DNA of 49,268 bases from Gracilaria vermiculophylla (taxonomy: Eukaryota > Rhodophyta > Florideophyceae > Gracilariales > Gracilariaceae): NCBI GenBank assembly GCA_019155205.2, contig JAHNZQ020000308.1, positions 5,911,083 to 5,960,350 of the forward strand, in the 5' to 3' direction. Positions 1-49,268 of this stretch are shown here, in pieces (the stretch's first letter is position 1; the number at the start of each line of letters is the position of its first letter). The position numbers and the translations under genes are program-made. The notes under the pieces were generated by a model that saw only the letters and a program-made list of their open reading frames with translations, did no database searches and was not told the DNA's origin.

Positions 1-586
1 GTATGTCGCAGCGTGACCCCAAACTCGCTCAAGGCTTGATCGCACCTCCAAACCGCTTCGACTAGTTTTTTACATCGCTGCTGAAAACGACGTAGGGTGG
101 CTTTCAGCAACAAAACTCCAAATCCTTATTTTCTGAAAGTGTACCTTAAATCGGAAATGGAGCGCGTCGAGTTTCTTCACGTCATTTTTTTGTTTTCTCA
201 TTTTGAATTAATTGCAAGCATGAAAGTCTGCATGGTTTTCTCTGTGAAATTTTCCTGACTCATGCCAACCTTCCCCTGCAGTATACAGAAGGTGCAACGA
301 TGCTACCCGGAGGGCTCCGTAAACAAGGAATGTGGTGACGTGTTATCTTTACGGAAGTTTTGCAACGAGGAATGCATGTCATGTTGCCTGATATCCAAAT
401 GTCTTCGATTGCTCTCGGGATGTGGATATTTCACTGTGTTGTTGGACAGAATACTTGGTCACGAAGAAAAGACTCCTCGTATTTGAAGAGGGATCGTTGT
501 CTCTGAGTCGAGAACAGCCTCTCTGTTGGACAATTTGTGTACTTCATCATCTCAAGTTACTGGACGCACGATAGGCTACACGACGC
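1..586. other. Spacer, no gene recognised
   Basis: Only short open frames without recognisable motifs occur here (the longest, 262-486 plus, is 74 codons). Nothing is supported as a gene. Confidence 0.5.
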
Positions 587-708
587 CCCGAGTTCGATTC
601 CCGAGTTCGATTCCCGAGTTCGATTCCCGAGTTCGATTCCCGAGTTCGATTCCCGAGTTCGATTCCCGAGTTCGATTCCCGAGTTCGATTCCCGAGTTCG
701 ATTCCCGA
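587..708. repeat. 13-bp tandem repeat, about 9.4 copies
   Basis: The unit CCCGAGTTCGATT is repeated head to tail without visible mismatch about 9.4 times. Each unit contains AGTTCGATTCC, which differs at one position from the RNA polymerase III B-box consensus GGTTCGANTCC (the tRNA T-loop region). No intact tRNA gene flanks the array. Open frames across it on both strands merely translate the repeat and are not genes. Confidence 0.95.
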
Positions 709-959
709 TCGTCGCATTTTCAATTCGATTTTCTCGAGTTTTCTCTCAAGAGCATGTATGGAACGTAACACGTCACACTCATTCGCCAACCCCTACACGT
801 TGCACGTCGCACCTACACACCGAGTTTTCTATTCTCAATATTCTCGATACCACTTCCCACAACGGTGAAACAAAGCTCAGAATCGATTGGCTGACAAGGA
901 CCCCGCTAAAAGACATCATCCTTCTGTCACACTTTTCATCTTATCAGTGACCAGCGAGA

Positions 960-1118
960 ATGGCGATGGCTAGATTTGCATATTTCCTCCTTATGCTAGT
1001 GGCCTTGTTTGCTCTGCGAGAGGTGAAGCCAGCGTCTACAGTCCCAGATGAAGTCGAACTCGAAATAAGTCGTAATCGCACAACATCACATACCCCATTG
1101 AGACGCCTCATTAAGTAA
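960..1118 (+). CDS. Small secreted or membrane peptide, 52 aa (hypothetical)
   Basis: ATG at 960 opens a 52-codon frame ending at TAA 1116-1118. The N-terminus has a signal-peptide shape: MAMAR, then a hydrophobic core of about 14 residues (FAYFLLMLVALFAL), then a small-residue region (KPAS) that could hold a cleavage site near residue 26. The remaining 26 residues are charged and have no known motif. Past the TAA the same frame stays open for about 45 more codons, so this may be the start of a longer secreted protein interrupted by a stop, or a first exon. I do not recognise the family. A chance ORF is possible. Confidence 0.3.
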   Translation: MAMARFAYFLLMLVALFALREVKPASTVPDEVELEISRNRTTSHTPLRRLIK

Positions 1119-1913
1119 CAGCTGGAGGATATGAAAGAAGGTCAATCTTTACTTGTTCAAGCGCCTATCTCGACTGCCGCTTCGATTCGAAACAGAGTCG
1201 GGCTGATTTTCCTGGGAGAACAGCAGACTCTATGTCATTACTAGTAATGTGTTGCGATCACAAATCCAGCTTAAACTGACAATACCTTGTGCGATTCAAT
1301 TCTCGACGACAGTGGAGCTTGATGGCTGTCTTCGCGACAGTACTTGGCGACAGTGTGGCTCTTGAAGTGTCTTTGTGGTTCTACCCTTTATATGTCCTAG
1401 TACCTCTATTTGTGTTACACTTCATGACAGATGGGGTATATAAAATAAGCTTAATAATTCCTTGTTTAAGCCCCTATCTCGACCGCGGCTTCGATTTTCT
1501 CGGCATCTGGTACGAGTGTCGCAGAAGAGGTGTTCGAGTGTGATCTACGTCAGACATCAATCTGTTCCTATTTCATGGTTGCTTCTCTCGCATGGTATTC
1601 TACGAAACAGAAGAACTTGTGCGAGGAACATACCACATTCGAGAATGAACCATAGCAATACTTCCAGATGATTGGAGTCCAGGAAGAGAAGGACACGTAG
1701 TTCGAAATGTGAGAAAGTTGGGTGAAAACGCTGTGAAGTGCATTCGGACTGAACCGCTTGGAAGACCTTTTGGATAGTGTTGTGGCCGTTGCAGAAACCC
1801 AAGCAGCTTTCAACCATCATGCGGGGACAGTTTCGGATTGCATTGCGGTCCGTGCTGTTAATAAATTTGAGGGTTGAGGCGTCGATACATCGATTTTGGG
1901 TGCTTACTACTAT
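1119..1913. other. Spacer, no gene recognised
   Basis: Open frames of 69-87 codons overlap on both strands (for example 1557-1820) and share no motif or composition signal. I see no supported gene. Confidence 0.45.
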
Positions 1914-2345
1914 TCAAAACTGATCTAAAAAGCTACTGACAACTTTTCTGCATTTCCTAAAATGGTTTTGGTCCCCAGTTTTGGATGGCTTGGCAAAAAA
2001 TCCGTTGCAAAATAAACTCTGTACCCTTCCTAGTTCTTCAAAGAGTGGGCGTCTCTGGAAATACGTGAAAGTGCTTCCCTCAATGCTTTGTCGATGATTG
2101 TAGCTAATCGCAAGGAAGACGTTTTTTAGTAGAAAATGCTCAATTGGTACACAATAGTAGGCTGGAGGAACAGATATTATGGGCGTTCTCAAATGACCTC
2201 TGAGCTTACGCAAATCTTTCCGTGCGCAATAGGCGCTGCAGCAAATATTGTCACTCGCAATATGACTTCTTCTTTTGCCCCGCTTATCCTGGCCAGCGGG
2301 AAAACATAAGGTGATACAGACCCGATCTTTTACTCGAGCTTGCAC
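1914..2345 (-). CDS. Unrecognised ORF, 143 aa
   Basis: This is an uninterrupted 143-codon frame. The protein is basic, with scattered cysteines (a CCSAYCARK cluster near residue 35) and no signal peptide, membrane span or motif I recognise. Its length is modest for a chance frame in this composition, so it may be spurious. The tRNA-like segment at about 2388-2467, on the same strand, lies just upstream of its start, which would also fit a retroposed element. No function is proposed. Confidence 0.2.
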   Translation of the reverse strand: MQARVKDRVCITLCFPAGQDKRGKRRSHIASDNICCSAYCARKDLRKLRGHLRTPIISVPPAYYCVPIEHFLLKNVFLAISYNHRQSIEGSTFTYFQRRPLFEELGRVQSLFCNGFFAKPSKTGDQNHFRKCRKVVSSFLDQF

Positions 2346-2387
2346 TCGAAAAAGGCTTTCATTTCTTTTGTGAACTAGGAGAAGAGG

Positions 2388-2467
2388 CTGTGCGAGGACT
2401 AGAACCCGGTGTCACGGTCTTCGGAGAAAAAAAACTCACGGTGGTTAGCAGCTGAGCTATGGCCGCT
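2388..2467 (-). repeat. tRNA-like Pol III promoter pair (possible tRNA-derived SINE head)
   Basis: On the minus strand TAGCTCAGCTGCTAACC matches an A box and, about 50 bases on, GGGTTCTAGTCC matches a B box. The acceptor and T stems do not pair well (a TGAGCGG/CCTCGCA pairing gives 5 of 7), so this is not a functional tRNA. A decayed tRNA or the head of a tRNA-derived SINE fits better. Only this copy was noticed in the window. Confidence 0.3.
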
Positions 2468-2947
2468 CATATGGTTGGCGAAGGCAGAGTAATGGAGGTG
2501 TCAAACTACTGATACTGTCTTCGATCTGCAGCTCGTTGACACTATAATTTCGACGTAGACCAAGTTTGGAATTGAATGCAATAGTTGTGTTGCAGAAAGT
2601 TAGCAATAAAGTGGAATTTTTTTCTCTTGAATGTCGATCCATTCTTCAAGAGGTGGGAATGATAAGGATGATATCAACAGATGAACGAACTCTGAGCTTA
2701 AGGGAATAAAGTTACGCTGAGAGGATTGATTACATACCATCTTCATTGATTACAAAAAAGAAAGCATGAGAAACCATCGCAACCATCAAAACTTTAAAAT
2801 ATATTGATGCTTTGGTCATTATTTTCTACTTCATCATAAACCTATATAAAATATGCAGTATGAAACTGATAACTGCCGACCCATTCACCAAATTTTCATT
2901 GCTTGTATTGAATTGCCGCATACCATTTAGATCATGGCCCTTATTGC
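2468..2947. other. Spacer downstream of the protease gene
   Basis: This AT-rich stretch holds short frames only. It contains the likely 3' untranslated region of the minus-strand protease ending at 2948. Confidence 0.4.
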
Positions 2948-4153
2948 TTAAGTGCAAGCAAGTCCAACAGTACGTCGATCGAGAGCACCAGGGATCGTGA
3001 TGACTTCGCTGTTGGTTGCTAATAACTTTCTGTTCGGACGTTTTCCGTCAGATAACAAGATGGCTAACGCCCCGGCAACGTGAGGGGACGCCATAGATGT
3101 GCCAGATAATATCCTGGTTGAGCCAGGTCTCAATCCATCAGACAAAATGGAAACCCCTGGGGCAGATAACTTCGTGCACTTCATGTCTGAGGTTGCATAA
3201 TTCGTGAAGCTGGCGGGGTCCAGATTAATGTCGTGAGCTTGAACAGTGAAAATACCACCGCCGGGGGTTGATGCTGGCGAGTAGTTACACGCATTTGCAG
3301 CATCATTTCCAGCTGCAATTGTGAAGTAAACTCCGAGCTTCCTGGCCTCTGATATTGCTTCATTCACGGGTTCAAACCGTGGCCCGCTCAGTGACAGATT
3401 GATGACATCACCGTTAGCAAAAGCTCCCCTGTTGTTCACGGCAAATTCTATGCCCCTTATGACATTCGAATACGATCCAGACCCATTGTCGCTCAAAACT
3501 TTGACACAACTCCGAACAGCGGATGGGGCGACGCCGTACAGCGGACTATTCACAATCCCTGCAACATGAGTACCATGCCCTTGATTGTCCTTACAAATAG
3601 GTGATCCTCCGTAATACCCTTCGCAAAACCCTCCCGGAGTCGGATTACATCCGGTGTCCAGCACCCAAACGTTCACTCCTGCACCATTTTTACTTGACGT
3701 GTTGCATGTTCGTAATCCATCCCTCACTATATTGCCGTGTTCCCTTGTTACACCGCCATCGGCTTCATCAATGCCCCACAAATTGGTAGTGCTGGTAGCT
3801 GTGGTGACCATAAAGTCCTGTTTAACCAGATTAATATTGACATTTCCCGGAATTGACCCGACTCGCAGGGCGCTATTAACAACTGCTTCCGACATAGAGG
3901 GAGAAGGAGGACAGATAATATTAACAAAAGAGAGATCTCCGATCATAGAAGCCCTTGTGGGCCGGCATCCTGAAGTGGCTGAGTCCAATGAGAGAGAGTC
4001 CCGGATGGCCTTGCGGCATGGACCAGTGCATTTTCCTTTTACTTCGGCTATGAAAGCTCCTTTCATTGGCTGACAAAAGACCTTGCTAATGATGAGCATG
4101 AGCCCCAAAACAAATGCGAACGAAACTCTTTCGGAAAACATATAGGGAATCAC
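2948..4153 (-). CDS. Secreted subtilisin-like serine protease (S8A, proteinase K-like)
   Basis: A 401-aa endopeptidase with a complete catalytic set: Asp166 in VWVLDTG, His193 in GHGTHVAG, oxyanion Asn283 in AAGND and nucleophile Ser353 in SGTSMASPHVAG. Residues 1-27 form a signal peptide (hydrophobic core FAFVLGLMLIISKVF, likely cleavage before Gln28). Residues about 30-115 are a propeptide-like region resembling inhibitor I9 but carrying four extra cysteines (KCTGPC, SGCRP, IICPP). The mature domain is about 120-401, a normal length for proteinase K-type enzymes, and has no C-terminal extension. The gene is single-exon and ends in TAA; the ATG at 4153 is chosen because it directly precedes the signal peptide. 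Secretion and a digestive, wall-remodelling or defence role follow from the family and were not observed. It is the only intact enzyme gene in the first 20 kb. Confidence 0.93.
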   Translation of the reverse strand: MIPYMFSERVSFAFVLGLMLIISKVFCQPMKGAFIAEVKGKCTGPCRKAIRDSLSLDSATSGCRPTRASMIGDLSFVNIICPPSPSMSEAVVNSALRVGSIPGNVNINLVKQDFMVTTATSTTNLWGIDEADGGVTREHGNIVRDGLRTCNTSSKNGAGVNVWVLDTGCNPTPGGFCEGYYGGSPICKDNQGHGTHVAGIVNSPLYGVAPSAVRSCVKVLSDNGSGSYSNVIRGIEFAVNNRGAFANGDVINLSLSGPRFEPVNEAISEARKLGVYFTIAAGNDAANACNYSPASTPGGGIFTVQAHDINLDPASFTNYATSDMKCTKLSAPGVSILSDGLRPGSTRILSGTSMASPHVAGALAILLSDGKRPNRKLLATNSEVITIPGALDRRTVGLACT

Positions 4154-7100
4154 GCTCTTCTTTTGAGGTACAATACTAATCGAAATGTATCACTTCGATC
4201 TTTGACAGAAAAAATGCAATCTTGGGTCACGGGCGTAGCTTAAATAGAATGACGGAGGTCGTTGGTTTGAGGTGGTTTTGAATTTCTATTACGTTGTCCG
4301 CCAAAAAAGCGTCACCTTGTCACATAGGTGCCATAAATATGGTAGCTATGATACAGACTAAACTTGAAATCTGAAATGAGCGATGCTGAAAACATGAGAC
4401 CGATTATATCAAGAGAGCTAATGATCTCCTGTCTCAGCGGTGGCGCAACAATAGGACTGCATAAAAGTTTTTATCGGTATTCAAGAAGAGTTTCGCAATG
4501 TGGATTCGGCCAAACCATTGTGATGATACTGTAAAATCATTCACTACATTATACATATGAAACAATACACTGGAACTATTCGGACTAACTTTGCGCCCTT
4601 TAAGAGTTTTCGACGCTTTAAAGCCTCTTCAAACGGAGAGAACCATCCATTCATCCGTGGTACCTTGCAGGAAAGTACATTCTGTGTAGACAGATACATC
4701 GTCACGGATTCAAAACCCTGAAAACGACACTCGAATGAAACACTGTTTCTTCTGCGCAGTAAAGTATTTTGCTAATTCTGTCTGTAATGCTTTTGACTGC
4801 CTGAGATGAACATAATGAAGTAGTGAAGAGGGGGCATTCCACTGAAGGAAAGATGGGTTCCATCGATGCAGCTTTTCTCGAAAACGAGGGACTGGGATAG
4901 AAGAAGGCCAGTTTGTCCAACAACACTGTTGTTGACAAGCTGTTCAATTTGTATGCTCGTCATTGACTACTTGCGATTCGTCATTTAAAAGCAACTCGAA
5001 CCAATGAGCTTCCAAGCAAAGACATGCAAACAACGAAAAATGTAGCCATCACACGCACAAAACACAGTGCTTCTCCTACATTGTTGTCATTGTGCAGATA
5101 TTTCCGAAATGGGAAGGTATTGCTACGACTTAATTGCCCGATCACCGTCAACACACCCGGCGTTATAAAATAATAACATAGCTTTAATGCAAAACTTTAC
5201 AAACAAGGAAAAATGTAGCTTGCTACAGAGAAAACATCAATGTTTCTTCCACATTGTTCTCATTGAAGAATTAATAACTCCCCGCAATATATGAGGTCTT
5301 ATGCAGAACGTTGATCTTCTTGCACATGCTACAGATATTCTCGTTTTTTTGCGTATTTGCGAATTTTGTTTTGTAGACAGATAAATAGTTTTTTATTGCG
5401 CGGTATTTGTAGTTCTGTTTATTGTACAAATTATTGCCCAAGATTTTACTGCAATTGTGCCTACTAAACAGTCTGAAAGATGTAATCTGAGAATCGTGTT
5501 GGAAAGGCAGCGTTTTCGTTTTTACATAGTCTTTTGGTAATTGTGTATAATTATGCTCTTCAAAGAACCAAGTGCCATATTCATTTTCATCACTAATAAA
5601 CAAACGTATTCCAATTGCTGTAAATAGCTCGGTTTCCAACAAGTGTATTAAACAATACTTTGAACGTTCCTGCAGCCAAATTCTTACGACGTCAAAACAA
5701 AACGTTCACTGTATATCATTTCTTCAATGAACCTGAAAAACAAAATACTTCACTAACTTTGGTCTAGAAATACTTCTACTTCCAAAATGGCATGAAAATT
5801 TTTTTAATTGACGTATTTTTCTTGAAAACAGATGACTTAATATGGAAGGTTAAATTTGCAGTTGTATTCAGAAAATAAAAATTATAATCGAGGTGGAAAT
5901 ATTTATTTTCTGCTCGCAATATTTTCTTTTTACCCCTAATTACAGTTCACTATAGCGATTAAAGGGAATTTTCATGAAAAATGGCTTTCATGATTGGTTT
6001 CTAATTTACCATACTCATCATGAAGTTTGTAAATTCTATTTGAACAGAAAAGTACAACTTCTACGTCGATCAAAACGACACACGAGATTCTATAATACCA
6101 TTATTCCAACATATTTTAGAGTTCATTGACTTCATATTTTTTATACACGACAGATTGTATTTAATCCATAAATCCGCTTCCAAGAAAATCTTGCAGAATG
6201 AAAAACGTTTTTTATTGATGTCCCTAAATTGGATGGACTAAAATCGAAAGCTACCTTACCGCCGAATGGTGTTTTCATATCAATATTTGAACACGCGCTT
6301 GGTAAACTTTTTGATGACTATATATTTGGTGACATTAATTTACGCTCCAAAACGGATATGGAGCAAAGAAAAGGGATCGGTAGCAATAGTGTTTTCGATG
6401 CTGGAGATTTAAAAAAAATTATCCGAAATATTTCAGTGTACTGGTGAGGTAGATAAGAGTTGCCAGGGCATTTCAAAACATGTAAAAGCAGTTCATTCAT
6501 TTCCAACAACACGCGTGATAGCATTGCTTTTTAAGGAGAACGGAAACAAAAAGAATTGTAGTGATCGCATTATTGCGGGACTTTTTTCTGAAGGCTTACT
6601 CACCCATAGAATGTTAGAGGCTCTACGGCTAAAGAAAGAAGTACTGTGACGACAGTTTTATGGAATTTAAGTTGTGGATAAATGCCATTGTGAAGCGTGT
6701 TTCTCAACGAGAGGCAGATGAGAAATGCTATGATATAATGAAGAGTCGTTTCTACGCGACTAAAGTAAAAACTACAAACATTCAAAACATGGCATAAACG
6801 AGCAGCATGGCAAAGTGCAAACAGAGCTTACTGTCTGATGACGAGTGTCGTCGTTTACGTGCTCAGGCGTGGGCAACGATCAAGAATGAAGCGAGTGCGA
6901 TATAGTGCGCGCACGCAGTAGTAGGGAACGGACACACCCCTCGGCGTCTGGCTCTCCCAGCGTTTGTGGGTGATACGGAAGAGGTTTCTTTTATAGGATG
7001 TACCCGGCAGTAGGTTCCTCATTAATTAACGAAACGCAAATCAAATCGGACAGGGCCATCCGCGGCTGGTGAACGGGTTCTTCTGATTAAGAAACCGACT

Positions 7101-7290
7101 CGCAAGGTTCGAGCGCTTGCCTCCATGCATTCTGTACGTTCCCGGTACGTTTCTCAACGCAGGACCAAACTCAAGTGCGCAACCAGTCGCCAAACCGTTA
7201 ACGCACATTAAGTATGTTACAAAAGCGCCCGATGATTGCACAACCAAAATGTGAAGGCATCAGTTCAGATAGAACTTGTGATAGTGCGTT
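4154..7290. other. AT-rich spacer with small unplaced frames
   Basis: About 3.1 kb of mostly AT-rich sequence. It holds a 123-codon minus frame (5271-5642) with a terminal CSMCKK pair, a 72-codon plus frame (6229-6447), and an ATG frame of about 45 codons near 6660-6797 rich in Lys and Arg. None carries a motif I recognise, and the base composition makes chance frames likely. The promoter of the protease gene must lie in the first few hundred bases, but I see no clear element. Confidence 0.4.
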
Positions 7291-7299
7291 GCCGCTTTT

Positions 7300-7640
7300 T
7301 GCCGTTCTTTACAAATTCCCATAAGTGTTCTCGTATAAGGACAGAGACATTTTTCTTCAGCAAATCGTATGATACCCAGTGAATTTCATCTGAGTTAAAA
7401 CCGCACCACAAGGTTTATAATTCGATGTTGCCCCGACTACGACGAATGTCAAGGAATTCGTCGGCAACCGAAAGTTCGCCCGGCTGGTACGCGAGATGGT
7501 TGATAACTTCTCCTGTAACATCGAAGTCCTTGTTACGGAAAAACGTGAGCATCCTTCCGGGAACTTCCTCTCCTTTGCTTTCGATGAGGCTTTCGACCAA
7601 CAATATGTATTCGCTTCTGCATTCAACAACTCAGAAGTGT
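7300..7640 (-). pseudogene. Element A C-terminal chromodomain-like segment
   Basis: On the minus strand the frame 7603-7415 carries FFRNKDFDV, INHLAYQPGELSVADEFLD and ends at a stop, after which the same frame continues LWCGFNSDEIHWVSYDLL. This has the layout of the chromodomain-type tail of oomycete-like gypsy integrases, where WRGF...WEP is expected; here it is WCGF...WVS. The segment is decayed and adds no function. It marks the 3' coding end of element A. Confidence 0.6.
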
Positions 7641-8310
7641 CCATGGAATTTTAAAAACGGTTTGCGGGTGCGCTTCCGTTGCAGTATACCACGCAGGACG
7701 TAGCCGCACTCGCTGAAGTTAATAGCACGTACATGCATTTTTCGGTTGTGAGAGTCTATCGCAGCCTGCCGTTTCTTGGTTGAACGTTCCGATTCGTATT
7801 TTTGCATTGCTTCTAGGGACTCGACAAGCTGTTTTACGTATTCGCGCTGGGCACAGTGGATGTCTTCTACAGAACGTACCTGGATCTTAGGTCCGCCCTT
7901 ATTTGTAATTGAACGTAAGGGTGTGTCTTGTGGATGACTCGTCAAAACAATGAGATGCAAAATGGTGACCGAGACGACTTAGGATCGTAATGTTTAAAGC
8001 AGACTGCATTATGGGCATGATGGTAGGCCAGCACTGTTGTGGTAGTTGATTCTTTGCAATTAGCGCACGTGTCGTGTTTAGTAGCTTGCGATTGACCACT
8101 TCGACCGTACCATTGCTTCAGGGACAGCAGGTAAGAGTAAAATGGTGCACTGCAATGGTTCTTTCGCGAAGAAAACGTACCGTATCGTTCTTGAAATGAG
8201 AGCCCCATTCTGAAACCCATCGGTGAACAACGCCAAATCCGGCGAACCAATCGATGACAATTTTAGCCACGGTCTCGGCAGTTGTGTCTATGGTTTTTGT
8301 TTCCCCCATT
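7631..8310 (-). pseudogene. Element A integrase catalytic core and C-terminus
   Basis: Fragments on the minus strand read VVHRWVSEWGSHFKND, then GTVEVVNRKLLNTTRALI, then SALNITILSRLGHHFASHCFDE, then a Lys/Arg-rich tail with SERSTKKRQ. In active integrases the second catalytic acid sits in a WVSDxGSHF-type motif; here it is WVSE, an Asp to Glu change. The third acid (Glu of VEVVNR) is kept. At least three frames are needed to read it, so it is inactive. Confidence 0.8.
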
Positions 8311-9500
8311 AATCCGCCATGGCTGTCTCTGAAAGCATCAACATAGATATAACCGTTCTCTCTGTCTGATATGAGTCAGAAATCGAAATGGAGAAACTTT
8401 TCGGGTTCCGAAGCTTACATGGCGTGACCAAGAGGACGCGGTAGGATCTTGCTGGTCTCTGTACAGACACGATGCAGGCAGGAACGTAGAACGACTCTAC
8501 TTCGTAGCTCATGTTTCCCAATTGAGAATGGGCCGGTGAAGTAGCAAGCGTGACGCGCCAACTTCGGTAACCACCATGTCCTGTATGTGCGACAATCATG
8601 ATGCGAAGCTTGAGAAGCTCTTCTTCTCTGGGTATCCATATGATTCCCTCGTTGTTTTTGATAATGTCGTCGGTTTTTCGGAAAGACATCGGTGGCTTCT
8701 TCTTCGATGCAGACTGCAAGGCGTTGATGTCTTGTAGATGAGGCCAGTCTAACTTTGAATCCAAACCGGGGATTTTTGTGGTGCACATGAGCGCCTTGGC
8801 TCGCGGGACCCTGAAAGCGTCTACGGAGTGCTTGGATTTCACTGCCCAACAAGGGAGCATGTCGGTCCAGACGTTCCGTTCACCAGGCAGGTATTCGACA
8901 ACGTAACGAAATGCGGAGAGCTTGAATGACCTACGCATTAGCTTGCTCGCGGTATGCCGTGCAATCCCAGGATTCCTGCCATGGGAGTCGTAGAAGTGCG
9001 TGATCCGTGAACATTTGTCACTTGGCGCTTCATGACGAAATAATGTAAACGACACATTTCTTCTAGGATTGCGTACCCTTCCTAGTCAGGAACCGACCAA
9101 TTGGCCGCTGATCCAGAGAAGACACCGGAAACGAAACATATCGGTTCGTGACTCCGTTTACAGATGTCTTTTGTTCGGTATTCGTCGAATAAGTGGCTAA
9201 GAATCGCAGCCCAGTGTGTGTGCAGCGCATCGATAAAGAGAGAAAGATGGTAGCCAGACTTGGAATGCGCGAGTTTGACAGAGGCAGCGAGTTATTCCTT
9301 GATGTCGGCGAAAAGCGGCGTCATGAATAGTGCCCCACAAGCTGGTGATGGAGAGTCTGCGAAGCAACTGTTTCGTGCGCCGACCAGTGGTCTGGTAACA
9401 GGATTCCAAAAGCTCGTACAGCAGAGCAACGCGTTCAGCGTATGCAGAAATAAAAGTGCACATCCAGTGCGTAGCGCAGATGAACTGTTGCTTAGAGCTG
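8310..9500 (-). pseudogene. Element A RNase H and integrase N-terminal zinc region
   Basis: The minus frame 9055-8309 (248 codons) carries a gypsy RNase H tail (ARHTASKLMRRSFKLSAFRY, VVEYLPGERNVWTDML), then a linker (WIPREEELLKLRI) and a decayed H2C2 region (VAHTGHGGYRSWRVTLA). The expected CxxC pair is lost (VPACIVSVQRP). Upstream, around 9463-9197, other frames give GRRTKQLLRRLSITSLWGT, the connection before RNase H. Many frameshifts; nonfunctional. Confidence 0.8.
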
Positions 9501-9599
9501 GCCTAATGGGCCGTGTCATGGCCAGCAAAGAGTCGGAATGTCGAGGGTGATACTGGATGCATTCTGCAGAGATAATGCAGCCGCAAAACAGAACTTTTA

Positions 9600-10990
9600 A
9601 TGGAAAATATTGGATTTCTCTGCGGGGACTTTGAGTCCGATTTTGCTACAAACGCGAAGAAACTACTCGATGAAGTCGATGAATTCAGTCTCGTTTTTAG
9701 CATAAAATAGTAAATCATCGATCCAGTGCAGCATTTTTTCAACGCGGCCGTCAAACCTCTGTAAAAAGACGGCTTGAAATTGGTTGCCAGAGTCACCGCC
9801 GCCCTGCAGCAGGCAGCGCAAAAAAATAAACATTACTAGGAATCTGGATTGACATCATCCCTTGTGATTCCAGAGAAAAAGGGACCTGCCAGTATCCGTG
9901 AGCGAGTTCGATATTGGCGCAACAAGAACTGCCAGCGACGTCCTGGAACTTCGAGTCCAGGTAAGGTAGTGCCGAGGTGATAGGCACAATTTTCGCATTT
10001 AGTTTGCGCAGATCTACTGTAAATTGCAGCTTATTGGTGCCTGGCCTGGGCATCGATAGAGCCGGACTAGCCCATAGCGCGGATGAGTTCCTGTAACTAG
10101 CGCCGACCGCTTCGAGCTCCCCAATGGTCCTGACGATGAACTCCCGTTGTTGTGAAACGTACCGACGCTGCAGGAAGCGGTTCGGTTTCGCGTCTTTGAC
10201 TGGCGTGACCACAAGAGTCGGAAAGTCGGCCGGAGGATTGTTGCCGAGCTGTAGTCGAAGAACGTCGCGATAATTTTTGAGCATATTAGATATGCGTCTC
10301 ACCCCATTTTCGTAGATTCGGCTCTTTAGAGCTTCATTGACAGTAGTATATAATGCTTTCGTGATGGACTCGCCAGCGTCCTTGCCGATACTGGCAGTGA
10401 GGCACTCGGATAATTCAATGAGGTCATCGTCTGCTGTCCTATACGGTAGGCCTTTGTATGCAGCAGCGCCGAGCTTGAAAATCTCCATGTCTAAAGAGCT
10501 AATTTGCCGATTGTGAATACGTGGATGGACGCGGAGGATATGTTTGTTGAGTTCAAAACCGAGAGCCTTCAGGAAAGAAACACCGAGGAGAATCTCGCAC
10601 ATGCTGTTGTCTACAATGAGAAACTAAACACTGCGTACTTGAACTGATATAATAGAGGCAGAATGGTAGATGGTCATGGAGAGCGAGACCTTTGCAGATG
10701 CCGAGAAAGAGTCCATGTCGCTCTTGAACACCTCCACCAGCACGAGGGGTTCCTTAGGGTACTGCTCTGAAACTGAAGGCTTTGCTTCCTTCAAGTTTTT
10801 GAAAGACGATTTGACTATTACGTTGAAATAGGAACTCGAGTCTCCGAGGGATGTGCCGAAAACACCGTCCTCAAGCGCAATTCGGGAGCGACCTCCCTCT
10901 GTTTCCGGCACAAGTGAGTAGGAAGAAGCAGTGGTTGTTACCTTCTTCGCTCGCTTGGCATACCTTTTATTGTAGTGGTCCTCGAAGAGT
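9600..10990 (-). pseudogene. Element A protease and reverse transcriptase
   Basis: The minus frame 10602-9793 (269 codons) starts at the end of the aspartic protease (MCEILLGVSFLKALGFEL) and runs into RT (RRYVSQQREFIVRTIGELEA, ALWASPALSMPRPGTNKLQF, VDLRKLNAK, NIELAHGYWQVPF). A frameshift near 9800 follows. The next frame gives GGGDSGNQFQAVF and the catalytic WIDDLLFYAKN, a variant YxDD. Upstream (10911-10624) TSLGDSSSYFNVI corresponds to the protease active site, with DSG changed to DSS. The catalytic Asp pair of RT is present but the frame is broken, so it is inactive. Confidence 0.85.
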
Positions 10991-11099
10991 TCCTTTTTTC
11001 GCTTTTCGCTGGTAGCTGGGCGGTACTAATGCGCTATAGCGGGGTACCTTCAGGCACCCAGACAAGCAACAGGAAAGACACCGAAAGAAATGGAGGGAG

Positions 11100-12309
11100 A
11101 AAGGCGGAAAGCAAGACACCGACTCTGAGAGAAGCTCAGATTCTGAGTCCATGAATAGCTCCAGCTCGGAAGACAGTATACCTTCTAAAGAGAAAAAAAT
11201 GGTCAGGAGGGTCGTCCCGCTTAACGAGCTCTTCGCCAAAGTGATGGATTATAACACCTTCCAGTTGAATGATCTTTGCACTCTTTACGACTCGTCGGTC
11301 GCTAAACGAGTAACGAAGATAGAGCAGCATATGTATATTCAAATGAAGTAAGACTCCTTCTCAGATAAAGACCCCATCTTGGTGTTGAATTTTCTAACAG
11401 GCTTCTGCTCGGCGTGCAACACCAATAGTTTCCATGTAGCTGGCGCTTTCCGGTGCTTTCAGTTCTACCTCACAGGCCAAGCGCACTCGCTGATGCAGTC
11501 ACGCCTCACGGGGGATAGCACCATTGTGGATGATACTGGGAGGGAGATCTTAACGATGTACCACAAGGTTGTGAACTTGCTCTTTAAAAAGTACGCAACG
11601 GATGAGGTGATAGCCGATGCTGACGTTGAAGTCACCTCCTATAGGCAAAGTACGGGGACGAAAGAATGAGAGCTGTCACGGAAGCTGTTGACGAAGGCCT
11701 TAAGCTGTTGGAATGTGTACTCCGAACTGCAGCTGAAGTCGTTGTTTGACGAAGTACTTCTTCCTTCTATCCGCACCAGGGTGCGTAACCACTTGAGAAC
11801 GCACGCGAAGACCTCCTATACGGAGCTAGCGCGTTTTGAGGAATCCTATGGGATAGGATACCGACAGTGCCACCTGCTACGGCCATGCTCCATTTTCGGA
11901 CAAACTAAAGCTGCTAAGGAACCGTCAGGCATCCGCCTTGATGTTGGACTCTAGCACCTAAGAGATGGTCGACGAGTTCATGCTCAAGGGAGAGCAAGAG
12001 GCCCTTGCTCTCACATACGCTCCATCTCAAGTAGCACCGTCTAGGACGAGGACACCCTCATCTTCTACCTCGTACGCTTTGGCAGAATTCTCCAAGAGTG
12101 TCCAATATGTAAACCCTCGGGGCTACCCACGGCCCTGCAGTATTTGCCTGTCTCTAGAGGCAGAACACTGTACTACTATCACCCAGGCAATGAGAGCCGC
12201 CATCCCGCATGAACGGAAGAATAATTTCCATAACCTAAAGTACACACCGATGGAAGGTGGAAGTTATCGCACCGCGTATAACGATATCCGTTCCACTCGA
12301 GGAAAATAG
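11100..12309 (+). pseudogene. Element B gag
   Basis: A Ser/Asp/Glu-rich N-terminus (11109-11190) leads into a capsid-like region: VVPLNELFAKVMDYNTFQLN, VTKIEQHMYIQMK, then SDKDPILVLNFLTGFCSACN and YLTGQAHSLMQSRLTGD. The frame is interrupted by TAA 11349-11351 and TGA 11667-11669 with no shift, then by a stop and frame change near 11953-11965. The final segment (11965-12309) has a degenerate zinc-knuckle-like CSICLSLEAEHC. The organisation parallels the gag of element C but the sequences are distinct families. Confidence 0.75.
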
Positions 12310-12330
12310 GGTTACCGCGTTCCAGTTGGA

Positions 12331-13320
12331 GTGCAGCCTACCCTACTTGCACTTCCGCCACCGGTACAAGGGCCAGTACCCAAACCAGTTGCTTCTCAGG
12401 AGAACACGTTGCATCCCGATGCGCAACGGCAGCAGCCGTCCCCGACTAGAACGCAGAGCCCCCCCGAACCAGAAAAACCCTCAGAGTCACGTGCAAAGAA
12501 TTCGCGTTTCTCCTTCCCAGCGAGGTTTGGCCCAATGGAGGTCGCCTGTGGGAAAGCGGGAGAAGCAATCTGCATGTTCGACGTAGATTTGGCAGGCCCT
12601 CCAATCCATTTGGATCTTTTCGACAACTTTAAGAGCTCTTACTACACGCTCCACCGTGAGAATGATAAGGTGCTCGCATGTAGAGGATGTTACCCACTCT
12701 GCTTCACAATGTTTGGCACTATCCTCGACACTAGAGCTGGCCTCAACCTGATATAAGCTGACGTGCTACCGCGGTCTGCTCTCGGGTCTATGAGGACTGC
12801 CAGGCTCCCTACGGTGCGCGATGCGTCGCTTCGAGCATTGAACATCCCCGGCGCATTAAATTTGTATCTTCGGTTGAGCTCCTTACAGGTGAAGGTCTGA
12901 TTCCTGGTAGCGACCAATTTGGCAGCACAATGCGTACTGGGCACTTTCGTTGTGGAGCAGCATGTACGTGCAATATTCTCACGCCTGCAAAAAGTGACGT
13001 TTGACGGCGCCGCCCATGTAGGTATCCTGTCCGCATCTCCGAGACCGGACGTCAATGCGCATCACGTGGGTAATCTTCCAAACGAGACGCAGAGGAAAAA
13101 GCTGCGCGTAGTGAAGAGTATCGACATACCCGCGAGGAGTGAGGCCGAAATTTGGTTGCTGACCTCTGCATCTGGCCTTTCCTTCTTACAAGGGATTCCG
13201 CATCTAAAGAGAATGGAAAATGGCATTCTGGGAATAGTGCCAAACATTTCCTTCAGGGTCATTCTTGCTAGCCGGAAGGATTCGCCTTTACGGCTTCGAA
13301 AGGATCTGTCGTTGGGATAG
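12331..13320 (+). pseudogene. Element B gag tail and aspartic protease
   Basis: A Pro/Gln-rich linker (12331-12530) leads to FDVDLAGPPIHLDLFDNF and CFTMFGTILDTRAGLNLI. The latter corresponds to the retropepsin active site, with the DTG triplet changed to DTR and a stop right after at 12754-12756. Further frames (12919-13320) supply the protease C-terminal half (CVLGTFVVEQHVRAIFS) and a connector to RT. The protease is inactive. Confidence 0.65.
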
Positions 13321-13689
13321 CACTACCCGCTCCTCCAAGACTGGCTCATCTTCCTCGTATAGAAGAAGTCGATGAACACGATGCAATCGCCACCATGGAA
13401 GCCGTAGCGGGATCGACAACTCCAGAGAAAGAGAACCCTGCCATTTGGCAGGAGAAGCTCCAAATCGGCAAAGATTTCGAGGCGTATCGCCGTAGGATAG
13501 TTTAGATGCTATCCGCCCATCAGCATATGTAGTATAGTCGCCTTGGTTAGGTAAGCCTGGTCAAGCACCGGATACAGCTCAAATCCGAGGCGAAATCGAT
13601 ACAACAACTCCCGAGAAGAGCCAGGCCTTCTGTGCGTGATTTCGAACGCGATGTGGTCCATCGGATGCTGAAAAAGGGGTTTACCGAGC

Positions 13690-14240
13690 AACGTAATTCC
13701 GAATAGACCTCTCCCGTGGTGTTTGCGAAGAAAAAAAATGGCTCCATAAGGTTCCGCATTGATTATACACGCCTCAACGAGATGACTGTACGCGATTCGT
13801 ACCCGATACCCCGTATGGACGAATGCATTGACTCATTAGGTGATGCGTCCGTTTTCCTTACGCTACATGCCAACAAAAGCTACTGGCAAATTGATATGGA
13901 TGACTCCGATAAGTGTAAGCCAACGTTCACTTCCCACTGTGCAGTTTTCATATTCCTAAGGATGTCATTGAGATTGAAGAATGTACCCACTACGTTGCAA
14001 CGAGCGGTGGAAATAACTGTGTTGAAAATGAGGTGGAAGTACGCCCTAGTGTCTATTGATGATGTCAACATACACTCCGGCAGCGTGGAGGAGCACTTTA
14101 AGCATGTTAAGCACGTGCTCCAACTCTTGAAGAATGCTGGACTCAACCTAAAGCTGTACCAGTGTTTCTTTTCCAAGTTCTCGGTGAATTGCCTGGGGCA
14201 CGCTGTGCTCCCGGACCGCCTTAAGGCTTCCGCATAGACT
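13690..14240 (+). pseudogene. Element B reverse transcriptase
   Basis: The frame 13716-14237 covers the fingers and palm of a gypsy RT: VFAKKKNGSIRFRIDYTRLN, YPIPRMDECIDSLGDASVF, LTLHANKSYWQIDMDDSDKC, KYALVSIDDVNIHSGSVEEH. Two catalytic changes are visible. The first Asp (LDANSGYWQ-type motif) is His here (LHANKSYWQ), and the YxDD box reads SIDD. The later aspartates remain. A stop at 14235-14237 truncates it. Confidence 0.85.
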
Positions 14241-14968
14241 CAAGATGCCATCAACGAAGCTCAGCGTCCCACAAACCAGAAGGAGCTTCGCTCCTTCCAG
14301 GGGTTGTGTAATGTCTTTTCGAGACTTATTCCGAAACTTTTTCCACATTGCGGCGCCGTTAAATTGCTTCTTGGAGAAAGAAAAAAAGACGCAGTTGGAT
14401 CTCCTAACGAAAGAAAAGTTCAAAACTGTTAACACCTTCAAGAGGAAACCAATAGAGCCATCTGTAGTGCTTCCCCCGAAGCGGAACAGAAGAATGGTGC
14501 TGGACAAAGACGCCTACAAAAATCAAGGTCAGATGTGCCCTCCTACACGAACAACCTGAAGGTAGACTTCAATCTATAAGATACTGGAGTCGGAGCCTTT
14601 CACCTACGGCCCGTAGTAATTCCACCTCGGTGCGCGAATGTATCACAATTGTATGGGCGGTGTTTCTTTTACGCATAAACCTGGAAGGCGCGCGTTTCAC
14701 CTTAAGGACGAAACACGCACCCTTGAAGTGGATACTGTTCTCGATGGATGCTTCCGGTCGCATGGTGACGTGGAGGCTACACCTCGTGGAGTTCGAATTT
14801 GACTTGGTCCACCGTTTGGGCATACAAAACCAGGCAGCGGACGCACTGTCACGAATCCCTACCAAGAGAGAAGACACAACACCTTTGGAGGACACAATTC
14901 CGTGTCTCGTAATAGAAGAGGCCGACAAGAAAGAAGGATGCCGAAGGAGAACGCTTGGAATGCTGTGA
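14240..14968 (+). pseudogene. Element B RT connection and RNase H
   Basis: After fragments of the RT thumb (LRSFQGLCNVFSRL-like in broken frames), the frame 14630-14968 carries the end of RNase H: CITIVWAVFLLRINLEGARF, TLRTKHAPLKWIL, RMVTWRLHLVEFEFDLVHRL and NQAADALSRIPT. The usual RTDH aspartate is replaced (RTKH). Stops near 14580-14620 break the N-terminal part. Confidence 0.75.
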
Positions 14969-15269
14969 TTCTGGAGGTACGTTTAGACGGCTCCCTGTGG
15001 TGTTGGCCCTCCTCGGGTAGGAGAAAGAAGTCTTCCCCATCACCATTGTAGTATTTGTGAAGGAGCAGAGCACGGATGCGTACTTCAACGACTGCCTCGC
15101 CCCTGTGGGGTGTCTAACATCTTCATTTGATGTGGACAGAGACAATGTACTTGTATACCGCGCTCCCCTAAACAGAGCTCTCCAAAAGGTGGTTCTTAGG
15201 AGTCTACGGGCGGGGGCGCTGTATCTCTCGCACTACCCTCGCCTTTCTGGGAACCCCGGTGGATCTGGC

Positions 15270-15890
15270 ATGTATTTCACCATGAAGTAGGGAGTTTTAT
15301 TGGCCGAACGTGACTATAAAAGCATTTCAAACGGTGGCGGACTGTCACTCGTGCGCCGACGCTCGGGGAATTATCCGCAAACAACGTACACCGATCACTC
15401 TGTTACAGCCTTCAGAACCTTCGGAGTTCGGGGCCATGTATATTTTGTGGCCTCTGCCCATGTATGAGAAAGGATACCGTTTTATCCTCGTGATGACCGA
15501 TAGGTTTTCAAAGATGACGTGCGCCATGCCCCTCCGAAACATTACACCAGCAGTAATTGCAGACACTTTTCTGGAGATCTGGGTTTAACCATATCGGTTC
15601 CCGTTGTATCTTGTTGCATGAAACGGGCCGAAGCTCGTGGCAACGCTACTCAGCACCATCTCCGGAATATTGCAGATGCAGATTCATAATTGCATTTTAC
15701 CTCCAGACCAACGAACATATGAGGAGGCTTAACAAAACCCTCGCCTTAAGGTTAAAACAATACGTCGTGGATCACTAGAAGGATGGGGATGCAAACTTGG
15801 GTCCGCTCACATATGCATACAACCTACAGGTGCACCGCTCCATGTGGACCGTTTCTTTCAATCTGACACTCTCGCGCATCCCGCCTAATG
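15270..15890 (+). pseudogene. Element B integrase
   Basis: The zinc-binding half ends with CHSCADARG (15340s) and the core reads PSEFGAMYILWPLPMYEKG, then RFILVMTDRFSKM. The first catalytic Asp (MDILGPLP-type motif) is Tyr here. The frame is lost after ADTFLEIWV (15588). The last motif, normally QVERFNKTL-like, reads HMRRLNKTL, so the catalytic Glu is Arg. The enzyme is dead. Confidence 0.8.
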
Positions 15891-16625
15891 CCGTTATTCC
15901 GGCACGCGCCACGGCGCACCTGGCGTATTGGCTACAAGCACCATCAACGACTCAAGCAAAGCGCTCCATTTGAAGGCGCTTTGAGAACGCACTCTCCCGA
16001 GCAAAAGGAGAGACTACACGCCTCGCAAAGAATATTTAAACGGGATTTTGGCCGGAAGCTAACATCAGACCCGCAATTGAAGGAAGGTGACAAAATTATC
16101 GTCGAAAAAACCGGAGAGACGTCCGATGAGCCGCCGGACGTCACGCGCAAGTTAGCTTCAAACTCTTCATGGCCTCAAAACGTCCTTGAAGCCTACAAGG
16201 ACAGTATCGCCATCGGAGTAAACGGGCTACGAGACGTTGTCTCTCGTAGTCGTTTGACGAAGGAAGCAACACCAAGCCTTTCAGGAACGCCCGCCACCCC
16301 ACATCAGGTGCCACCCGCGGATATTCCTACGTCAACCAACTCAGGCGCGGCGACAACCGATGGATGCTCTAAATCCCATCAAATCTCGCGGTGAACCATT
16401 GATGGAAGCCCAAAACGCCACCATGACCCCTGAAGGTGATATCCTTTATGGGGTGGATCATATTGTCTCTCACTGACAAACCCCTGCAGGAATACCGTAC
16501 CGCGTCCGCTGGTTTGGGTACAGCTTGAGAGATGACATGGAACAACCTCCGGGACACATTCCGGAGAATTTCTGCAGACGATACAACGCCAATCTAGAGC
16601 GGAAATGCATTTCCGCATAGTTTTT
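15888..16625 (+). pseudogene. Element B integrase C-terminus and chromodomain
   Basis: The frame 15888-16394 holds the basic tail after the integrase core (SQRIFKRDFGRKL, LKEGDKIIVEK), then a Thr/Pro-rich linker. About 16430-16615 codes a chromodomain: DILYGVDHIVSH, a stop, then GIPYRVRWFGYSLRDD and HIPENFCRRYN. The aromatic cage residues Tyr, Trp and Tyr of the fold (YGV, RWFGY) are recognisable. This places the element with chromoviruses, whose chromodomains guide integration to marked chromatin. Confidence 0.7.
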
Positions 16626-16632
16626 TTCGATT

Positions 16633-16648
16633 GAAAAAGGGGGAGAGG
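16633..16648 (+). other. Candidate polypurine tract of element B
   Basis: GAAAAAGGGGGAGAGG directly follows the chromodomain stop, as expected for the primer of plus-strand DNA synthesis just 5' of a 3' LTR. No matching 5' LTR was found. Confidence 0.45.
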
Positions 16649-16649
16649 C

Positions 16650-19394
16650 CCCAAGACGGGGTGCTTTTTCGTTCTCTGCTACCTCTTCTTCACCTCGAGT
16701 TTTCTTCTTCGTTTCCATGCCACCACTATCGGGTCTTCGTGCGCTTCGGTGGCGTCACCTCTTTCCCCTAGGCGTTCGGATACGGCCGCTTCACATTATA
16801 ATCACCGGTCAGGGAGCCTGAGCTCCATCTCAAGAGTATTTCACCCTGTCGCTACGTGGCCTAAACCCCATTGCTGGGGTATTTCCGCCCACAAGTTTCC
16901 GAACGGCGTCACAAACTCCACCTTCAGGTGAGCCTTCGCTGACAGAGCTTGGCTCTCACCGAACATTTTCAGGCTCTTCTTGAAGGCAGCCATCTAGGCT
17001 CGGTCCGCTCGTGCCCTGTGAGGCTCGAGGACCCATTCACGACCCTCGCGCAGGGCCTTCACAGGAGAGGGAGGCGCAGGACGGCCAGTCGCCAGAGACG
17101 CCTGCACCAACTCCTGAAAGGCGGTACCAAGAGCCCCTGAGGACAATTCAACCATGGATCCGCCGCAAGCGGCAATCACTGCCAACAGCATAACAGCCGC
17201 CACAGAAAGAGTCGCGGACGGCGGACCAGTCACATTGGTAGGCTCCCGAGCGCATGCTGCCGGTACTGCCGCAGGGAACGTCAGAGACAAGTGCGGAGCA
17301 GCCAACACCAGAGGTGACGCTGGCACAGGAGCCAGGACGCTGTGCAAGCGAGGCTAGGTAACCAAAACCAGGGTCGCTCCTCAAACGGGGCTGCACTACC
17401 GGGGTCCGAGGAGCAGGGACGAAAGTAATCTCGTTGTCCTCCATAGGAGTCACATTAGCCATCGCTGGCTGGAGGCCGCGCCACTACCCCTGGGAGCGCA
17501 GCCACGTTCTGCGACGGAGCCAGTGATAGAATTTGCGTACGGATTCTCAGGCGTCCCACCATTAGATAATAATTAGGGACACGAAGCAGTTGCACCTGAA
17601 GAACTAGCGATGTTCAAAGGCGGTGAAAAGCCGGGTAGCCTCGCTCCTCATCGTCTCCATCGAGGCTCTTCACAATGTGGTGATAATTGTCTTCGCCATA
17701 ATAATACCAAAAGAAATCCAGGTGTATCGTTCCATTTCACCCAAATGTTGTAATCCAGCAGCGTCTTCGCCTCGGATTAGTTCCATGAGATGCCTTTAAC
17801 CAGGTTCTGGATCCCGAAAGAGCGGAAGACCTTGATAATGGGCACCGATAAGGAGAGCAAACGTCCGGTGGATGGCTGATACGAGGGACCCTAGTAGAGG
17901 CGAGCGTCGCGAAACCGAGTATAGGAAGTGATGCCCTTGTCCGCTGCCTGAAGATAAGCCGTTAGGGTGCCGACAGCAAATCTCGTTGAGGCGATCAACA
18001 TGATAAAACGTTCTAAGGATACATATAGATCTAGAAACTCTGATGCATGATACGCGAATGTGACGGGCGACGCCAAACGGAGAGGTGGAGAGACCCAATG
18101 ATCCCTCCAGGAGTCATTCAATTTGAGGTAATACTTCGGAAGTTGCCCAGAAGGCATGTCATGGAGCTCCGTGTTGTGCGAAACATGCAACTATCCGAAG
18201 GCGTTCCGCAATCGGGTCTCATCCACATGGTGCGCCTTCCATCAGTTTCGATTGAGCCTGTACAAGCATTCGTAAGGCAGATCGAAGGGCAGTATCGTGA
18301 GGGCCGGTCTTCCATCGGCGATAATTCGAAGATGACTCGCCCGTTGGCGAACGCTTTGTATTTGCAGGAGTAGCTGGTTTCAAAACTGAATCTCGCGCTC
18401 TTTCGCACATCTGAGGTAGGGAGTGTCGCAGTGTCCCACAGTGGTCGGAGCGTTGTCACCGTGCACCAGAGTATAGAGCCAGTGAGGACTGAAGGCGTCC
18501 ACACGGTTCCGCTTCTGGTCGTTCCAAGTGACTTGCAGTACAGTGCAAAATCGCAGTGCCTGAAGTTACGATCGGAAATGGTGAATGGAATCCTCCACGG
18601 AGCAAGGGAGACTGATGCACCGGTCATGGAAGGAAAAAATGTCCCGTGTTGCACGATGGTCGAAGCCCTCCCCTGGGTGGAGTGGCGCACCAGTGGAGGT
18701 GTAATACACCTCAAAATTCAACGGAGAAGTAGGAACCTGGGCCGGAGAAGGCATCCCGAAGGTGTACGTAGTTGAAAGGACGGAGACTGAATTTTTAGTA
18801 GAACCAGAAGTCATCCATGGAACGCCAGTGGGGGAGCGGCCTGTCGTTGTAAAATCGACAGCTGAGGAAAAGGCTATGTCACAACGCCATTTTGGATTAT
18901 GCGGAGAAGACAGACAAGGAGCTGTGGGGGAGGAAATGAGCACCATGTCTAGGAGCGAGTTCATTTCCAACGGAGACCGACGGTAGCAAAGGAGAGAAGA
19001 ATATGACTTGAGACACCTCTACTTGGGGTGAACGAGGGAACGTGGCGACTCAGAGATTTCCTGGAAAGGATCTTCGAGGGAGTCGGAGCTTTGAGTGCCG
19101 TGAGGGAATTGGAGGAACAGCAGCACAAAGAGAAACCGGGGAACAATCCAGATCGGCTCAAGTTCCGGCCACAAACGCAGAACGCCTACGCCGAACGGGC
19201 GACACTCGGGTTGCACGAAAGAGATCACCCCAGACTGTCACTGTAGCCCCAGCGGAATACGCCGAGAAGGAGCATATGACGCTGGGTCCAGAAGAGCTAG
19301 GGACCAAAAACCACTTACAGGAGATACACGGACCCGCGGTTGGTCCCCTTCGCGAAGACTGGGGAGTTCAAGGGATTCCTCATGAAAAGGGGGA
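16650..19394. other. Repeat-like region without a resolvable gene; part may be element A gag on the minus strand
   Basis: Medium-length frames overlap on both strands (for example 17347-16994 and 18714-18118 minus; 18047-18373 and 18431-18775 plus), none with a decisive motif. On the minus strand 17462 to about 16720 reads as a broken but coherent Pro/Ala-rich protein (GTAFQELVQASLATGRPAPP, then SLKMFGESQALSAKAHLKVE in another frame). That is plausible for the gag of element A separated from its pol by element B. The stretch 17480-19300 remains unassigned. Confidence 0.35.
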
Positions 19395-19800
19395 TGTGTT
19401 GCATTGTGGGAAGAACAACATGACGTCACTGTCATTAGGAGCCACATAAAAAGCGATATAAAAGAAGATGAATCCCGAGGACGTGGTATAATTTAGGAAA
19501 GGGGGTATGTAGTGCAGTGAATCCTAAGGTAATATTCTCCTTGAGAAATTGTGGGGGTTTGTAGTACAGTACATCGTAAGGTGATATTGTCTCTGAAGAA
19601 TTATAAAATTTTGATTTATTTTCGTTAACTGGAGCAGGTAATTATCACGGTAGTGCAACCTGTCGAGGCGAGCGCCCTGCACGGTATTTAATCTGCCAGT
19701 CGGGCTCCATCTCTGGGGGAACTTAAACAAGCACCCCTGAGTCTTCGTAAACGTTTTTCGGTTGGAGACTATTGTTCAACGTCTTCAGGTTCCTAAGTCG
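19384..19800 (+). repeat. Candidate LTR start with polypurine tract and TATA box
   Basis: GAAAAGGGGGATG (19384-19396) is a good polypurine tract, followed by TGTTGCATTGTGGG, which begins with TG like an LTR, and a TATAAAAG box near 19457. Imperfect 52-bp-period tandem copies follow (GTAGTGCAG at 19509, GTAGTACAG at 19561). No partner LTR was found, so this could be a truncated or solo LTR. Its 3' boundary is a guess. Confidence 0.3.
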
Positions 19801-20325
19801 CAAGTACACAGGTTGCCTCATAGCAGCGACTGTAGAAGCATTGTGCGCCCAGTGAAACCCGTTCTAAGCTTGGTGCTTGCAGATCCTCTCTCAGGAGTTC
19901 TTCGACTCGTGACCGTGATTGCCGGAGACCATCTCTAGGAACTCGCGCCTTTGGAGTCACCAAAAACTCTTAACAGACGTTGTGCGCTACCGTCTCGAAA
20001 GGACAACTGAAGGTACCACATTCGGTGTTTCCTTGGAGGGAAAAGATGGGAAAGGAAGGGATAGTACTGATCGCGCTATCCACAAGGTGGAGTATGTACA
20101 ACAAAGGTGGGAAAAAGGGAGGTAGCCGTAAGGCAAATTACAGCGAACTGTAAAGATACTAATACGAAAAGCGAGAACGGCGAGACTAGTAATATACCCA
20201 ACTATAGGTGCTGTCAGCGAATGAGGCGCATGAGCAACCGTACGCGACGGGTTATCCCTCGGGAGAGGCAAATGTCGACGTAGGTGGAAGGCTTCGAGCC
20301 GGAAACTTGGCTCCCGTTTACTGAG

Positions 20326-20330
20326 GGTGG
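20326..20330 (+). other. Target-site duplication of element C (left copy)
   Basis: GGTGG abuts the 5' LTR and is repeated exactly at 30054-30058 after the 3' LTR. Confidence 0.9.
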
Positions 20331-21115
20331 TGAAGTGCAACACTTTTGGCGGTGTGAGCACGTCAGGCGCTCATCTTCCAATCTGGCGATGCCCACCACT
20401 TCGCCGCGAAGTATGAGTGAGTGATACGCCGGTAATCTGTTTCCGTTGGAAGAGCCCCAATTCGGTGGACAAGTGTAGTGCACAGCATTGCTGGCTTGTG
20501 CCAAACGTGTGTAGTGTTTTGCACTCCCGTAGGGACATTATTAGTTATTATTATTTGATTACTACTGTGCTGTCAGGACGCGAACAACCACTACTTAGGT
20601 GTGTGAGCTCCGGCTGCCCAGGTCAGAGTAAACGCAACAAGCGAGTGTCTGGCTCTAACTTAGGTTCCCTGGTGAGTGTCCACCTCCGTCTGGAGAAACG
20701 CCGTCCTGTGAAGGCCTAGTTACCCACCTCTTGAAGCTTCAGCACATTCTTACCACTATTGTGTTTATTTCTGTGCGCGCTTTTACAGCGGTCGTTATTC
20801 CTTGCCCCGTATACAGGTGTTGCTTCGCTAGCAACTACCGGTGATTAACGTTGCTGTTTTCGCCGCCGCCCCACTCGTGTGGACACCGTGCCGCTCTTGC
20901 GCGTCGTCCACCACTCGTGTGTCGCTGCATTTTCCGCTCTCCCACTCCGTGGTCTGTCTTTGTCTCTACACCTGTACGCCAGTCGTGACGGTGAGTCCCG
21001 GTCATACACCCAGATGCATGCACTCACTACAGGTGGTTCTCTCGCTGCGCTACCCTACTGAGGAGGACGTCGAACACCCTCGTGTGTCTGTCTCATCTTG
21101 GGTTATTGCACCACA
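20331..21115 (+). repeat. 5' LTR of element C
   Basis: 785 bp beginning TGAAGTGCAAC and ending ATTGCACCACA. It aligns along its whole length with 29273-30053. The homology stops sharply at both ends, where the GGTGG duplication and the primer-site region take over. Confidence 0.93.
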
Positions 21116-21118
21116 AAC

Positions 21119-21136
21119 TGGTTTCCCGACTTAGAA
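21119..21136 (+). other. Candidate primer-binding site of element C
   Basis: Three bases after the 5' LTR comes TGGTTTCCCGACTTAGAA, starting with TGG as required to pair with a tRNA 3' CCA end. I cannot name the tRNA. Confidence 0.5.
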
Positions 21137-21396
21137 GACCAGCGAACTGTGTTTTGTGATCTCGGTCTACCGGATTAGCTACCGGTTTTCCGAGTTGCTC
21201 GTTGAAGTTGAATTTGTGCTGTGACCAACCTTGTTGTTGAGGATCGCCGATTGCTCCGGTGTGTTCTCCCACAAGTGGTTGCGTGGTACCTTTTAGGAGT
21301 GGATGTTCGCTCATTCGAGGTTTGCTTCTTTTTCTTGTTTGTTTGTGTGTTGTTTGGATTGTTTCCTGTTTTGTTTTAGTTTCAGTGTCCGCATTT

Positions 21397-23463
21397 ATGG
21401 GTTCTGGAAATGGATCCCGTGGTTCGGGCCAGCCCAAGTGGCGACAAGTCGGTGCTGACTTTCCCCCGCTCTCGCGTTCGATTCCCGAACGTTCGGATGT
21501 TGATAATCGGAAGAACGGAATCAGGAAGATATCGACCAGGTCCTCCAAACCGCCAGTTGCTGGTTCATCGGATGCCCCGCTTAGGAGATTCGTACCCGCC
21601 GCTGCGGAGAAGGAGGCACTCTTTGTCGAGTTGAAAGCTCAGGTACAGAACCTTCAAGCCCAGACCTTGGTGCTTGAAAGCTCCCACGCCACCTTCGTCA
21701 AGGAGGTTGATGCACTCCGGATGAGGATTGATGCTGATCTCGTCGGAGGTGTGTATGAAGATCTACGTACTTTACGGACTGATTTTAATTCCCTTTTGGA
21801 GGTTTTGAGGGGTTACCCAAATATGGTGAAGGATATTGACTCGAAGTTTCATCGGGTTTTGTCCCGTCTTGAGACGTTGGAAAATACCATCAGAGGTGAT
21901 GAAAATGTCCCTGACGCACCAGTGGTGGTTTCTCATCGATATGGTGACCGTATTCGCCCGAAGAACCGCCCCCCAAAACGGAATGAAAACGACTATGACT
22001 TGGACTCGTCCTGGTCATCCGTGAATTCTAACCACTCTGCGGAACCCGCTTCGTCAGAATCATCTGCTGACGGTGATCGTCGCGCTCGTTCATCGCACTC
22101 GTGTCGTTCAGCACCCACACTTGGTGAGATGGGAGCCCGACAGAAGGGAAGAAAGCACTCCGGTTTGAAGGACCTGAAGCCTACAAACCCTTTGTACAGG
22201 AAGCTTTTCTCATACCGGTATTACCGTTTGGAAGATTCCTCTTTGGATCGTAAATCCCGTGAAACTGGGAAGGTAGAAGAAAGCATTAAGCAGATGGCTT
22301 TCTCGTTTCGTAACCAGAATTTCACTGGAGAGGATCCGATTTTCGTTCTGGATTTTCTTTCACGCTTTGTAGCGGAGGCAGATATCCTCGGAATGAGTGA
22401 AGGACAGGCGTACGTCGCCCTACCGTATTTCTTACGTGGAATTGCTGAAGATCAATTCAACTCTGTACTTGGTTCGTCTCGCGCCTTTGAAGGAGGGGTC
22501 ACCTATTGGCCCGAAGCCGTTCAGAATTTGCTACGCTCGTACGCGACAGGGACCGCAATACAGGAAGCTATCCTGGCCCTGCGCGATACTAAACAGCGCC
22601 TGAAGAAAACGGAGACCGGGTACTCAGTTAGACTGAACAAGGCCTTCCACCGATTTGGCAATGTTTATTCCGCTAGTGAGCGTTGTACAATGTTTATCGA
22701 CGGATTGGATCCGGCTATTCGCGCCCTTGTTGCCCAACGTAGAGAAGACAGGAGGAAGGTTACCTACTTAGAATTGGTACAGTACGCGAAGGCGGAAGGA
22801 GATGCACTACGTGCCCGCTCCGGAAGCCAAGTCAGATCCCAGACCCTACAAATGGAGGCCGCCTCGTCATCAGTTTTACTGTTGCCCCAGGAATACTCTC
22901 GACGTGAGGTTGACAATGTTTACTTTACTCAGCATGATCTGGTTTCCATACCCAGAACGGAGCTCCCGTCCACAATGGAACTTTCGGTGGAAACGGATAG
23001 TCAATTGCTGTATGCAGATCGCCAACGCGTTCGCGGCCCACAAGTTCCTTATGCTAGCGGTAATCGTTATCAGAGACCTGGTTGGGTGGATACACGCTCG
23101 TCGGCTGTGAAGTTTCAGGTCAACCGAAATATCGGGAGACACCAGGCGTTGATCTGTTCTATTTGTTACAACCATGGACACACGGCCCCGCAGTGTATCA
23201 TGGCTCTGAGGGACATGCCCAAAGTGGTTGTTAACTTTGAAGCCCTGACCCCGGAAGTACAGGTATCAGTTCCTGCCACCGCATATTTGCGTGCGAAGAC
23301 CGAGTTCTTCGTAAGATTACATACGTTCAATCTGAAGCGGTACCGAGCACTGGTTCTTCCTTGGCCACCGCTTCAGCAAGTTAAGCCACTTTGGCGGATG
23401 TCTCTGTTTCTCGGCAACCGGCTCCGCAAATCGCTTCATTGCCGCGGAATACTGTTCCCGTGA
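21397..23463 (+). CDS. Element C gag (688 aa), capsid plus CCHC zinc knuckle
   Basis: This is an intact gag-like protein. ATG 21397 (MGSGNGSRGSGQ) is preferred over the upstream in-frame ATG at 21259, whose 46 extra residues look like a chance hydrophobic leader. The order is a Gly/Ser-rich start, a coiled coil (about residues 65-165, with AQVQNLQAQTLVLESSHATF), a Ser/Arg-rich linker, a capsid-like helical region (about 260-460, including NFTGEDPIFVLDFLSRF and SERCTMFIDGLDPAIRALVA), and a nucleocapsid knuckle CSICYNHGHTAPQC (CX2CX4HX4C, residues 587-600). It would package element RNA. The frame continues about 90 residues past the knuckle and then stops where protease should begin, which coincides with the internal deletion. 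Confidence 0.85.
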   Translation: MGSGNGSRGSGQPKWRQVGADFPPLSRSIPERSDVDNRKNGIRKISTRSSKPPVAGSSDAPLRRFVPAAAEKEALFVELKAQVQNLQAQTLVLESSHATFVKEVDALRMRIDADLVGGVYEDLRTLRTDFNSLLEVLRGYPNMVKDIDSKFHRVLSRLETLENTIRGDENVPDAPVVVSHRYGDRIRPKNRPPKRNENDYDLDSSWSSVNSNHSAEPASSESSADGDRRARSSHSCRSAPTLGEMGARQKGRKHSGLKDLKPTNPLYRKLFSYRYYRLEDSSLDRKSRETGKVEESIKQMAFSFRNQNFTGEDPIFVLDFLSRFVAEADILGMSEGQAYVALPYFLRGIAEDQFNSVLGSSRAFEGGVTYWPEAVQNLLRSYATGTAIQEAILALRDTKQRLKKTETGYSVRLNKAFHRFGNVYSASERCTMFIDGLDPAIRALVAQRREDRRKVTYLELVQYAKAEGDALRARSGSQVRSQTLQMEAASSSVLLLPQEYSRREVDNVYFTQHDLVSIPRTELPSTMELSVETDSQLLYADRQRVRGPQVPYASGNRYQRPGWVDTRSSAVKFQVNRNIGRHQALICSICYNHGHTAPQCIMALRDMPKVVVNFEALTPEVQVSVPATAYLRAKTEFFVRLHTFNLKRYRALVLPWPPLQQVKPLWRMSLFLGNRLRKSLHCRGILFP

Positions 23464-24527
23464 AAACGGATGCCGCTCAGGAAAACTGAGTGGGGGAGTC
23501 TCTTTTAGAGACGCGCCTGAGTCGAGGTCATTTGCGCCCGAGGCGTCAAAGCCTCGCTCCCCGGTCAAACTCCTTTCAAGGAAGTTGTTAACCACCACAG
23601 ACGTGGACCCGGTCCACCTCGGTGAGTTACGTCGCCCGTAGATACGGTGTAAGAAGTCACCTCCAAAGGAGTCGCCCAAGCTAAGTGTCGCACGGCAAAT
23701 CTCCATACCGCCAGAATCACAGGCGTGGGTATCAGATTTCGTCCCGCTTTAAGCGTATGCCGTTTGGGTTAACAAACGCTCCCGCTTCTTTCCAGGGTGC
23801 GTTAGATATCCTTTTGGCCCACTTCAAATAGCGATCGTGCCTCGTCTACCTTGACGATATCATAGTCTTCTCCAACAACTTGAATGATCATTTAGAACAC
23901 GTTCGTGAAATCATGACCACGGTACGTGATGCTGGAGTAACCCTCAAGCTGAGTAAGTGCGAATTATTTACCGAATCGTTCAAGTACCTGGGCCATGTCA
24001 TTCGCCCTGGGCACTTGCTGATACAAGAAGCTCGGGTCAAATCCCTCAAAGAGGCCAAGCACCCGAGAACTCAAACGGAACTCCACTCCTTTCTAGGGTT
24101 ATGTAACGTGTATAGACGGTTCATTCCAAGCTTCGCAAAGATTGCGGGACCTCTTAATGATCTTCTTCGAAAAGGACAACCGCCAAAACTGGGCCCCCTT
24201 AACCCTGCACAGGTGGAAGCTGTCAACTCTCTGAAGGAGACTGTCACCTCTTCATCGATAATATCGTTGCCTAAGGATAGCTTACCTTATACCGTGGATA
24301 CGGATGCGAGTGAATATCAAATTGGTTGTGCGTTATTCCAAACGACTCCCGATGGGGAACGGAAACCAATCGGTTTTTGGTCCAGAACGCTCAACGTTCA
24401 CGAACGGAACTACTCAGTCCCTGAAAAGGAATGCCTCGCTATGGTATGGGCTCTGCAAATACTCAGACCATATCTCATGGGCACACGCTTCACCGTTAAT
24501 ACGGACCACTCCGCTTTGCGTTGGTAA
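23464..24527 (+). pseudogene. Element C truncated reverse transcriptase and RNase H
   Basis: After gag, 23464-23740 has no protease and no RT fingers. RT resumes at FKRMPFGLTNAPASFQGALD, crosses TAG 23828-23830 at a position normally occupied by Trp, and reaches the intact catalytic LVYLDDIIVFS. The frame 23880-24527 carries the thumb (GHVIRPGHLLIQEARVKSLK, ELHSFLGLCNVYRRFIPSFA) and RNase H with its three acids in VDTDASEYQIG, YSVPEKECLAMVW and NTDHSALRW. A 1-base deletion near 24526 shifts into the integrase frame, with the expected LMSVTEPSGRLMRWRLRLAE resuming. The first RT catalytic Asp (LDAxSGYWQ motif) lies in the deleted part. Confidence 0.88.
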
Positions 24528-26341
24528 TGTCCGTTACGGAACCATCGGGCCGCTTGATGCGTTGGAGACTACGCCTCGCTGAGTTCGATTCTGAAGTCGC
24601 CTATAAGAAGGGTTCCCTTAATACACAGGCTGATGCTTTGTCTCGTTTAGGAACGGAAGCGGAAACCCTTTCCGTCGATGACAATGATATCCCTTGTTTC
24701 CCTCTTGAAGAGAAATTACGTTATGATCTGCTTTCAGATGATATTGTTGATGATCTGCTCGTCGCTGAAGAGGACAAACCGGATACTGGATCCTTCGCAC
24801 CGATCACTCCCGAAGAGATGCTCTGCGAACAGTATGGAGAGCCGTTTTGTACGAAAATACGCGCCCAACTCAATGGAGGTGCTAAAATGCCTTTCGGAGT
24901 TTACTCACACGGTTACTTGGTAAGGACCGTGTCTTATTCGTCACAAAAAGTGTTTCCCCACTCCCTCCATTTTAGAGTACTGCATCTCTCGCACTTTTCG
25001 AACTTAGCTGCACACCCTGGTAGAAGGAGGCTCTACAAGACATCACGTCGGCATTTCTACTGGCCTGCACTTGCATTGGATTGCTACGCAATTGTTCGGT
25101 CTTGTACCCACTGTGCTCGTGAGCAAGTCAAGCTACGCCGCTATGCGACGAATTTGACCCTTTTCCCGGCACGGGCCCCGCTAGAATTTGTCGCCATCGA
25201 TATACTCGGTGAGTTCCTTCACACTGCACGTAGAAACAAGTTTCTACTCGTAATAACGGATAGGTTCTCTAAGCTCGTCCGCACTGTACCGTTGAAGAAG
25301 ATTACCGCACGATCCGTGGTAGAAGCATTCGTCCGTCATTGGGTTCTCGTCTACGGTCCACCGATTAATCTCTTATCCGATAAAGGACCGCAGTTCGCCG
25401 CGCGTTTCTTCCAAGATGTTTGTAGAATACTTGGCACCAGAAATCTGTTTACAACGAACTACCATCCCCAAGCAAATGGGCAGGTGGAACGGTTTAACCG
25501 AACGTTGTTGTCCGCTTTGCATGCGTATGCAGTTGAGCACCAGCGTACATGGGATTTGTATACAGACACCGTGACGTACCCGTATTATACGCAGGTACAC
25601 AGACTAACTGGCTTATCACCCTTCGAGCTGGTGCTCTCACGTCCCCCACCGCCTGTGGCGATTGAGTCGCAGTCCACACAGGACAAGTACCCGTCAACGG
25701 CTGATCATTACCTCCGATGGAAGAATTGGCTAGCACAGATGGTCCCGGGCGCGGAATCGTCAATGATGCGAGCGCAACGCGCGTATCAACGAAATTTTGA
25801 TGCCCGAGTCCGTCGGCCTCTTCCCTCACTGGAGGCAGAAAAGTTCGTCTTCGTCAGGAGGGAATATTACAACCCTCAGGAGGAGAAACGCCACAAACTC
25901 TTGCCCATTGCCGATGGCCCCTACAAAGTCATTTCAGTGAGCCGAGACACAGGCGTACTGGAAGTTGGCGATTCTCATGAACGGTTGAGCCGCGATCGCG
26001 TCATACAAGCCCCTAACCCACATTTGGAAGTCGTACTGGCTCCCGGAATCCTGGATGCTCGAATGATGCCCACTGTAGAAGCAGGTTCCTCGCACCGCGC
26101 AATCAGCGTGGCGCGCTCATCGAGAGGACTCTCGGACATACCTATTCTGCCGCAGCACTCTTCGGAACCTCCGGTACACGTTCGCTCGCACTTTACGCCG
26201 CGTGTCGAACCACCGTTAGACGCTATTTCAGCCCCCGTCGCCGCCCCGGCTAAGGAGGGGGAGGAGGCCAGTCAATCCTGCTTTTCAGCGAAGTCTACAC
26301 CGCCGTCGCGAGCTCCTGTAAACTCTCGTGAGACATGGTAA
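24521..26341 (+). CDS. Element C RNase H tail and integrase with intact DD35E
   Basis: A 606-codon frame. The first residues (RLMRWRLRLAEFDSEVAYKK, ADALSRLG) are the end of RNase H. An H2C2 zinc domain follows (HLSHFSNLAAHPG ... CTHC), then the catalytic core with Asp227 (VAIDILG), Asp287 (LLSDKGPQF) and Glu323 (QVERFNRTL). The spacing is D-59-D-35-E, canonical for Ty3/gypsy. The C-terminal GPY/F module is present (ADGPYKVISV, with RLSRDRV). A Pro/Ser-rich tail runs to the stop. All catalytic residues are kept, so integrase itself could be functional if translated by frameshift from upstream, but the upstream RT is broken. Confidence 0.9.
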   Translation: MVMSVTEPSGRLMRWRLRLAEFDSEVAYKKGSLNTQADALSRLGTEAETLSVDDNDIPCFPLEEKLRYDLLSDDIVDDLLVAEEDKPDTGSFAPITPEEMLCEQYGEPFCTKIRAQLNGGAKMPFGVYSHGYLVRTVSYSSQKVFPHSLHFRVLHLSHFSNLAAHPGRRRLYKTSRRHFYWPALALDCYAIVRSCTHCAREQVKLRRYATNLTLFPARAPLEFVAIDILGEFLHTARRNKFLLVITDRFSKLVRTVPLKKITARSVVEAFVRHWVLVYGPPINLLSDKGPQFAARFFQDVCRILGTRNLFTTNYHPQANGQVERFNRTLLSALHAYAVEHQRTWDLYTDTVTYPYYTQVHRLTGLSPFELVLSRPPPPVAIESQSTQDKYPSTADHYLRWKNWLAQMVPGAESSMMRAQRAYQRNFDARVRRPLPSLEAEKFVFVRREYYNPQEEKRHKLLPIADGPYKVISVSRDTGVLEVGDSHERLSRDRVIQAPNPHLEVVLAPGILDARMMPTVEAGSSHRAISVARSSRGLSDIPILPQHSSEPPVHVRSHFTPRVEPPLDAISAPVAAPAKEGEEASQSCFSAKSTPPSRAPVNSRETW

Positions 26342-27230
26342 CCTGAGTTAGGGACACCGCACGCTACCGCAGCACGCGTGGAACTACCTCAGCAGACTGG
26401 AAGGACCGGCTCCGCCGATGGAAAGCCTCGTGCGCACGCTACGCAGTCACCTCCGTCGAGGGAGCAAGCTGTCAACCGCACTCGCGAGACGCTGCAGAGG
26501 AAACCGGACACGGACACTGTGCTGCCATCTCCCGTTGGAGTAGTAAACACTGCAAGCCTGGCTCGGAACCCGAACCCTCCGTTGGCTCCCCACTCACCGA
26601 CTACTGTCGAGAAAGTCGTGAGGACCCCCGCCGCTGCAGCCCGGACTAAACAAGTCACGGCAGATCACGGTATATGGAACCCTGATGTACAGGACGCTTC
26701 GACACCCTCGCAAGGGGATGCATAAGGTCCCACAAATGGGTTATCTGAAGTTCAAACGTCTCTCATCAGAGGATGTCTCTCTGGTACTGTACCGAGCAGC
26801 TCAGATTGTCTGAATTCAGCTCACAGTATTGAAAGACTGGATGCCTTAACCCCAGCAGGGATGGCCCACACCGCATATGAAGGAGAGCATGACCGCCACG
26901 TGTTGCGAGATGTGCACCACACACCCATTCATGGTGACACAGCTCGACAGTACAGGACGACGACAGCCAACCATTTGGATACGCCTCGCCAATCGGCACG
27001 CGCCGTGGCACATGAATCACCTTCCCGTCACCAACCTTCGCAAGTGAGACGAGGAAGCCTTCGCAGGTTAGCGGTACGATCTCCTGAACCCAATGGGATA
27101 GCGTCAACCTCAACGAGAAATTCAGTCGACCTTCATCAGGACATCACATAGTCAACGCCGCAGGCGAACACCACGAACCGTTGGACGGACTCATCACCGG
27201 CCTTACTGTCGAAAACAACCGTTGTACGGA
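26342..27230 (+). other. Element C linker region (Pro/Ser/Thr-rich)
   Basis: Broken plus-strand frames (26378-26725, 26861-27151) code Pro/Ser/Arg-rich peptide without motifs. They correspond to the spacer between the integrase GPY/F module and the chromodomain. Confidence 0.5.
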
Positions 27231-27236
27231 CTGCAA

Positions 27237-27480
27237 CCGGAACCGCAAAGGGTGATGTTTACTCGAAGGAGTTCATTATCGACCGTATCGTCGGGCACAG
27301 TTACAACCCAGAGGGATATATTCAGTACCAGGTACGCTGGTATGGGTACCCGCCATCCCATGACACGGACGAACCGGTAGAGAACTTGTCCCGATCGGAA
27401 ATCGTGTAGTATCACCACCGTACCAGAACGGGAATACCTGGCCAGATTGACCATGCGCTCGTCGGACAATCCACTGACTT
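27237..27480 (+). pseudogene. Element C chromodomain
   Basis: Reading from about 27250: GDVYSKEFIIDRIVGHSYNP, GYIQYQVRWYGYPPSHDTDE and PVENLSRSEIV, then a stop. This is a standard chromodomain with the cage Tyr (VYSKEFIIDRI), WYGY and the acidic helix start, except that the usual Trp of the TWEP motif is Asp (TDEP). It identifies element C as a chromovirus. Stops separate it from the integrase frame, so it is not translated as part of pol in the present copy. Confidence 0.85.
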
Positions 27481-29261
27481 GGTCAGGTGAGCCGTGAGCT
27501 CGGCTCCCCAGTGGACAATGGAAGCCTCGAGAAGATGAGAAGATGGGAAAACCTCATGAAGAGAGGATGGAGATGGCTCAAGAAGAAAAGACGAAGACCC
27601 TGGATAGAAAGAAAGGAAGATCTATAGGACACTGAAGAAGAGATGAAGATGAAGTAATGGATTAGAAGAAGTAATATAGTGGATGTTTACTTATATTTCT
27701 ATTGTGAGTGACACTCACTTGGTTAGATCACATATATTGCCCGCTTTTGCGTCGTGCGACATTAATACCCCTCTTCACTTGTTGGGACGTTGCACCGAAA
27801 CCTTCGTGCGACATACCCTCGAAGAAGACGTACTCTGCTGACTTTCCCGTCGAGCACCGTCAAACCGCGTCGATTACCTGCGTTACAGTCGATTGTCACG
27901 TCGTGGACGGTGTCTCCACTTTCAAAGGTGTCTGTTACTCGCTTTGGACGGTACAGTACGGAGAAAGTCGCGCGCGGTGTGATTTTGAGATAGACCTTGG
28001 TCGTCTCTGATCACCCATTTTTGTTTTCGATGTTTTTAAGGCGATGGGTTTTTCATCCAGCTTGCTGGCCCATTTTTGCTGTTGCGACCCGCAAACACGG
28101 TTTTTCCCCATCGCCCATGGTGTCTCATTTCCGATTACATCGCGTTTGTCATCAGCTTTTGCTGGTAATGAGCACTCACTGTTCGTGATGTTTGAATTGG
28201 GTTTTTGAACCTGTCTACTGTTTAACAACGCTGTACGGGATATGCTATTATTTCACAGGCTCCCGATAATGTTCCCTGCTTTTACATTCACCGTTCAGAA
28301 TGTGTGGAGTAACCGTTTGTTCACGGATTCTGTTTCCCGACTTCGGAGGATTTGGCTCTACAGTATTTTCTGGAAGTCATCTGCAAAATACCAGTATTTT
28401 CGGAAGCATAACTCCGATTGGAATGAAACTCCGTCACAGACTATTATAATAGTAGATACACACGTCAGCGAAGACAGAACGGGGTTTTACGACCTTAAGT
28501 TCAGAGTTACAGCACCATTTCAGTTCATGAATCTATTTATAGATCGAACTGAAATGCCTCGTGTTTACTTACTTCATGGTCTCTAAACTCCACTTCTTTT
28601 CGCTCAAAAGAAAGCTGTGATGCTTTGAAGTTCTGTGATGTATCCTGTTTGTCTAAAGATAGTCTGGTTCAAAAGTTATGAGCTCGAAGATTTTTCGGAC
28701 TCTGAAAAACCAGTTCCCGCTACTGAGTTCGAGACTCCACCGCCTGGTGCGTTGCTGAATAGGCGTTAAACCGTACCCACACGTGATTGAGGATCAAATA
28801 CCGCACGTTTGAGTGGACATGGCACTACTGGAAGTTGCAGGAAGAAGGATGTGGTCTAGGTTTCGGAAGTACTGTAGTCTGTGGCGCTGATCGCACGCCC
28901 TTTCAGAGAGAAGCCGTAACCCAATCTGGTTGATTCAAGGGGAATTGCAACGAAACTGTAGGGCAGGAATACGTGCTACGTGGTAACGGTGTTCCAAATC
29001 ACAACGTGCCGATCAATTCGCGATCTTTGTACCGCATTTCACCGTCGGTGGGAAGATGGACAAATTGCGCACTGCACCGTCATGGACGTCAAGTTTACGG
29101 TACTACCGAATCTCACCGAAGTGTAAGAGGAGAAGAGAATAGCACGAAAAGCCAAAACGGAACCAGTATTTCTGTTTCCCGGTCATTTCTACCGCATTTG
29201 GATGGCGTTGCACTACTTTTATTGGGTTGTCCGTCGCTTACGAGGTCCTCATCGCTCCTTA
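27481..29261 (+). other. Element C 3' internal region, no gene recognised
   Basis: About 1.8 kb between the chromodomain and the 3' LTR. The first 190 bases (27500-27690) are strongly purine-rich on the plus strand. A 114-codon frame (28242-28586) has no recognisable motif. The length is unusual for a chromovirus, where the chromodomain normally lies close to the 3' LTR. Confidence 0.5.
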
Positions 29262-29272
29262 GGAGGTGGAGA
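29261..29272 (+). other. Polypurine tract of element C
   Basis: AGGAGGTGGAGA (one T) immediately precedes the TG of the 3' LTR. Confidence 0.7.
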
Positions 29273-30053
29273 TGAAGTGCAACGCTTTAGGCGGTATCAG
29301 CACGTCGTGCGCTCATCTCCCGCTCTGGCGATTAGCACCACTTCGCCGCGAAGTATGAGTGATACACCGGTACTCTGTTTCGGTTGGAAGGGCTCCAATT
29401 TGGTAAACAAGTGTAGTGCACAGCATTGCTGGCTTGTGCCAAACGTGTGTAGTGTTTTGCACTCCCGTTGGAACATTATTAGTTATTATTATTTAATTAC
29501 CACTGTGCTGTCAGGGCGAGGACCACCACTACTTAGGTGTGTGAGCTCCGGCTATCCGGGTCAAAGTAAACGGAACAGGCGAGTGTCTGGCTCTAACTCA
29601 GGTTCCCTGGTGAGTTTCCACCTCCGTCTGGAGAGACGCCATCTTGTGAAGGCCTAGTTACCCACCTCGTGGAGCTTCAGCACATTCTTACCACTATTGT
29701 GTTTATTTCTGTGCGCGCTTTTACAGTGGTCGTTATTCCCTGCCCCGTATACAGGGGTTGCTTCGCTAGCAACTACCGGTGATTAACGTTGCTGTTTTCG
29801 CCGCCGCCCGACTCGTGTGGACACCGTGCCGCTCTTGTGCGTCGCCCACCACTCGTGTGTCGCTGCATTTTCCGCTTTCCTAATCCGTGGTCTGTTTTGG
29901 TCTCTACACCTGTACGCCAGTCGTGACGGTGAGTACCGGTCTTACGCCCGGCTCCGTGTACTCACCACAGGTGGTTCTGTCGCTGCGCTACCCTACTGAG
30001 GAGGACGTCGAACACCCTCGTGTGTCTGTCTCATCTTGGGATATTGAACCACA
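29273..30053 (+). repeat. 3' LTR of element C
   Basis: 781 bp, TGAAGTGCAAC to TGAACCACA, collinear with the 5' LTR. Differences are mostly single substitutions and short indels, for example in the first 80 bases. Confidence 0.93.
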
Positions 30054-30058
30054 GGTGG
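30054..30058 (+). other. Target-site duplication of element C (right copy)
   Basis: GGTGG, identical to 20326-20330. Confidence 0.9.
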
Positions 30059-32394
30059 CGAAGGTAACGCCGGCGCCGTGAAATACTGTAGGGCAAGTAC
30101 TATAGTTCTAATTAACTAGGGAAAGTTCTAAATAAATACGAAAGTAAATATCCGGCCACTTTGGCCAGCACCCGTGCACTTTCCCGACCACCGGTCTTAA
30201 CGGAAAGTCCCCGTATTACACGTGCGATACGCGTGTCGTCGGCCGTTTGCGCGGTAAATAGTCATATTCACCGCCAAACACGAGTTTCTTGGTAGAATCC
30301 TGTAGACGGGAATAACCCTGGTACCGAGCATGCACTTCACGCCCGTGACGCCGATAACCATTGCCTAGACTATTCTTTCTTTCTTTCAGATTCGCTCTCG
30401 TACAAAAGTAGGCCTACCGGTCCTTCAGTTAATCCCGTTCCCAACCACGTCCGTCACCCGCTCAGCGTGGCTTGCCCGATGCCCGTGCGCGGCCCAAGAT
30501 AATACCCGGCCGCGCCGAGACAGCCCGGTATATTAGAGGGACATCTCACCAAGCTCACGGAAAATGTCTCAATCACAGGACTTGCCAGACCCCCGGTTTA
30601 TCCGTTTGTCTTCGTCTTGCACCCGTTGCGTGGGCTTGGCCCCGGAGTGAGAAAAGTTTCAATGTTTTCATGTGACTACATAAAATTAAAACGGAGCTCA
30701 TATGAGGTCATTTGAGCTCACATGGGGTCGCTGGTCAGATAGACACTAGACAGTCCCACCACTGACTTAAACCACCGTGGCAGACTAGAGTAGTGCTACG
30801 GCAATCCCTAACCAATAACCACTAAGCCCAGCGTACATGAATTTTAAAATCGAAAAACGGCCGTATGTGGTCTTCGTTCTGGCAATCCTGTGATTATTCA
30901 CATCTTTTTGAGGGTCCACGCACCTCCGTTCTGCACTTTCTTTGAGGCGCGCGTGGAAAGTATGTATGAAATGCTGCTTACCCTGAACGGTAACTTGTCT
31001 TGTCTGTAACTTAGTCGACCAGGATATCCTGAACGCTTTCGTAGCAGTTGCACTTTTGAAACATTGCATGACAATTAATGCAGTGCTAATGTATAAAACT
31101 TATGAGTTTGAACTGCACTTTACTACCGGTAGAATTACGCTCCGGTTTGAAACAACTTCTTAATGACCAATGAACAAAAATTGCATTATGATTCTGCACA
31201 AATTTAAAACTATTTTTGCCCATATATTTTCTGGCAAAATGTCGCACACAATGGCTTAGAGGACCGGTGGGCCGCCCCACAGAGGCGATTCTAAGTTTAA
31301 TGCAGTAGCGGAGGAAGCTTAATCAGCTACTTTGCTGGCCGGTTGTAGCGGCAACAACGGCTTGACAGGACGGCTTGGAGCAGCGGCAAAGTGCTCAGCG
31401 GAGCCGTGTCACGCCACTGACTTGAAAAGTGCAGGTGGAAGTTGACCTTGGTGGGCGGGGAAGAAAGAAGACGGCAATCACTACACCACGCTGCTTTTGT
31501 CTGAGAGTTCAGTGGTCGTCGGTGCTTGGTAGTCTCCGAGTGGTTGGGAAAGGTCTACCAAAGTCCAACAGGGTTTTGGCGTATTTTTAGGGTCGAAAAG
31601 AGTAAGTATGATAGCTAAATGTCAAATGGCTAAATTCGAACTATGAATAATCGAATGTAATTACCCGTGCAAAGACGAATTGCATTATTGGCAAGTGTCG
31701 GCTGCACGTGTGGCGCTGCGCCAGCGCTGTGCTAGCGTAGCGCTAACGTTGTGCCAGCGTACAACACAAATTCATATTTGCTTCCGGCATCTATACTCAA
31801 CATGTCTTGTGCGCACCAAAAAGCACAAAAAGTTTTTTTGAAGTTCGCATTTGGGGTATTTCGTTGTACGCATGGTAGAATTTAGAAAATATCACAGTCA
31901 GATTGAGAACCTGTTTGATAGACTTTGGCAACAAGTTTTTTTAAGGCAGCTAGATGAGAAGCATGGCGAGCAATAGTGTAGCTGTCAATTGTTTTGGGCG
32001 GCCGAAAGTTTTAGAATTTCCAAAACCTTATTGATCGTTTTAGGAGTTTATAAGAACATTTTAAGATTTTTCTGTGGTCTTTGTCATTCTCTCAGAATTT
32101 GCGCCCACAAGCGATAGTACAAATGTATTTTCTTTTTTTCGTTGATCGGCTTTCCGTGACCCATTTTTTTCGTCGTAAGGTAGCCTTGCTGTACAGCCTG
32201 ACATTCTAATGCACTACTTTGAATACTACAAGACAAAAAAGAGGGATTACGCCACAGCGATTCTGAAAGTATTCTGAATGTATACTGTAATTAAAAGTAT
32301 GATTCGAAAATGAGTTGCAGAATTCTGCAATGCCGCGTGAGAGAACTTGCAGAATTGTGATGAGTTAGTGAAGCCGAAACTTTAAGTATTCTGC
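30059..32394. other. Spacer without a recognisable gene
   Basis: A GC-moderate part (30060-30650) looks like old repeat. Around 30690-30730 GAGCTCATATGAGGTCA is imperfectly repeated in tandem. 31700-31765 is rich in GCGC-type short palindromes. The rest is AT-rich. No frame above 95 codons has a motif. Confidence 0.45.
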
Positions 32395-33303
32395 ATGTGT
32401 CGAGAACAGTTTCCCGCCAAGCAGCCAATACTCATGAGTCTATCAAGGATGGTTTCGGTTCTGGAATCCGAGCCTAATGCGTGTACTGACTCCGAGACAG
32501 CTACAGTCCCTCCGCTGTGCGAGCGAGAAGATGATGTCAGGGCGCAAGGCGGGGTGGGGCGCATGGGCAGACGACCGAAGTTCACACCCGCCGATGATCT
32601 CGTCATCATAAGGGAAGTTGCAGCCGCGAAGGCTCACCTCGCTCCCAACGGGCAGACGAAAGAACGATTTCATATCACTGCTCACAAGGCGAACAGTAGC
32701 AAGAAGATTTCGTGCGCTGTCACGTGGAAGAGCATTCAAGACAGGTACAAGCGTCTCCAATCGCGTTTTGATGCGAGCAAACGAATTGAGAGCGCAATGA
32801 GCGGCGTCGGGGGCGAGGTAGGGGAGATAAAGGAGCTATTGAGCATGATGAAGGATGCTAGAAAGGACATGGCGTAGGAAAAAACCACAGCAAAGCAGCG
32901 ATCACAGGATTTGGAGGCTGAGAAGGAGCGACTGGGTGCAGCTGTGCGCCAACTCGCGACTTTCCACTCAACTGGAGGTAGAGATTCGGAAGCCGGTTCA
33001 CCGCAGGTGGACCGCCGGGCTGGGGAGAAACGTTCACGTAAAGAGGCGTTCTCCTTTTCGTTTGCAGACGACATCAAGCTCTTCGCCGATGCGATAAAGG
33101 AAGGCGACCAAGCGCGACACGAACTCGAGAAGAAGCGTCTTGAACTGGATCGCATTCGATTCGTGCAAGAACGTGCGGAACGCGAGAAAGAGCGCGAAGA
33201 GAGGCGCGCAGAGCGCGCTGAAGCGAGCCGAGTTGACCTGGAAAAGTTTAAACTATCGTTAGACGCGCTACGTAGCACTGCTGAGTCACTTCGCAAAGCG
33301 TAG
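32395..33303 (+). pseudogene. Myb/SANT-like protein of a Harbinger-type transposon, with one in-frame TAG
   Basis: The first part (32395-32877, 160 aa) has a Myb/SANT-like domain at about residues 58-130 (RPKFTPADDLVIIREVAAAK, TWKSIQDRYKRLQSRFDASK), the type found with PIF/Harbinger transposases and in oomycete and algal repeat families, where it binds element ends. After TAG 32875-32877 the same frame continues from 32878 to 33303 with a Lys/Glu/Arg-rich coiled coil (EREKEREERRAERAEASRVD). No frameshift separates them. The two halves therefore look like one protein of about 302 codons with a nonsense change, although readthrough or a short intron cannot be excluded. It converges on the DDE transposase ending at 33473. 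Confidence 0.65.
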
Positions 33304-33383
33304 AGATACTCGAACATAAACGAAACGATACTTTCTGAAGGACGAGAACGGCCTTTTATCTTACTAAAGTAGCCTGGTTTTTC

Positions 33384-33456
33384 CCGGGGGGGTGTACCCC
33401 CCGATACCCCCCGCCTGGGGCTCCGCCCCAGACCCCGCTGGGGCTCCGCCCCAGAC
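33384..33456. repeat. GC hairpin cluster between convergent transposon genes
   Basis: GGGGGG-TGTA-CCCCCC (33387-33402) is followed by two copies, 23 bp apart, of CTGGGGCTCCGCCCCAG (33415-33431 and 33438-33454), each a 6-bp perfect stem. It lies in the 170 bp between the stop of the Myb-like ORF and the stop of the transposase. The minus strand has at least six G-runs of four or more, so quadruplex formation is also possible. Confidence 0.9.
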
Positions 33457-33472
33457 CCCACTTCCTCACAGC

Positions 33473-34235
33473 CTAGTCGCGTGAATGTAGGTATTGCTCC
33501 AGACTAGGAGGCCTGCAACCAGAATATTGAGAGACAGGGTTAGGATAGAGGCAGTTGCGCATGTTAGTCATCAGCGCCGCCGCCAGGTAGAGTGCTCCGA
33601 CAGGGGACCCTCCTATACGGAGCTTACGTTTGAAGTCCATCGATGTCCAGTTCTGCTTTAACTCCTTAAACATCCACTCTACCGTTATCCGGCTTTTGGA
33701 CATTGCTTATTTAAAACACACCTGGTTCTCCGACAGGGAAGCTCCTTGGAACGGTATGACAAGGCATTCCCTCGTGTAGTGCAACCTNNNNNNNNNNNNN
33801 NNNNNNNNNNNNNNNNNNNNNNNNNNNNNNNNNNNNNNNNNNNNNNNNNNNNNNNNNNNNNNNNNNNNNNNNNNNNNNNNNNNNNNNGCGGTTCTTAACG
33901 GTACATGTCCTGGACGACGGCCATCCATTTAAAGTGACGAGAGTCTTGATTTTGTTCTTTTCAAATCTAAATAAGAAGAGACATTCCGAGTTGGATAGAG
34001 CATTGAAGTTGAAGTTGAACTGCGAAGCTGAAATTCGTTCCGAATAGAGTATCTCAGACTTATAGTCCTTTCTTACCCTGATGTACTGCTCAAAAGCTCG
34101 CAAAAGTAAGCGGGAGTCCACAGTAGAGGGGCGTACGGCTGGACGTCTTATGAGAGAAAGCGTCGTCAGCCGCCACATGTGTACCAGTCTGATGCATTTG
34201 TTTTGCGCGTAGTCGCGCTGTCTATCTCGGGACAT
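33473..34235 (-). pseudogene. Harbinger-like DDE transposase (DDE_Tnp_4), interrupted by assembly gap
   Basis: The C-terminal part (33703-33473) reads MSKSRITVEWMFKELKQNWT, GALYLAAALMTNMRNCLYPN and PPSLEQYL, typical of the DDE_Tnp_4/HARBI1-like family, with the last catalytic Glu in VEWMF. Just upstream LVIPFQGASLSENQVCFK precedes a TAA before AMSKSRI. Beyond the 100-N gap (33788-33887) the N-terminal region (34235-33888) gives ECLFLFRFEKNKIKTLVTLN, the family's entry motif. The first two catalytic aspartates fall in the gap. Another minus frame (34384-34166) starts MLKFVVLAVAILTYV and could be an upstream exon. Confidence 0.8.
33788..33887. other. Assembly gap (100 N)
   Basis: Exactly 100 Ns, the usual placeholder for unknown length. 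It removes the middle of the transposase. Confidence 1.
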
Positions 34236-34384
34236 GATGAAAATGGGTGAGGGTATAGAACAATAGGCATAGGAAGAGGCATCAAGAGATGTAATACTCC
34301 TGACATGCTTCTGTAGTCTAAAGCGTAAACTAATTTTGTAACGTATGTGAGGATTGCGACTGCAAGTACAACGAATTTTAACAT

Positions 34385-35280
34385 TACAGTATCTTTGCAG
34401 TTTCGATGCAGAATTTTGCTATGGCGTAATCCCTATAAAGTGCTGAAGGAATGTGTTTGTGTTTGGCACAATAAATAATTATCGATATTGCACCTATCTT
34501 TTTGAACAGGGCATTGATTAGAAAATATAATAATTTTAAATATTTAAAACTTGAAGCGGTGATCTGTTTATTTAGTACAGCTTTGGATGGGCGTTTGTAA
34601 CGGTTGTGTTAATTTTGAAAACGCAGTCGCACGCAAATAATGTTTTCTTCGCTAAGTTGTACGTTGGGGTGGTCTTGATCTATGCTCAGCCGTTATGATG
34701 GGTGTTTAAGTTTTTGAATGTTGTTGATCGATTGGGTGCAATTACAGGAACAGCGAAAAACTCGTACCTCCGACAACAGAAATAGCAACATGCTTGTAGC
34801 CTTGCGTAGAAAACGGGGGTTTAACCGGTAGCTAAGGTACCTAAAGTATTTCAAAGTTGCATTGCCAAATCGTTGGTCAGCGGCATGATGGCTCTTACAT
34901 TTGTCTTCCAACAGATACATTGTGCTTTTAGTAAAAGCTAGACCACTTTATTTAACGGAATATTTTTATGTTCACAAGCAGAAAGTAAAAAAGGTCGATG
35001 GTTCCTAGCGGTACAGATAAAAAGCTATTTACGTCGAAACGATACTTGTAACAGCAGTAGCTCTGTTTATACGAAGAAGTTTGCTGTATTCTCAATTGCA
35101 ATGGATGCGAAAGTCCTTGGAACAAGAGTGTTGCCCTTCAAACTTATGGCTGAGAGGTGGGTCGTCTACGTTTTGTTACTGGAACGCCCGTGGAGTTTTG
35201 AAGTACAGTGGATATAAGATTCATGGCACTTTACAGTATCGATAAGCGCACTACTCTCGACCATCAACATTTATGAAACG
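34385..35280. other. AT-rich spacer, no gene recognised
   Basis: It contains one 75-codon minus frame (34693-34920) without motifs. A sharp rise in GC begins at about 35280. Confidence 0.45.
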
Positions 35281-36050
35281 AAACATTACTGTGCGCAAGC
35301 CAACGCCTGGGGCGCATGTTCGAGGGGGACGCTGATTGACGCGCTTGTGACCGGTCGTTTGAACGGCGCGCACCGTCCACACGCGGCACGGGCCACCTGC
35401 TGTACGCTGCTGGCGTAGTTCGTGGCACGGCGGCTGCACCGCACCAGACACCACGCAGTCACAGTCAAGCCGCCATCCGAACTCCGCGCCCATCGCGCGC
35501 GTGCACGGCGAGTACGGCAGCAGCACCCATCCGCACGAATTCAGCAACCCGGCGGCGGCGCTGCGAGGCCTCCACCGCCAGCCATCGTTTTCTCCAATCT
35601 CACACCGCGCGTAACATTCCGCTTGCAGCGGCGGGCAGATGGAACTTTAGCTGTATGCGCACATTACAGCATCCAAGTGCTTGGCACATCGTCTCCACTT
35701 GTAAGGATGCCTTGGCCACATCATCACAACGTGTGGCATCGACAATCATACACACATGGACACGCTTTTAGTAGTCGTAGGCACATTGTCGTCACATCTT
35801 GAATTGGTGTTACGCAGAGCAACATTGACCTAGCGTGTACAAGGCAAAGGCACATTGATAAAACTTGTAACAGTCATAGGCACATCGTCACTACTTGTTA
35901 TGTTATTAATTAAGATGCTACGAACCCTACGTTCCTTCGCGGCTATCGCTCGGAACGGAATCGAACGGGAAGCAATGCGAGAAGGTTTCAAGTTACGCAA
36001 AGAGCAGCTCTGTACAAGGGGAAAGCGGACTGCGTCAGGGGTGACCCGAG
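35281..36050. other. GC-rich segment, no supported gene
   Basis: Frames of 98-136 codons exist on both strands only because stops are rare at this GC. No motif is seen. It probably includes the 3' untranslated region of the minus-strand gene that ends at 36051. Confidence 0.4.
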
Positions 36051-37556
36051 TCATACGGCTCCGTCCGGTTCGGCGTTTTCGGCGGGGGGCGCGCCGAGCC
36101 GACGCACAACGGGCGCGTGCTCGCAGAGGCGCAGCGCCGCCAGACTGCGCAGCCGTTGCACGCCCACAATGTGCGCCAGCCCTTTCTCGCCGCTGCTTCG
36201 CACCTCGAAGCGGTCGATGAGAAGCCGCGACCCCTTCCACTTGACGAAGTGCCCAAAGTGCTCGAAAATGCTAAGGCACACCGCCGCCTCCAGCACCGAC
36301 AGCGACCCATCCACTGTGTCGTGCTCGTCCACTTCCGCGTGCTCCTCGCGGTGCACCTCCGGCACCCAGCACACATTCCGAACGTCCGGCTCGATGCGCG
36401 CTAGCCCGTGATACGCCAGCAGAATGTTTTCGCGGTTGTACGGCGTGTACGTCGTCCTCTCCTCCGTCTCACCCAGCGCCGCGCTCTTGCCTAGCGTCAT
36501 CCACAACGTGAAAGCACCTATGGCCAGCGGTAGCACGTCCACCGACGGCTGCAGCAGCCCCGGCAAACCGTCGTAGAACACAATCAGCGCAATGCACAGC
36601 GCCAGCCCCACCGCGTAGATCGACACGCGCTTGCCGTTGAACATCCGCAGCCCGCGCTCGTACGCCTCGCACACCGCCGCAAACTGGCTCAACGATTTGA
36701 CCAGCAGCTCCAAGTTGGTTGTCTCAAACTGCGCGCACAGCTCCACAATCACCGCCCGGCGCCCCACCGACTGGATGCCGCTCTCCATCACGCGCAGGTG
36801 CTCCTTAGTAAACACCGCTTCCATCTTGAAATTGGTGCCCTCGATCACGTCCTTGTGCCAGCCTAGGTCGATCTTGATGGGCTCGCTGCCTAGCTTGCAC
36901 AACGCGCGCTCAACGTTCTTGTTGACGCCCACCATGACGACCGATTCATCCGTCCAGAACGCCACCGTCGTGGAGTTGAGATAGCGCAACATCTGCAGCA
37001 GTGCGCGCGTGTCTCTGGTGAGCGACTCTTCCGAGCTCACGACCGTGATAACCATGGAACCGAAACCCGACCTGGACAACTGGAGATGCGGCACCTTTTG
37101 CCCTGGTCGGCACTGAAAGCGCAGCGTCTTCTTCACGTAGCGCACCGACGGCTTGAATAGCAGCACGGAGAGGTCCAACACCATCTTCTCAAAGCCGTAC
37201 ACCCTAGGCAGCCGAATGGCCTTGTACAACAGGCCTATGACGATCCACACCAAGCTCTCTGCTAAGCCAATCAACTGGATAAAGTGCGTGAGCAAGAAGA
37301 TGGAGGAGGCGGCGAGCTTTTCGGATAGGGGGCTTTTTGCGCAGCCCACTTCCTCGTGGCCCTTGCGAACATCGTCGTAGGCGTCGAAATGGTCGTCATC
37401 ATCTTCCTCCGTGGGCTGCAGGAAGGCGTCTGCAAACAGGCGCAGCAGATAGGCATTGAGCATGGAGGTCACAACGGGGCGCCTCAACAAGTCGATGCCG
37501 ATGCCACGCTCGATCTCGCGCAGGTTGAGAGACATGTCTGAATCGGAGACCAGCAC
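36051..37556 (-). CDS. Unrecognised membrane protein, 501 aa
   Basis: A single uninterrupted 501-codon frame ending in TGA, starting MLVSDSDMSLNLREIERG (Met8 is an alternative). Predicted features are an acidic patch EEDDDD (50-55), one hydrophobic span at 84-111, a soluble middle (about 115-305), two spans at 311-328 and 340-356, and an Arg-rich C-terminal tail. I recognise no family and see no catalytic motif. Codons are strongly G/C-ending, unlike the bestrophin exons 1-6 kb away. Its start faces the bestrophin gene across 1.04 kb, so the two may share a promoter region, which is only an arrangement and not evidence of joint function. The length and clean frame argue for a real gene. Confidence 0.75.
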   Translation of the reverse strand: MLVSDSDMSLNLREIERGIGIDLLRRPVVTSMLNAYLLRLFADAFLQPTEEDDDDHFDAYDDVRKGHEEVGCAKSPLSEKLAASSIFLLTHFIQLIGLAESLVWIVIGLLYKAIRLPRVYGFEKMVLDLSVLLFKPSVRYVKKTLRFQCRPGQKVPHLQLSRSGFGSMVITVVSSEESLTRDTRALLQMLRYLNSTTVAFWTDESVVMVGVNKNVERALCKLGSEPIKIDLGWHKDVIEGTNFKMEAVFTKEHLRVMESGIQSVGRRAVIVELCAQFETTNLELLVKSLSQFAAVCEAYERGLRMFNGKRVSIYAVGLALCIALIVFYDGLPGLLQPSVDVLPLAIGAFTLWMTLGKSAALGETEERTTYTPYNRENILLAYHGLARIEPDVRNVCWVPEVHREEHAEVDEHDTVDGSLSVLEAAVCLSIFEHFGHFVKWKGSRLLIDRFEVRSSGEKGLAHIVGVQRLRSLAALRLCEHAPVVRRLGAPPAENAEPDGAV

Positions 37557-38598
37557 AGCACTTTAGGCTGGCGGTAGTGGTAAAGCAAAGTCAAACCCAA
37601 CGGCAAAACTGCATAGCGCCACAGCCACGCTTATGCGCTTTGAGAGGTTGAAACCCACGACGGTGCCAACCCGAGTACTGTTCAGAGAAGGGCAGGTGAA
37701 TAACGAATCGGTTTCCCTCACTATTTGACCCGGTGCAGTCGCATCTGAAGTACAGCGTCCACAGCCCTCCACCAGAGCGCTTACGGCGAGCTTACCACGC
37801 TGGCAAGCGTACTGTAAACAGCGGCGCCTTGCGTGTGTGTGTGGGTGAGGAAGTGGCGACAAATTCACCCTCCCCACGTGCGTGGCCATTACTTGCGATC
37901 CTATGGGGCGCAGCGCTCATACAAGTTGATGTGCTTGCCTTTGCCATGTGCACATCTTCGCGCTGCACTTCTGGCCCCTGCGCCATGGTCCAACCTTCTT
38001 CCCCCACCTCCCCGTTTATTGAACGTGCACAGAGGTCCACTCGAAGAACACAACCCCCGCACCCTTCCGTACTCAGTCGAGCATCATGACGATTCAGTGC
38101 CCTCACGCCGCCCACGGAGCCCCAATCTCACTCTCACTTGCCTCATACACGTGCGTTATCGTCGGGGTGCCGCGTATCTTCTACCGCTTCTGTAACTGCA
38201 CGCAATAAAAACATGTTCGCGGCCCCTATCTACCCCCCTACTCACCCAGCGCGTTCCAAATCTCCATCAACAATACACCATTCTCTGTCCCCACCCACGT
38301 ACGCCCCTGTTGTCCCAGGTCTTACGGACTAAGCGATACTGTGCCCCCTTTGCTGTCCTAGTCCGCTTGTACAATAAGCCATGCACTTCCGGTCTCGGTC
38401 GCACATCCGTTTGTTTTTCTCTCAACGGGGTCTGCTACCGACATTCTGCGGACTTATACGTCTAGCGTCCCCCCCAACAGCTCGGTTTGGTCACCCAGTC
38501 CCAGCCGCGCCGAGTTTGCCTCTGGGTGATGCCACAGCGTCGCAAACCACACTGGCGTAGTTAACTTCTTATCGATAACGTTAACTGAGCTGTGAACC
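37557..38598. promoter_or_regulatory. Shared intergenic region of a divergent gene pair
   Basis: 1.04 kb between the ATG of the 501-aa gene (37556) and the ATG of the five-domain bestrophin gene (38599). It must contain both promoters. I see no clear TATA box. GC falls gradually toward 38599. Overlapping frames of 60-120 codons here lack motifs and start support. Confidence 0.5.
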
Positions 38599-41500
38599 AT
38601 GACGACAGACTCGCAGCCCCATCTGCCACATTCGCAGTCTCCGGAAGATCCTCTTCCATCCGCCTCCTACAAAAACTTTCAACACACTGTTGTGGCGCTT
38701 CGCCTGAGAAGCGCCGCTCTCACCGGCACATTAGGATCAGGACCCACCGAGACGGGAGAGGCAGACTACTCCGCACTCCTTTCCGTTCTGCGAACCATTC
38801 CGTACGCCATCTTATCCTTTCAGACTGTATGGAGCATCGCTGTCACTCTCATTGCCTACGCTCTCGCAGACAAGCAACTCAGCTGGTTCTCAGTTCCATT
38901 CTGGACATCTAGACTATCCGTGTCATCTTCGGTTTCTTACGGTGTAGGATGGGCACTTTTTGTGCTGCTCGGCTTCTTCATACGAGAGGCCAGCAATCGC
39001 TATTTTGACGCTCAGTTGAATTGGTCCAATGTCGGCGCCAATCTTCGACAGCTCGCGCGTCATATCCGTCAAGTATATCCACAGGGCACTTGGCATGAAG
39101 ATGATGTCGACAGGATCGTAGCTCATCTTATTTCATATCCAATTGCACTTAAAATGACTCTACGGGAAGAAAAAGAAGCCGCGCAGCTGTCTGGCATTCT
39201 TTGTGAGAGCGACATTGAAGACGTGCTGAATGCGGATTCCATGCATGTTCATTGCATGAGGGTTGTCAGAACCTATATTAGCGCCTCTGAAGATGACGCT
39301 GTACATTCTTTCAAGTTGCTAAACTCTGAGAAGACACCGGCTGGATGGGGCGCCCGATACTTGGTTATGGATTTGATGGATGCTGTTGACTACTATGCCA
39401 ACGACTTAGTGAAGATTGCAACGTCAAGCCCCTCCAAAGGATACGTCACACATCTCACAGTTTTTCTGTACTTGTGGATGTTCTTTTTGCCACTTGCTTT
39501 GGTGCAAAGTAGTGGGTGGTAAGTTCAAAATTTCCCCTCGTATATGAATCTAGACTTAACTGAGTTCTCTGACCCACATCCCATCCTACACTCTTTCTTC
39601 ATTTTCTTCCAGTTAAGGTTTACACCACTTTGGGCGGTCCTTACTTCCTACGGTGTTGGGATGCTCTTCACCATTGGCCAAGCCCTAAGTGATCCTTTTG
39701 GCTTTGATATGCAGGACATCAAACTCAATCAACTAGCCTCTGAAGCCGCTCTCAAAACTCTCAATACTTACTCCCGTGATCAGTTGGACATAACAACCGT
39801 CATAAAAAAAGACCATGACACCCCCGAATGGCTTGAAAAGCCTCTGGCCGAAAAGAAAGCGGATAAAACGGAGTCATCCGCGACAAGTTTCTTCGCTCGA
39901 TTTATTCCATTTCGTATTGGGCGCCTCAGCAAAGGGTTTCTTTCCTATCTGGCTATGGCTGTTGTTTGGGCCGTATTTCTGTTACTCGTCACATACAGTG
40001 CAAGAGAAGTCAATGAAAACGGAACCTGCAGGTGGTGGTGTGTTTACATTCCCGTTGACTCTTCAATCACTTCTTACGTCAGTCTTGGAGTTTTCCTTAC
40101 TTTGGGGTTCTGGCTAAATGTCGCTTATGCGCGATATTGGAGGTCTTTGCAGCTTTGGCAGAGTAAAATCAGGACTTGCATTGAAGAAATCGCCCTTCAA
40201 TTTGCAGTGACATGCAAGCGCGGAGTGTGGCACCAAAGAGATCGCGAGCGTCTCTTTTCTCACCTCGTGGCTCTGGTATATGGCGCTAAACAGGACTTAC
40301 GAAGCAATAAGAACACCTCTGTGTTGGAAGGTATTCTTTCTCCTCAAGACATTGCTGCATTTGACGAATCTGACGATTTCTTCGCACATGCCACAGACGT
40401 GATTTATGGATACCTGAATGCCCTTGATTGTGCCCATGATGAAACCACCGAGGTTGATTCGTCGCCCTGGTCGTGCGCAGTTTATTCAATTGAATATAGT
40501 TTGTGGGCTTTAGAGACGGCAATTCAGGAATGCAAGTCTATCCACAAGTTTCCCATCTCTCAGTCTTTCACAATTCATCTGAAGTTGTTTACATTTTTTT
40601 GGTTGGCGCTCCTTCCGTTGTCCCTTGTTCAATTTGCTGGCTTCACGGCTTTCTTCTACATCGTTCCTATCAGTTACTCAATTATTAATCTCATCAGGAT
40701 TGGAAGTGATCTTGCTGATCCTTTTGGCTATGACGAGGAAGACATACCTTTGGATCTTTTCTGTGATGAAATCCGCGAGTCAATTCATGCCATTTATAAC
40801 GAATCATTGAGAGGAGCAGCTGATTATGTGCGGCCATCGACCTATTCTCGAGATATGTTCAAGGCCAAACCCGGTCAATTTGGTGTCATTGATGCAGAAC
40901 CGTGTCTGAATCCAAATCTTGGGGTTTTTAAGCGATTTTTGCAATCATTGAAGACTGACGACGATTCCAATAATCCATCTTTCATCGGTTCTTTGAAGAA
41001 GATTGTCTCCACGTTCCCATCTGTGTCATTTCGCGGTATGGCTTTGGTTATTCTCTGGTCTATCTTCGCTGTCCTTATATCTTATGGGTTTTCTTTTACA
41101 TGGGAAGAATCAAAACGTAATGCTTGTGGGAAATGGTGCAGTCCAATTGATGTCCAAATGTCCGTATTGGCTAACATTGGCTTTGCCTTGTTCATGATAC
41201 TCAGTTTTCGTGCCTCTGATGCTATTGGAAGGTATGAAGAGGGTGCAATGCTTATATTTGATATTGAAATGAATCTACGCAATTTGGCTATTGAAATTGT
41301 TCAAACGTTCAAGGAGGGCTTTTTTCATGAAAAGGACAAAGAAAGAATTGTAGCTCATATCGTACAAATTCCTCTCCGTTTTCGAAGCGAGCTCTTAAAG
41401 AATGGCCTAAATGCGAAGGATGAGGGATTACTTTCTGATGAGGATATTGACCGAATGCTGTCGAGCAAATTTCCCCTCGAGCATTTGCTTCAAACTATCG

Positions 41501-44343
41501 AGGCCTATATCCTGATTCAAGACTCTACTAGTCGAGAAGAATTTGAGCATCTTCCGGAATCGAGAGCATCTGCTTCTGTGTGCTCTACAATGATTGGTCG
41601 CATAACAACTGTTCGTGAAACAATGTCCCGTGCTTTCGGTGTCAAGCGCTACCCGGTCATATCAAGCTACACCCATCATCAACATCTTTTTACCGTTCTT
41701 TGGTTGGTTCTTTTACCATTTGCCATGACATCAAACACTGGATTTTTCACTGTTTTATGGGCCCCAGTCATTTCATTTGGTGTACTTGGACTGGAAGAGT
41801 TGGCCTCAAAACTTGTGGATCCATATGGGGATGATGATGTTGATATTCCTGTGGATAAGATGTGTGCTGATGCAGCAAGCTCAGTTCTTGAAGGCGTGGA
41901 AAGCATCAGGTGGGGTGTGACTCATCACACTAGACCATCCAGCTCCGATGGGGATCCTCAGCTTGGCACTGTGCTAAAAAAGAAAGAGATTCTTCACAAA
42001 CATACTCTTGCCCATTTTACGGATAATGACCAAGTTTCAGTATCTTTCGGGGATACAACTCTCCTTCAATTTGATAGTCCCGACGAAGAGAAAGTGAAAC
42101 CTCATTTGTATTCTCATCTTCTTCAATCTGTTCCTTGGTGGGTTCTACTTTTCGTCACAGTGTGGACTTTGTTGGCAACTGCAATATCTTACTTTGCAAG
42201 AGACAGGACAATTGTATCAAGATGGTGGAAATCAAGTTTTGTCGTGGATACCACTGTTGCGACTTACGTTTCTTTTGCTGGTAAGTTGTACCGCCAAATG
42301 CATGAAAAGCAGACTTTCGCTGATGCAAATTTGATTTCGGTGTTTTACTAACTGCGTTTGCATTTTCACACACATCTTACAGCGTTTATGCTTCTAGGTT
42401 TCTTCGTTCAGTCTGCATTCGTGCGGTACATCTCTGCCGGAAGTGTTTGGGGAGCGCGACTTCGTGCCTCTTGTCATACTCTGGCTGTACATTTTCAAAC
42501 TTTGTTTTCTGAAGGAAGTATTCATGAGGGTGATCACCGCAGAATGCTGGCTCACATTGCAGCCATTCCGCTGGTGTTGAAAAGAGAATTGCGCAATTCT
42601 CGTGATCTTCAAGAACTCAAGGCTCTACTATCGCACGATGACATCTCCAGAATTCAATGTGCTGAAAGCATGGTAAGCCACTGCGTCGATGTTCTTCGTT
42701 CTTATTACGCTATTTATTCGCACAATTCCCATCTATTGAAGAAACCTGTTATCTATGGAAGCGGATCGGCATTCGTCAATTTTGAAATCAGAGACCTGGA
42801 AAAAATGATTCGCCAATCGAAGTTTCTACGATCGTTTGAGATTGCTCCGGGTTTCCTTGTTTTACTCAATTGTTTCCTTGGTATATGGTTCTTGATTCTT
42901 CCTTTCGCTCTTGCTGAGTATTCAGGTACGTAGCACCTCGGAGAAAATGACATTTTCTTTTTCTATTTCTATTTATGTGTGAAGTTCAACTGACATTTAT
43001 TATTGTCTCGGCTTCTCTCAACTGTAGGATGGTTTACAATTTTATTGGTTCCCATCATTGCTTACGGTGTGCTTGGGTAAGTATAGGTTTCCATTCCAGC
43101 CAGCGATTTTAGAACAAAACACTAACAGTTTCGCAGAATGTACGAGATCGCAAAGGAATTACAGTTTCCATTTGGGACAGATTTGAACGATTTGGATCTC
43201 ACCGCAATGGCCAATTTGATTGTTTCAGATATCTTGTTTGTTGAGAAGTACGGGAAACCAGTTTCAGAAATATTCGTGCATCCAGCTGAAATCACTTCAT
43301 ATTGGACAGAGAACCGAGAAGGAGCGCCAACGACGGTCAAAAGGCAGGCCTGTCTACCCAAAATGCGTGAGTTTCTTCGTTTGGCTCTACACACTTTCTC
43401 GCCGATTCAGACAGCAGCCATTCTGTTATGGACTATCGCCATGCTCCTTCTTGCATGGGGCATCTCAAAGGCTTTTCCATTTGCAGATTCGGTAGAGGCT
43501 GGTTGTGGTTTGTGGTTTTGTTCTAGAATTGCGGTTGGTAGCACTGTGAAGGAATACATTGGATTTGCACTTTTTCTGCTCCTTGGTTTCCGTCTATATG
43601 AAAGTCATGGACGGTATGTTTCTGGGACTCGAATCTGGAGTGGTATTTTGGGAACCACAAGAATTTTATCAAACAGGTTTTTTGAGAGTTATTACGGAAA
43701 TGAATGGCACGAACAAGATCAAGAGCGATTTGCAGCTCATTTAACTGCTTTTTCTGTGGCCGTGATGGCTAAACTAAGAAGAGAGGAATGTCGTGAACAA
43801 TTCAGAAAATATTTGAGCGAAGAGGATACAGAAATGTTGCTAAAGGCTCCAGATCCAGCTGATTACTGTTTAGATGTAATGCATCATTACATTGTTCAGA
43901 GCGACTACTGGCGGAATGCAGACGACAAAGAAGATCCGATCAGTTATGATGAACATTGGAGTATTATGTGGTATCTTCGGACTCTGAAAAACTCCGCGAT
44001 TGATTGTGAAGAAATACTCAACATACCAATGCCTTTTGGATATGTCCAACATCTTAGGATTTTTTTGATTATTTGGTTATTATTGTTACCTCTTGGTTTG
44101 GTTGAAACAAGTGGATGGTTGACGATTCTGTGGATCGGATTCATTGCTTACGGTGTTGTAGGTATTGAAAAGTGGTCTGAAGAACTGGGCAATCCATTTG
44201 GTCATGATGTCTCTGATTTGCCTCTTGATAACTACGTTGAAAACGCGGCTCATGTCGTACGATGGAACCTAAATGTTTACAAAAATGGTTTGCAAGGAAT
44301 TATTCGAGAGGATAGAAAGCCATTTTCTCTCACGGATGCCTGA
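38599..44343 (+). CDS. Five-domain tandem bestrophin (single-chain pentameric anion channel candidate), 1793 aa, 5 exons
   Basis: Join 38599-39518, 39618-42280, 42383-42925, 43028-43076, 43137-44343 (5382 nt). It encodes five bestrophin/RFP-TM (UPF0187) repeats, each of four membrane helices, about 20 in total. Each repeat has a Trp in helix 1, a GF...RY helix-2 motif, HE/HQ-x-D-x-x-R...H, a W...LP helix 3 and a PxG-x-D-x-x-D signature. The signatures start at residues 332, 674, 1041, 1402 and 1744. Bestrophins are normally 300-400-aa single-repeat subunits forming pentamers around a hydrophobic neck. Neck-equivalent triads here are W118/V122/F126, L463/L467/F471, F829/M833/F837, F1193/M1197/F1201 and F1535/L1539/F1543. 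Exon 2 alone runs from the end of repeat 1 into repeat 4 and exon 5 joins repeats 4 and 5, so the fusion does not rest on doubtful splicing. Introns are 99, 102, 102 and 60 bp with GT...AG. Likely role: chloride or bicarbonate conductance; location unknown, and no clear transit peptide is seen. Confidence 0.93.
38767..39730 (+). other. Bestrophin repeat 1 (residues about 57-345)
   Basis: Helix 1 near 64-88 (QTVWSIAVTLIAY), helix 2 with GWALFVLLGFF and RYFDAQLNW, GTWHEDDVDRIVAHLISYPI, helix 3 THLTVFLYLWMFFLPLALVQ, and the DPFGFDMQDI signature at 332-341. Intron 1 (39519-39617) splits Trp307 between helices 3 and 4. Its acceptor is AAG, because the nearer CAG acceptor would create an immediate stop. 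Confidence 0.9.
39931..40767 (+). other. Bestrophin repeat 2 (residues about 412-690)
   Basis: Wholly inside exon 2. It shows AVVWAVFLLLVTYSA, LGFWLNVAYARYWRSLQLW, GVWHQRDRERLFSHL, IHLKLFTFFWLALLPLSLVQ and DPFGYDEEDIPLD (from residue 674). Confidence 0.9.
41023..41865 (+). other. Bestrophin repeat 3 (residues about 776-1056)
   Basis: Wholly inside exon 2. It shows LVILWSIFAVLISYGF, GFALFMILSFRASDAIGRY, GFFHEKDKERIVAHIVQIPL, LFTVLWLVLLPFAMTSNTGF and DPYGDDDVDIPVD (from 1041), the most acidic of the five signatures. The Trp that follows RY in the other repeats is missing (MLIFDIE). Confidence 0.9.
42124..43221 (+). other. Bestrophin repeat 4 (residues about 1143-1420), the divergent and intron-rich repeat
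   Basis: VTVWTLLATAISYFA, FMLLGFFVQSAFVRYISAGS, GSIHEGDHRRMLAHIAAIPL, LGIWFLILPFALAEYSGW and FPFGTDLNDLDL (from 1402). It lacks the His before helix 3 and has Phe instead of Asp/Asn before PFG. It contains introns 2 (42281-42382), 3 (42926-43027) and 4 (43077-43136); exon 4 is only 49 bp and codes the helix-4 segment. Confidence 0.88.
43396..44232 (+). other. Bestrophin repeat 5 (residues about 1479-1757)
   Basis: AAILLWTIAMLLLAWGISK, GFALFLLLGFRLYESHGRY, NEWHEQDQERFAAHLTAF, HLRIFLIIWLLLLPLGLVET, SGWLTILWIGFIAYGVVGIE and NPFGHDVSDLPLD (from 1744). It lies entirely in exon 5. The protein ends 36 residues later with no regulatory tail. Confidence 0.9.
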
Positions 44344-46410
44344 TGATGTGTGTGTTTTAGCTGGATAGGTTTTGATAAGCTTTTAAAACAGAGGGTACAT
44401 TTTCGGATATCTACGACGATATGCGTACACTTTCATCCATGCATGGAGTGTGTTTTAAACGAATACAACCATTCTGTCAAGACCAAAAATCATCGTTTTG
44501 ACAACTGGGCGTCTTCTGAAATCACAATACATCTTTTTCAAAAGCATGGAGTATCACGATTTGCATAATGTTCGTGAGTTTGTGTTGTGGGTTTGCTCCA
44601 CGTTTCCATCTCATTGAACAAAAAAAACCCAAAACAAACGCCATCTTGTTCACTGTGAAACCTCAAGAAATGAAGCTGGCATTAGTTTTGTCCGGCTTTT
44701 GAAGTGCTTTCACTCATTAACTTATGTTTTCTTTTCATTGTGTCGCTTACCTCAATTAAATTAAAAATGGCTTAGCGGTCAGGGTGACTTCTGAGTTTTT
44801 TCGTTTTAGAACGACCACTCGAATCGCAATATCAAAAACAAACTGTTACACAGAGTGTTGTAGTGGAGTCTGGCCAGCCTTCTCATTTCATATTGGGCAG
44901 ATGGGCTGTCCTTTAGTGTACAAAAAGAAATAGCGATCTGGACAATGAGCAAACTGGGGCAGCTGATGACTGTGTCAAACACAGTTGGGCTAGCCATCTA
45001 AAACTGGGTTATGCATAAGCTCAAAATGTGGCAAATATATCGCTGAAGTGCATGATACGTGCTTATAAGATACGCACAGCACTGTTTCTGTGACACAGGT
45101 CGAGGTATTGGGACACGCAGAACCTCAAAGACAGTCTACAAGCGATACTGTCGTCAAACACTCCCTCGAAGACAGTCTTCAAGGTACACTGTCTCCGATT
45201 GTTGAATCGAAAAAGATCTTGTCAGTTTAAGTTGGATTAGTGTCGCAGCACTTAATTTACTATTAAAGATATCAAAAATACTGATCTCCGACGAGAATCA
45301 GCCCGACTTTTCTTCGTTCCCCATCTTTCGCTCCGCAGTGTCACAGTTTCAGTCCAAATTGTAAAGAGAACGTTTACTATTGAAAACCCAATCTGACGAA
45401 TGAGTTACACTTGCCATCACCGCAAAGCAAAACTGTGCGAGAACAGATCAGAGTTAAACTGATCGGGCTTTCCTTCGCAATTTGTAAGAGTACACCGCAA
45501 TAGTCGGATTGCGTCTTCGTTTTTTTCTCGCCGCCAAACTTGATTTGGTAGTAAATGCAGCAATGACAGCAATTGTTATTGAAGATTGAACTCTGTTCTT
45601 GGTTTACATGGCTCTCGTTATTGCTGCAGATGTGTAAAGGGCCTGTATCCGACTTGAAAAATCGACTGAGCTCACAAACTTATGACAATGTGAGCTCCAA
45701 GTAGCGTACGTGAACGCTCCATTCATTACGAAACCGGCAAACAGGTTTTCAGAATATGGAAATAAAAAAAAAATAATGTGACTGCCACTTCTTTGACAGT
45801 GTCGTCACGCCCAATCTAGCGCCCACTTTTGCAAAATATATGTCTCAACAACGAATAAATGTGGATAAAAGTCTCTACTACAGATAAATGTGGATAATAA
45901 TTCTCTGTTACACCTGAACCAGTACTTTACTTATCTTCAACAGCTCCAGCGCGGAGGGCTCATCGACCCATGAGGCACGTAAGGTAATCGTGGTGGCAAA
46001 CGGAACAGTTGGACGGCTGCAAGAACCACGTGAACAGATTTCTCAGACTAGTTGTGTGAATCACGTCTTTATGAATTGGGTGCTTTCGAGAATTCTGGTC
46101 GTATACAATCCGGTCCCAACCCTCTGGATCCCAATGTCGATATTCCGTGAAAGTTGTGGTGCAATCAGCATGAATGGCTCATTGCTCATGCTGCAAGTAC
46201 TTTTCAAGTTAAACTTTATATGCCTTCGGAACATTTGAGAAGGTTCACTCAATCTGTTGCACAGTAATACCTCAGTTTCGAACTGATGGGTAATCAGCAG
46301 TGTACGCCATATAAATGTGCTTTCAGGCAGGATATAGCTTGCAGCTCTTCTGTCACGTACTAATTCTCTTTTGCCTTCAAATCTCCAACATTGGCTTTCC
46401 AGAAAACCTT
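44344..46410. other. Spacer, no gene recognised
   Basis: 2 kb with only short frames. It holds small local repeats: GACAGTCT-containing copies near 45130-45190 and a 31-bp-period pair with ATAAATGTGGATAA near 45854 and 45885. It includes the 3' untranslated region of the bestrophin gene. Confidence 0.5.
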
Positions 46411-47867
46411 TCATGTGTCCCTCTCCCCGCAAGCCTTTTCTACCTTTGGATTGCCATGGCTGGACCACAGAGCAACCTCTCCATCCCATGACCCCGTAGT
46501 CAGAAATCCTCCATATGGATGCCATGATACATCTCTCACCACATCCCGATGGCCTCTCAACACCTCAACTGCCTCCCCAGACAAAACATCATAGATCACA
46601 CAACAGCCATCACTTGAGCCGCAGTAAATATACTTTTGACCTGTACTGTACATAGGACTGAAGTGAGCCCTGATCAAGGTTTGAAGCGTTTCGTGCGACC
46701 CGGCGTATGTTGCGACCGAATCAACATGAAGGCTTTGTGATTGATATACCAAAGGACGTGGATTCATTCTTTAATCAAAGCTCAGGTCACGTGGTGGCTT
46801 CACCACAATATCCAAATTATCTGTTCAAGTGCATTTGCGAGCGTCCCACAATTTGATGAACTGGTCTTTTCCGTTGCTTATTAAAATTTTCCCATCATTC
46901 TTCGGGGATACATGTGTGAGCCCGTATTGGCGGCCTACAAAAACCGCGCATGCCCAGTTCATGTCTCTGCCAGAGATATATAATGTTTCTGTTCTGTCCC
47001 ACATTTTCACGACTCGGCAACGGGCGAATCAAGGAAAGGAGAACTGAGGTTAGATGTGAGGAACTGGATGTACACAATAAACGATGATAGCTACGTACCC
47101 ATGGCATCGTCTGAGGCTGACAGGAGTATATTTTCATTGCCAGTCTGTAGGTGACACACCGAGCTCACGTTATCAGCGTGGGCTGATATGAATGCAGCTG
47201 TAGAGCCGGCATGAATGTCATAAATAAAAATACTACCGGGCCCCAACCTATCAGACGCACCCGTTGCGGCAATAAGCTGTCTACCGTCGTGACTCCATAT
47301 GATGCTCCTAATATTAAGTCCCTCCTCTCGACTCTCGGCCATATTGACAACGGATTGAGGCTAGTGTGGGATTCGAAGATCAACCAGATAGATGTATGAA
47401 TTTATAGAAGCGTATGCTAGCCAGCGCCCATCAGGACTAACTGCAAAATCAGTGATAGTCTACCTGACGTTCCGGGCGCGAATTGTATGGGTCTTCGTCC
47501 ATGCGGCTGCGTGTTCTGATATAGAGGTAGAGTAGACATGAATCATAAAACTCTGACTTGTGGGTACGAACATGTTACCAGCATCCCCAAACAAACGGGC
47601 ACCGTAGACGTGGTATGCCTGCGACTCGACGGTGTGATGCCTAACCGTGGGAAGCACTAGGTGTTGCACAACAGCAGGCTGCAAATCGAATCTCGTTCGC
47701 AGCATCCAAGGCACGGTGGCGAGACACCGGTTTTCGAGAGTTAGTTTAGTGGATGGTACCCACCCACGTTGGCTACCTTGCTTCGCAGAGGAGGCACATG
47801 AAACGACCTGGGTAGACTCGCTTAAAGTGTTTCCCAATATGGAAACACCACAGAGCACTTTAAGCAC
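46411..47867 (-). pseudogene. DCAF11/WDR23/LEC14B-like WD40 protein, probably pseudogene
   Basis: WD40 segments in order are VYGARLFGDAGNMFV, TITDFAVSPDGRWLAYAS, IRSIIWSHDGRQLIAATG, ISAHADNVSSVCHLQTG, ILISNGKDQFIKLWDARK, then TLIRAHFSPMYSTGQKYIYC and VVRDVSWHPYGGFLTTGSWD. The IKLWD segment followed by TLIRAHFSPxxSTGQ is characteristic of DCAF11/LEC14B, substrate receptors of CUL4-DDB1 ubiquitin ligases. A plausible 86-bp intron is 47098-47013 (GT...AG), joining DDAM to VVKMWDRTE. Four in-frame stops break it: TAG 47460-47462 (at a conserved Trp), TAG 47361-47363, TGA 46825-46827 and TAA 46771-46773. No frameshift is needed. The family assignment is firm; whether undetected introns remove some stops is less certain. 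The N-terminus may begin upstream of 47867. Confidence 0.78.
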
Positions 47868-47994
47868 TGATGTAACCCATCAGTAAGGTCCGGAGGGCAT
47901 CAAACTGCACACCTCAACACACCCTCGCGCTTGCAACCGACAGGCGTGCAGTGCTCACTGCCGATACATCGGTTGTATAACACTTTACATTTGT

Positions 47995-48456
47995 TTGATC
48001 AAATTCATGGCGTCTGCATCCACGCCAACCGCGTCCGCACCGACCCTTTTAGATGACAACGAGAACGAATACAACTACATGCTTCAAGAACCAACTTCTC
48101 CAGCATTTTCTGTCGCACACCCGCGACTCACCACCACAACACTCAAAGTAATTTGCTTTTTCCTCCGATGTTATGAACAGTATCTAAAAGAAGTTACAAC
48201 TAGAGCACTACAATTGATTTTTATCGATTCAACAACAACAGAGCCCGTGAGACCCGTTAATCTCTCATATTGCGTCGACCCAAAATGGCTCCAGTCCACC
48301 ATAGAATTGGACTACATCCTGGGTGTCAAAAGCATTGACAACATCACCGATGAAAATCTCCGACAATACTTAGAATCCAAGGCTGAAGAGGAAAAGAACA
48401 TGATGACTATCGCTGCAATTGAATATATCATCAAAAATATGTCCCCATGGCCATGA
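47995..48456 (+). CDS. Unplaced ORF, 153 aa, possibly retroelement gag-like N-terminus
   Basis: A clean 153-codon frame ending in TGA; Met5 (MASASTPTAS) is an alternative start. After a Thr/Ser/Pro-rich start comes a helical part: FFLRCYEQYLKEVTTRALQL, then LSYCVDPKWLQSTIELDYIL and DNITDENLRQYLESKAEEE. The CVDPxWL...ITDxxLRxYLE pattern reminds me of gag-like repeat proteins in protist genomes, but I cannot confirm this. If correct it is truncated, since no capsid or zinc knuckle follows. It lies close to the hairpin-rich segment at the window end. Confidence 0.45.
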   Translation: MIKFMASASTPTASAPTLLDDNENEYNYMLQEPTSPAFSVAHPRLTTTTLKVICFFLRCYEQYLKEVTTRALQLIFIDSTTTEPVRPVNLSYCVDPKWLQSTIELDYILGVKSIDNITDENLRQYLESKAEEEKNMMTIAAIEYIIKNMSPWP

Positions 48457-48919
48457 CCGACACCTCTTCTCGCTCGAAAATGAAGCACCTCTTCACATCT
48501 AATGTGTCTATGCTGCGTCGGATCAGCCTAACATGAGTAATGAACGATCATCCCAAACTTGCTGTCAAGCTCTTTATATCAGCTATCAAACCGCGCGCTT
48601 ATGAGGTATAACCAGAGCGACTACAAACCAAAAGGTGTTTGTGTGGACGCGTGGCTAGGGAGCGCAGAGTAAGCTCATCTGAAAAGGTGGGAAAAGGAAA
48701 CCGGAAAGTTACGCGGTAGCACAATCACTGAGGGTGAAAAATAGCGGGCGCGCAGAATGTACCTATATTGGCAGTGACAAAATGCAACGCAAAGGCACTA
48801 GTAGAACCGCAGGGTAATGTATAAGCAGTACTAGGCGACTTTAGAAACAAACGCGGCCTTAAGAACCATGGAGGCCGTAGAGTTGTCCAACAGGTGTTTC
48901 CCTTTACATCTTGTGCCGA
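48457..48919. other. Spacer, no gene recognised
   Basis: A minus-strand frame (48725-49006) overlaps the hairpin cluster and looks accidental. Confidence 0.4.
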
Positions 48920-49130
48920 AGGTGGCTCGCACGGTGAGTATACCCACCGTGCGAGGCTCCCGGAGAGCCGCAGCCGGCTAAGCCACGTGGCTACCGGGAG
49001 GTGCACTCCAAATGCACCTCCGGTACCGTACTTTAAAATCTAAAATTAACGTAGCCGTTAGCCCTACCTTTAGGAAGACCAGACGGCGATGCGCCGTGCG
49101 TCCAGTGCACACCACCCTTGGTGCATAATC
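48920..49130. repeat. Hairpin-dense segment (possible LTR or structured element)
   Basis: Consecutive inverted repeats: an 11-bp perfect stem CTCGCACGGTG (48926-48936 with 48945-48955), the palindrome AGCCACGTGGCT (48981-48992), a 9-bp stem GGAGGTGCA (48997-49005 with 49013-49021), a 6-bp stem ACGGCG (49083-49088 with 49092-49097), and TGCA...TGCA around 49106-49125. Confidence 0.8.
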
Positions 49131-49268
49131 ACGGTATTACTACTGTAGTGCAACGCCCCGTCGAGGGTCTACCGCATCAGCGGACGTCATAAGTATTTCA
49201 TCCGCTCCCGGCTGCCACAACCGTGGTTATGAGGAGTATTAGCTTCACTAGCCCCATTTGGGGGTGTC

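Follow-up and report, generated by a model that had tools for sequence, protein, structure and literature searches.

Five tandem bestrophin domains in one red-algal polypeptide: a candidate single-chain pseudo-pentameric channel

The gene and its five domains

The window, a stretch of 49,268 nucleotides of DNA from Gracilaria vermiculophylla, contains a gene that probably encodes a single-chain pseudo-pentameric bestrophin channel. Five subunits are present in one chain, in an order common to its relatives; a complete, lopsided channel may therefore form from a single folded chain. It is also likely, although we hold this a little less firmly, that red algae evolved covalent, fixed-order pentameric channels in which one polypeptide forms one pore with an asymmetric neck built from five specialised domains. 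The earlier note on this DNA had proposed a single-chain pentamer, a reading supported by five domains in all 10 spanning genes and the domain order in 67 of 69 homologues, and further by tree branches with 100/100 support, position-specific neck residues, similar divergence of the domains and structure predictions with pTM values of 0.72 and 0.78.

The gene is on the forward strand, and splicing of the window DNA gives five exons within positions 38599-44343 that encode 1793 residues. The spliced frame is open for all 1793 residues and then reaches a stop codon, in agreement with the 5382-nt frame claimed previously. The parts of the gene model are as follows.

38599..39518, + strand: exon 1, with the start codon, the N-terminal tail and D1 as far as ...SSG(W)
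39519..39617, + strand: intron 1, GTAAGT...AAG, within D1
39618..42280, + strand: exon 2, 2663 nt open throughout, comprising the end of D1, the whole of D2 and D3, and the start of D4
42383..42925, + strand: exon 3, middle of D4
43028..43076, + strand: exon 4, a 49-nt mini-exon in D4 (WFTIL...VLG)
43137..44343, + strand: exon 5, end of D4, D5 and stop codon

Many other family members break close to the site of intron 1, and the 49-nt mini-exon is found in the models of all four paralogues. The four donors were chosen by eye, after which 30 combinations of acceptors keep the frame open; the set used was adopted because it restores junction residues that are conserved in relatives (SGWFT and LGMY). 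The intron 1 acceptor is an unusual AAG (39615-39617) that brings back the SGWFT stretch known from relatives, and the alternative CAG at 39610-39612, five bases earlier, leads to a stop two codons on.

Pfam assigns the 1793 residues to one family, PF25539 (Bestrophin_2), with 588.3 bits across five stretches, the five matches that the earlier note had expected of a bestrophin-family HMM. When the protein was cut in five, each piece alone scored 110-159 bits against the PF25539 cut-off of 27, whereas the top score among 200 shuffles of the protein was 3.6 bits (E 0.36) with a family HMM built here. The claim of five complete bestrophin copies is confirmed by these stretches. The spacing given for the PFG/PYG signatures (342, 367, 361 and 342) also stands, but each residue number was off by one, the signatures being at residues 333, 675, 1042, 1403 and 1745. 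The domains are located as follows.

38791..39840, + strand: D1, residues 65-381, split by intron 1; tree branch 100/100
39943..40866, + strand: D2, residues 416-723
41017..41949, + strand: D3, residues 774-1084; tree branch 100/100
42124..43311, + strand: D4, residues 1143-1450, split by introns 2-4; tree branch 100/100
43405..44319, + strand: D5, residues 1482-1786; tree branch 100/100, which includes P0048, a D5 piece

A profile of the five window domains and three related ones matches the bacterial bestrophin KpBest (E about 1e-37) and bestrhodopsin (E 6.5e-29), the latter also being the top solved sequence match of window D5 (E 3.8e-17). A rhodopsin fusion was considered and rejected, because Pfam gives Bestrophin_2 alone, and no rhodopsin domain, in the 1793 residues at E up to 1. 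The older Pfam model, PF01062, has no match in the algal genome itself or in 14 control genomes and is therefore uninformative. A simple hydropathy count on the window protein gave 17 peaks, not 20, and was kept out of the argument.

Number, order and history of the domains among homologues

The genome searched comprises 44.8 Mb in 27 contigs and contains three further intact five-domain genes, with spliced models of 1842, 1805 and 1788 residues, located on contig 14 (the window gene's own contig, ~320 kb away), contig 21 and contig 22. Two of them have single exons of >4 kb that run from D1 to most of D4. The window gene is one of four paralogues within a wider red-algal family. Contig 11 also contains two single-domain bestrophin genes with apparent introns, L028 (303000-307500) and L029 (208000-213000); L029 groups with P0050 on an unstarred branch (95/65), with 46% identity over 223 columns.

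Three queries were used to collect homologues: the full protein gave 25 matches, a single-domain alignment of eight rows 26, and a two-domain alignment of two rows 20. Two matches recur among these protein searches, leaving 69 distinct homologues, of which the nearest named ones are from Agarophyton chilense, Gracilariopsis chorda and Gracilaria domingensis. Exactly five domains are present in 10 of the 10 genes that were selected because they begin with the start of D1 and continue to the end of D5, namely the four from the alga's own genome and P0001, P0002, P0003, P0005, P0007 and P0009; genes of Agarophyton, Gracilariopsis and Gracilaria are among them. The beginning of D2 is missing from P0001 and part of D5 from P0005, probably through gaps in the gene models. 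Five other proteins with a D1 start (P0004, P0010, P0021, P0024 and P0025) stop inside D4.

When one profile was used for each position, 67 of the 69 homologues were found to contain only D1-D5 pieces in the correct order, and 42 of these 67 are absent from the position profiles. The domains of P0001-P0025 had been labelled by order, and 23 of these 25 proteins contributed at least one full-size domain to a position profile, so their order is not independent; the 42 later proteins are independent for order, as is the tree, which includes 10 of the 25 and the four own-genome genes. Among the 67 is P0048, a piece with D5 alone that its source labels as a complete frame. Only P0050 and P0051 depart from this pattern; both have a single bestrophin domain, and P0051 is fungal. 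Shorter homologues mostly start or stop near intron sites in D1 or D4, and several partial pairs, such as P0033 and P0053 (10887), share one source-contig size, as they would if they were exons of a single gene. P0004, whose source is apparently a transcript, links D1 through to D4, where its frame seems to be lost after GWFTI; no transcript spanning all five domains is among the homologue sequences found. No intermediate layout occurs among the 69 homologues, the single-domain proteins P0050 and P0051 aside. This is not proof that there are none, because only 7995 candidates were scored in the search with the single-domain alignment and 7994 in that with the two-domain alignment.

A tree was built from 66 domain rows; D1, D2, D3, D4 and D5 each form one branch in it with 100/100 support, and P0048 is within the D5 branch. 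The tree and the residue counts exclude rows with <200 profile positions, among them the fungal P0051. Near the root, the placement of single-domain rows is unsure, and their long branches are flagged. The single strongly supported branch per position indicates that the fusion is old and that number and order have been kept. Within one protein the domains are only 23-30% identical, as compared with same-position identities to the window domains of 63-71% in the paralogue PAR25, 74-85% in P0001, 47-54% in PAR26 and PAR27, and 40-47% in P0009. Therefore the fusion came first, the positions then diverged, and gene duplication and speciation followed. In these sequences no mixing between positions and no change of number is visible since the fusion. 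Because all of the genes descend from one five-domain ancestor, the match between five domains and the stoichiometry amounts to one coincidence followed by long conservation.

Linkers, predicted structure and the arrangement of the chain

The linkers between successive domains of the window protein are 29, 49, 52 and 25 residues long. They are of similar length (26-30, 47-51, 49-52 and 23-25 residues) across the window gene, its paralogues, P0002, P0003 and P0005, and reach about 90 residues in more distant members. Linkers of this size are compatible with adjacent places in one ring, but length alone does not exclude placement of the next domain in a neighbouring ring.

Two AlphaFold models were calculated, each with a single chain supplied: D1-D3 of P0025 (1173 residues, 25 sequences; mean pLDDT 75.2, pTM 0.78, 170 residues below pLDDT 50) and exon 2 of the window gene, which includes complete D2 and D3 (887 residues, 26 sequences; pLDDT 74.2, pTM 0.72, 140 residues below pLDDT 50). 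The window protein has a predicted bestrophin fold, its D2 model matching the structures of KpBest, VCCN1, bestrhodopsin and animal bestrophins, and in the P0025 model solved bestrophins are matched by D1, by D2 and, with a single row, by D3. With domains loosely placed, a pTM well below these values would be expected, and neighbours therefore seem to have a preferred arrangement relative to one another in these one-chain models.

In the proposed channel, consecutive domains would occupy adjacent positions around one pore, D5 would close against D1, and free assembly would be replaced by linkers of about 25-52 residues. The linkers would also be long enough for the domains of a chain to be shared among several rings, for example as an array in which five chains form five homomeric pores; single-domain bestrophins do form pentamers, and larger groupings are described as possible for Chlamydomonas BST4 (PMC11638005). 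This arrangement is quite unlikely, because it gives no reason for the constant number of five and the fixed order, and both AlphaFold models, although of one chain, pack consecutive domains with fair confidence.

It is likewise quite unlikely that the chain is a polyprotein cut into five different subunits that then form a 1:1:1:1:1 heteropentamer. The divergence by position fits this equally well, and a dinoflagellate light-harvesting protein has been termed a putative polyprotein, but the similar linker lengths described above argue against it, as does an HxTPxW stretch between D1 and D2 in 26 of the 69 proteins scanned, of which 38 span this junction.

That five adjacent single-domain genes were misjoined, or that the locus is a decayed tandem array, is scarcely credible: the gene model is predicted, the acceptor of intron 1 is unusual and the frame stays open with other acceptor sets too, but the single 2663-nt exon covers the end of D1 to the start of D4, the >4 kb exons of two paralogues and the apparent transcript P0004 join D1 to D4 or most of it, and dN between the window gene and PAR25 is 0.21-0.30 in each domain. 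Divergence is similar across all five domains; dS was not computable in 14 of 15 comparisons, as with saturation, and hence no dN/dS is given. An assembly artefact or pseudogene was rejected on the basis of the long multi-domain exons, the three intact paralogues and the similar, low dN throughout.

Pore residues and relation to known channels

The neck of KpBest comprises I62, I66 and F70 (PMC8496536). When mapped on KpBest, the necks of the single-chain protein are, from D1 to D5, W-V-F, L-L-F, F-M-F, F-M-F and F-L-F; all three positions are hydrophobic in each of the five domains, and the third is always F. The first residue is conserved by position in the family (W in 14 of 16 D1 rows, L in 27 of 29 D2 rows, and F in 27 of 29 D3, 21 of 26 D4 and 22 of 24 D5 rows), and the difference in neck between domains has therefore been kept by evolution. 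The middle position is looser, with Thr in 11 of 26 D4 rows. The single chain would accordingly have an asymmetric pore in which each domain supplies a different, position-specific neck residue above a ring of five phenylalanines, and may conduct small ions across a red-algal membrane. The equivalent of the aperture residue, KpBest I180, reads as G, C, S, S and D in the window domains, within a poorly aligned loop, and is apparently not conserved. The eukaryotic neck is described as I-F-F, with the middle Phe favouring Cl- (PMC8496536). None of the five window domains has this animal neck, the middle position being V, L, M, M and L, and ion selectivity and gating are for that reason not readable from the sequence.

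A D-x-x-D motif, which may correspond to D301/D304 in the animal numbering, follows PFG/PYG in all five window domains. Across 124 family domains, an alignment-column count places the first D in 111 and the second in 118; of the two acids KpBest has the second alone, whereas the window domains have both, five out of five. D301 and D304 are reported to hold Ca2+ in animal bestrophins, backbone contacts also being needed (PMC8496536), and control of the window channel by Ca2+ may thus be regarded as a testable lead, not a result.

KpBest, with an I-I-F neck, has one domain per chain and five chains (PMC8496536; PDB 4wd7, 4wd8, 6iv0-6iv4 and others), in contrast to the five different domains in one chain here. 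Bestrhodopsin is likewise a long fused chain with a bestrophin domain, but its entry (PDB 7pl9) is entitled rhodopsin-rhodopsin-bestrophin and has five chains, and the window protein has no rhodopsin domain. Thylakoid VCCN1 (PDB 7ek1-7ek3) is described as a homopentamer (PMC9076864) and algal BST4 is reported as a pentamer (PMC11638005), as compared with five domains in one chain in the window. According to a study of diatoms, red algae have bestrophin homologues, none of them in the BST1-3 group as defined there (PMC11142338).

P0003 is already deposited as Bestrophin/UPF0187, and the sequences of the family are public. In full-text literature searches, whose coverage is incomplete, including for subscription papers, we found no tandem or five-fold bestrophin, no pairing of 'bestrophin' with 'Gracilaria' and no comment on the five-fold make-up of the deposited family proteins. 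To our knowledge, pentameric channels are assemblies of separate subunits, and linked versions are laboratory constructs; we know of no earlier natural single-chain pentameric channel. In the four-repeat Nav/Cav channels, tandem fusion of subunits has given a pseudo-symmetric pore with fixed, diverged repeats. The principle of fusion is the same, but the fold is unrelated, and four repeats correspond there to a tetramer whereas five match a pentamer here. If the single-chain reading is correct, the window protein would be the five-fold counterpart of these channels and the first natural single-chain pentameric channel. A natural repeat number that equals the stoichiometry and is kept across paralogues and species would offer a route to why subunits fuse. 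Such a fused channel would also allow one to ask by what route a pore loses its five-fold symmetry and what part each position plays in gating and selectivity, and would provide a bestrophin that can be altered at one position at a time.

Three other features of the window were recorded. The first of these is about 1 kb from the bestrophin gene and head to head with it, and has no Pfam match at E 0.001.

36054-37562, - strand: open frame of 503 residues
23832-26338, + strand: retroelement frames, with reverse transcriptase/RNase H and integrase
2951-4189, - strand: frame of 413 residues with a subtilase domain (PF00082, E 2.2e-27)
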